From Clostridiales bacterium (GTDB lineage Bacteria; Bacillota; Clostridia; Lachnospirales; Lachnospiraceae), in the NCBI GenBank assembly GCA_012839295.1, contig DUNO01000025.1, positions 1 through 43,152 of the forward strand: a stretch of 43,152 bases of DNA, given 5' to 3'. Below, piece after piece: positions 1 through 43,152 of this stretch (positions are counted from its first letter, which is position 1; each line of letters starts with the position of its first letter). The notes beneath the pieces are model-generated. The model saw only the letters and a program-made list of their open reading frames with translations. It did not search any database and was not told the origin of the DNA. Both the position numbers and the translations under genes were made by a program.

Positions 1-1
1 A

Positions 2-80
2 TCCACCTGGGCTTGCCTTTAACATCCCATGATTGCCAAGTGCAGGCAATCATGGGAGGCCCGGTCTGCGCCCAGGTGGA
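2..80. repeat. Nested inverted repeats at window start
   Basis: Two nested perfect inverted repeats are visible. The outer arms are TCCACCTGGGC (2-12) and GCCCAGGTGGA (70-80). The inner arms are TCCCATGATTGCC (25-37) and GGCAATCATGGGA (45-57), with a 7-base loop. Together they could form a long two-part stem in DNA or RNA. No T-run follows, so this is not a standard intrinsic terminator. It could be the 3' end of an upstream gene's transcript, a protein-binding palindrome, or part of a structured RNA that begins outside the window. The function is unknown. Confidence 0.6.
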
Positions 81-148
81 CATAGCCCCACTCAGCTTCA
101 CCGCGTTAGTGTTTCGTATAAAGAAGGTTTTTGTTGGGCGAATTGTGA

Positions 149-184
149 TAGGTAATTGCGGTGAGGTTATTGCGCAGTTACCTA
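149..184 (+). other. Hairpin in the leader of the GH95 gene
   Basis: The arms TAGGTAATTGCG (149-160) and CGCAGTTACCTA (173-184) pair over 12 positions with one G-U wobble, around a 12-base loop. The hairpin ends about 40 bases before the ribosome site of the GH95 gene. No U-tract follows, so a regulatory or stabilising leader stem is more likely than a terminator. I found no convincing promoter between 80 and 149. Confidence 0.45.
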
Positions 185-239
185 TTTGTGTTGAAGTAGG
201 GATTTGTAATTGGGATAGAGTGGAAAAGGAGGAGAGAGT

Positions 240-2681
240 TTGAAGCTGGTTGAGAAACAGGGGGCTGTTAGGTGGGGAGAGGCATTTCCTGTTGGGAATG
301 GGCATATGGGGGCTATGATTTATGGTAGCTTGCCGGGGAATAGGATTGAACTGTCGGAGAATACGTTTTTTAGTGGGGAGAAGAGTGACGGTGATAATAG
401 GAAGGGGGCAGATCAGGCGTTTTATGAGATGCGGGAGCTGGCTGCCAGGGGTGAATATGATAGGGTGCATGAAAAGGCGGAGGAATTTATAGGGATTAGG
501 AATAATTATGGGACCAACCTTCCGGTAGGGCAGGTTTTGGTGGACTATGGAATCCGGCCGGATGAGGTGGAAGGGTATGGGAGAAGCCTGGATATTATGG
601 AAGGGGTTGTGACCGGCGCCTTTTGTAAGGATGGCTGTTGGTATAGGGAAGAGGTCTTTCTGTCCAACCCGGATCATATACTGGTGGATCATATTACGCT
701 TGATAAAAAAGGTGAGGTAAGGATATCCTTTTCTCCCGCGAATGATTATGGGGAGGTGTATTATGAGGATAGTGCTTTGCGCTTTACCTGCATGGCCTAT
801 GAGACGCTGCACTGTGACCAGCTATGCGGTGTTATGGCGGTGGGTTATGCCTCTGTTGTGACCGATGGTAGCAGCAGCTCAGAGAGGGAGTGTATTGTTG
901 TCCGGGATGCTACGGATATTAAATTATACTTGGATATACGGACGGATTTTAAGAGGACTGCTTCCGGGAAGTGCCGGGAGGAGATGCCTTGGGAAATAAT
1001 ACCTCAGGAGATAATTGCACAGAGGGTGGAATCTCAGGAGGGAATACTGCATGATAGAATGCCCTGTGAGGTGATTGCCCGGAAAGCAATGTCTCAGGAT
1101 GGAATGTTCCAGGATGTATTGCCACAAGAGATTGCATCTGAGAAAGTAATACTCAAAGATATATTGCTCCAGGAAGTAATGCAGCATGTGGAAAAGTGTA
1201 GGGAAAAGGAATATTCCGGGTTGCTGGAAAGGCATAGAAGGGATATTGGGGAGTATATGAAGAGAGTAGATCTCCGGCTGGAAGGAGCAGGGGAGGAACT
1301 CAATAAGCTGGCATTCCTGTTCCAATATGGGCGGTATCTGCTCCTGTCAAGCTCCAGGGAGGATTCCAGCCTGCCTGCACACCTCCAGGGGATTTGGAAT
1401 GATAATGTGGCCTGCCGGATTGGCTGGACCTGTGACATGCATTTGGATATTAACACCCAGATGAATTACTGGCCCTGTGAAGCGGCGAATTTAAGTGAGA
1501 CGGCAAAGCCCCTGTTTCGCTGGATTGCGAAAGACCTGGCTCCTTCCGGTGCCGTAACTGCCAGGGAATCCTATGGACTGGGAGGCTGGGTCGGTGAGTT
1601 GGTCTCCAATGCCTGGGGATTTGCAGCACCTTACTGGGCATCCCCTATTGCTCCCTGTCCTACGGGAGGGGTGTGGGTGATGCTGCAGATGTGGGAGCAT
1701 TATCTTTACAGCCGGGATGTTCAGTTCCTGGAGGAGGAATTTCTGCCGCTGCTGGAGGGTACCGTAGAATTCTTTGAGCAATATTTATTTGTGGATGAAG
1801 CCTCAGGTTACTATACCGGCGGCCCGTCCATATCACCGGAGAACAGCTTCCTTTACAGGGGAAAACCATACCAGATCAGTAATGGGTGCACCTATGAAAT
1901 ACTGATGATCCGGGAATTGTTTAACGTATATCAGGAAAGCTGTGAGATTTTGGGAATCGATCATGACCGGTACCGCAGGATATGTGAAAAGACCGGCCGG
2001 CTGCTGCCTTACCGTCTGACTCCCCAAGGAACCATCGCTGAATGGAACCATGGGCTGGAGGAGGCGGATCCCCAGCACCGGCACACCAGCCATCTGTTAG
2101 GGCTGTACCCTTTCTCCCAGATTAATCCGGAGGATGCGCCGCTGTTATGTGAGGCGGCGGAAAAGACAATCCAGGCCAAGCTGGATCCGGTTGAGAATTG
2201 GGAGGACACAGGCTGGGCAAGATCCATGCTGATGCTTTATGAAGCCAGGCTTTACCATGGGGATCAGGCCTATGGGCACATTAAGAGCATGATGGAGAAC
2301 CTGCTGGAGCCAAACCATATGGTATACCATCCGCCCACCAGGGGAGCAGGAGCCTTTGACCATGTATATGAGCTGGATGGTAATACGGGTCTGGTCACCG
2401 GTATCACGGAGCTGCTCCTGCAGAGCCAGAGGGGGATTATCAGGCTTTTACCAGCACTTCCCACAGAATGGGAGGCCGGAGAGGTAAAGGGCTTACGTGC
2501 CAGAGGCAATATAACCGTTGATTTGAAATGGAGCGGTGGAAGGCTTGAATTTGCCAGACTTAAGGCAGGGAATGATGGGAAATGCAGGGTGGCATATTCC
2601 GGGAAACAGTGGGAATTAGAGCTGGTGAAAGGAGGACTGTATCTGCTGGATTGCAAGGACGGTGCAGATATGGCGTTATGA
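240..2681 (+). CDS. GH95 glycoside hydrolase (alpha-L-fucosidase / alpha-L-galactosidase type)
   Basis: This 813-residue enzyme matches family 95, whose members release terminal L-fucose or L-galactose from glycans with inversion. It starts at TTG 240, seven bases after AAGGAGG (226-232). It has no signal peptide, so it probably acts in the cytoplasm on imported oligosaccharides. An N-terminal sandwich domain (GNGHMGAMIYG near 20-30) is followed by an (alpha/alpha)6 barrel and a C-terminal sandwich. Family fingerprints are NTQMNYW from residue 405, SPENSF with probable general acid Glu534, HRHTSHL from 613, and Asp713 in ELDGNTG. Two features are odd: residues 255-314 are a threefold 20-residue repeat, and position 403 is Asp where I recall Asn in the catalytic Asn-x-Asn pair. 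Family assignment is firm. Substrate (L-fucose or L-galactose) cannot be decided here. Confidence 0.9.
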   Translation: MKLVEKQGAVRWGEAFPVGNGHMGAMIYGSLPGNRIELSENTFFSGEKSDGDNRKGADQAFYEMRELAARGEYDRVHEKAEEFIGIRNNYGTNLPVGQVLVDYGIRPDEVEGYGRSLDIMEGVVTGAFCKDGCWYREEVFLSNPDHILVDHITLDKKGEVRISFSPANDYGEVYYEDSALRFTCMAYETLHCDQLCGVMAVGYASVVTDGSSSSERECIVVRDATDIKLYLDIRTDFKRTASGKCREEMPWEIIPQEIIAQRVESQEGILHDRMPCEVIARKAMSQDGMFQDVLPQEIASEKVILKDILLQEVMQHVEKCREKEYSGLLERHRRDIGEYMKRVDLRLEGAGEELNKLAFLFQYGRYLLLSSSREDSSLPAHLQGIWNDNVACRIGWTCDMHLDINTQMNYWPCEAANLSETAKPLFRWIAKDLAPSGAVTARESYGLGGWVGELVSNAWGFAAPYWASPIAPCPTGGVWVMLQMWEHYLYSRDVQFLEEEFLPLLEGTVEFFEQYLFVDEASGYYTGGPSISPENSFLYRGKPYQISNGCTYEILMIRELFNVYQESCEILGIDHDRYRRICEKTGRLLPYRLTPQGTIAEWNHGLEEADPQHRHTSHLLGLYPFSQINPEDAPLLCEAAEKTIQAKLDPVENWEDTGWARSMLMLYEARLYHGDQAYGHIKSMMENLLEPNHMVYHPPTRGAGAFDHVYELDGNTGLVTGITELLLQSQRGIIRLLPALPTEWEAGEVKGLRARGNITVDLKWSGGRLEFARLKAGNDGKCRVAYSGKQWELELVKGGLYLLDCKDGADMAL
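1002..1181 (+). repeat. Three in-frame 60-bp tandem repeats inside GH95 gene
   Basis: Three exact-length 60-bp units occupy 1002-1061, 1062-1121 and 1122-1181. Each encodes 20 residues beginning Pro-(Gln/Cys)-Glu-(Ile/Val) and ending Asp/Glu-(Arg/Val)-(Met/Leu). The units have drifted (for example CCTCAGGAG, CCCTGTGAG, CCACAAGAG), and a partial unit may precede them at about 986-1001. The repeat lies in the linker between the N-terminal sandwich and the barrel, so it lengthens the linker without breaking the frame. Confidence 0.8.
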
Positions 2682-2760
2682 AAGTAGGATTATAAGGTAG
2701 ACATTTTAGGCACATTAAGGCAGGAGTAAGAATAGGGGTAAAACTGTAATATATTTCCGA

Positions 2761-2788
2761 TTGATATATGGTCAGGGCATGTTACAAT
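2761..2788 (+). promoter_or_regulatory. Candidate sigma-A promoter for the LRR surface protein
   Basis: TTGATA (2761-2766) and TACAAT (2783-2788) are separated by 16 bases and lie about 110 bases before the start codon of the secreted LRR protein. The 216-base gap after the GH95 gene holds no clear terminator. The -10 context GTTACAATAAATAA closely resembles the promoter before the TSUP gene (24548-24576). Confidence 0.55.
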
Positions 2789-2897
2789 AAATAAAGCGGT
2801 CGATTTATGTTTTTAAATGTTGAAATACAAAGCAGGAAAATACAGGAATCGGATGATAGCCCGCAACAAAAGACCATAGAGGAAAGGAATCAGGAAT

Positions 2898-5876
2898 ATG
2901 AGAGGTAAAGTATTTCCGGCAATATTATTGGCGGTTACCCTACTCATGATGATGAAGGCAGGAACAACATACGCATATGTTGGCAGTGCCTTCCAATATA
3001 CGAATGAAGGTCAGACCATAAGCTACAAAGTACTCAGTGAACCCACAGGGACGGAGAACGGAAGGGCGCAGGTAATCTACTCAGAGGAAATTAATAAGAA
3101 GTTGTCAGGTGATGTAGTTATTCCGGCCACGGTTACGAATAGCAACATGACCTATGACGTAGTCGAACTCAGCTCGAGTGCCTTCCGGGGTGCCTCAGGG
3201 ATAACAAGGATGACGCTGCCTGAGACGGTAACAGCCATCGGTGAGGACGCATTTATTAATTGTACCGGCCTAAAGAATGTCAATATACCTGGCAAGGTAA
3301 CCCGTATTGAAAATAGTACCTTTAACGGCTGTAGCAGTCTGGAGAATATCTATTTGCCCAATGGGATTACCTACATTGGGGATATGGCATTCCAGGATTG
3401 CATCAAGCTGTCTGCCATGAACCTGCCTGATAAATTGACCAGCATCGGGCTCAATGCCTTTAACAATTGCAGTAAGCTGACAGATATCTCTATGCCCAAG
3501 GGAGTAACCTCCATAGGGCCGGGTGCTTTTGCCGGCTGCAGCAGCATTACCAGCGTCACCATACCGGAGGGTGTCACCAGCATCGGAAATGCAATGTTTA
3601 GGGATTGCACCAGCCTGACCTATGTAAGCCTGCCGGAGAGTTTAACCCAGATCGGCAGTTCCGCATTTTATAATTGTAGCAGCTTGAAGAATATACATAT
3701 TCCAGATGCTGTAACCAATATAGGCTCCCATGCATTTTACCAATGTACCAGCTTAACCAGCATCAAGATACCCTATTATGTGAAAAGCATAGGGGACTTC
3801 ACATTTTTTGGCTGCAACAGCCTGGCTAAGGTAAGAATCCAGGATAACGTAACTGCCATTGGTAATTATGCCTTTTTTAATTGCAAAAGTCTGACCAGTG
3901 TCGAGCTTCCTGAGGGGCTGGAGAGTATTGGAAACTGGGCATTCTATGGCTGCGACAGCTTACGGCCTTTACAGATACCCAGCGGAGTAACCGGTATTGG
4001 ATACGGGGAATTCCCTTACGCCGGTGTGCTGGTCTATAAAAATTCCTTTGCAGAGGACTTTTTTAGGAAGAACCAGCCGGAATATTACCAGATCGTAAAG
4101 CTTCCCTTAGAGGAAATGAGCTTTGCAGAAGCTGTAATGAATCTGGCGGTGAATGGGACTGTTTCCTTAAAACCTGTCTTTTACCCGACATTTTCTTCCG
4201 ACATAGCAACCATCAGCTGGAGCAGCTCCAATGAGGCTGTGCTTACGGTAGATTCCAGCGGTAAGGTAAAGGGAGTTGGAGCCGGGGAAGCTGATGTTAC
4301 AGCCACCATGGGAAAATATTCGGCTACCTGCCATATTATCGTAGGTGGTGCGGCGGTTAATCCCACTTCAATTGAGTTTAAGGACAATAATGTCTCCTTA
4401 AAAAAGGGAGAATCAACAAAGCTTTCCTTAGATTTTGCACCGGCGAACTCAACGAACCGGTCCGTAACCTGGAAGAGCTCCAATAATTCAGTGGTTACTG
4501 TGGAACAGGGACGTATTTATGCAAAAGGAAATGGAACAGCAACCATAACAGCAACCACCGGGACAGCAGCCGCTTCCTGCAAGGTTACAGTATACAGCCC
4601 TTTGAAGGAGCTGTTCTCAGATTATGACAGGATCACCTTGTATAAGGGTGAGAGCAAAAAGCTTGTGATTTCCTATGATCCCATGGATACTACAGATGAT
4701 AAGACGGTCTCCTGGACCAGCGGGGACGAAGCTATCGTCAAGGTTGTAAACGGGGCTCTTACTGCTGTTAGGTCAGGGAAAACTACGGTTACGGCAAAGG
4801 TTGGGGTTCTTACCCACAGTATACCTGTGACAGTGCTAAGCCCTACCACCTCCCTGGAGCTGGCGCAGAAGGAGATTTCCTTAATCGTAGGGCAGGCGCA
4901 GCAGCTTCAGCTTACGGTATTGCCTGCGGATGCGACGGACGAGATTACAGGTACCTCCTCAGATGAATCAGTTGCAACCTTTTCCAATGGAAGCATCACC
5001 GCTTTAAAAAGAGGAAAAGCGACAATCACTGTCAGGAGCGGCTCTGTTGTGGCCTCCTGCGTTGTAAATGTAAGCTCTGATATCAAAGGCATTACCCTCA
5101 GTAAGCAGAGCCTGACGCTGTACCTTGGTAGCAGCCAGACACTTACGGCAGCCTTTAATCCGACGGATGCAAAGGACGATAGGACAGTCACCTGGACCAG
5201 CAGTGATAAATCTATAATTACAATTGATTCAAAAGGAAAAATAAAAACAGTAGGAACAGGAACCGCAACGGTCACCGCAACTGCCGGTGACGGGGTGCAG
5301 GCTACCTGCTCTGTAGCTGTCAAGCTTTCTACGCCAGGCTCCATAAAAGCGGTGTCAGGAGGACATAATAGTGCTAAGATTACCTGGGGAGCTGTAAGTG
5401 GAGCCTCCGGCTATGAAGTATATAGATCCGGCTCGAAAACTGGAAAATATGTAAAGGTAAAGGAGACCACAGCAAGATCATTTACCGATACGGGGTTAAC
5501 AACCGGGAGCACTTATTATTATAAAGTAATGGCATACCGGTCCCAGGGAGCGAAGAAAGTATATGGAAGCGGTTCTGCCGTAGCCAGCGTAAAGCCGATA
5601 CCCGCTACACCGGGCAATACGAAGCTGGTTAAGGTGAAGTCCGGCACGGCAAAGTTTACCTGGAACAAGGTAAGCGGTGCAAGCGGCTATGAGGTTTATA
5701 GGACCTCCTCCCTGAAGGAGCCATATCGTTTGACAAAAACCACTACCTCCCTGCATTTCATCAATTATGGACTGACCAAGGGGAAAACCTATTATTATAA
5801 GGTCAGGACTTACAAGATAGTAGGGAAGAAAAAGGTTTATAGTCCCTTTTCTACCGTTTATTCAGTGAAAATGTAA
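2898..5876 (+). CDS. Secreted BspA-like LRR protein with Big_2 and Fn3 domains
   Basis: This is a 992-residue exported protein. The start at ATG 2898 follows GAGGAAAGG. A signal peptide covers about residues 1-27 and probably ends near TTYA-YVG. Residues about 85-370 are twelve or so BspA/TpLRR (LRR_5) repeats of about 23 residues with the pattern IGxxAFxxCxxLxxVxIPxxVTxI. Residues about 395-805 form roughly five bacterial Ig-like (Big_2) modules, recognised by the recurring SS(N/D)xxVxTV...G.ATITAT pattern. Two fibronectin type III repeats (about 810-992) carry ASGYEVYR and YYYKV signatures. No LPXTG motif, SLH domain or C-terminal membrane anchor is seen. Such proteins usually bind surfaces, host proteins or glycans, but the ligand is unknown. 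The gene is closed by a strong terminator and looks monocistronic. Confidence 0.9.
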   Translation: MRGKVFPAILLAVTLLMMMKAGTTYAYVGSAFQYTNEGQTISYKVLSEPTGTENGRAQVIYSEEINKKLSGDVVIPATVTNSNMTYDVVELSSSAFRGASGITRMTLPETVTAIGEDAFINCTGLKNVNIPGKVTRIENSTFNGCSSLENIYLPNGITYIGDMAFQDCIKLSAMNLPDKLTSIGLNAFNNCSKLTDISMPKGVTSIGPGAFAGCSSITSVTIPEGVTSIGNAMFRDCTSLTYVSLPESLTQIGSSAFYNCSSLKNIHIPDAVTNIGSHAFYQCTSLTSIKIPYYVKSIGDFTFFGCNSLAKVRIQDNVTAIGNYAFFNCKSLTSVELPEGLESIGNWAFYGCDSLRPLQIPSGVTGIGYGEFPYAGVLVYKNSFAEDFFRKNQPEYYQIVKLPLEEMSFAEAVMNLAVNGTVSLKPVFYPTFSSDIATISWSSSNEAVLTVDSSGKVKGVGAGEADVTATMGKYSATCHIIVGGAAVNPTSIEFKDNNVSLKKGESTKLSLDFAPANSTNRSVTWKSSNNSVVTVEQGRIYAKGNGTATITATTGTAAASCKVTVYSPLKELFSDYDRITLYKGESKKLVISYDPMDTTDDKTVSWTSGDEAIVKVVNGALTAVRSGKTTVTAKVGVLTHSIPVTVLSPTTSLELAQKEISLIVGQAQQLQLTVLPADATDEITGTSSDESVATFSNGSITALKRGKATITVRSGSVVASCVVNVSSDIKGITLSKQSLTLYLGSSQTLTAAFNPTDAKDDRTVTWTSSDKSIITIDSKGKIKTVGTGTATVTATAGDGVQATCSVAVKLSTPGSIKAVSGGHNSAKITWGAVSGASGYEVYRSGSKTGKYVKVKETTARSFTDTGLTTGSTYYYKVMAYRSQGAKKVYGSGSAVASVKPIPATPGNTKLVKVKSGTAKFTWNKVSGASGYEVYRTSSLKEPYRLTKTTTSLHFINYGLTKGKTYYYKVRTYKIVGKKKVYSPFSTVYSVKM

Positions 5877-5889
5877 TTAAAATATTAGC

Positions 5890-5934
5890 AACAGGGGTAA
5901 GATCCATAAACAGGATTTTATCCCTGTTTTTTGG
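5890..5934 (+). terminator. Intrinsic terminator of the LRR protein gene
   Basis: AACAGGGGTAAGATCC and GGATTTTATCCCTGTT pair over 16 positions with two G-U wobbles around loop ATAAACA. A run of T follows directly. This is a textbook Rho-independent terminator starting 13 bases after the stop codon. The relB remnant begins inside its T-run. Confidence 0.9.
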
Positions 5935-6164
5935 TATACATAAATCAGAGTATGGAACAGGCCTGCAAGGAAATGGGATTGACCATAACAGCAGCTTTTA
6001 CTATGTTTGCAACGAAAGTGGGCAGAGAAAAAAGGATCCCGTTTGAGGTGACCGTAGATCCGTTCTACAGTGATGCCAACATGGCAAGGCTGAAAATGTC
6101 CATTGCGGATCTGGATGCAGGGAAGTACACTGAGCATGAGTTGGTCGAGGTAGAAGATGATTAA
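5931..6164 (+). pseudogene. N-terminally truncated RelB/DinJ-type antitoxin remnant
   Basis: From ATG 5952 (or TTG 5931) the protein reads EQACKEMGLTITAAFTMF, then REKRIPFEVT, which is the core of the RelB/DinJ ribbon-helix-helix antitoxin family. An acidic tail ends VEVEDD. Intact members carry about 15-20 more residues, with the first beta-strand (IRxD), before this core. Here that part is missing: an in-frame stop lies at 5907, and the terminator of the upstream gene occupies the place where the start should be. No ribosome site is apparent. The likely DNA-binding strand is lost, so this is probably a dead fragment, though the toxin-binding part could still be translated at low level. Confidence 0.7.
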
Positions 6165-6237
6165 GGTATGGCAGAAATTTAATGCTTTTAGAAAGAAGTT
6201 GTCCATATTGGATGAAAGAAGAATGATGATGCCATAA
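6157..6237 (+). pseudogene. Broken start of a YoeB/Txe-like toxin gene
   Basis: An ATG at 6157 overlaps the stop of the antitoxin remnant by eight bases, the usual arrangement of relB-yoeB pairs. It opens MIKVW, which I recognise as the common start of YoeB/Txe mRNA interferases. After these five residues the similarity ends, and the frame closes at 6235-6237 after 26 codons, against about 85 in an intact toxin. The rest of the toxin is not visible before lrgA. The call rests on a short motif and on gene order, so it is moderate. Confidence 0.45.
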
Positions 6238-6381
6238 AAAAACAACAATGCAACAAAAATAAAAGAATGGATAGAAATCTGGTTTCTCCTGTGGTAAGAT
6301 ACAATTCGTAAATATACTCGAAATAAGTTGTGCAAGCTACAGCGGTTTCGGTATGTGATATGTTTTATAGGAGAGCATTAG

Positions 6382-6795
6382 ATGAAATACGCGAAACAAT
6401 TTGGGATTATACTTGCAGTTACATTTCTCGGAGAAATACTTAAATTTATCATTCCTTTGCAAATTCCCGCAAGTATTTATGGGTTAATACTCATGCTGCT
6501 GGCATTAAAATTTAAAATCATTCCACTGGATTCCGTACGTGAAGCTGGAAAATTCATGATAGAGATCATGCCGATGATGTTCATCCCGGCAGCAGTAGGG
6601 GTGCTTGAAGCCTGGGATAAGCTGAAAGCAATCTGGATCCCCCTCCTTATTATCACGGTAGTATCTACAGTAGCCGTCATGGCTGTGGCCGGCAGGGTGA
6701 CCCAGTTTGCCATACACGGGAGAAAGGGCAGGAGCAGAAAAGCAGCTGAGGAGCCAGAGGAGAAGCTGGCGGCAGAATGGAGCGAGAATGATTAA
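6382..6795 (+). CDS. lrgA: CidA/LrgA-family membrane protein
   Basis: This 137-residue protein has four predicted membrane segments (about 5-20, 28-45, 60-80 and 86-106). The LrgA signature PASIYGLILMLLAL is followed by FMIEIMPMMFIPAAVG. A charged cytoplasmic tail rich in Lys and Glu ends the protein. The family was described as holin-like and linked to murein hydrolase control; later work ties LrgAB-type proteins to pyruvate or related organic acid uptake. The start ATG 6382 follows ATAGGAGAGC. The gene overlaps lrgB by eight bases, so the two are translated together. No LytSR regulator is nearby. Confidence 0.85.
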   Translation: MKYAKQFGIILAVTFLGEILKFIIPLQIPASIYGLILMLLALKFKIIPLDSVREAGKFMIEIMPMMFIPAAVGVLEAWDKLKAIWIPLLIITVVSTVAVMAVAGRVTQFAIHGRKGRSRKAAEEPEEKLAAEWSEND

Positions 6796-7483
6796 AGATA
6801 TATTATATGATTCCACCTATTTTGGTGTATTGGTTAGTATATTTGCATATGGCCTGGGAAGCCTTGTTAAGAAAAAATATAAGCTGGCAATATTTAACCC
6901 GCTTCTGATTTCAGTTGTTGCAGTTATACTATTTCTTCTGGTATTCCGTATCGACTATGAAAGCTATAATGAAGGGGCAAAATATCTCAGCTATCTTCTG
7001 ACTCCCGCCACCGTATGCCTGGCGATCCCGTTGTACGAACAGCTGGGGCTCTTAAAGAAGAATGTAAAAGCAATTATGGCAGGCCTGGTGTCAGGGGTAA
7101 TTACCAGCCTGACCTGTATCCTGGCGCTATCCCTGCTGTTCCGTTTCAACCACCAGGAATATGTCACCCTCCTTCCCAAATCCATCACCACGGCAATAGC
7201 CATGGGGCTGTCGGAGGAAATGGGCGGGATTGTGACCATAACCGTGGCGGTGATTCTTATTACCGGTGTTCTGGGCAATATCATAGCAGAGCATGTCTGC
7301 AGGCTGTTCGGCATTAAAGATCCCATCGCCAAAGGGATAGCAATTGGATCGGCAGCCCATGCCGTTGGTACCGTAAAAGCCATGGAAATGGGGGAGGTCG
7401 AAGGAGCCATGAGCAGCCTGTCAATTGCAGTTGCCGGTTTGATTACCGTAGTCGGTGCCTCTATATTCGCAAATTTTATGTAG
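6788..7483 (+). CDS. lrgB: LrgB/CidB-family membrane protein
   Basis: This is a 231-residue polytopic protein of the LrgB family. ATG 6788 is chosen because the ribosome site GGAGCGAG lies in the end of lrgA and homologues start at this point (MIKDILYDSTYFGV). Family motifs include LLTPATVCLAIPLY, PKSITTAIAMGLSEEMGG and KGIAIGSAAHAVGTVKAMEMG. It acts in the membrane with LrgA. The stop is followed by a weak, GC-rich stem (about 7485-7535) between converging genes, with ATAATG and CATTAT arms but no good T-run. Confidence 0.9.
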   Translation: MIKDILYDSTYFGVLVSIFAYGLGSLVKKKYKLAIFNPLLISVVAVILFLLVFRIDYESYNEGAKYLSYLLTPATVCLAIPLYEQLGLLKKNVKAIMAGLVSGVITSLTCILALSLLFRFNHQEYVTLLPKSITTAIAMGLSEEMGGIVTITVAVILITGVLGNIIAEHVCRLFGIKDPIAKGIAIGSAAHAVGTVKAMEMGEVEGAMSSLSIAVAGLITVVGASIFANFM

Positions 7484-7529
7484 GATAATGTTGCGGACCT
7501 GACCCAGGGGGGCTGGTCTTACAGGGGCA

Positions 7530-7808
7530 TTATTCTAATACCTCCAGAAAGGTATCCGTCCCGCCTGCATAATACAAGCCCATCCCAGGAATATGCTTCG
7601 CAAAGGTTTGTCCCTGGCAGTGGGCAGCAAAATCCTCCTTACTATCCCAAAGGGAGACAAAGGTAACATAATCAGCTTCCTTTTCATCCACGCATACCTT
7701 CATGTCACGGCAGCCCTTGTCGTGGCGCGCATCTGCGGCAAAAGCTTTTGCAAGCTTTATATACGCCTCTCTGTTATTAACCTGGTTCCTGGTAATTATC
7801 AAAGTCAT
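7530..7808 (-). CDS. ABM-domain (YgiN-like) monooxygenase-family protein
   Basis: This 92-residue protein has the antibiotic biosynthesis monooxygenase fold, a dimeric ferredoxin-like barrel. It begins MTLIITRNQVNNREAYI, continues through DKGCRDMKVC and YVTFVSLWDSKEDFAAH, and ends with FLEVLE. Small members of this family act on quinols or other aromatic compounds or serve as detoxification proteins; the substrate here is unknown. ATG at 7808 is preferred over the in-frame TTG at 7823 because GGAGATAGG lies six bases upstream of the ATG. It converges with lrgB. The 262 bases upstream, to 8070, hold no other recognisable gene. Confidence 0.8.
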   Translation of the reverse strand: MTLIITRNQVNNREAYIKLAKAFAADARHDKGCRDMKVCVDEKEADYVTFVSLWDSKEDFAAHCQGQTFAKHIPGMGLYYAGGTDTFLEVLE

Positions 7809-8063
7809 AGTTCCTATCTCCAATCATTTTATCTAATAATTTATTGCAGGGTAGTTCTAAGATAAGTATAACCTACACGGGATTTGGCAGCGATGCTAAA
7901 ATTATCGTAAAATGTGCTAAATCTTAACTTTAGTGGGATATTATGCAGGATACCTGGATAAATTATTTGATAGTATTTTTGTTCAGCCTGTGGATAAACT
8001 GGAACAGATGCCCCGGAAATAATAAATTTGACGGAAATCATATTTTATGTAATATAAAAGTGC

Positions 8064-8069
8064 TATAAT
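8064..8069 (+). promoter_or_regulatory. TATAAT box directly before the tandem repeats
   Basis: TGCTATAAT (8061-8069) is an extended -10 element placed immediately before the first triple-hairpin unit. No good -35 hexamer lies at 16-18 bases. Each repeat unit ends in TTTCTATAATATAAG, so the same TATAAT recurs at the unit junctions (8164-8169 and 8261-8266). Transcription from here would carry the repeats as the 5' leader of the downstream reductase gene. Confidence 0.4.
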
Positions 8070-8070
8070 T

Positions 8071-8297
8071 AATATAAGTTATGAGAAGTTGCTTTTTAAC
8101 TTCTCATAAAAGGCGCTGCATTTGCGCCGTGCATCCCGATTATAGAAAGATGTACTTACTTTCTATAATATAAGTTATGAGAAGTTGCTTTTTTAACTTC
8201 TCATAAAAGGCGCTGCATTTGCGCCGTGCATCCCGATTATAGAAAGATGTACTTTCTTTCTATAATATAAGTTATGAGAAGTTGCTTTTTAACTTCT
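8071..8297. repeat. Tandem 96/97-bp triple-hairpin repeat (2.35 copies)
   Basis: Units lie at 8071-8166 (96 bp), 8167-8263 (97 bp, one extra T) and 8264-8297 (partial). Within a unit three stems are perfect. Stem 1 is TTATGAGAAGTT / AACTTCTCATAA (8079-8090 / 8098-8109 in unit 1). Stem 2 is GGCGC / GCGCC (8112-8116 / 8124-8128). Stem 3 is ATTATAGAAAG / CTTTCTATAAT (8139-8149 / 8159-8169). The partial third copy stops inside the second arm of stem 1. A diverged single copy that largely keeps the stems sits at 38071-38198, also just upstream of a metabolic gene. It contains no ORF and is either a mobile palindromic element or a repeated leader RNA. Confidence 0.95.
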
Positions 8298-8343
8298 GGT
8301 TCCGCAATTACCTGTGGATATCTGATTATGAGGAGGAATTGCT

Positions 8344-9363
8344 ATGACAAAGCTGTTTAGCAGGTTTAGCTTAAAAGGCATGGAGTTAAAAAATAGGATT
8401 GTAATGCCGCCCATGTGCATGTACAGCGCGGACAATGATGGAATGGCTAATGACTGGCATTTCATACATTATGCTACCAGGGCGGTCGGCGGGGTTGGCC
8501 TGATTATTTTTGAAGCTACAGGAGTGGAGAACAGGGGACGGATCAGTGACAGGGATCTGGGACTATGGAAGGATGAACAGGTAGACGGCTTAAGACGGGC
8601 CGTTAAGGCCTGCCAGGAACAGGGTGCCAAGGTGGGAATACAGTTAGGCCATGCAGGCAGGAAATCAGAGGTTCTGGCAGAGGCCAGCATCGCGCCAAGC
8701 CCAATTGCATTCAGCGAACAGTACAGGGTACCCCTGGAGATGACGAAGGAGGACATTAAGACGGTAGAGGCTGCTTTCCGGGAGGCGGCAAGGAGAGCCG
8801 ATGAGGCAGGCTTTGATACTATTGAAATCCATGCGGCACATGGCTATCTGATCAGCGAATTCTTATCCCCTTTGACGAATAAAAGGACAGATGAATATGG
8901 TGGCAGCGAGGAAAACCGTTCGAGGTTCTTAAGGGAGATACTTCAGGAGATAAAGACGGTATGGCCAAAGGAAAAGCCCATTATTGTCAGGGTATCCGCA
9001 GAGGATTATGCGGAGGGCGGCAACCATGACAGCGATATGGCGAGCATATTAAATGCGTTGAAGGAGGAAGGGATTGATCTGGTGAATGTCAGCTCAGGGG
9101 CTGTTGTTAATGTGATCATGAAGGTCTATCCCGGATATCAGACGAAATTTGCAGAAACCATTAAAAAACTGACCAATATGAGTGTAATCACCGGTGGACT
9201 GGTTACCTCGCCGCTTATGGCCGAGGAGATCCTGCAAAACGGCAGGGCGGATTTCATTTTCCTGGGAAGGGAGCTGCTAAGAAATCCTTACTGGCCCCTC
9301 CAGGCCGCCAAGGAATTAAAAGAGGACCTGGAATGGCCGGTCCAGTATGCAAGAGCAAAATAA
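8344..9363 (+). CDS. namA: Old yellow enzyme family NAD(P)H:flavin oxidoreductase (YqjM/NamA-like)
   Basis: This 339-residue FMN enzyme has one TIM barrel and matches YqjM-type ene-reductases in length and motifs. VMPPMCMYS places Cys25 and Tyr27 where YqjM has its flavin-sensing Cys and Tyr. GIQLGHAGRKSEV follows. IEIHAAHGYLISEFLSPLTNKR carries the substrate-binding His pair. IFLGRELLRNPYW is near the C-terminus, and VQYARAK at the end offers the YqjM-type C-terminal Arg. It would reduce activated C=C bonds such as those of enals, enones or quinones with NADPH. The start ATG 8344 follows AGGAGGA. The next gene, nfo, begins 18 bases after its stop, so the pair probably forms an operon. The leader contains the triple-hairpin repeats. 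Confidence 0.9.
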   Translation: MTKLFSRFSLKGMELKNRIVMPPMCMYSADNDGMANDWHFIHYATRAVGGVGLIIFEATGVENRGRISDRDLGLWKDEQVDGLRRAVKACQEQGAKVGIQLGHAGRKSEVLAEASIAPSPIAFSEQYRVPLEMTKEDIKTVEAAFREAARRADEAGFDTIEIHAAHGYLISEFLSPLTNKRTDEYGGSEENRSRFLREILQEIKTVWPKEKPIIVRVSAEDYAEGGNHDSDMASILNALKEEGIDLVNVSSGAVVNVIMKVYPGYQTKFAETIKKLTNMSVITGGLVTSPLMAEEILQNGRADFIFLGRELLRNPYWPLQAAKELKEDLEWPVQYARAK

Positions 9364-9381
9364 ACAGGAGGAACCACAGAT

Positions 9382-10218
9382 ATGATGAAAATAGGCTGCC
9401 ATCTCTCCGTCTCCAAGGGCTATTATGCCATGGGAAAGGAAGCACTGGACATAGGAGCAAATACCTTTCAATTTTTTACCCGCAATCCCCGGGGCAGCAA
9501 GGCTAAGGAAATCAATCCTGATGATACCCGGAAGCTGCAGGAACTGGCAAAGGAGCATTCCTTTGGACCCCTGCTGGCACATGCGCCCTACACCCTTAAT
9601 CCTGGCTCACCGGAGGGAAGAACCCGTGAGTTTGCCTTTGAAACAATGGAGGATGATTTAAAACGGATGGAGTTTTTGCCGGGCAATTTATATAATTTTC
9701 ATCCCGGCAGCCACGTGGGAAGGGGTGCTGAGGCAGGCATTGCCCAGATTGCGGATATGCTTAACGCTATCCTGACTCCGGGGCAAACCACCACGGTGCT
9801 GCTGGAAACCATGGCCGGCAAGGGCACGGAGATTGGCGGTACCTTCGAGGAGCTGCGCATGATCCTGGACGGAGTTGCTTTAAATGATAAGATGGGCGTC
9901 TGTCTGGATACCTGCCATGTATTTGATGCCGGGTATGATATTGTAAATAACCTTGATGGTGTCCTGGAGGAATTTGACCGGGTAATCGGCCTGGATCGGT
10001 TAAGGGCAATCCACATCAATGACAGCAAGAACCCGGGAGGAAGCCATAAGGACCGGCACGAGAAAATAGGGGAGGGGAGCATCGGCCTGGAGGCCTTTAC
10101 AAGGATCATAAACCATCCGGTTCTCCGGGAACTGCCCTTTTATCTTGAAACCCCCAATGACCTGGAGGGTTACGCACAGGAAATCAGCCTGTTAAAGAGC
10201 CAGTATCATGATAGTTAA
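9382..10218 (+). CDS. nfo: Endonuclease IV (AP endonuclease)
   Basis: This 278-residue deoxyribonuclease IV cleaves DNA 5' to abasic sites in base-excision repair. Metal ligands of the three-zinc site are all visible: His in LLAHAPY, His in NFHPGSH, Glu in [13 protein letters not shown], Asp and His in [13 protein letters not shown], His in IHINDSK, Asp and His in [10 protein letters not shown], and the final Glu in YLETPN. Length is normal for the family. The start ATG 9382 follows AGGAGG in the 18-base gap after the old yellow enzyme gene, which suggests co-transcription. A hairpin about 95 bases downstream probably ends the transcript. Confidence 0.96.
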
Positions 10219-10313
10219 ATATAAATTGATCCTGCTTATTTACCAGAGCAACGTCCAATAATAACCGGAATTTAGATTGGCAAATAAGATCAAATAAGTT
10301 AAATGAATTTTAC

Positions 10314-10360
10314 AAGAACCATTGGGCTAGCTTTAGCGTCTAATCCATATGGTTCTTTTT
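10314..10360 (+). terminator. Probable intrinsic terminator after nfo
   Basis: AAGAACCAT (10314-10322) pairs perfectly with ATGGTTCTT (10349-10357), followed by TTT. The 26-base loop could hold a smaller GCTA/TTAGC stem. The large loop lowers confidence. The remaining gap up to 10570 contains the promoter of the next gene and otherwise only AT-rich sequence. Confidence 0.6.
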
Positions 10361-10408
10361 GTATTTTCAAACAGGAAGGTTTTCCCATGGAAAATTGCTT
10401 AAAAAACT

Positions 10409-10437
10409 TTGATATTTCTATTACTGTGTTATATAAT
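10409..10437 (+). promoter_or_regulatory. Sigma-A promoter of the GH18-LRR gene
   Basis: TTGATA (10409-10414) and TATAAT (10432-10437) are exactly 17 bases apart. A transcript would start near 10444 and have a leader of about 125 bases. A second, weaker TATAAT occurs around 10513 in CCTATAATATATAATAC. Confidence 0.75.
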
Positions 10438-10569
10438 TAGTGATAAAGTTAAAATTTCTATATATTGTAAGTGGATATGGAATTTTATGGGGAATCCATA
10501 ATGTATAGAAAGCCTATAATATATAATACATGGATGATAGGATGTAATTAATGATGGGAGGAATCAGGA

Positions 10570-12921
10570 TTGATAATGGAAAGAAATAACCAAGGACAAA
10601 ACAGATACGATTGTAATGAAAGAATAAGGCAGCTGCGGAAAATTTCCCCAAGGCGTTTTTGGGGAATGGCCCTAAGCAAATCACTGGTGGTCTACTTTAG
10701 CCTTCTGGTCTTTATTTCAGGAATGGTGTGGCCCATGACAGCTGCGGCGGCAGAAGTAACTCCAGCTACAGCCAGCACCTCCAGTGCCGGCAATTCTTCG
10801 GGAAATGCAGGTGAACTCCACGCTTTTTATCCTGCTACCACAGCATTTTCCGAGAAGATAAAGCAGTACATAGACCAGCTGGATTCCCTGAGCTTTGCCT
10901 GGAGCAGAATTGACTCCGCGGATCCAACCAGCTTAAATACGGTCAAGGGAAAGAACGGCAATTATGGCTTTTACTATCCCACAGACTACCTTCAGGCGGT
11001 GAAATATGCGAAGGACAGGGGAAAATCGATCCAGCTGAACGTATATATGGGAGGCAGTGACTGTAAAGTGCTGCTGCCCTATGCGGATAAACGCCAGGCC
11101 ATAGTCCAGGCCATTATGGATAATATTCAGGCGGATATTACCCAGGGGGAAGGCATCTACTATGATGGAGTAGTGGTTGATTTTGAAGGCCTTTGTGATA
11201 CGGACAGCCGTAAGAATCCGGTCTTATATGATGGCCAGCCAATCAGCACCTATTTCATCCAGTTCCTGACGGAATTAAAAGCCCAGCTTTCTATCAGCGG
11301 TAAAAATCTGTACGTAGCTGTCAATCCTCTGCTGTATTATGATGGCTACGACTACCCGGGTATCCTTGAGATCGCGGACCGTGTTATCCTGATGGCACAT
11401 GATTATGAACCGGCGGGGCAGCTTCAGAAAAAACAGGTGGAGCAGTATACCGGCTATGATGTGCTGGAGCCGATTGACAGTCTGGCGCCCATCCGTAAGC
11501 TCCGGGCAGCCTTAAATGATATGCAGAGCGCGGCAGCGGATCCTTCCCAGCTATCGAAGGTATGGCTGCAGCTCACCTTTGACAGCGCCCAGTGGCAGTT
11601 TGATGTAAGCAGTGCAGCAGGATGGGCGGAGCTTGCCGGAACAGCCCTTAGCAGAAAGGGAAGGGCAGTCCCCTTGTATTCCACAATCAAAGCCAGGGTA
11701 GATAACCTGGACGGCTATGGAAAAAATATAAGCTATGGATACAATAATGACCTCCAAAGTCCCTATATCCAGTATTTTAATTCCTCGGACAAATCCTGGA
11801 ATGTAATCCTGTATGAGGACAGTAACAGCATCACCGCAAAAATTGAATTATCCAAGGAATATGGCTTAGGAGGCATTTCCGTCTGGAGCCTTGGTAATGT
11901 CCCGGATCATAATGACAGTACAGGGCTGAAATACCACCTGGACGGCTGGTCCACCATCTTATCGGAAATGGGCTCCTTTGGAACACCTTCACCGGAGCAG
12001 GCCCAGACGGTTACCGTTAAGGATCCGGCAGTCCTACAGGCTGTCAGGGAGAGGCTGGGAAATAAAGAGGGCAGCCTCACCATGTCGGACTTAAAGAGCA
12101 TCTACAGGCTGAAGCTTCCGGCAGGGACAAAAAGCCTGGATGACCTGAAAATGCTGACAAACCTGGAATATCTGAGTGCCGGGGACCTGGGCATAAAAAG
12201 TATTGCAGCCTTAGGAAGCCTTACGAACCTGCAGGCCCTATATCTTCCCCAGAACGCAATTACAGATATCAGCCCACTGAAAAAACTGACAAAGCTGCAG
12301 GTGCTCTCCCTAAAGGGCAACCAGATAACAAATATCAGCTCCCTATCAGGGATGGCCAACCTGCAAAAATTATATTTAAGTGAGAATAAGATAACGGGCA
12401 TCACTTCCTTAAGCAAGCTGACGAAGCTGGAGCTTTTGGAGTTAAATAATAACAGCATACAGAAAATTGATGGGCTGAAGGGCTTGAAGAAGCTGACCCG
12501 GTTAACCTTAGGCTATAATAAGCTCAGCGACCTGGCGGCATTGAAGGCTCTGACGAATCTGCAATACCTGGATTTGTCCTATAATAAGATTACGGATATT
12601 ACGGCGCTGACGAACCTGAAGAAGGTTGAGACGTTATATCTGCAGCGGAATACCATTAGCAATATCAAGGCCTTATCCGGGATGGGCAAGCTGACGGTGC
12701 TGTCATTAAACGGCAATAAAGTCTCTTCCCTGTCTCCCATGGCAAAGCTGTCGAATTTGAAGATGCTGTATCTGAGGGAAAACAGGATTACAAGTGTTGT
12801 GGCGCTGAAGGGATTAACGAACCTGAAAGAGCTGTATTTGGGCGGAAATAAGATCAGTGATTATAGCCCTGTAAAAAAGGCGTATACAAATGCGGGCTTT
12901 CTCTGTGATTTTAAATTATAA
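10570..12921 (+). CDS. Secreted GH18-family protein with C-terminal leucine-rich repeats
   Basis: This is a 783-residue exported protein. TTG 10570 is the likely start because GGGAGGA ends seven bases before it (ATG 10576 would be too far). A basic cytoplasmic stretch of about 32 residues precedes the hydrophobic signal (about 38-58, ending TAAAAE). Residues about 85-460 form a GH18 barrel related to YaaH/SleL cortex-lytic enzymes. YYDGVVVDFEG fits the DxxDxDxE active-site motif, with Glu206 as the predicted acid. Residues about 525-783 contain about ten internalin-type 22-residue repeats (LTNLxxLYLxxNxITDIxxL). The substrate may be chitin, an N-acetylglucosamine polymer or peptidoglycan. The LRR array probably docks the enzyme on a protein or wall ligand. 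No wall anchor is seen. Confidence 0.85.
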   Translation: MIMERNNQGQNRYDCNERIRQLRKISPRRFWGMALSKSLVVYFSLLVFISGMVWPMTAAAAEVTPATASTSSAGNSSGNAGELHAFYPATTAFSEKIKQYIDQLDSLSFAWSRIDSADPTSLNTVKGKNGNYGFYYPTDYLQAVKYAKDRGKSIQLNVYMGGSDCKVLLPYADKRQAIVQAIMDNIQADITQGEGIYYDGVVVDFEGLCDTDSRKNPVLYDGQPISTYFIQFLTELKAQLSISGKNLYVAVNPLLYYDGYDYPGILEIADRVILMAHDYEPAGQLQKKQVEQYTGYDVLEPIDSLAPIRKLRAALNDMQSAAADPSQLSKVWLQLTFDSAQWQFDVSSAAGWAELAGTALSRKGRAVPLYSTIKARVDNLDGYGKNISYGYNNDLQSPYIQYFNSSDKSWNVILYEDSNSITAKIELSKEYGLGGISVWSLGNVPDHNDSTGLKYHLDGWSTILSEMGSFGTPSPEQAQTVTVKDPAVLQAVRERLGNKEGSLTMSDLKSIYRLKLPAGTKSLDDLKMLTNLEYLSAGDLGIKSIAALGSLTNLQALYLPQNAITDISPLKKLTKLQVLSLKGNQITNISSLSGMANLQKLYLSENKITGITSLSKLTKLELLELNNNSIQKIDGLKGLKKLTRLTLGYNKLSDLAALKALTNLQYLDLSYNKITDITALTNLKKVETLYLQRNTISNIKALSGMGKLTVLSLNGNKVSSLSPMAKLSNLKMLYLRENRITSVVALKGLTNLKELYLGGNKISDYSPVKKAYTNAGFLCDFKL

Positions 12922-12948
12922 ATAGATAGGTATATTCCTTATGCAGTG

Positions 12949-12986
12949 AACCTCTAAGGTTAGATTGGAATCTAACCTTAGAGGTT
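12949..12986. terminator. Perfect 18-bp palindrome after the GH18-LRR gene
   Basis: AACCTCTAAGGTTAGATT (12949-12966) and its exact reverse complement (12969-12986) are separated by GG only. It lies 28 bases after the stop codon and is the likely transcript end, although ATTTAGTATAGG rather than a clean T-run follows. The two-base loop means the RNA would open one or two pairs. A protein-binding palindrome is an alternative. Confidence 0.6.
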
Positions 12987-13268
12987 ATTTAGTATAGGCC
13001 TCTTTTCTTTTTCCTTTTTGGGGAAATTATATTTGCGGTGGAAGAGAATGGCTTGATCGAGGTTTATATACTGAAACTGGTACTTCAAATTGTTAAAATT
13101 GCGGGAAAGAGGTTGGTTCTAAAGAGGTGGAAATGCTGTTTCACCTATAAATGGGAGTTATAAGAAATAAAGAAAGTAATTGTTTTACAGAGAATGGGTC
13201 TAGGGATATAGAATCGAAGTATATCCCTAGGCTGTTTTAATAATAACGAAGTTTCGAAGCGTAGAATT
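12987..13268. other. Intergenic region with a second hairpin (13200-13230)
   Basis: No gene is supported here. CTAGGGATATA (13200-13210) and TATATCCCTAG (13220-13230) form a perfect 11-bp stem with a 9-base loop, followed by GCTGTTTTAATAA, a possible terminator on the + strand. An open stretch from about 13029 to 13160 could encode a peptide starting around IFAVEENGLIEVY. It has no start or ribosome site and resembles nothing I recognise, so it may be the remnant of a gene that the hairpin once terminated. Confidence 0.45.
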
Positions 13269-13297
13269 TTGACATATTTGTGTAGTATATTATTAGT
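13269..13297 (+). promoter_or_regulatory. Candidate promoter of the two-component genes
   Basis: A perfect -35 hexamer TTGACA (13269-13274) is followed by the AT-rich stretch TATATTATTAG. The best-spaced -10 is TATTAG at 13291-13296 (16-base spacer). It lies about 50 bases before the kinase start. Confidence 0.5.
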
Positions 13298-13343
13298 AGC
13301 AATAAGTTTCTAAGTGATAAAATGGAAACAATGGAGAAGAGAA

Positions 13344-15107
13344 ATGAAAAGAAAAATCAACTTAAAGCACTGGAAAAATTATGTGAAGAATCTTTCTATC
13401 CGCAGAAAAATGGTAGCATCACTTGTGTTTTGCGTCATCATTCCAATTATCCTTCTGGGTATCCTCACGACATCTAGAGTTTTACACCTGAGCGAGCAAA
13501 ATTTATATGAAATCCAAATGAGTCAGATGGCAAAATCCGGGAAGGATATTGAAAATATGTATGAGCTGGTTGCCAGAGAAGCTGCCACTTTAGCGGGAGA
13601 TAAAGCAATCCAGGATTTGGCGGCAGATAGGGCTACGGTTATGGATTATAAAAATGCTGCAAAAAAAATGGTAGATGCAGCTGAAAAAATTGATTATTGC
13701 AGTACAATTACTCTTAGTAAGGAAGGAATTGTTCTTTTTCAGAGAGGCCCTCTCTATATGAACGAAGAAGAAGATACCGCATATACCCGGCAAATTGAGC
13801 AGGAAAAAGCAACTTATCTTTGGAGGCCGGAGCATCCGGTTACGTTTAAAAAGGGAATTATTACCTCTGTCCAGAATCAGATTTCGTATTATACAACGGT
13901 TATGAAGGAGTTGACATTACAAAATCAGGGAGTGCTCAGTATACACATCAATGCAAGCGAATTTCTCGGACAGTTGGTTCCGAATCAGGAGGAAAATAGA
14001 GTTTTTGATATAATTATAGCAGATAGCCGGGGAAATACCTTGGTATCACGTGAAAAAAATAAGGGATTAGCAAGGCTTTGCTGGGAAACATATATGGGCT
14101 CCAAGGGTAACGGAGAGTCGGGATATTTTCCTATTCGAGCCGATAATGGGACTTTTATTGTATTATTTACCAAATGTGGAAGCAGCGGTCTGTATCTGTT
14201 TCAGATAGAGAGGAAACTTTCTTTTTATAATACCCAGATTCTTTTCATTATTGCAGCAGTCCTGTTATGTATTATTTTTGGAGTTGTATATGGGATGATC
14301 CAAAACCATACCATTATCAAGCCATTGCAGCACCTTTCGATCCGCATTGACACAGTAAAGAGTGGTATATTAGAAAAGAAAGACTATAAAGTTGCCCGTG
14401 ATGAAATAGGACATGTAGAAAGCGGATTTGAGAACATGGTGGCACATATTAACGAATTGATTAATCAGGTATATATGCAGACGATAAAAACTCAGGAAGC
14501 AGAGCGGGAAGCATTATTAGCAAAGATGAACCCACATTTTCTATATAATTCTTTAGAGGCTATCCACTGGCTGGCAATCCGGAACAAGGATTATGAAGTA
14601 AGTGAACAGCTGGAGGCCTTAGGGGATGTCTATCGCCATATTTTACGCAATGGTGAGGGAATCATTTCAATTCAGGATGATATGGAGTTCATTGATAATT
14701 ATCTTTTTCTGCTTGATTTTCAGATGGGCGATAGGGTAGCCTTCATCAGTGATATCCCAGAAGAAGTGTATGGGTATAAGATTCCAAAATTAATTACGCA
14801 GCCTCTGATTGAAAATGCTATCCAGCATGGTTTGAAAAATGTGAGTGAAGGTGGAAAAGTCAAAATTAGAATCAGAAAAGTTTCCAGTGGGATAGATATT
14901 ATTGTTATAGATAATGGAGTTGGATGTGATGCAAAAAGATTGAACCACATACTTGAAAAAAAAGATTCTAAGGAAGCATTTGCGCTCCGCAATATCAATG
15001 AAAGGGTTCATCTGCGTTACGGGGGAGGATATGGAGTGAAAATATTCAGCAAAAAAGGCTATGGAACTTTTGTGAGGATTAGAATGGGGATGGAGGACGC
15101 GCTATGA
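13344..15107 (+). CDS. YesM-like sensor histidine kinase
   Basis: This is a membrane sensor kinase of the YesM/LytS type that usually reads extracellular sugars. ATG 13344 (587 residues) is preferred over GTG 13314 because GGAGA lies six bases before it. Residues about 23-45 form the first membrane helix, and about 45-290 form the extracellular sensor (dCache-like by length). A second helix, ILFIIAAVLLCIIFGVVYGM, and a HAMP linker follow. The His_kinase domain has phospho-acceptor His398 in MNPHFLYNSLEAIHWL. The ATPase domain shows ENAIQHGLKN, DNGVGCD and the late YGGGYGVKIFSKKGYGT block. It overlaps the response regulator by four bases (ATGA). Gene context predicts sensing of a rhamnose-containing saccharide. 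Confidence 0.92.
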   Translation: MKRKINLKHWKNYVKNLSIRRKMVASLVFCVIIPIILLGILTTSRVLHLSEQNLYEIQMSQMAKSGKDIENMYELVAREAATLAGDKAIQDLAADRATVMDYKNAAKKMVDAAEKIDYCSTITLSKEGIVLFQRGPLYMNEEEDTAYTRQIEQEKATYLWRPEHPVTFKKGIITSVQNQISYYTTVMKELTLQNQGVLSIHINASEFLGQLVPNQEENRVFDIIIADSRGNTLVSREKNKGLARLCWETYMGSKGNGESGYFPIRADNGTFIVLFTKCGSSGLYLFQIERKLSFYNTQILFIIAAVLLCIIFGVVYGMIQNHTIIKPLQHLSIRIDTVKSGILEKKDYKVARDEIGHVESGFENMVAHINELINQVYMQTIKTQEAEREALLAKMNPHFLYNSLEAIHWLAIRNKDYEVSEQLEALGDVYRHILRNGEGIISIQDDMEFIDNYLFLLDFQMGDRVAFISDIPEEVYGYKIPKLITQPLIENAIQHGLKNVSEGGKVKIRIRKVSSGIDIIVIDNGVGCDAKRLNHILEKKDSKEAFALRNINERVHLRYGGGYGVKIFSKKGYGTFVRIRMGMEDAL

Positions 15108-16657
15108 AACTAATGGTGGTGGATGATAACCTACAGGTTCGTGAAGGCATTCATTATGGAATTCCATGGGAAGAATATGGCATACAGGAGATTAGTGAAT
15201 TTGGAGATGGTCTGGAAGCGGCAAAAGCGCTGAAGGTATTTCAACCAGATATTATAATTGCAGATATCCGAATGCCAAATATGGATGGTTTGCAACTTTT
15301 GGAGCAGGTAAAAAAGAAACTTAATAACTGTAAATTCATTTTAATTAGCGCTTATTCTGAATTCTCATATGCGCAGAAGGCTATAAACCTTGGAGCGGAC
15401 GACTATATTCTAAAGCCGATTAAGCCCGGTGTACTGATAGAGGTCGTCATGAAAAAAATACAGGAAATATTAGGCGAGCGTAAAGAAAAAGAAGCATACT
15501 ACCACATTTTCGAAAAAAGCTTTATTCATGCCCTTACCCAGAAAAGCCCGATTGAAAATGAGGAGAAGATTAAGGAGTTTCTGGAAAATAAATATCAATT
15601 TTCTTTGGGCCATAATCTTGTTTTTTTAGCAATTCTCCGGGTGGAACAAGCAGATGGAAAAATTCCTAAAAAGCTAATACAGACAGAAGTTCTGGATTGG
15701 ATCAGGGAGCAGCTTCAGGATTTTGGGGTACTTATTTCTATGGGAGAAAAGCAGTTGCTTTTGATTGGCAAGGGAGAGCCTTCGCTGATGATAAGTTTAA
15801 ACCATCAATATCAATTGAAGGTTGTGCTGTCAAGTATCAATAAAAAGATGATGGAAAATAACCTGGCAATTACAGCGGGGATTTCCGATTGCAGGGGGTT
15901 GAAAGAAATAAGCTTGGTCTATTCCCATGCATATGAAGCTTTGGAGGACACTTACTATCATGAGCGTGGCTCCTGCTTGTTATTTATACAAAAGAACCTT
16001 AATGGTGAAAGATTTCCTGAAAAGATACAGAAGGACATGATGGAAGCAATCAGGGAAAGTCTGATTCAAGGTGATAATAAAGAATTACACAGACACATGG
16101 AAGCCTTGCATGAATTAGGGTGCCAGAAGCGCTATCCTAAAAATGAAATGGTGGCATTTTTAAAACGTTTATATCTTTATCTTGTCCGTCGCTGTGATCT
16201 GGAAAGCGATTTGGATTTTGAACGGAGCACAATTGATAATGCGCTGCATTTTTCAGACTGTATTCGGCAGTTTGAGAAGTTTTTAGGGCATTCAGCGGAG
16301 AAAAGTTCAAAACCATGTAATGCTGAAAACTATTCGGTTATGGTTAGGAACATATGCTTTTTCATAGAGGAGCATTATGATGAACCTCTTAGTTTGGAAT
16401 CAATTGGTGAGGTGTTTGAGCGGACTCCAAACTACATATCATCCAGGTTTAAGAAAGAGGTGGGTAAAAGCTTTACCGATTATTTAATTGAACTTCGCAT
16501 CCAGAAAGCAGTAGGACTTATAAAATATACGAACACCTCCATAGGCGAAGTGGCAAAAAAAGTTGGATTTAGCAACTACGCATACTTTTCAAGAATTTTC
16601 CGCAGATATACAGGAAAAAATGCAGGAATATTTCGGAGTGGAAATAAAGATGAGTAG
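15104..16657 (+). CDS. YesN-like response regulator with AraC DNA-binding domain
   Basis: This is a 517-residue regulator. The receiver domain occupies about 1-120, with acidic pocket Asp7/Asp8, phosphorylation site Asp54 in IIADIRMP and a Lys in YILKPIKPG. A central helical linker of about 270 residues is typical of YesN-type proteins. The C-terminal AraC module (about 410-517) has two helix-turn-helix units (LSLESIGEVFERTPNYISSRFKKEVG and TSIGEVAKKVGFSNYAYFSRIFRRYTG). It is partner of the kinase just upstream (4-base overlap) and most likely activates the ABC transporter and GH78 genes that start 94 bases downstream. Confidence 0.93.
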   Translation: MKLMVVDDNLQVREGIHYGIPWEEYGIQEISEFGDGLEAAKALKVFQPDIIIADIRMPNMDGLQLLEQVKKKLNNCKFILISAYSEFSYAQKAINLGADDYILKPIKPGVLIEVVMKKIQEILGERKEKEAYYHIFEKSFIHALTQKSPIENEEKIKEFLENKYQFSLGHNLVFLAILRVEQADGKIPKKLIQTEVLDWIREQLQDFGVLISMGEKQLLLIGKGEPSLMISLNHQYQLKVVLSSINKKMMENNLAITAGISDCRGLKEISLVYSHAYEALEDTYYHERGSCLLFIQKNLNGERFPEKIQKDMMEAIRESLIQGDNKELHRHMEALHELGCQKRYPKNEMVAFLKRLYLYLVRRCDLESDLDFERSTIDNALHFSDCIRQFEKFLGHSAEKSSKPCNAENYSVMVRNICFFIEEHYDEPLSLESIGEVFERTPNYISSRFKKEVGKSFTDYLIELRIQKAVGLIKYTNTSIGEVAKKVGFSNYAYFSRIFRRYTGKNAGIFRSGNKDE

Positions 16658-16710
16658 GTTAAAGTGACATGTTTTTGTGGAATTTCAGCATAAATGAAAG
16701 AAAAAGGTTC

Positions 16711-16719
16711 TGTTATAAT
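16711..16719 (+). promoter_or_regulatory. Extended -10 promoter of the sugar ABC operon
   Basis: TGTTATAAT (16711-16719) is a TGn-TATAAT extended -10 element 33 bases before the binding-protein start. The -35 position (about 16691-16696, TAAATG) is poor, as expected for a promoter that needs an AraC-type activator. Confidence 0.6.
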
Positions 16720-16751
16720 TTATTTATCATTTGATAGAAGGAGAGGAAAAA

Positions 16752-18044
16752 ATGAAAAAGAAATTATTAGCAGCATTATTAGCAGGAGTCCTTGCGCTCA
16801 CAGCAGCTGGTTGTGCAGGCGGAAATAGCCAGCCTGATAAGAGCAAGGATTCTGTGAGTCAAGGGGCAGCAACGGGTGAAAAGCAGGATCTGGTTATTAT
16901 GATCACTAATCCTGGAGAGGTAAACAATGCTGTAGAGAAGAAACTAGTAGAAAAGCTGGGTGATAAGTATAATATCATAACGAAGACCTGGGATTCAGCA
17001 TCGGTAGAGCAGACCGTGAAAACAGCTGCCGCGGCGAATGAACAGATTGATCTGGTGCAATACTGGCCGAACCAGATGAATAGCTTCACGGAGGTAGGTA
17101 TCGCAACAGACCTGACCCCCTATATGGATGAGGAGTGGAAAGCAACGTTTAACGATGGCGTTCTGGATATTGGCACATATGATGGGAAACTTTATAATGT
17201 AGCCTATAAAACGGTGTATCCGGCAATGCTGGTTGATTTAGAAGTCACCAGGGCAGCAGGCATTAAAGATGAAGAAATCAAGGATCAGATGACATGGGAA
17301 GAGTTTTGTGATCTGTGCAGGAGAATTAAGGAGAACTCAGATGCTTCAGGAGCTGGAATTCCGGATACTTATGCTTGCTGGCTGACTAGAAATTCAGTAA
17401 TGCAGGTTTGGGATACGGACGAGGAGTTAGACAAATGGAATGCAGGAGAAGTGTCATTTAAGGATGAGCATATTGTAAAAGCGTTCGACCTGGTAAAGGA
17501 TGTGTTTGAAGAAGGACTTTTCTATCCGGGCGAGGGCGCTCTTGCCGTAACACAGGACCAACTTTATGGAGCAATCTCTTCCCACAAAGTGGGCTTTATA
17601 TTTGAACCTACTACTGCCATGAAAACAACCATTGATAATTCCGGGCTAAAAGAGTATAAGATTTGTGATTTTCCGGCCATGGGCAAGAATCCTACCAATG
17701 CTCTTTTGGGAGGCTGTGACGGATACTTCATTCCCACTAGCTCTAAAAATGTGGAAGGTGCCATTGAAGCCATGAAGTATCTTACCAGCGAAGAGATTAT
17801 GACGTTCCGCGCAGAAGGTGGACAGGTACCATGTGCCAAAATTGCGAGTGGGGCAAATGTAGATACATTCTTCATGGAGTCCATATCAAGATGCTCCAAT
17901 CAGATTTATCCTACAGAAATCATCAATGTAGGTGCTGAATTATCTGATTATATGCAGAATCAAATGCCTGCAAATTACATTTACAATGGGAAAGCGTCGT
18001 TGGATGAACTGGAAGAACTAAGACAAGCCGCAATAAATAAATAG
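16752..18044 (+). CDS. Sugar ABC transporter substrate-binding lipoprotein
   Basis: This is an extracellular solute-binding protein of family 1, 430 residues from ATG 16752, which AAGGAGAGG precedes by five to six bases; the in-frame TTG at 16731 is upstream of that site. A lipoprotein signal ends LTAAGC, with Cys21 to be lipidated. The mature protein starts with a flexible Gly/Ser/Asp/Lys-rich spacer. Motifs such as QIDLVQYWPNQMNSF and LTPYMDEEWKATFNDG are typical of oligosaccharide binders. It leads the operon with two permeases and a GH78 enzyme, so a rhamnosylated oligosaccharide is the probable ligand. A stem after its stop may favour higher expression than the permeases. Confidence 0.92.
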   Translation: MKKKLLAALLAGVLALTAAGCAGGNSQPDKSKDSVSQGAATGEKQDLVIMITNPGEVNNAVEKKLVEKLGDKYNIITKTWDSASVEQTVKTAAAANEQIDLVQYWPNQMNSFTEVGIATDLTPYMDEEWKATFNDGVLDIGTYDGKLYNVAYKTVYPAMLVDLEVTRAAGIKDEEIKDQMTWEEFCDLCRRIKENSDASGAGIPDTYACWLTRNSVMQVWDTDEELDKWNAGEVSFKDEHIVKAFDLVKDVFEEGLFYPGEGALAVTQDQLYGAISSHKVGFIFEPTTAMKTTIDNSGLKEYKICDFPAMGKNPTNALLGGCDGYFIPTSSKNVEGAIEAMKYLTSEEIMTFRAEGGQVPCAKIASGANVDTFFMESISRCSNQIYPTEIINVGAELSDYMQNQMPANYIYNGKASLDELEELRQAAINK

Positions 18045-18066
18045 TTTTATAAGGACTGGAATACTG

Positions 18067-18092
18067 CCTCAAAGAAACGGCATTTTTTGAGG
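18067..18092 (+). other. Intercistronic stem between binding protein and permease
   Basis: CCTCAAA (18067-18073) pairs with TTTGAGG (18086-18092), and neighbouring A/T bases can lengthen the stem. It lies 22 bases after the binding-protein stop. Such stems commonly protect the abundant upstream mRNA or cause partial termination. The T-run is inside the stem, so complete termination is unlikely. Confidence 0.5.
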
Positions 18093-18125
18093 TGGTATTT
18101 TTTGGACAAAAAAGGAGGAAAAACA

Positions 18126-19010
18126 TTGAGCAGTACAAGGAAATTACAGCTTATTGGCGGATTATTCAGCCTGCCGGCGTTGATTATCGTGACCTTTTCT
18201 ACGATCATTCCAGTCATTTGGAATATCGTTCTTAGCTTTTCGAAGTGGGATGGAATCACTTCTATGAGCTTTGTAGGAATTGAGAATTTTATAAAGGTAT
18301 TTTCAGATAAAGCAAGTATGAAAGCTATGGGATACTCTTTAGTGATTGCGGTGATAGCAACTGCGACTGCCATGTTTTTGGGGATTTTGCTTTCCTTGTT
18401 AATATATAAAGTGACAAAGGTAGAAGGCGCGCTGTTCCGGTTTGTATTCTATAGTCCGGTTATGCTTCCATTATCTGTAGTTGGCCTTTTGTTTACGTTG
18501 GTACTGGCCACAGATGAGGGGCTTTTGAATAACATTTTAGGATTGATAGGATTAGCCAATCTTCAAAATGCGTGGCTGGCAAAAAAAGGAATGGTATTGG
18601 TTGTAATTGGCCTGGTACAAGGCTGGAGAAGCAGTGGAACGGTAATGATGCTTGTATTTACAGGTATTATTGGATTACCTGTAGATCTCTTTGAATCATC
18701 AAAACTGGATGGAGCAACCTATCGCCAGGAAATACGTTATATTATCCTGCCGCTGGTAAAGCCGACGATTCAGCTGGCATTATCTATGTGTGTCATGAGT
18801 GCATTCAAAACTTATGATATCGTGTTTTCCATGACAGGGGGCGGTCCTGGAGATATATCAAAGACGGCGCCGCTGAAGATTTTAGAGCAGGCATTTATGT
18901 CCAATAAGTATGGCGTGGCGGCAGCGAACAGCGTGATTTATGCTGGAATTGTAATTACGATTTTAGCTATATTGAGAAAAGGAATAGGGGGCGAAAAGTA
19001 TGAGTACTAA
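18126..19010 (+). CDS. Sugar ABC transporter permease (MalF/UgpA type)
   Basis: This is an integral membrane permease, 294 residues from TTG 18126. This start is chosen because AGGAGG ends seven bases upstream; a TTG further upstream at 18087 lacks a ribosome site. Six membrane helices are evident, beginning LFSLPALIIVTFSTIIPVIW. The EAA loop that contacts the ATPase reads LFESSKLDGATYRQEIRYIILPLVKPT. It pairs with the next permease, which starts 11 bases before its stop. No ATPase gene is in the operon, so a shared MsmK-type ATPase elsewhere is expected. Confidence 0.92.
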   Translation: MSSTRKLQLIGGLFSLPALIIVTFSTIIPVIWNIVLSFSKWDGITSMSFVGIENFIKVFSDKASMKAMGYSLVIAVIATATAMFLGILLSLLIYKVTKVEGALFRFVFYSPVMLPLSVVGLLFTLVLATDEGLLNNILGLIGLANLQNAWLAKKGMVLVVIGLVQGWRSSGTVMMLVFTGIIGLPVDLFESSKLDGATYRQEIRYIILPLVKPTIQLALSMCVMSAFKTYDIVFSMTGGGPGDISKTAPLKILEQAFMSNKYGVAAANSVIYAGIVITILAILRKGIGGEKYEY

Positions 19011-19839
19011 AAAGATGAAGGTATTTCCGGTCATAAGCCGTATCATTCTTATTTCCCTGGTCGTTGTATGGATTTATCCAATCCTCTTTTCCCTTCAGAC
19101 ATCCTTTAAAACATTGGATGAGTTTTTTGCAAACATATGGGCATTACCAATGGGAATCAGCTTACAGAACTTTGCAAAAGCTTTTGTACAAGGTCATATT
19201 GGAGAATATTTTTTCAATAGTATCGTTATTGCCTTCATATCATTAATCAGTATCGAAATCATCTCTGTTATGGCGGCATATGCATTGGCGAGGCTCAAAA
19301 TTCCCTTTGCGGGCCTAATTATTATTTTGTGTTTTGCGATTCAGCTGCTCCCGACAGAAACGATTATTATACCGTTATATATGATGATGTCAAAATTGGG
19401 TTTTCTTAAAATTCAGTATATTGCCATTGTGTTAGCCTATGTGGGCTGGTCAATACCTGGAACTACGATTATTTTAAAAAATTTCTTTGATACCGTTCCC
19501 AAGGAATTATTAGAGGCTGCAAGAATAGACGGTTCGGGTGAAATAAGAAATCTGTTTAAAGTGGTATTGCCATTGATGAAAGGAGCATTGTCTACATGCA
19601 TTGTTATGAATTTTACTTTTGTGTGGGGAGAATTAATGTGGGCAAAGACTGCTACACTGACTACTACGAGAGGATTGCCCTTGACGGTGGGACTTATGAA
19701 CTTCAAAGGGGAATTTGGAACTGACTGGCCACTTTTGTGTGCTGCTATCTGTATGATTATTATTCCATTGTATGTGGTATTCCTGTTCTTACAGAAATAT
19801 TTCGTATCCTCATTGACAGCTGGCGGTGTAAAAGGTTAA
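19000..19839 (+). CDS. Sugar ABC transporter permease (MalG/UgpE type)
   Basis: This is the second permease of the importer, 279 residues, with six membrane helices. It is recognisable by YPILFSLQTSFKTLDEF near the N-terminus and the EAA loop ELLEAARIDGSGEIRNLFKVVLPL. The start ATG 19000 overlaps the end of the first permease gene by 11 bases, with GGGGGCGAAA as ribosome site. The gene is followed after 66 bases by the GH78 enzyme, with no terminator between, so uptake and hydrolysis are co-expressed. Confidence 0.92.
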   Translation: MSTKKMKVFPVISRIILISLVVVWIYPILFSLQTSFKTLDEFFANIWALPMGISLQNFAKAFVQGHIGEYFFNSIVIAFISLISIEIISVMAAYALARLKIPFAGLIIILCFAIQLLPTETIIIPLYMMMSKLGFLKIQYIAIVLAYVGWSIPGTTIILKNFFDTVPKELLEAARIDGSGEIRNLFKVVLPLMKGALSTCIVMNFTFVWGELMWAKTATLTTTRGLPLTVGLMNFKGEFGTDWPLLCAAICMIIIPLYVVFLFLQKYFVSSLTAGGVKG

Positions 19840-19905
19840 ATAGTAACGGAGGCAGCAGGTGCAAAAAAATAAATAACTAAGAATTTCTCGGAGGGATGGA
19901 TTGAA

Positions 19906-22725
19906 ATGAAAATACATAGTATGAAAATAAACCATATAGAAAAACCAATGGGATATCTTTATAAAACAATAACAGCAAGCTACATTGTAGATTGTGAAAA
20001 AGGAAAGTATCAGGAGGCGGCCCAGATACTTGTAAGTGATAGTAAGGAGTTTCATAATATTCTCTTTGATTCGGGGCGCTCCAGGGAAGTTCTAGGTGTT
20101 GGAACGAGGATCGATTTTCCATTAGAACCAAGAAGGCGTTATTATTGGAAGGTCAAGGTGTGGAATGACCTGGGGGAGTGCGAAGAGAGTGACTCATCCT
20201 GGTTTGAGACTGGACTTATGGAGCAAGGGTTTCAGGGCAGTTGTATTTCACCGGATTTAGACGAAACTGTTCAGCCGGTATTTGTAAAGGAGTTCTTTCT
20301 GGAGGAAAAGATAGATCAAGCCCGGCTTTATCTGACCTGCCTGGGAGTCTATGAGGCCTTCCTCAATGGAAAGCGCATAGGGGATGAGATACTTGCTCCG
20401 GGGATTACCGTATACAACCATTACGTACAATACCAAACCTACGATGTTACGAGCTTGCTCGTCGTAGGGACAAACCGGCTGGAAATCTCGGCGGGAAATG
20501 GCTGGTATAAAGGATTGTATGGCTATCGCCAGAACGACAATTACCGAAAAGGGAAAAGCTTTGAATTGCTGGCGGATTTATATGTTAATGATGAGCTTAA
20601 AATTTGTTCGGATTTAACTTGGAAAATTAAGAAAAATAGAATCATGTTCAGCGATATGTATGACGGTGAAATTCAAGATACAACACTTAAAGATACAGAG
20701 GAATATCCTGTAAAACTTGGAAAGCTTGATAAAACCGTGGTAAAAGACCGCTTGGGACTTCCGATAAGAGTAAAAGAAAGGATTCAGCCGGTTGCAGTCC
20801 TTCAAACACCGAATGGGGAGACTGTACTTGATATGGGGCAGAATATGGTCGGCTGGGTTGCCTTTACATGCCGGGAAAAGGCAGGAAGTAAGGTGAGCTT
20901 AGAGCATGGGGAAGTACTGCAAAATGGGTGCTTCTATAATGGGAATTACAGAACCGCAAAAGCCAGATTTGACTACATATCGAATGGAATAGAGGAGGAG
21001 GTACGCCCCCGGCTTTGTTTTTTTGGCTTTCGTTATGTTAGATTGACCGGCTTTACAGAAGTGCACTTGGCGGACTTTAAAGGGGAGGTTGTATATACCG
21101 ACCTGGAGAGAACTGGGTATATGCGAACCGGAAATTCAAGAATTAACCAATTGATTTCAAACATTTTATGGAGCCAAAAAGGAAATTTTTTAGATATTCC
21201 AACAGACTGTCCACAAAGAGATGAGAAAATGGGTTGGACTGGGGATGCCCAAATGTTTGCGGGAACTGCAGCATTGAACATGGATTGTTATGGATTTTTC
21301 CGTAAATATTTAAATGATATTTCATTAGAGCAGATTGATACGGGAGGATTAGTTCCCCAGATTGTGCCTTCTGTAGGGCGGAATGAACGAACCTCCGCAG
21401 CATGGGGAGATGCAGCGCTTATAATTCCTTGGACGCTGTATCGCTATTATGGGGATGCCAGTATTTTGGAAGAACAATACGAGAGCATGAAGGCTTGGAT
21501 TACCTATATCGACAAGCAGAATGAAGAGCACAAAACAAATCCTGATTTATGGCAGAACGGATTCCACTATGGAGATTGGCTGGCACTTGATGGAGGATAT
21601 TATCATATGCCGACAGGCGGAACCGATGTTTATTATATTTCGAGTGCTTATTTTTATTATTCTACGGTGATTTTGAAAGAAACTGCTCAAATTTTGGGCA
21701 AACAGGAAGACTTTAGAATATATCAGGAAAAAGCAGATCGTATTAGAAATGCAATAATAAAAGAGTTCTTTACTGGAAATGGGAAATTAAGCATTGATAC
21801 ACAATCGGCCTATATCGTTGCCGTGGTATTTGGAATTGTCAAAGAACAGGAACAGCTGGAAACCATTAAGGATCAATTTCTGCTTCGGTTCAGAAAAGAC
21901 GGATACCGCTTAAAAACGGGATTCGTGGGAACGCCCTTTATCATGAAAATGTTATCTGTCTGTAATCGCAGCGATCTCGCATTTCAGCTATTGCTAAATG
22001 AAGAGTATCCAGGCTGGCTTTACCCTGTGAAATTGGGAGCTACCACGATGTGGGAACGATGGGATGCCTTAAATCCGGACGGCAGCATGAGTGATAGTGG
22101 GATGAATTCCCTGAACCATTATGTGAACGGTTCGGTGCAGGAATGGATGTACTGCCATATGGCGGGAATAGAACCTGTAAATGAACAGAATGGAGGAGCA
22201 GGCTTTAAACAAGTCTTAATTCATCCCCATATCCATCCAGAGATAAAATGGATGGATACGAATCTTCAGACGTCGGCGGGAAGGTACAGTATTTATTGGG
22301 AAATCGATGAGGAGGAGAAGCTTTTATTGAGATGCCAAATCCCATTTGATGCAAAAGCCCAGATTGTGCTTCCTTCACCAGTTGGAGAAGTGATAATAAA
22401 TGGAGAAAAATGCGATTATCAACCGGGAGATGCCATTTGCGCAGATGCGGGAAGGTGGCAGTTTGAATATCAGCTTTCCAAGGATTATCGTCCTTATTAT
22501 AGTTTGGAAGACAGTGTGAAGGAGCTGGTAAAAAATCCGCAGGTAAGAGAGTATTTATATGAGAAGGCACCAATGCTGGTATACACAGATAAAGCGGATA
22601 TTCAGAATATGACACTTAAGGAAATGTCTAAGCTGCCGTTCTTTTTAGGGATTGGAACCCGGCTCGGTCTTGACCAGGCTGTACTGGAAGAAATGGAACA
22701 ATACATTTCCAGGATTCCGAAGTAA
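19906..22725 (+). CDS. GH78 alpha-L-rhamnosidase
   Basis: This 939-residue family 78 enzyme releases terminal alpha-L-rhamnose with inversion. Several beta-sandwich domains (about 1-390) include the rhamnosidase N-terminal and concanavalin-like parts. The (alpha/alpha)6 barrel (about 400-760) carries the hallmark DCPQRDEKMGWTGDAQ from Asp434, then FHYGDWLALDGG and TTMWERWDAL with Glu717, a candidate catalytic base. A C-terminal sandwich and an extra tail (about 860-939, with LKEMSKLPFFLGIG) end the protein. There is no signal peptide, so it acts on imported material. The start ATG 19906 follows GGAGGGA. As the last gene of the ABC operon, it predicts uptake of rhamnogalacturonan pieces, rhamnosylated flavonoids or similar compounds. 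Confidence 0.93.
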   Translation: MKIHSMKINHIEKPMGYLYKTITASYIVDCEKGKYQEAAQILVSDSKEFHNILFDSGRSREVLGVGTRIDFPLEPRRRYYWKVKVWNDLGECEESDSSWFETGLMEQGFQGSCISPDLDETVQPVFVKEFFLEEKIDQARLYLTCLGVYEAFLNGKRIGDEILAPGITVYNHYVQYQTYDVTSLLVVGTNRLEISAGNGWYKGLYGYRQNDNYRKGKSFELLADLYVNDELKICSDLTWKIKKNRIMFSDMYDGEIQDTTLKDTEEYPVKLGKLDKTVVKDRLGLPIRVKERIQPVAVLQTPNGETVLDMGQNMVGWVAFTCREKAGSKVSLEHGEVLQNGCFYNGNYRTAKARFDYISNGIEEEVRPRLCFFGFRYVRLTGFTEVHLADFKGEVVYTDLERTGYMRTGNSRINQLISNILWSQKGNFLDIPTDCPQRDEKMGWTGDAQMFAGTAALNMDCYGFFRKYLNDISLEQIDTGGLVPQIVPSVGRNERTSAAWGDAALIIPWTLYRYYGDASILEEQYESMKAWITYIDKQNEEHKTNPDLWQNGFHYGDWLALDGGYYHMPTGGTDVYYISSAYFYYSTVILKETAQILGKQEDFRIYQEKADRIRNAIIKEFFTGNGKLSIDTQSAYIVAVVFGIVKEQEQLETIKDQFLLRFRKDGYRLKTGFVGTPFIMKMLSVCNRSDLAFQLLLNEEYPGWLYPVKLGATTMWERWDALNPDGSMSDSGMNSLNHYVNGSVQEWMYCHMAGIEPVNEQNGGAGFKQVLIHPHIHPEIKWMDTNLQTSAGRYSIYWEIDEEEKLLLRCQIPFDAKAQIVLPSPVGEVIINGEKCDYQPGDAICADAGRWQFEYQLSKDYRPYYSLEDSVKELVKNPQVREYLYEKAPMLVYTDKADIQNMTLKEMSKLPFFLGIGTRLGLDQAVLEEMEQYISRIPK

Positions 22726-22823
22726 ATACAAAAGAAAATCCTATGGATGTGCTAAATATCCTTTAAGACCTATCAATAGACCTCATTACAATAAATAGAA
22801 TAGAATTTCAATACAGAATGCGC

Positions 22824-22852
22824 TTGCACAATGGCATACGGAAGAGTAAAAT
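22824..22852 (+). promoter_or_regulatory. Sigma-A promoter of the SIMPL-domain gene
   Basis: TTGCAC (22824-22829) and TAAAAT (22847-22852) have a 17-base spacer. The predicted start near 22859 gives a leader of about 35 bases. A possible second -10 (TACAAT, 22787-22792) lies upstream with a poor -35. Confidence 0.65.
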
Positions 22853-22894
22853 ATAACATGATAATGGGAATACGGAAGGATAAGGGGATAAGAT

Positions 22895-23641
22895 ATGAAC
22901 GAGAATAAACATAGGACAATCGGCAACATTATTGTTGCCCTGATATTGACGATGGGGATAATAGCTGCATCGCTTATAGGGGTAAACGGGCTGGTGAAGA
23001 TTAAGAGCGCCAGAACGAGCCTTGTGGTAACGGGCTCGGCGAAGCAGCAGATTACCTCGGATTTAATTGTCTGGAGCGGATATTTTAATTCAAAGTCACC
23101 TGTTTTAACGGATGCTTACACGAAGCTGGAGACAGACAGGGATAAGGTTAAGAAGTATCTGGTAAGTCAGGGGATCGGGGAGGATGAACTGGTATTTTCC
23201 TCTATTACTACTTCACTTTATTATGTTTATAATGAGTATGGTGTCAGCACGAACGAGGTTGATTACTATGACTTGAGCCAGACAGTGACGATAAGGTCAA
23301 GTGCAATCGATAAGGTGACGGAGATATCAAGGAATGCTACGGTGCTGCTTAACGATGGGGTACAGTTCCAGTCCTATGAACCACAGTATATCTATACGAA
23401 GCTGGCAGATTTGAAGGTAACCATGCTCGCAGAAGCAACAAAGGATGCCAAAAAACGGGCGGAGATGATTGCTGAGAATGCAGGCAGCAAATTAGGGTCC
23501 CTGACCTATGCGGATATGGGTGTAATGCAGATAACACCACTATATTCGAATGAGATATCGGATTGGGGCATCAATGATACCTCCTCCCTGGAGAAGGAGA
23601 TTACGGCGGTAGTCCATTGTACCTTTGAAATTGACAAGTAA
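22895..23641 (+). CDS. SIMPL (DUF541) domain membrane-anchored protein
   Basis: This 248-residue protein has one N-terminal membrane helix (about 10-32, GNIIVALILTMGIIAASLIG), placing the rest outside the membrane. The SIMPL/DUF541 domain (about 38-248) is recognised by LVVTGSAKQQITSDLIVWSG, the central VTIRS strand, ATKDAKKRAEMIAENAGSKLG and a C-terminal VHCTFEID strand. Members include BP26-like outer-surface proteins that form ring-like oligomers; the function in Firmicutes is unknown. The gene is monocistronic, with its own promoter and a strong terminator. The start ATG 22895 follows AAGGATAAGGGG. Confidence 0.85.
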   Translation: MNENKHRTIGNIIVALILTMGIIAASLIGVNGLVKIKSARTSLVVTGSAKQQITSDLIVWSGYFNSKSPVLTDAYTKLETDRDKVKKYLVSQGIGEDELVFSSITTSLYYVYNEYGVSTNEVDYYDLSQTVTIRSSAIDKVTEISRNATVLLNDGVQFQSYEPQYIYTKLADLKVTMLAEATKDAKKRAEMIAENAGSKLGSLTYADMGVMQITPLYSNEISDWGINDTSSLEKEITAVVHCTFEIDK

Positions 23642-23660
23642 AAGAAGAGTATTACCAGGG

Positions 23661-23693
23661 AATGCATAGAAACGGTTGTTTCTATGCATTTTT
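23661..23693 (+). terminator. Intrinsic terminator of the SIMPL gene
   Basis: AATGCATAGAAA (23661-23672) and TTTCTATGCATT (23679-23690) form a perfect 12-bp stem with loop CGGTTG, followed by TTTAG. It lies 20 bases after the stop codon. Confidence 0.9.
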
Positions 23694-23741
23694 AGTATTA
23701 TACTAAGAGGAAAGGATAAAAACGGACAAGGGAGGATGGTC

Positions 23742-23804
23742 ATGTATTCAGTAAATAAATTATATAAAAAAGTCTTGGCAGAAGTGATCGGTGAGGGCAG
23801 GTAG
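23742..23804 (+). CDS. 20-codon small ORF abutting trmO (candidate leader peptide)
   Basis: ATG 23742 lies eight bases after GGGAGGA, a better ribosome site than that of trmO itself. It encodes MYSVNKLYKKVLAEVIGEGR and stops at TAG 23802-23804, a single base before the trmO ATG at 23806. The arrangement fits translational coupling: ribosomes finishing the small ORF would reinitiate on trmO. The peptide is basic and amphipathic, with no signal or membrane segment, and I recognise no homologue. It could instead be the remnant of a longer gene. The evidence is position and ribosome site only. Confidence 0.5.
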   Translation: MYSVNKLYKKVLAEVIGEGR

Positions 23805-23805
23805 C

Positions 23806-24498
23806 ATGCGGGAAAAGGCAGACAATTTTCATATTATTGCGCGGATCTACACGGATTTCCCTGAGAAATTCGGGATCCCAAGGCAGAGTAATCTCGTGGA
23901 TTCCCTAAAGGCAAAGATAATATTTGAGCCCCATTACCGGAATCCGGACGCGGTACGGGGACTGGAGGGCTTTTCCCACATCTGGCTGATCTGGGGCTTT
24001 CTTGACACGAAGCGTGATTCCTGGGCGCCAATGGTGAAGCCCCCGCGCCTTGGAGGAAACAGGAGAATGGGGGTTTTCGCTACCCGTTCACCCTTCCGGC
24101 CAAATCCCATCGGTCTTTCCTCTGTGAGGCTGGAGCTGGTTGAGCTGCACCCGGAGCTGGGGCCGGTGCTGTATGTGGCCGGTGCGGATTTGATGGACCG
24201 GACGCCGATTTATGATATTAAGCCCTATCTGGCCTATACGGACAGCCATCCGGAGGCGATGGGGGGATTTGCGGATCCGGTGAAGGATTATGGCCTAAAG
24301 GTGGATTTTCCGGAGGAATTGCTGGAAATTATTCCAAGGCAGCATCATGAAGCACTCTATGGGGTGCTGGAGCATGACCCGAGACCTTCCTACCAGGATG
24401 ACCCGGAGCGGATCTATGGCTTAAGCTTTGCAGGCTATAATATCAGGTTCACTGTGAAAGAGGGTAAATTGACCGTATGTGAGGTTACTTTCATGTGA
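23806..24498 (+). CDS. trmO: tRNA m6t6A37 methyltransferase TrmO (TsaA-like)
   Basis: This 230-residue protein of the TrmO/YaeB/TsaA family N6-methylates t6A37 in ANN-decoding tRNAs with S-adenosylmethionine. Motifs include LEGFSHIWLIWGF, MGVFATRSPFRPNPIGLSS (the family signature), GADLMDRTPIYDIKPYLAY and, near the end, IYGLSFAGYNIRF. Length is normal for the two-domain form. ATG 23806 is chosen; GTG 23791 is in frame but lies inside the small upstream ORF and has no separate ribosome site. No other tRNA gene is nearby. Confidence 0.92.
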   Translation: MREKADNFHIIARIYTDFPEKFGIPRQSNLVDSLKAKIIFEPHYRNPDAVRGLEGFSHIWLIWGFLDTKRDSWAPMVKPPRLGGNRRMGVFATRSPFRPNPIGLSSVRLELVELHPELGPVLYVAGADLMDRTPIYDIKPYLAYTDSHPEAMGGFADPVKDYGLKVDFPEELLEIIPRQHHEALYGVLEHDPRPSYQDDPERIYGLSFAGYNIRFTVKEGKLTVCEVTFM

Positions 24499-24547
24499 TA
24501 GCACAATAATGAGCCATGAATCAGGCGAAAGATTGTGTTAAAGACAG

Positions 24548-24576
24548 TTGATTTCAATATAAGAAATCATTACAAT
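24548..24576 (+). promoter_or_regulatory. Sigma-A promoter of the TSUP transporter gene
   Basis: TTGATT (24548-24553) and TACAAT (24571-24576) are separated by 17 bases, 52 bases before the start codon of the permease gene. Confidence 0.7.
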
Positions 24577-24628
24577 AAATAAAATATTATGTTTAGGATA
24601 ATACATTTAAATAAGACGGAGATGGGCT

Positions 24629-25384
24629 ATGGACATTTTAGGAATTGATTTGGGCTTGGTACAGTGGTTGGCGGTAATATTGGCGGCGTTTTTAGTAGGC
24701 TTTTCAAAGACGGGAATTGGCGGGGTTATGATGCTGGCAATTCCGATCCTTGCAGGTGTCTTCGGAGGGAAGGATTCCACGGGCATTATGCTTCCGATGC
24801 TGATTGTCGGGGATATCTTTGCCATCTTCTATTATAACCGGAGTGCGGAGTGGAAAAATGTAATCACCCCCTTGCCCTCAGCTTTGATTGGCCTGGGCGT
24901 TGGTGTTGTCATTGGAAATTATATCAATGATAATACCTTTGTTAAGATGATAGGCATCATTGTGTTGTTCTGTCTGGCAGTCCTGATTTACACAGAAATG
25001 AAGGGTCAGGATTTTGTAGTACCCAATGCGCCCTGGTTTTACATAACCGTGGGGATCCTAAGCGGATTTGCTTCCATGATTGGAAATGCAGCAGGCCCCA
25101 TTTTCAGTGTATATTTGTTAGCCCTCGGGTTTAAGAAAAATAATTTTATGGGCATCAATGCCTGGTTTTTCTTTATCATCAATCTGTCCAAGGTACCGTT
25201 GCAGATATTTTTTTGGCACAATATCGGAGCCACCTCTTTAATAACCACGGCTATTATGATTCCGGTAATTACCCTGGGTGCGGTTCTGGGAGCCATTGTC
25301 CTGAAAAAAATCAATGAGAAATATTTTCGTTATCTTGTCATTGGAATGACTGCAATTGCCGCATTGAAGCTGTTAATAAAGTAA
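24629..25384 (+). CDS. TSUP (TauE/SafE) family membrane transporter
   Basis: This 251-residue permease has about eight hydrophobic segments in two related halves, each opening with a Gly-rich helix: LAAFLVGFSKTGIGGVMML in the first and GILSGFASMIGNAAGPIFSVYLL in the second. The TSUP family moves sulfite, sulfoacetate, taurine-derived or other organosulfur anions, generally as an exporter or anion carrier. The substrate is not deducible here because no sulfur genes flank it. The start ATG 24629 follows GGAGATGG. The gene is alone between two promoters. Confidence 0.88.
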   Translation: MDILGIDLGLVQWLAVILAAFLVGFSKTGIGGVMMLAIPILAGVFGGKDSTGIMLPMLIVGDIFAIFYYNRSAEWKNVITPLPSALIGLGVGVVIGNYINDNTFVKMIGIIVLFCLAVLIYTEMKGQDFVVPNAPWFYITVGILSGFASMIGNAAGPIFSVYLLALGFKKNNFMGINAWFFFIINLSKVPLQIFFWHNIGATSLITTAIMIPVITLGAVLGAIVLKKINEKYFRYLVIGMTAIAALKLLIK

Positions 25385-25464
25385 TGAAAAGATACAATAT
25401 GGGGGATTATTACATAGTCAGGAGTAAAAAGTTACGCAAACTATGTGGTAGTCCTTTTATGTTA

Positions 25465-25473
25465 TGATATAAT
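25465..25473 (+). promoter_or_regulatory. Extended -10 promoter before acnA
   Basis: TGATATAAT (25465-25473) is a TGn-TATAAT element 31 bases before the acnA start. The matching -35 (about 25445-25450, GTGGTA) is weak, which suggests an activator or reliance on the extended -10. I see no clear Rex or CcpA palindrome overlapping it. Confidence 0.55.
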
Positions 25474-25504
25474 GAATAAAAATAATAAATGGAAGGTGAT
25501 GATT

Positions 25505-28237
25505 ATGGTTCAGCTGAAAAAGAAAGCATTAAGACAGTTCGAAGTGGATGGACAAGCCTATGATTATTATCATATCGAGTCCCTGGAAACAGAAGGATAT
25601 CAGATAAGGTCACTGCCCTATTCCATAAAAATATTGTTGGAATCAGTCCTCAGACATCAGGATGGCTATGTCTTTAAGGAGGAGCATATACGGAGCCTGG
25701 CCGGTTGGGGCAGGGGGAAGTCCTCAGGGGAGGAAATTCCATTCCAGCCCTCCAGGGTAATCCTCCAGGATTTTACCGGGGTACCGGCAGTGCTTGACCT
25801 GGCCTCCATGCGGGATGCCATCCATACCATGGCAGTTCGGGATAAGAAGGAGCCGGATGAGGCTGGCGCCGTAATGAACCGTATCAACCCTGAGGTTCCG
25901 GTGGACCTTATCATTGACCATTCGGTCCAGGTGGACCACTATGGAAATGACAAAGCGCTTGAGGAAAATAGTAAGCTGGAATTTGAGCGCAATAATGAAA
26001 GATACCAGTTTCTCCACTGGGCAGAGAATGCCTTCCAGCGTTATAGCGTGGTTCCTCCGGCAACAGGGATCGTGCATCAGATCAACCTGGAGTACCTGGC
26101 TAAGGTAGTATCGACAGAGGAAGGGAACGGCAGACCCATGGCCTTCCCGGATACCCTGGTAGGAACAGATTCCCACACCACCATGATTAATGGACTTGGT
26201 GTCCTGGGCTGGGGCGTTGGTGGGATTGAAGCGGAGGCAGGCATGCTGGGACAGCCCTCCTACTTACCGGTACCGGAGGTCATCGGAGTACGCTTAACCG
26301 GAACCCTGCCCGCCGGAGCGACGGCTACGGATCTGGCTCTTAGGATTACGCAGCTGCTGCGGGAGCGGGGCGTGGTGGATAAATTCATTGAATATTTCGG
26401 GGAAGGGGTAGGGCAGCTGTCCCTGGCAGACAGGGCAACCATAGCAAATATGGCGCCGGAATACGGCGCAACCTGCGGATTCTTCCCCGTTGATGAGGAA
26501 ACCTTGAATTACCTGAAGCTTACAGGCAGAAGTGAGGAACAGGTTCGTCTGGTGAAGGCCTATTTAATGCAAAACGGGATGTTCTATGATTACTCGCAGG
26601 AGCCGGAATATTCGGAAGTTTTAACCCTTGACCTTAATACGGTTTCCTCCGCCTTAGCAGGGCCTAAGCGCCCTCAGGACCTGATACCCCTTAAGGAAAT
26701 GAAGGAAAGGTTCCTTCAGGCGGTTACGGCTCCTAAGGGGAATCAGGGATATGGCTATACCCTGGAAGAGCTGGACAAATCAGTGGAAATCCGGCTGGAG
26801 GACGGAAGAAAAAGCCTTATGGAAACCGGTTCAGTTGTAATCGCCTCCATCACCTCCTGCACGAACACTTCTAATCCTTCTGTAATGCTGGGAGCCGGAA
26901 TTCTTGCAAAGAAGGCTGTCCTAAGGGGACTTAAGGTGCCTGCCCATGTTAAGACCTCCCTGGCGCCGGGGTCCAAGGTTGTATCCGCATATCTTAAAAA
27001 TGCGGGGCTGCAGGATTACCTGGATCAGTTAGGGTTTCAGATTGTGGGTTACGGCTGTGCTACCTGTATCGGCAATTCAGGCCCCCTTCGGCCGGAGATT
27101 TCAGAAGCGATCCGGGAAAATGATTTATTGGTGTCCTCCGTATTATCCGGTAACCGTAATTTTGAAGGGAGGATCCATGCCCAGGTGAAGGCAAATTACC
27201 TGGCTTCACCTCCCCTGGTCATTGCATATGCCCTGGCAGGTACCACAAGGATTGATCTGGTAAAGGAACCGGTCGGTGTTAACCAGGAAGGAAACCCCGT
27301 ATATCTGGAGGATATCTGGCCTACACAGGAGGAGATATCGGAGGCGGTGAACCAATATGTAAGTCCGGAATTATTCAGGGAGACCTACGCTTCCGTTTAC
27401 GACAGCAATGCCATGTGGGCTTCCATCCAATCAGAGGAGAGCAGGACTTATGGTTTCCAGGAAGCTTCAACCTATATCCGCAGGCCGCCATTTTTTGAGG
27501 ATCTATCCATGGAGCCGGACCGGATAAGGGGGTTATCGGACTTAAGGGTATTGGCGAAATTCGGGGACTCCATTACAACAGACCATATATCACCGGCGGG
27601 TTCCATAGGGAAGGATACGCCGGCGGGCAGATACCTGCTGGAGCATGGGGTAGGGCAGAAGCAGTTCAACACCTATGGTTCCAGGAGGGGTAACCATGAG
27701 GTTATGGTAAGGGGAACCTTTGCCAATATCAGAATCAGCAACCAGCTGGCACCGGGAACCGAGGGAGGCTATACCACCTACCTGCCGACGAAGGAGGTGA
27801 TGACGATTTATGAGGCCTGCATGAAGTATAAGAAGTCACGGACAGGCTTGCTTGTGCTTGCCGGGAAGGATTATGGAATGGGATCCTCCAGGGATTGGGC
27901 GGCAAAGGGGCCAAAGCTGCTGGGTGTAAAGGCGGTTATTGCGGAGAGCTATGAGCGTATCCACAGATCCAACCTGATTATGATGGGAATTCTTCCGCTA
28001 CAGTATCTTCCGGGGGAATCAGCAGAGGTACTGGGGCTGACAGGGGAAGAGAGCTTCGAGATTAAGCTGGAGCCTGATGTAAGGCCGAAGGATGTCATCA
28101 GGGTTATTGCGGAAGCAAAGGATGGGGAGAGGAAGGAATTCTCCGTACTAGTCCGTTTTGATTCTAATATCGATATTGATTATTACAGGCATGGAGGAAT
28201 CCTTCCAATGGTTTTACGGCAGAAATATAAGAATTAA
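25505..28237 (+). CDS. acnA: Aconitate hydratase A
   Basis: This 910-residue AcnA/IRP-type aconitase interconverts citrate and isocitrate through a [4Fe-4S] cluster. ATG 25505 is preferred because GGAAGG precedes it by eight bases; ATGs further upstream are too close to or ahead of that site. Cluster ligands are Cys452 in TSCTNTSNP, and Cys518 and Cys521 in [12 protein letters not shown]. Further signatures are [57 protein letters not shown] and [17 protein letters not shown]. In an anaerobe it probably supplies 2-oxoglutarate for glutamate synthesis. It is followed after 51 bases by a [2Fe-2S] protein gene and then rex, likely one transcript. Confidence 0.96.
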
Positions 28238-28288
28238 CTGGCAGTCCTATACTTTCGAAATAGTTGTATAGAAGACAGGAGGCAGTAG

Positions 28289-28678
28289 ATGAGTGACGTG
28301 AATTCTGAGATTATGGATAAGATGACAAAGGTCTGTATCTGCAAGGGGATTCCCAGATCCACAATGAAGCGTGCCATAGAGAATGGAGCGGACACGGTGG
28401 AAAAAGTACGGAAGGCAACGGGTGCCGGATCGGGTTCCTGCGCAGGAAGACGGTGTATCCCGAAGATCGAAGAGCTGTTAGCGGATTACGCGGAGGAGAG
28501 CATGGATAGCTTTGAGTATATGGTAGAACAAATCGATGGTGATTATGCGCATTTAAGGAGGTGCGATGAGCCGGAGGCTGGTTTAAAGCTTGTGGCCCGC
28601 GCAATCCTTCCTCCGGAGATTATGGAGGGAACAAAATTAAAATATGAGATGTTCGAATATTCCATCCTGAAGGGATAG
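28289..28678 (+). CDS. BFD-like [2Fe-2S] protein with a DUF3006-like C-terminal domain
   Basis: This 129-residue protein has two parts. Residues about 12-70 match the BFD-like (Fer2_BFD) fold, with cluster ligands Cys16, Cys18, Cys51 and Cys56 in the C-x-C...C-x4-C spacing. Residues about 75-127 form a small beta-rich domain, YMVEQIDGDYAHL...VARAILPPEI.EGTKL, whose layout resembles DUF3006. The pairing is unusual to me. BFD domains pass electrons or interact with ferritins and reductases; the second domain has no known role. The start ATG 28289 follows ACAGGAGG. Position between acnA and rex hints at a link to Fe-S supply or redox sensing. Confidence 0.75.
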   Translation: MSDVNSEIMDKMTKVCICKGIPRSTMKRAIENGADTVEKVRKATGAGSGSCAGRRCIPKIEELLADYAEESMDSFEYMVEQIDGDYAHLRRCDEPEAGLKLVARAILPPEIMEGTKLKYEMFEYSILKG

Positions 28679-28715
28679 CTGACAAGAGGTATTATTATTT
28701 TTATGGAGGATAAGC

Positions 28716-29360
28716 GTGAAGGAGACAAAGAAGTATTCAGCCCCATTTATAAAACGTATGCCAATCTATTACAGATATCTGTCAACCCTGCTGCAGGTCG
28801 GGGTAAACCGGATATCCTCGAATGATCTTAGCAGGTGGCTGGGAATTACTGCCTCACAGGTCCGGCAGGATTTTTCATGCTTTGAGGGCAGCGGTTTACA
28901 AGGTTATGGATATGAGGTAGGGGTTCTGCATAAGGAAATAGCGAAGGTATTGGGGCTTGATGTTATGCGGAAAATGATTGTACTGGGTGGGGGAAGCCTG
29001 GGGCAGGCCCTGGCTAAGCATACCAATTTTGAGAAGAATGGATTTAAGATCGTAGCAATTTTTGATATCAATCCGCAGGTTGTGGGAAAGAAGATTAAGG
29101 ATATCGAGGTATTGCATGTGGATGCTTTACGGGAGTTTGTAAGCAAGCATCAAGTTGACCTGGCTGCAATCACGGTGCCTGCTACCCATGCAAATGAGGC
29201 GGCAAATCTGGCAGTTGAGATGGGGATAACTGCACTATGGAATTTTGTTCCGGTAGAGCTTAAGGTGCCAAAATCCGTAGTAATTGAGAATATCCACCTG
29301 AGTGACAGCCTTATGGTGCTTGGCTATAAGCACAGGGAAAGCCAGTTAAAGGATGAATAA
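28716..29360 (+). CDS. rex: Redox-sensing transcriptional repressor Rex
   Basis: This 214-residue Rex senses the NADH/NAD+ ratio. A winged-helix domain (about 1-80) carries ISSNDLSRWLGITASQVRQDF and the GLQGYGYEVGVL hinge. The Rossmann domain (about 85-200) has the dinucleotide loop VLGGGSLGQAL, followed by IVAIFDINPQVVGKKI and GITALWNFVPVELKVP. It starts with GTG 28716 after TATGGAGGA. It normally represses fermentation genes such as hydrogenase, alcohol dehydrogenase and butyrate enzymes until NADH rises. The hydCBA operon 3.4 kb away is an obvious candidate target, although I could not find a TTGTTAA-n4-TTAACAA operator near that promoter. Confidence 0.95.
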   Translation: MKETKKYSAPFIKRMPIYYRYLSTLLQVGVNRISSNDLSRWLGITASQVRQDFSCFEGSGLQGYGYEVGVLHKEIAKVLGLDVMRKMIVLGGGSLGQALAKHTNFEKNGFKIVAIFDINPQVVGKKIKDIEVLHVDALREFVSKHQVDLAAITVPATHANEAANLAVEMGITALWNFVPVELKVPKSVVIENIHLSDSLMVLGYKHRESQLKDE

Positions 29361-29446
29361 GGCCGTCTGCTCGCCTACTGATAAGAGAACAATCTGATAT
29401 TTACAGGATGCGTTAGCGAAAAAGCTGGGAAGAGGATTCCCGGTAG

Positions 29447-29486
29447 TTTGGGGTATCAAAAGCAATTATGCCTTTGATACCCCAAA
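29447..29486. terminator. Perfect 14-bp hairpin between converging rex and GH42 genes
   Basis: TTTGGGGTATCAAA (29447-29460) and TTTGATACCCCAAA (29473-29486) pair perfectly around a 12-base loop. The position between converging genes suggests a two-way transcription stop, though neither side has a long T-run. The T residues are inside the stem arms. Confidence 0.6.
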
Positions 29487-29489
29487 ACA

Positions 29490-29524
29490 TTTATAACACC
29501 TTACTGCTTCTCATCACATAGCAG
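29490..29524 (-). pseudogene. Duplicate of the 3' end of the GH42 gene
   Basis: This 35-base stretch nearly repeats 29558-29591, which spans the stop and last codons of the GH42 gene. Read on the minus strand, the duplicate encodes LLCDEKQ then a stop, against LLCDERQ then a stop in the real gene. Only about eight codons remain before an upstream in-frame stop. It is either the scar of a deleted second GH42 copy or a short local duplication. Confidence 0.6.
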
Positions 29525-29567
29525 CTTTTATCTTCTGTATCTACACCCCTCCATTAATTTATAACAC

Positions 29568-31580
29568 TTACTGCCTCTCATCACACAGCAGGGCAACGTC
29601 ATAAGGTGCGAAGCTGGTCTGCCCTGTTAAGGCTTTTCCTGTGAGAATATCCACCTTGCCTGCAAAAAACTGTGGCAGGGGAAGGGTCTCGTTTGTCAGG
29701 TTAAGAACGAAGTAATAGAGCTTATCCTGGCTGCTGCGGCAGATAATCTCCAGCTTTGTCTTAGCATCGATTACCGGCTTGACCTCCGAGGAAGCCATGA
29801 CCTGGTCCAGAACCTTTTCCAGCGCCTTTTGCTCCAGCTGCGTCCCTATATAAAACACGGTTCCCAACCCGAAAGCATTTTTAGTTACAGCAGGCGAGGA
29901 TGCATAAAAATTACTGGTATAATCGGCCAGGCTGACCGCACCCTCAAGATGAATGATATCACAGAGCAGATGGCAAACGGAGTCCGTACCATCCGCAAAA
30001 CGCAGGGTATTGCTCTGTTCCGGTGCCAGGGCATCAATTTCCTCCACCCAGATGCCGGCCAGCTTCCTTAAGGGACCGGGGTATCCGCCCAGATAGACAT
30101 TATCCGACTGGTCTACAATTCCGCTCATAAAGCCGGTAACAAAGATGCCGCCATCTTTTACATAGCTTTCTATTTTGGGCTGCATCCCATCCCCAAGCAT
30201 ATAGAGAACCGGGGCAATTACGGCTTTATACTTGGAGAAATCCGCATCCACGGGGATCATATCTACCGGGATGTTCTTTTCGTAGAAATACCGGTAATAT
30301 TGATGGATTTCATTCACATACTTCAAATCCTTATTTGGGCCGCTGGTATATTCCAGGGCCCAGTAGTTGTCCCAATCAAATATGATTCCAACCTGGGCGG
30401 GATTGTCGGCTCCCAGAAGCTGGTCTCCGAGGGAGTGTAATTCATTGCCAAGGCTGGCAACCTCCCGGAAAACCCGGGTGTTTTCTGTTCCGGCATGCTC
30501 AATTACGGCACCATGGAATTTCTCGCAGGCACCCACGGAACGGCGAAGCTGGAAGAACTGGATGGTATCCGCACCATGAGCCAGTGTCTGATAGCTTTGT
30601 GCCCGCATTTGCCCCGGCTTTTTGAGTGAGTTGTAGGGCTGCCAGTTCTGCTGGCTTGGAGTTTGCTCCATCAGCATAAAGGGCTGTCCTTTCAGGCCGC
30701 GCATCAGGTCATGGCTCATAGCCACCATGCTCCAGGGTGTATCGTAGGAAGGATAGCTGTCCCAGGATACGATATCCATCTCCTTCGCCCATTTGAAATA
30801 GTCCAGGTTTTTATAGGTGCCCATCAGATTTGTTGTGATCAGGGCATGGGGAGCGAAGCTTCGGATGGCGTCGCGCTCCATTTTAAAGTTCTCCAGCATG
30901 CTGTCAGAATTAAAGCGGCGGTAATCAATGGACATTCCCGCAAAAGCAGTCTTGTCCTTAGCTATCCCTTCGCTCAACGCATTCGGCAGGACAATTTCAT
31001 CCCAGTCATAGACCGTGTGGCCCCAGAATTCCAGGTTCCAAGCCTTATTAAGGGCTTCAATGGTCTGGTATTTGTCCTTCAGCCATACCCGGAACGCCTT
31101 TTCACAGTTCTCACAAAAGCATTCCCCGCCGTATTCATTGTTGACATGCCAGCAGGTGACATGTTCATTGCTGCCATAACGCTTGGCTAGCTCTTCGGCG
31201 AGGCGGCGGGCATATTTTTGGTAGACCAGGCTGTTAGGGCATGCGTTGTGCCTTTGGCCGAATTTGTGATGACGGCCGTAATAATCGGTACGTGCAACCT
31301 CCGGATATTTCTTGAACATCCATGCAGGCAGTGCTGCAGTGGAGGTTGCAAGGACGATATCATAGTTTTCTTTGCTGAGCATTTCTACTATTTCATCCAG
31401 TTCGTCAAAATAGTATTCATGCTCCGAGGGCTGGATTTTTGCCCACGAAAATACATTGATGGTCGCGCTGTTGATATTGGCCTTACGGAACAGGTTCATA
31501 TCCTCCTGCCAGATTTCCCTGGGCCATTGGTTTGGATTGTAATCCCCACCATATAAGATTCTTTTGAAGGCTTTTTTCAT
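29568..31580 (-). CDS. GH42 beta-galactosidase
   Basis: This 670-residue family 42 enzyme hydrolyses beta-D-galactosides with retention. It starts YGGDYNPNQWPREIW, the family N-terminus. The TIM barrel holds acid/base Glu149 in HVNNEYGG and nucleophile Glu305 in MLMEQTPS. Cys114, Cys154, Cys156 and Cys159 (CFCENC) match the zinc-binding cluster of trimeric members. Trimerisation and C-terminal sandwich domains follow. No signal peptide is present, so it acts inside the cell. The start ATG at 31580 follows AAGGAGAAC. It is divergent from an AraC regulator across 106 bases, its probable controller. Confidence 0.95.
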   Translation of the reverse strand: MKKAFKRILYGGDYNPNQWPREIWQEDMNLFRKANINSATINVFSWAKIQPSEHEYYFDELDEIVEMLSKENYDIVLATSTAALPAWMFKKYPEVARTDYYGRHHKFGQRHNACPNSLVYQKYARRLAEELAKRYGSNEHVTCWHVNNEYGGECFCENCEKAFRVWLKDKYQTIEALNKAWNLEFWGHTVYDWDEIVLPNALSEGIAKDKTAFAGMSIDYRRFNSDSMLENFKMERDAIRSFAPHALITTNLMGTYKNLDYFKWAKEMDIVSWDSYPSYDTPWSMVAMSHDLMRGLKGQPFMLMEQTPSQQNWQPYNSLKKPGQMRAQSYQTLAHGADTIQFFQLRRSVGACEKFHGAVIEHAGTENTRVFREVASLGNELHSLGDQLLGADNPAQVGIIFDWDNYWALEYTSGPNKDLKYVNEIHQYYRYFYEKNIPVDMIPVDADFSKYKAVIAPVLYMLGDGMQPKIESYVKDGGIFVTGFMSGIVDQSDNVYLGGYPGPLRKLAGIWVEEIDALAPEQSNTLRFADGTDSVCHLLCDIIHLEGAVSLADYTSNFYASSPAVTKNAFGLGTVFYIGTQLEQKALEKVLDQVMASSEVKPVIDAKTKLEIICRSSQDKLYYFVLNLTNETLPLPQFFAGKVDILTGKALTGQTSFAPYDVALLCDERQ

Positions 31581-31605
31581 GGTGTTCTCCTTTTGTTTGT
31601 TTGAT

Positions 31606-31665
31606 CCTATTATAATTGCTGCTTTTAAAGAAATGTATAATATGTTAAACTAAAAAATATAACAT
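31606..31665. promoter_or_regulatory. Divergent promoter/operator between GH42 and AraC genes
   Basis: On the + strand TATAAT occurs at 31636-31641. On the - strand TATAAT is read across 31614-31609, correctly placed for the GH42 gene. Between the + strand -10 and the AraC start, ATGTTA and TAACAT form an inverted repeat with a 12-base AT-rich spacer, a plausible operator. Neither promoter has a strong -35, as expected if the AraC protein activates. Confidence 0.45.
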
Positions 31666-31686
31666 TTTGAAACAAGGTGATCGAAT

Positions 31687-32496
31687 ATGCCAATTTACTT
31701 TGATTTGTCCTCCCGCGAGCTTCCCCTCACCATTGACAGCATAGGTAACCGCTGGAGCCAGGAAAGCGTCAGGCGCCCGAAAGGTTTTCCCCACTATCAT
31801 TGGCTGCTGACGGAGCGGGGGATGGGAGAAGTCATTATTGATGGAAAACGGCTGCATCTGCCAAAGGGAGCGGGGCTACTGATTGCACCATTTGTTCCCC
31901 ACTCCTACCATGGGAGCCAGCCGGAATGGAGTACAGCTTTTGTAACCTTTTCCGGGAAGCTGGAGTCCGACATAGATAAAATAGTGGGCCATGAGCGGTG
32001 CATTGCGGTATCAGACAGCGGTGGATTTTCATTTCAGGGATGGATTGACAATACAATATCCCTGCACGAGGCGGGGCAGATTGATCCGGTACAATTGTCT
32101 GTTGATTGCTATACCTTCCTCATGAATATTAATTGCTTCCAGGATTACCGGGAGTTTTTGGCCCAGCCCTTATACCAGCGATATATTGCACCTGCAATAA
32201 AAGAAATCGAAACAAGGTATCAGGAGGATATCACGGTTCAGAAGCTTGCAGATACGGTTTATGTGTCACCCCAATACCTTTCCCGGCTGTTTAAACGTTT
32301 TCTTGGCTGTTCAACATACCTGTATCTGACGAATTACCGCATGATCAAGGCGAAGGAGCTTCTTGCAAACCGCCCGGAGCTGGCAATTAATCAGATAGGC
32401 TTCCGTGTAGGGTATCATGATACAAGCCATTTTATCGCAACCTTCAAAGCTTCAACGGGCTATACCCCATTGGAGTTTCGCCAGCTGCACCGCTGA
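31687..32496 (+). CDS. AraC-family transcriptional regulator (GH42 locus)
   Basis: This 269-residue regulator has an N-terminal cupin-like sugar-binding domain (about 15-140; LTERGMGEVIIDGKRLHLPKG, then PFVPHSYHG) and a C-terminal AraC double helix-turn-helix (about 170-267; VQKLADTVYVSPQYLSRLFKRFLG and INQIGFRVGYHDTSHFIATFK, ending STGYTPLEFRQ). The start ATG 31687 follows AACAAGGTGA. It is divergent from the GH42 gene and most likely activates it in response to galactose, lactose or a galacto-oligosaccharide. Confidence 0.9.
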   Translation: MPIYFDLSSRELPLTIDSIGNRWSQESVRRPKGFPHYHWLLTERGMGEVIIDGKRLHLPKGAGLLIAPFVPHSYHGSQPEWSTAFVTFSGKLESDIDKIVGHERCIAVSDSGGFSFQGWIDNTISLHEAGQIDPVQLSVDCYTFLMNINCFQDYREFLAQPLYQRYIAPAIKEIETRYQEDITVQKLADTVYVSPQYLSRLFKRFLGCSTYLYLTNYRMIKAKELLANRPELAINQIGFRVGYHDTSHFIATFKASTGYTPLEFRQLHR

Positions 32497-32591
32497 CTGG
32501 GAAAAATTGATACGTTTCTAACATTCCTCGTTAACCCAATAGCGATATTGCGGTGGTGATATCCACAATATGAGGGAGAGATAAACTTACA

Positions 32592-32620
32592 TTGACCCCG
32601 GGACTGGAACATATTACAAT
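32592..32620 (+). promoter_or_regulatory. Sigma-A promoter of the hydrogenase operon
   Basis: TTGACC (32592-32597) and TACAAT (32615-32620) are 17 bases apart, the best promoter in the 32497-32816 gap. The transcript would begin near 32627, leaving about 125 bases before the first ribosome site. Within the leader, GGCTCTATTAG (near 32643) and CTAATAGGGCC (near 32715) can pair over a long distance. No clear Rex palindrome overlaps the promoter. Confidence 0.7.
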
Positions 32621-32752
32621 TGCTTCATCCAATACTTCATTTGGCTCTATTAGGAAAAGACGTACTGCATTGTGGAAGGAAATATCCGTGGTGTAGCAGC
32701 CCAAAGTTTATTCTCTAATAGGGCCATGTGTCTTTCATAGGAGGAGGAAAGG

Positions 32753-32896
32753 GTGAAAGGAATAAAATTAATGAACGAAGGGGGGATCGGGTCCATGCCG
32801 GCACTTTCCTGGCGGTTTGTGCGGTATAAGGGCAATGCCTGTAATGCTGGCAATGCCCATAATGATGGGTATGGACATATTTATGGGAACAGCTGA
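32753..32896 (+). CDS. 47-codon ORF overlapping the start of hydC (candidate leader ORF)
   Basis: GTG 32753 follows AGGAGGAGGAAAGG, the strongest ribosome site in the operon. The ORF runs 47 codons, begins MKGIKLMNEGGIGSMPAL and ends YGHIYGNS, with stop TGA at 32894-32896. It overlaps the 5' end of hydC in another frame (hydC is +1 relative to it). It has no recognised domain. It could be a leader that couples translation to hydC, a site of +1 frameshifting, or a sign that hydC lost its original start by frameshift. Confidence 0.4.
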   Translation: MKGIKLMNEGGIGSMPALSWRFVRYKGNACNAGNAHNDGYGHIYGNS

Positions 32897-33365
32897 AATC
32901 AGGTTTATCATTAAACAGCTTGGGGGAAGAAATGCTCCGTTATTGCAGGTGCTTCTGGCAGTCCAGGATGCAGCGCCGCAAAGATATCTTAGTGAGGAGG
33001 CCGTGAATGAGATAGCGAGGCTGCTGGAAATATCCAGATGCAGGGTTTATTCAACCGCATCCTTTTACAGTGAGATATCACTGGAGCCGAGGGGAATCCA
33101 TTTAATCAGGGTCTGCACCAATGCTCCCTGTGAAAATGCAGGGAAACAGGAAATCCAGGAGGCGATTGAACGGGAATTAGGGATTACCGTTGGACAGACG
33201 ACAACGGACGGTCTTTTTACCTTAGAGAGTGTAAACTGTCTGGGAGCCTGCTTTATGTCGCCCGCAATTAAAGTGGATGACACCCTTTATGGAAACTTGA
33301 CAACGGAATCCGTAGTTTCGGTACTAGACAGTTTTCGGAAGGAGCAGTGCCATGGGTGTAAATAA
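32817..33365 (+). CDS. hydC: NAD-linked [FeFe]-hydrogenase subunit HydC (NuoE-like)
   Basis: This [2Fe-2S] thioredoxin-like subunit is 182 residues from TTG 32817, but the start is uncertain. Conserved sequence begins only around IIKQLGGRNAPLLQVLLAVQ, so ATG 32883 (160 residues, the usual NuoE size) or ATG 32871 or 32862 is equally possible. Cluster ligands are in RVCTNAPCENAG and NCLGACFMSP, the C-x4-C...C-x3-C pattern of NuoE. The last residues, QCHGCK, add a CxxC absent from most relatives. It relays electrons between HydB and HydA. The stop overlaps the hydB start by 14 bases. Confidence 0.88.
   Translation: MCGIRAMPVMLAMPIMMGMDIFMGTAEIRFIIKQLGGRNAPLLQVLLAVQDAAPQRYLSEEAVNEIARLLEISRCRVYSTASFYSEISLEPRGIHLIRVCTNAPCENAGKQEIQEAIERELGITVGQTTTDGLFTLESVNCLGACFMSPAIKVDDTLYGNLTTESVVSVLDSFRKEQCHGCK
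32832..32885 (+). repeat. 18-bp tandem repeat at the hydC start
   Basis: Units GCAATGCCTGTAATGCTG (32832-32849), GCAATGCCCATAATGATG (32850-32867) and a degenerate GGTATGGACATATTTATG (32868-32885) follow each other. In the hydC frame each encodes a six-residue Met-rich block (AMPVML, AMPIMM, GMDIFM), giving many in-frame ATG codons within about 50 bases. Confidence 0.75.
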
Positions 33366-34629
33366 TAAGGAGCTTGTATTTAATATAAGCAGAGAAGAAT
33401 TTGTTGACCTTAAGACCTACAGGGAAAGGGGCGGATATACCGCTTTACAAAAAGCCCTGCGACAGCCTCCGGAAAGCTCCATCCAGGAGTTAAAATCAGC
33501 AGGTCTGCGGGGAAGGGGTGGAGCCGCCTTTCCCACCGCCGTTAAAATCGAGATGGTTAGAAATAACGGGGAAACCGGGAGATATGTCATATGTAATGCA
33601 GATGAAGGGGAGCCGGGAACCTTCAAGGACCGTTTTATCATGACGCATCTGCCCTTCCAGGTAATCGAAGGAATTACCCTCGCAGCATATCTGGCAGGTG
33701 CCGAAAATGGCTATATCTATGTGCGGCATGAGTATCCGGAGGTACAGAGGATACTCCGGGAAAGCATCAAGGAAGCGGAAGAAGCAGGGCTGCTGGGAGA
33801 GGATATCCTGGGAAGCGGCATCCGCCTGAAGCTCGAGATATTCTCAGGGGCGGGCAGCTACCTCTGCGGCGAAGAGACGGCGTTACTGTCCTCCATTGAG
33901 GGAAGGAAAGGCCGTCCCCGGGTGAAACCGCCCTATCCTACCCAGTCCGGCCTCTGGAATAAACCGACCTTAATCAATAATGTGGAGACCCTGGCGAATA
34001 TACCTAAGATTATAGAAAAAGGCTCCGGGTGGTACCGCTCCATCGGTACTGCTGATAGTACCGGCACAAAGCTTATCTCACTTTCCGGCGATGTGGTGAA
34101 CCGGGGACTCATTGAGGTACCCTTTGGCATCACCTTTGCAGATATCATAGAGGAATATGGGCTGGGAGCCAAACCGGGCAGGACGGTAAAGGCAGTAAAC
34201 ATCGGCGGGGCCTCCGGTGTGCTGGTTCCAGGCTTCATGCTGGAAACACCCCTGGAATATACGGCCTGTGCGAAAGCCGGAATTACCATCGGTTCCGGGG
34301 CTATCTTCGTACTGGATGATACCCGCCCCATCCTTCCCAATGTCCATAACCGTGTAAAATTCTTCCTGCACGAAAGCTGCGGGAAATGTACTCCCTGCAG
34401 GGAAGGCTTGAGGCAGGCAAACGTGATATTAAGTAAGCTATTATCCGGGATGGCTACGGAAAGTGACGTAGTCCTGCTGGAACGCTATACAAGGGCAATC
34501 CAGGAGGCCTCCTTCTGCGGCTTAGGCCAGGCAGCAGGAAACAGCTTAAAGTCATCCCTGGAATATTTTCATGAAGAATACCTGGCAGCTTGCGGGCAGG
34601 AATGCAGGGATAAGGAGGAGACAGCCTGA
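33352..34629 (+). CDS. hydB: NAD-linked [FeFe]-hydrogenase subunit HydB, short form (NuoF-like)
   Basis: This 425-residue flavoprotein binds FMN, NAD(H) and one [4Fe-4S] cluster. Motifs are GLRGRGGAAFPTAVK, CNADEGEPGTFKDR, FSGAGSYLCGEETALLSSIE and NNVETLANIPKII. The cluster ligands lie in SCGKCTPCREG and SFCGLGQ. It has the size of NuoF and lacks the N-terminal [2Fe-2S] thioredoxin-like domain and the C-terminal ferredoxin domain found in about 600-residue HydB of bifurcating enzymes such as that of Thermotoga. The start ATG 33352 lies inside the end of hydC, and the stop overlaps the hydA start by one base (TGATG). It is the NADH entry or exit point of the complex. Confidence 0.94.
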   Translation: MGVNNKELVFNISREEFVDLKTYRERGGYTALQKALRQPPESSIQELKSAGLRGRGGAAFPTAVKIEMVRNNGETGRYVICNADEGEPGTFKDRFIMTHLPFQVIEGITLAAYLAGAENGYIYVRHEYPEVQRILRESIKEAEEAGLLGEDILGSGIRLKLEIFSGAGSYLCGEETALLSSIEGRKGRPRVKPPYPTQSGLWNKPTLINNVETLANIPKIIEKGSGWYRSIGTADSTGTKLISLSGDVVNRGLIEVPFGITFADIIEEYGLGAKPGRTVKAVNIGGASGVLVPGFMLETPLEYTACAKAGITIGSGAIFVLDDTRPILPNVHNRVKFFLHESCGKCTPCREGLRQANVILSKLLSGMATESDVVLLERYTRAIQEASFCGLGQAAGNSLKSSLEYFHEEYLAACGQECRDKEETA

Positions 34630-36359
34630 TGGGAAATATAGAGATTACGTTAAATGGAAGAACAGTATCCGTCCTGGAAAACATCTCAATTCTGGAAGCG
34701 GCGAAGAGGAATGGAATCTATCTTCCCACCCTCTGCCACCATCCGGACCAGAGGGTGAAGGCAAATTGCCGTGTCTGTGTGGTCGAAGTAGAAGGAGTTA
34801 GGAATCTGGTAGCTTCCTGTTCCACCGCGGTGCGGGAAGGAATGAAAATAACCACCAACTCCCCCCGGGTCAGGGAAACGGTACGGACCATACTGGAGCT
34901 CATCTTTGCAGACCATCCCCAGGAATGCCTGACCTGTATTCGGAATGAAAAATGTGAATTGCGCCAGATCGCTTCCCGCTTTGGGATTAATTCCATCCAG
35001 GGAGCGAAGACCGCGAACAATTATCCGGTAGATACTTCAACACCTTCTATCGTAAGGAATCCGAACAAATGCATCAAATGCGGCCGCTGCGCAGAGGTCT
35101 GCCACCATACCCAGGAGGTTGGGGTCCTATATAGCCATAACCGCAGTACGGAGATTATGATTTCACCGGAATACGGTAAGAACCTGTCGGAGGTTGGCTG
35201 TGTATTATGCGGCCAATGCGCCGCCGTATGTCCCGTGGGGGCAATCCATGAGAAGGATGATACGGATCAGGTATGGGCAGCCCTGGCGGATCCCGGAAAG
35301 CATGTGGTGGTACAGACGGCGCCATCAGTCCGTGTATCCATTGCGGAAGAATTTAATATGCCCCCCGGCTCCATACAGACGGGAAAATTAGTGGCAGCCC
35401 TCCGCAGCTTAGGCTTTGAGAGGGTATTCGATACAGATTTTTCGGCGGATCTTACGATCATGGAGGAAGGGCATGAGCTGCTGCACCGGATCCAAAATGG
35501 CGGTGTATTGCCCCTGATTACCTCCTGCAGCCCCGGTTGGATTAATTACGCAGAAAAATATTATCCCGAATTACTCCCGAATATCTCTACCTGTAAATCC
35601 CCCCAGCAGATGTTCGGAGCGGTGGCAAAGACCTTCTATGCGAAGAGAAGCGGTATTGCGCCGGAAGACATCTATGTAGTCTCCGTCATGCCATGTACGG
35701 CCAAAAAATATGAGGCAATCCAGCCGGAGATGAGATCCAGCGGTTACCAGGATGTGGATGCGGTTCTGACGACGAGGGAGCTGGCAAGGATACTTCGCCA
35801 TGAAGGCATTGACTTTAGCATGCTGGAAGAAAGCGAATATGATTCTCCGCTGGGAACCTCCACCGGTGCGGCGGCCATCTTTGGGACGACGGGAGGAGTT
35901 ATGGAAGCGGCCCTGCGCTCCGTCTATGAAATCGTAACCGGTGAAACCTTAAGTAAGCTGGATTTTTCTGAGGTTCGGGGCTTGGAAGGCGTGAGGAGTG
36001 CGTCGGTGGATTTAAAAGGTAAGGAAGTCAAGGTCGCCATTGCCCATGGCCTTGCCAATGCAAAGAAGATCGCGGAGAAAATTAAAGCAGGGGAAGAGGA
36101 CTACACCTTTATCGAAGTGATGTGCTGTCCAGGCGGATGCATCGGAGGAGGAGGCCAGCCCTATGGCACCACCCAGGAGGTACGGAAAAAGCGTATGGAA
36201 GCGCTCTATCAGGTGGATTCTGATATGCCGCTGCGGAAATCCCATGAGAATCCAGCGGTTATAGAATTGTATCAGGAATTCTTCGGAGAGCCCATGGGTG
36301 AGCTGTCCCACAGATATCTCCATATAGAAAGAGCGGAGGAGGCTGAGGCGGTAATTTAA
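34629..36359 (+). CDS. hydA: [FeFe]-hydrogenase catalytic subunit HydA
   Basis: This 576-residue hydrogenase reduces protons to H2. The clusters in order are: [2Fe-2S] (Cys36, 47, 50, 64), a His-ligated [4Fe-4S] (His96, Cys100, 103, 109), and two ferredoxin-type [4Fe-4S] sites (CIKCGRCAEVC from 148, CVLCGQCAAVC from 191). The H-domain has L1 TSCSPGW (298-304), L2 MPCTAKKYE and L3 EVMCCPGGCIGGGGQP. The small-subunit motif (KSHENPAVIELYQEFFG) is fused at the C-terminus. In L1 the second Cys of the common TSCCPGW is Ser301. With HydB and HydC it forms a cytoplasmic NAD-linked enzyme that disposes of fermentation electrons. Maturases HydEFG are not in this window. Confidence 0.96.
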   Translation: MGNIEITLNGRTVSVLENISILEAAKRNGIYLPTLCHHPDQRVKANCRVCVVEVEGVRNLVASCSTAVREGMKITTNSPRVRETVRTILELIFADHPQECLTCIRNEKCELRQIASRFGINSIQGAKTANNYPVDTSTPSIVRNPNKCIKCGRCAEVCHHTQEVGVLYSHNRSTEIMISPEYGKNLSEVGCVLCGQCAAVCPVGAIHEKDDTDQVWAALADPGKHVVVQTAPSVRVSIAEEFNMPPGSIQTGKLVAALRSLGFERVFDTDFSADLTIMEEGHELLHRIQNGGVLPLITSCSPGWINYAEKYYPELLPNISTCKSPQQMFGAVAKTFYAKRSGIAPEDIYVVSVMPCTAKKYEAIQPEMRSSGYQDVDAVLTTRELARILRHEGIDFSMLEESEYDSPLGTSTGAAAIFGTTGGVMEAALRSVYEIVTGETLSKLDFSEVRGLEGVRSASVDLKGKEVKVAIAHGLANAKKIAEKIKAGEEDYTFIEVMCCPGGCIGGGGQPYGTTQEVRKKRMEALYQVDSDMPLRKSHENPAVIELYQEFFGEPMGELSHRYLHIERAEEAEAVI

Positions 36360-36426
36360 TAAAAATAATGCTGGCTTTGGGCTGAAATATATGCTCTGTC
36401 AAAAAGTGAAAATAGAATACACTCAA

Positions 36427-36464
36427 GGAAAATCGGACTATACTCTTAGGTGGTCCGATTTTCC
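36427..36464 (+). terminator. Hairpin copy A after hydA
   Basis: GGAAAATCGGACTA (36427-36440) and TGGTCCGATTTTCC (36451-36464) pair over 14 positions with one wobble around loop TACTCTTAGG. It is followed by TGTCTTTTG, a weak U-run. It probably terminates the hydCBA transcript. A second copy lies at 36644-36680. Confidence 0.7.
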
Positions 36465-36469
36465 TGTCT

Positions 36470-36631
36470 TTTGAAAGAGAAAAAGCGCTCAAAGATGCAT
36501 TGGATCCCGTGGGCATGGTTAAATTCATACAGCAATATGACTTGGAATACGGGGATTATACGAAGGAAAAACAAGACGAACCGGATATGGATTTAGCTGA
36601 AATTGATGCTTTGTTGAAAAAGCAAATATGA
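36470..36631 (+). pseudogene. ORF fragment between two hairpin copies
   Basis: An open frame (stop TGA 36629-36631) encodes, from 36470, FEREKALKDALDPVGMVKFI and then QQYDLEYGDYTKEKQDEPDM, ending LAEIDALLKKQI. The only ATG, at 36515, gives 38 codons and has no good ribosome site. The reading upstream of 36470 passes through hairpin A and looks non-coding. Composition and acidic-helical character are protein-like, and it resembles the C-terminal part of a short uncharacterised Clostridia protein, but I cannot name the family. It is probably a 5'-truncated gene whose front was replaced when the hairpin was duplicated. Confidence 0.5.
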
Positions 36632-36643
36632 AATTAATATAAG

Positions 36644-36680
36644 AAAAATCGGACTATGCTTTTAGGTAGTCCGATTTTTT
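36644..36680 (+). terminator. Hairpin copy B, strong intrinsic terminator
   Basis: AAAAATCGGACTA (36644-36656) and TAGTCCGATTTTT (36667-36679) form a perfect 13-bp stem with loop TGCTTTTAGG, and a six-T run spans its end. The loop and stem closely match copy A (36427-36464), showing duplication of the element around the ORF fragment. Confidence 0.85.
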
Positions 36681-36749
36681 GATTGAGGGAAAAACTCCGT
36701 TGACAAATCTTCTGGATAATAAAACAAAGCTGCCTGTCGGGAAAAACGC

Positions 36750-37862
36750 CTACTTTTTGTTATACGCACTTCGGAAAGCCCGTGGGGATAGGCCTATGGC
36801 CGACTTAAAGCTGTGGGTAAAATGATCCGAACTGTTATAGCCCACAAGCTCCGTTATGGTTTCAATTTTCAGGCCGGTAGTGCAAAGCAAAGTCTTTGCC
36901 TCATTAATCTTAAGCCCCGTTACGATTTCGCTGTAGGTTTTGCCCGTCGAGGTTTTGATCAGGTTACTCAGATAGGCGCTGTTATAGTGAAAATAATCCG
37001 CCAAAGCCTCCAGTGAAAGGCTGCGGTAATTCTGGCTGATGTAATTTAGGACAGCCGGAATGACAGTGTTTGGCGAGGATTTTTTCTCTGCCTCATAATA
37101 AGTATAGGTAGCATCATGGCTCCGGATGATTAAGGCATAAAAGATCTGGAGGTAATTATGAAAGACCTCGGCAGAGAATTGCCCTCCGAAGACAAACTCC
37201 TGGAATAAATGCTGTATGATCCCAAGAACCTCCTTCGTCGGCAGGACATGGAATAACAGGTAATCCTGCCGGGAACGGTACAGGGAATTCCGGAAGAAGG
37301 CAGACAGCACATTTTCCTTCTCCAGCAGATGAAAAAAGTAATTTTCAAAATGCTTCGGATCAGACATGATATTCAAAACAATATCTGCCGGTTCCGCATA
37401 TACGCGGTAAGGAGTCTGGGGTGAAATAATGCACAGTTCTCCCGGCGTCAGGGAATGTCTTGTGTTATTAAAATAGAGGGTACAGGAGCCCTGTATCACG
37501 TAAATAATTGTAAAGTAATCATACATGGTCAGATGCTCAGGAGAGAAGCAGGATTCCAGGCAAATTTGAACCGGCCTTGTGGCGGGCAGATAAAAATGGG
37601 TGTTCTGGAATTGGGGCTTTACATTGAAAATTTCCGAAAAATAAATAGGAATCCGGTTGGCTAAGTTCCGTAATTCATCCAGATCAGATAAATTCCAGGC
37701 AGAGAAATCCGGTATCGGGGCTCTGCCTTTTATAAAAGCCTTTTTTGACCATAATTGTTGGATGGCATCACGGAAGCCGATTCCTTCTCCCGTCCTTGCA
37801 TGGTTGGAAATAATGGTATCTTGGACATCCTTAAAAAGTACGTATTCATTTTCAAGCCGCAT
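36750..37862 (-). CDS. AraC-family transcriptional regulator (GH2 locus)
   Basis: This 370-residue regulator has an unrecognised N-terminal segment (about 1-90), a cupin-like ligand domain (about 95-190; YVIQGSCTLYFNNTRHSLTPG and ISPQTPYRVYA) and a C-terminal AraC double helix-turn-helix (about 270-368; LSLEALADYFHYNSAYLSNLIKTSTG and ETITELVGYNSSDHFTHSFK, ending GLSPRAFRS). The start ATG at 37862 follows ATAGGAGAT. It is divergent from the GH2 beta-galactosidase across 367 bases and probably controls it. Inverted GTGCTG (37922-37927) and CAGCAC (37976-37981) in the gap are a possible operator. Confidence 0.9.
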   Translation of the reverse strand: MRLENEYVLFKDVQDTIISNHARTGEGIGFRDAIQQLWSKKAFIKGRAPIPDFSAWNLSDLDELRNLANRIPIYFSEIFNVKPQFQNTHFYLPATRPVQICLESCFSPEHLTMYDYFTIIYVIQGSCTLYFNNTRHSLTPGELCIISPQTPYRVYAEPADIVLNIMSDPKHFENYFFHLLEKENVLSAFFRNSLYRSRQDYLLFHVLPTKEVLGIIQHLFQEFVFGGQFSAEVFHNYLQIFYALIIRSHDATYTYYEAEKKSSPNTVIPAVLNYISQNYRSLSLEALADYFHYNSAYLSNLIKTSTGKTYSEIVTGLKINEAKTLLCTTGLKIETITELVGYNSSDHFTHSFKSAIGLSPRAFRSAYNKK

Positions 37863-38070
37863 GAAGTAATCTCCTATAAAATATAAAATTATATCAGGTA
37901 TTATATTGATGAATAACCTAAGTGCTGCAGATGCTGATTCTGTTATTGTCTAGATTTTATGATAGTTTTTTGCTTCAGCACACTAATTATAGATTAATAT
38001 AAGGATTAATACAATAATAAAGAAATCTCGGAAATATGAAAAGAAACAACAGCTTTTATTTGCAAATTTG

Positions 38071-38198
38071 TTCTATAATAAAAGTTATGAGAAGTCGCCT
38101 TTAACTTCTCATAAAAGGCGCCGTACTTGCGTCGTGCAAAGTGTGCCCCAAGGGGTGCACCGATTATAGAAAGATGCACTTAATTTCCATAATATAAT
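38071..38198. repeat. Dispersed copy of the triple-hairpin repeat
   Basis: This single copy matches the tandem units at 8071-8297. Stem 1 TTATGAGAAGT / ACTTCTCATAA is perfect. Stem 2 is GGCGC / GCGTC with a G-T wobble. Stem 3 ATTATAGAAA / TTTCCATAAT has one mismatch. A short extra stem, GTGTGCCCC / GGGGTGCAC, is inserted around 38140-38160, replacing the plain linker. As in the other locus, it begins right after TATAAT (38073-38078) and ends shortly before a metabolic gene. The rest of the gap (37863-38070) is AT-rich regulatory sequence with no gene. Confidence 0.9.
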
Positions 38199-38229
38199 AA
38201 GAAATAGGAAGTTATAAAGGAGACCAGAT

Positions 38230-40635
38230 ATGCAGAAAGTAAATTTTAATAAAACCTGGAAGCTGTGGAAGGAAAAAAATGCCTTTGAACTGGTGTTCCG
38301 GGTACCGGAGAAAGCAATTGATGTTGATTTGCCTTATGATGCAATGTTTCATGAGGAACAGACACCGGATAGCAGGAATCAAGGGACAAACGGCTTTTTG
38401 GACGGGGAGGTTTATAAGTATTATAAGATCTTTTCTGTTCCGAAGGATTATGAAGGAAAGAATATTATTTTCCAGTTTGAAGGGATTTATAAGAGCGCAA
38501 GCGTCTATATCAACAAATCCTTAGCCGGGCAATGTGCCTATGGCTACACAGATTTCTTTGTGAAGGCGAATGATTATTTAAAATATGGCGAAGTGAACGA
38601 AATGCTGGTTGTGGCAAAATGCGGCGCAATGCCAAACAGCCGTTGGTATAGCGGCGGCGGAATCTACCGGGATACTTATATGCATATTGGAGCCCCGGTC
38701 TATATCCCGCCCTATTCGCTGCGTTGTGTAACGAAGGAAATCACCGGAGATGGCGCCGTAGTAGAAATAACAGCCAAATTAAACAATGATGGGCTTAAGG
38801 CAAAAGAGGTAAGAGCGGTCATCTGTATCGAAGATGGGGAAGGGAATAGGGTTCTATGTGAGGCCTATCCGGTACGCATCAAGGGACAGGATGAAATTTC
38901 ATTCAGAAAGAATGTATACCTGGAAACTGCAAAGCTATGGAGTGACGGGCATCCGCATCTTTATAAGGTTCATTTACGCCTGGAACAGGATGGGCAGGTA
39001 TATGATGAAGACCGGATTACAACGGGACTGCGCAAATTAACTCTGGATGCCCGCCATGGTTTTAGGGTTAACGGAAAAACAGTGAAGCTTCGCGGGGCAT
39101 GCATCCACCATGACCAGGGCATATTAGGGGCGGCTACTTATGAGGATTATGAGCTGAGGCGGATACGGATCCTGAAGGAAGCCGGTTTTAACGCAGTGCG
39201 TTCCGCCCATAATCCGGCATCACAGGCCCTGCTAAAGGCCTGCGACAAGCTGGGGGTCTATGTTATGGATGAACTATCCGATGTATGGACGAAGGATAAG
39301 ACCAATTATGATTACGCGTTGGATTTTGAACGGGACCACGAAAAGGACGTTGCGGCCATGGTAAATGCGGATTATAACCACCCTTCCGTCATCCTTTATT
39401 CAACGGGAAATGAGATATCCGATATATGCACCGGCAAGGGCTTTGAAACCAGCAGGAAGCTGGGGGATTTGTTCCATGAGCTGGATCCCTACCGTTATAC
39501 AACGAATGGGATCAACGGAGCCTTCGCGGCGGGGGACGGCCTGGCTGATATTGTACGTGACATTACCGGGGACGCAGAGAAGGCCGGACGGGGTGATGTA
39601 AATGAATTCATGGGCGTCATGGCAACCCAGATGCCGGAGATTGTAACCCATGAAATCGTAACAGGGATTTTAGAAAAGCTGGAAACCACCATGGATGTCC
39701 TCGGCTATAACTATATGACTGCAAGATATTTAAAGGATGCGAAGTCCTATCCAAACCGCATCATGGTGGGAAGCGAGACCTATCCAAAGCAGATTGCAGA
39801 GAACTGGGAGGCAATCCTGCAGTGTCCGGCTGCCCTTGGGGATTTTACCTGGACAGGATGGGATTACATGGGAGAGGTTCGGCCCGTATTCCCGGAATTG
39901 ATCAATCCTGTCGGGGATATTGCCGCAATCGGTTACCGCAGGCCTGTATCCTATTACCGGGAGATCGTATTTGGACTGACGAAGCAGCCCCGTATTGCGG
40001 TACAGGATCCGGATAGCTTTGGGACACCCAGGGAATTTGGCCCCTGGTGCTATACGGATTGCGCCTTTAACTACAACTATGAAGGAAAAGAAGGCAGGCA
40101 GATCATGATCCAGGTCTTTGCAGGAGGGGATGAGGTGGAGCTGTTTGTCAACGGAAAGTCCTGTGGCAAACAGCCTTGCGGAAAGAAGACCGCCTATGAG
40201 ACCTCCTTTCACACGGTCTATGAGCCGGGCGAGCTGTTGGCAATCGCTTATGAAGATGGTAAGGAGATAGGAAGAACAATGCTTAGGACTGCAAAAGCGC
40301 CAGCTATCATTCATGCGGCTGCGGAGAAGGATGAGCTTTTCGCAGGAGGAGAATCCCTCCAGTTTATTAATATCCAAATCCGGGATAAAGACCATAATTT
40401 AGTTGCCAATGCGGCAAATGAAATTACAATCAAGATAGAGGGGCCTGCTTCCCTGGCCGCCTTTGGAAGCACCGGGGCAAAGCATGACAGGGGATTTACG
40501 AAGCAGGTAACAACAGTAACGGATGGACATGCATTGGCAGTGCTCCGTTCTGGATTACAGACAGGGAAGGTTAGAGTAACAATCTCCGGGGAAGGCCTGC
40601 AGGAGGCCGTTCTGGAGCTTGAAGTGGTAGAATAA
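38230..40635 (+). CDS. GH2 beta-galactosidase
   Basis: This 801-residue family 2 enzyme has no signal peptide and is thus intracellular. The domains are a jelly-roll sugar-binding domain (about 1-165; SRWYSGGGIYRDTYM), an Ig-like sandwich (about 170-270) and a TIM barrel (about 275-570). In the barrel are the family motif GACIHHDQGILGA, acid/base Glu395 in STGNEISD, and nucleophile Glu516 in MVGSETYP. A DUF4982-like domain (about 600-690) and a C-terminal Ig-like domain follow. The architecture is that of BgaL-type beta-galactosidases; beta-glucuronidase or another GH2 activity cannot be excluded. The start ATG 38230 follows AAAGGAGA. The leader carries the triple-hairpin element. Confidence 0.9.
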   Translation: MQKVNFNKTWKLWKEKNAFELVFRVPEKAIDVDLPYDAMFHEEQTPDSRNQGTNGFLDGEVYKYYKIFSVPKDYEGKNIIFQFEGIYKSASVYINKSLAGQCAYGYTDFFVKANDYLKYGEVNEMLVVAKCGAMPNSRWYSGGGIYRDTYMHIGAPVYIPPYSLRCVTKEITGDGAVVEITAKLNNDGLKAKEVRAVICIEDGEGNRVLCEAYPVRIKGQDEISFRKNVYLETAKLWSDGHPHLYKVHLRLEQDGQVYDEDRITTGLRKLTLDARHGFRVNGKTVKLRGACIHHDQGILGAATYEDYELRRIRILKEAGFNAVRSAHNPASQALLKACDKLGVYVMDELSDVWTKDKTNYDYALDFERDHEKDVAAMVNADYNHPSVILYSTGNEISDICTGKGFETSRKLGDLFHELDPYRYTTNGINGAFAAGDGLADIVRDITGDAEKAGRGDVNEFMGVMATQMPEIVTHEIVTGILEKLETTMDVLGYNYMTARYLKDAKSYPNRIMVGSETYPKQIAENWEAILQCPAALGDFTWTGWDYMGEVRPVFPELINPVGDIAAIGYRRPVSYYREIVFGLTKQPRIAVQDPDSFGTPREFGPWCYTDCAFNYNYEGKEGRQIMIQVFAGGDEVELFVNGKSCGKQPCGKKTAYETSFHTVYEPGELLAIAYEDGKEIGRTMLRTAKAPAIIHAAAEKDELFAGGESLQFINIQIRDKDHNLVANAANEITIKIEGPASLAAFGSTGAKHDRGFTKQVTTVTDGHALAVLRSGLQTGKVRVTISGEGLQEAVLELEVVE

Positions 40636-40806
40636 CTTGTTTTTAGGGTGGATAGTTATCTGACTAAATAAAAGAGATCCTATAAGATGGACAGTTAAAA
40701 AAGGGGAGTCACCAGACTGAAAAATAAATTTAGCTAATCTCCCTTTGGATGCTATAAATTTAAAAATAGTGCGTTCGGATATTTCTAAATCATATGGATT
40801 AGTACC

Positions 40807-42195
40807 TTAATCAGGTTTTATGGATGGCAATACAATTTCTGCTCTCAACCCTTTACCCATATCGCCGGATAAAATTAAACGTCCCTTATGTGCCTTTGCA
40901 ATTCTGGCAACCATTGGTAACCCTAGCCCATGCCCATTCTGGCGAGGACGTTTTCTTTTAGAAGAAAAGGGCAATTCCAATAGATCAGGAAGTTCACTTT
41001 GAGAAATTCCCTTACCATTATCGGCCACGACGAAACTATAGGTCTTATTGATTATATCAAAGGATGTTTGTATCCGTATCAGGCAACCGTCAGGATTATG
41101 GTTAATGCTGTTTTGTATCAGGTTAGTAATGGCTCGTGCCAACAGCCGTTCATCTGCGTTGACCTGAGCGTTCTCATCTGAACGCTCTATTTCCAGCATA
41201 AAACGTTCATCTAATCCATTATTTAGGAATTCAGAAGCGATTTGTCTTGCTAATGCTGATAGGCGGACCAGCTTTTTGTTAAGAGGTTGCATTTCATATT
41301 CCAGCATTGAAACAAGGTTTAAGTCACTCACAAGAGAGCGCAGTTTTTCTGCCTGCTGGCGTATAATACCCGCTTGCTGCCTTTGCTCTGTTGGGATATC
41401 GCTACTTTCCTCCAGATTACTTGCATAGCCAAGCACCATAGAAAGAGGGGTCCGGATGTCGTGTGAAATACCTGCAATCCAGTTGGAACGGGCTTCATCT
41501 CTGGTTTTTAAACTATCATTTTTTTGTTTTAATAAAGATGATGTGCGGTTTACGCTTTGTGCAAGATTGAGTAAGACTCCTTTTGGCTCTACATATACCT
41601 CTTTATCTTCAGCAAGATCCTGTATACCCTGAGTTAGCGGACGGATAGACCGAATCAATCTGGAGCCGGTGAAAAGCGATAAAAGTAATGCCAGTGCAAT
41701 ATTTCCGATGAGTAAAGAAGTAATTCTCAGAGGCAATGAAGAAACCCAGCTTGTTGGAAGTATATGCTGATATTTTGCCAGGCTTTCCTTCGGATACCCG
41801 ACAACTACCAGCCCTTCATCATGTTCCCATACAAAAACAGGATAATCCATTAAGTAGTTTCGGCTAAATTTGGCCACATCGGCGAAAGAGTATGTTCCGG
41901 GAAGTTCGTCAGGGAGCATATAATTCCATACGATGTGTCCTGTATCGTCAATCAGCATTGCCCATGCATTATTTTGTTTCAGTAATTTTGTCGGGGAGGA
42001 ATCCAAGGAATAGGAATTGGACGATGGATGCAAACCTTCTGCCACAGTTTGGGCAACAGCACCCGGAGAGTGTCCCTCGTTCATCCCCTTGAATACCCAA
42101 ACACCTAACAGCATAAAGTTGAAAATCAGCAGAAAGATGGAAATTATCATGGTTGCACTAATAAAGCGCCTTAAGATTCGTAGGGTACCTTCCAT
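40807..42195 (-). CDS. OmpR-type sensor histidine kinase
   Basis: This is a 462-residue membrane kinase. Membrane helices lie at about 12-36 and 158-178, flanking an extracytoplasmic sensor of about 120 residues. A HAMP-like linker precedes the HisKA box ISHDIRTPLSMVLGY with phospho-acceptor His245. ATPase boxes follow: NLIQNSINHNPDG (N), VVADNGKGIS (G1) and GHGLGLPMVARIAKAHKG (G2). It lies two bases after its response regulator gene and shares its transcript. No transporter or resistance gene lies downstream; the 171 bases to the converging GH2 gene hold only an imperfect stem near 40697-40747. Confidence 0.93.
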   Translation of the reverse strand: MEGTLRILRRFISATMIISIFLLIFNFMLLGVWVFKGMNEGHSPGAVAQTVAEGLHPSSNSYSLDSSPTKLLKQNNAWAMLIDDTGHIVWNYMLPDELPGTYSFADVAKFSRNYLMDYPVFVWEHDEGLVVVGYPKESLAKYQHILPTSWVSSLPLRITSLLIGNIALALLLSLFTGSRLIRSIRPLTQGIQDLAEDKEVYVEPKGVLLNLAQSVNRTSSLLKQKNDSLKTRDEARSNWIAGISHDIRTPLSMVLGYASNLEESSDIPTEQRQQAGIIRQQAEKLRSLVSDLNLVSMLEYEMQPLNKKLVRLSALARQIASEFLNNGLDERFMLEIERSDENAQVNADERLLARAITNLIQNSINHNPDGCLIRIQTSFDIINKTYSFVVADNGKGISQSELPDLLELPFSSKRKRPRQNGHGLGLPMVARIAKAHKGRLILSGDMGKGLRAEIVLPSIKPD

Positions 42196-42197
42196 CT

Positions 42198-42908
42198 TTA
42201 CACCCCCTTGACCATCAACTTGTATCCTAATCCTCTGATGGTCAGCAAGTATTCCGGATTGGATGGATTATCTTCAATCTTTTCACGGATACGGCGGACA
42301 TGCACCATAAGTGTGTTTTCATATCCATAATAATCATCCCCCCATGCAGTTTGGCAAAGGGCATCGCTGGTTACGATGCAATTCTTGTTTTCATAAAGCT
42401 TAAACAGCAACGCATGTTCTTTTGCTGTCAAAGGATATTCAGTGCTATTATTCCGGACGATACCGCCTTCAAGATCAATAACGCGGTTCCCTAATCGGAA
42501 AACAGGGCGTTGCTCCTGCTTTGGCGGTGAATAAACTCGCCTGAGGATTGCCGTCAGACGGAGAATTAGTTCCCGTGGCAAAAAGGGTTTTACAATATAG
42601 TCATCTGCACCGAGCCCAAGCCCTAATAAACGATCCTCGTCCTCGCCTCTTGCCGATAAAAAAAGGACGGGCATATTTGATATTTGGCGCAAGGAGGACA
42701 GAAGGGAGAAGCCGTTCCCATCGGGCAGCATAACATCTAAAATGGCGATGTCAGGTTTGACAGACTGGCATACTTCTACTGCCTCAGCACAATTGGAGGC
42801 TTGATAAATACGCGTAAAGCCTTCTTTACGTAAGAAACCATCTATCATATTCCTTATTCCATGCTCATCATCCACGATGAGCAGTTTTTTGTTCTTTATA
42901 TCATCCAT
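42198..42908 (-). CDS. OmpR/PhoB-family response regulator
   Basis: This 236-residue regulator has a receiver domain with Asp13/Asp14, phosphorylation site Asp58 in IAILDVMLPDG and a Lys in YIVKPFLPREL. The C-terminal winged helix (about 135-233) includes YPLTAKEHALLFKLYENKN and ENTLMVHVRRIREKIEDNP, ending TIRGLGYKLMV. The start at 42908 follows GGGTGAT. Such pairs often sit beside ABC transporters that they induce under antimicrobial stress. Here the divergent side has a fitting operator and leader, so the target is probably beyond the window's right end. Confidence 0.94.
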   Translation of the reverse strand: MDDIKNKKLLIVDDEHGIRNMIDGFLRKEGFTRIYQASNCAEAVEVCQSVKPDIAILDVMLPDGNGFSLLSSLRQISNMPVLFLSARGEDEDRLLGLGLGADDYIVKPFLPRELILRLTAILRRVYSPPKQEQRPVFRLGNRVIDLEGGIVRNNSTEYPLTAKEHALLFKLYENKNCIVTSDALCQTAWGDDYYGYENTLMVHVRRIREKIEDNPSNPEYLLTIRGLGYKLMVKGV

Positions 42909-42981
42909 GTAAAATCACCCACAATAATTATATATTACTTTTATTTTTATTTCATCCTATATTATTCCTGTTTTTACGATT

Positions 42982-42998
42982 TAAGGTTGGCGTAAGGT
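42982..42998 (+). promoter_or_regulatory. Tandem TAAGGT operator, candidate response-regulator site
   Basis: TAAGGT occurs at 42982-42987 and again at 42993-42998, exactly 11 bases apart (one helical turn), the layout bound by OmpR/PhoB-type dimers. A related AAAGGT follows at about 43015-43020. Candidate -10 elements TATACT (43029-43034) and TATAAC (43034-43039) lie downstream, so the site would sit at about -60 to -40 of a rightward transcript. Confidence 0.5.
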
Positions 42999-43062
42999 CA
43001 GTGTCAGCTTGAAGAAAGGTTGATTGCTTATACTATAACCTAAGAACGGTAAACTAAACAAG

Positions 43063-43110
43063 ATGGAGGAAATAAGTTTGAAAGAAAGTCACTTTCAAAC
43101 TATTTATTAA
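43063..43110 (+). CDS. 15-codon leader ORF at the right edge
   Basis: The frame ATG 43063 to TAA 43108-43110 encodes MEEISLKESHFQTIY. An inner start TTG 43078 has GGAGGA (43065-43070) seven bases upstream and would give MKESHFQTIY. The downstream half of the ORF contains a perfect stem, GTTTGAAAG / CTTTCAAAC (43076-43084 / 43092-43100), so translation would melt it. This is the usual design of a regulatory leader peptide. I know no homologue. Confidence 0.45.
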   Translation: MEEISLKESHFQTIY

Positions 43111-43111
43111 G

Positions 43112-43152
43112 GCCTATTCACTTTTTGAATAGGTCATCAAAAAGTGAAAGGC
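43112..43152 (+). ncRNA. Two mutually exclusive hairpins, attenuator-like, cut by window end
   Basis: Stem P is CCTATTCA / TGAATAGG (43113-43120 / 43126-43133). Stem Q is TTCACTTTTTGA / TCAAAAAGTGAA (43117-43128 / 43137-43148), extendable outward by GCCT / AGGC to the last base of the window. They share 43117-43133, so only one can form at a time. Together with the leader ORF this is the layout of a transcription or translation attenuator. The deciding bases after 43152 are missing. Confidence 0.45.

Follow-up and report, generated by a model that had tools for sequence, protein, structure and literature searches.

The stretch of DNA analysed here (43,152 nucleotides, called the window) carries an array of three-hairpin units ahead of one gene and a diverged copy of the same unit ahead of another. 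An earlier note had considered three explanations for this arrangement, namely a repeated 5' leader RNA, a portable promoter-leader cassette and a non-autonomous palindromic mobile element. The locus raises the question of whether its paired structure belongs to an RNA or to a piece of DNA that moves, and, in the latter case, how it might move.

Architecture of the repeat

At the first locus (window positions 8073-8265) two units of 96 and 97 bp follow each other head to tail, and a third unit is cut after stem 1. This arrangement, described before as two full units and one partial unit, was recovered in the sequence itself, by blastn and with a covariance model, which matched at 8069-8171 and 8165-8268 (repeat steps of 96 and 97). 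The features of both loci are as follows.

8073-8168, + strand: unit 1, 96 bp, from the core TATAAG up to the TAA preceding the next core; boundaries from tandem junctions and uninterrupted sites
8079-8109, + strand: stem 1 of unit 1 (arms 8079-8090 and 8098-8109), the left-end palindrome; from fold and covariation
within 8079-8109, + strand: 5' arm of stem 1, TTATGAGAAGT, resembling a dif right half-site
8112-8128, + strand: stem 2 of unit 1, GGCGC / GCGCC; from fold and covariation (both-side changes in 3/5 pairs)
8139-8169, + strand: stem 3 of unit 1, the right-end palindrome; from fold and covariation (both-side changes in 9/11 pairs)
within 8139-8169, + strand: 3' arm of stem 3, CTTTCTATAA(T), resembling a dif left half-site
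8158-8185, + strand: tandem junction, 28 bp, arm-core-arm ACTTTCTATAA-TATAAG-TTATGAGAAGT; 21/28 identity to Bacillus subtilis dif
8169-8265, + strand: unit 2, 97 bp, stems as in unit 1
8266-8312, + strand: unit 3, truncated; stem 1 alone, then GGTTCCGCAATTACC
38075-38195, + strand: dispersed copy, long-linker subtype; whole-genome search 85.7 bits, E 2.8e-15
38141-38160, + strand: extra linker hairpin of the dispersed copy, GTGTGCCCC AA GGGGTGCAC

In the intact units the stems are, in order, TTATGAGAAGTT/AACTTCTCATAA, GGCGC/GCGCC and ATTATAGAAAG/CTTTCTATAAT, and each unit ends in TAATAT. All three are perfect in unit 1, as had been claimed. Its + strand fold gave z-values of -7.4 (DNA) and -6.9 (RNA) and none of 200 shuffled sequences was as stable; for the other strand the values were -6.7 (DNA) and -5.9 (RNA). 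The sequence GGTTCCGCAATTACC behind stem 1 of unit 3 is perhaps the decayed right end of another stem-3 type, left after an internal deletion.

The diverged copy some 30 kb away is equally genuine. Two details of its earlier description have to be changed: its stem 3 contains two non-pairs in 11 instead of a single mismatch, and its additional linker hairpin is no novelty of this copy, since 16 of 81 deduplicated copies in the own genome belong by length to a long-linker subtype (at least 114 bases) and those that were read carry such a hairpin. The flanking genes had been named correctly. Oxidored_FMN (old yellow enzyme type) and GH2 glycosidase domains are encoded beside the two loci, which both lie upstream of these genes and in sense.

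Units within arrays share a single core, CTATAATATAAG. The 3'-most unit was the weaker match in 10 of 15 internal arrays, as if newer copies entered 5' of older ones, and 15 arrays prove nothing in this respect. Internally deleted derivatives were found at two loci (L027, L041). An array in the related genome G012 (L235, contig C117) has its stem-2/stem-3 part repeated several times inside one element.

Copy number and distribution

The picture of two loci gives way to a family with more than 100 matches in the own genome (G000; 6.36 Mb in 82 contigs). With blastn we obtained 66 matches at E<=10. A home-made covariance model, built from 38 own copies and therefore giving rough E-values, returned at least 128 matches at E<=1 and, of these, at least 114 at E<=0.01; these counts contain at least one shadow hit on the opposite strand as well as the second units within arrays, and they are lower bounds because 150 of 3225 first-look candidates were scored. 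The alignment underlying the model comprised 38 of 41 extracted own sites; L006, L039 and L043 with their atypical or truncated right ends were left out. At least five contigs of this genome (C34, C80, C52, C36 and C58) start or finish inside element copies, so that the assembly may have collapsed or shortened some arrays.

Among 61 genomes surveyed, the own included, 12 had matches at E<=0.01. Here at most 65 candidates were scored per genome (65 matches for the own genome), and the counts are again lower bounds: at least 40 matches in G012, 19 in G016, seven in G031, three in G021, two in G014 and one in G029, all members of the same genus. G001, G007 and G010 gave a single weak match apiece. 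For 24 of the 33 other genus members, including the large genomes G002, G004 and G006, no match at E<=0.01 was present among the candidates scored. Outside the genus there was a single weak match in G038 (5e-4) and another in G056 (0.006). No exact element pattern was found in viral contigs, and blastn against phage and plasmid records yielded no match. The Rfam search of the window returned no family at the gathering threshold, the best match below threshold being csRNA (E 0.036 for 401 bases), and the PMC full-text literature searched held no description recognisable as this family. Taken together, these data indicate that the unit of about 97 bases is a dispersed three-hairpin family nearly restricted to one genus and patchy within it.

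Other repeats were seen in the same genomes. Window positions 17613-17801 (L153; G000:C57:65612-65800) hold a second dispersed repeat, parts of which match G012 over short lengths at several sites (C114, C46, C270, C142, C276, C135). Locus L084 of G010 consists of other short hairpins (AACAGAAACAG...CTGTT repeats), and at L086 of G001 there is a stem-3-like hairpin pair (GATTATAGGAACACGCTTTTCGTTCCTATAAT) without stems 1 and 2.

Compensatory changes and mismatch symmetry

Across the 38 aligned copies of the own genome, 12 of 33 tested pairs were changed on both sides, and none of 500 shuffles reached the observed values. Stem 3 contributed most of these changes (9/11 pairs), followed by stem 1 (2/11) and stem 2 (1/5). 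In a set of 29 copies, to which other species contributed 27, both-side changes occurred in 14 of 28 pairs and in every stem (4/12, 3/5 and 7/11 for stems 1, 2 and 3). This check, for which the covariance model had been suggested, was positive, and all three stems covary between species. When stem 3 was followed through the 40 best own copies, 55 compensated cells stood against eight one-side changes. Even in the 27 weakest own matches, where Watson-Crick pairing was down to 0.79-0.84, compensated cells remained above shuffles. A possible pseudoknot of the linker GTGCAT with the stem-3 loop was also inspected and rejected; 78-87% of the cells were paired, but no pair was changed on both sides.

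The mismatches that do occur are symmetric. G-T and A-C mismatches numbered 13 and 17 in the 38 aligned own copies (p 0.58), 78 and 72 in 87 own matches including two opposite-strand shadows (p 0.68), and 20 and 17 in the 29 cross-species copies (p 0.74). A fourth count from other genomes (23:15) holds opposite-strand shadows and a duplicate, and our conclusions use the other three sets. A G-U pair is not tolerated above A-C, which speaks against a functional + strand RNA. Pairing is kept through sequence change, and it is kept at the DNA level.

Position relative to genes

For 81 own copies (87 cmsearch hits, from which tandem second units and opposite-strand hits were removed by hand) we scored the surrounding open reading frames, which were defined by a simple rule without a gene caller. 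The next downstream frame lay in sense to the element in 39 cases and antisense in 40, and two were without a call. Seventy-eight of the 81 copies were outside called frames; two of the three frames with a copy inside are about 200 bases long. With this ratio, the sense placement of both window loci before their genes needs no functional reason. The expected position ahead of start codons did not show up, and the leader reading falls with it; the same orientation counts, together with the Rfam result and the missing G-U preference, speak against the promoter-leader cassette. At one locus (L043; G000:C18:123753) the copy is cut off after the linker and directly adjoins a gene start, and the product of this gene resembles, by eye, a pyruvate formate-lyase activating enzyme.

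Insertion sites

Twelve own loci had both flanks on one stretch of G012, and ten own loci, L122 and L147 not among them, were read in alignment with this genome (matching stretches about 66-84% identical). Four own loci are uninterrupted in G012 (L141, L028, L042 and the right-truncated copy L130), and the entry points follow CAATAA (L141), ACATAA (L028) and CTATTA(TA) (L042). At L030 the left edge is clear (GGATAA) and the right edge unclear. The orthologous intergenic region of G012 lacks the window array, in an alignment that does not fix the edges of the array, and the alignment at L133 is not clean. At L113, L142 and L149, and likewise at L140, which was read on its own, G012 carries an element in the corresponding place, so that some insertions are old. 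In G016 the intergenic region of L141 harbours an array in the opposite orientation.

Over 38 sites the left-flank consensus is ATAATA, whereas right flanks are conserved only as TAT and a preference for purine. It can be seen that the element enters behind a sequence whose last bases are ATAA or similar. The statement that both loci begin after TATAAT finds its explanation here, for this motif reflects the insertion target plus the element ends and no promoter that the element carries.

We found no general target-site duplication in 30 copies; the best of 792 tests of offset and length reached z = 3.1. For this comparison, flanks ending in TTCCnATAATA were excluded, and L025 and L028, each preceded on the left by another unit, were included. 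Two copies, L028 and L042, look different. There the left flank of the target stands on both sides of the occupied site and equals the unusual stem-3 arm of the copy, so that, taken alone, these loci resemble duplications of about 9-11 bp. Across 69 copies, a test for a match between the left flank and the own stem-3 arm gave permutation p-values of 0.0004 (10-base arm) and 0.0024 (outer 7). When L022 (a missed tandem), L098 (a possible remnant) and L028 were removed, p rose to 0.012 and 0.042 (66 copies), and the copy-specific match is weakly supported. Judging from L028 and L042, stem 3 might even adopt the sequence present at its target.

A dif-like junction

Where two ends are joined, the left arm comes from stem 3 and the right arm from stem 1, and with the 6-bp core TATAAG between them they form an arm-core-arm arrangement resembling dif, at which chromosome dimers are resolved in bacteria. 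A common type reads GCTTCCTATAA-TATAAG-TTATGAGAAGT. The dif site of B. subtilis is ACTTCCTAGAATATATATTATGTAAACT according to excerpts of PMC3025954. Six junction types agree with this distant reference at 17-21 of 28 positions (one type at 17) in what is a post hoc comparison. Among 147,686 28-base segments of own sequence (74 kb), seven reached at least 20/28; all of them are element ends, at five sites, and in the 43-kb window the same holds for three of three. In the control genome G007, 6 of 798,920 segments reached this level, one of them at 23, and in G012 stretches it was 8 of 1,342,274, of which two are element ends by eye. From these control rates about one chance segment is expected in the own set, where seven were seen, and chance dif-like segments are not rare.

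The dif site of the host was not found. A candidate in G012 (21/28) was dismissed, since it sits inside an open reading frame. In G007 a 28-mer at C1:1464044, AATTCTTAGAAGATATAATATGTAAACA, has 23/28 identity to B. subtilis dif, but the switch in GC skew is about 210 kb away, and a derived pattern led to no consistent site in 19 genus genomes. A XerD-like recombinase with integrase domains is encoded in 8/8 genomes searched and scores below the curated cut-off of the model in all eight; that of the host has about 290 amino acids. A second, genus-conserved recombinase of about 350 amino acids is present in the seven genomes compared, with an integrase domain in the G000 copy.

Beyond ATAATA, target left flanks resemble the element arm weakly at best (42 flanks; p 7e-4 and 0.003 with two control sets). 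For 24 flanks ending in TAA, into which one tandem copy had slipped, the p-value was 0.065, and a first left-arm test on 22 flanks gave 0.10. Right flanks compared with the right arm showed no peak.

Discussion

Of the three explanations considered at the outset, the mobile element has stood up. Dispersed copies, uninterrupted orthologous sites, random orientation, internal deletions and patchy occurrence mark the unit as a non-autonomous, palindrome-ended element, and we regard mobile DNA as highly probable. The mobilising enzyme is unproven.

As best mechanism we tentatively put forward, at a rather low probability, a putative Xer-type recombination of hairpin half-sites. The unit would move in folded single-stranded form (or else as a cruciform or a circle), and its two end palindromes would act as self-complementary half-sites, each pairing with the complementary arm of its own hairpin. 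A Xer-type tyrosine recombinase of the host would then exchange one strand at the border of left arm and core. Chromosomal partner sites would match just the inner left arm (ATAA) and the first core bases, and entry beside an existing copy would produce tandem arrays sharing one core. Insertion where left arm and core meet, with a few core bases matching, fits such a strand exchange by a single recombinase. Against the mechanism it must be said that no host dif was found and that the targets are weakly arm-like at best on the left and not at all on the right. That a gene-free unit of about 96 bp multiplies via the dimer-resolution enzymes of its host at near-random ATAA sites is, in this full form, unlikely in our estimate.

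Two other routes of mobility must be weighed against Xer-type exchange. The unit might resemble REP/REPIN or PATE elements and be mobilised in single-stranded form by a Y1 HUH transposase of the IS200/IS605 or RAYT kind, which would cut at the right end and, on the left flank, behind ATAA(TAT). The hairpins at both ends, the conserved 5' target beside a nearly free right flank, the intergenic dispersal and the lack of a general duplication would all suit such an enzyme, which explains target and hairpins as well as Xer exchange does. The hairpin pairs of G001 and the hairpin arrays of G010 recall REPs, and Y1 genes (PF01797) occur in 11 of 16 genus genomes searched, among them G012 (three) and G021, G014 and G029 (one each). 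However, three of the four element-rich genomes, G000, G016 and G031 with at least 114, 19 and seven element matches, had no PF01797 match at E<=1e-5 in their gapped assemblies, G013 has five Y1 matches without an element match, and a GTAG-like tag was not noticed by eye. A transposase could be hidden in the gaps of the 82-contig assembly, and we give this explanation a low probability as a whole. No more probable to us is a MITE that belongs to a conventional DDE insertion sequence, its subterminal inverted motifs being TATA(AG)TTATnnGAAG and its parent lost or lying in unassembled DNA. The small size, the intergenic scatter, the internally deleted derivatives, the similar motifs inverted at both ends (by eye) and, taken alone, the apparent duplications at L028 and L042 fit this idea. 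It is opposed by the 30 copies without a general duplication and by the fact that no parent with matching ends was seen among the at least 128 model matches of the own, gapped genome; moreover, stem 3 varies in sequence with its pairing kept, unlike a fixed transposase-binding repeat.

The remaining alternatives concern the pairing itself. During replication, imperfect palindromes can be corrected by template switching, and the compensatory changes might have been made in this way without selection in an old dispersed palindrome. Strand-symmetric mismatches and the ratio of 55 to eight in stem 3 fit such correction, but dispersal, precise insertion and the conserved core are left unexplained, and correction may act together with mobility; by itself we consider it quite improbable. 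A structured RNA dispersed in cassette form, be it a 5' leader, a riboswitch-like element or an sRNA, would account for the stable fold, the covariation and the sense position of both window loci ahead of a gene. Orientation (39:40), mismatch counts (13:17, 78:72, 20:17), the absence of an Rfam family at threshold in the window and a linker-loop pseudoknot without any double change contradict it, so that a leader or sRNA was ruled out as a working candidate and retains at most a very slight probability.

Several known systems share traits with the element. In integrons, the folded single strand of attC gives double-stranded half-sites and structure is kept over sequence, as here; attC is one hairpin read by IntI, whereas our element has two end hairpins and a third between them. 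BOX and RUP differ from it in sequence and modules, and RUP carries a target duplication, which our element in general lacks. Like it, these two families of Streptococcus pneumoniae are structured small intergenic repeats inserted into one another, as described in the available part of PMC10969869. REP/REPIN sequences with their RAYT (Y1) are, according to excerpts of PMC3116915, PMC2817692 and PMC3733652, likewise short, intergenic, non-autonomous palindromes of high copy number; our element differs by three distinct hairpins per unit of about 96 bp, by unit-length arrays with a common core and by a main host genome in which no Y1 gene was found. IMEX form a further such system. The attP of CTXphi is composed of palindromic sites that fold when the DNA is single-stranded and are similar to dif on its XerC side only, and CTXphi, like our element, has foldable palindromic sites and no recombinase of its own; IMEX are, however, phages or islands of kilobase size entering at dif, whereas our element is gene-free, about 96 bp long and found at many AT-rich sites (PMC5357621, in the portion available).

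If Xer-type exchange were the true mechanism, a selfish repeat family would live off the most conserved recombinases of bacterial chromosome maintenance, and short palindromes of this sort could spread without a transposase. The element might then stand for a new class of bacterial mini-element whose ends are the two self-complementary half-sites of a dif-like site and whose folded strand is a ready substrate, an outcome to which we assign little likelihood. On a conservative reading, we have described a repeat family that had no match at threshold in Rfam (search of the window) and was not recognised in the PMC literature searched. Its covariation at the DNA level could readily be taken for that of a structured RNA, and the count of G-U versus A-C mismatches is a simple test that separates DNA-level from RNA-level pairing.
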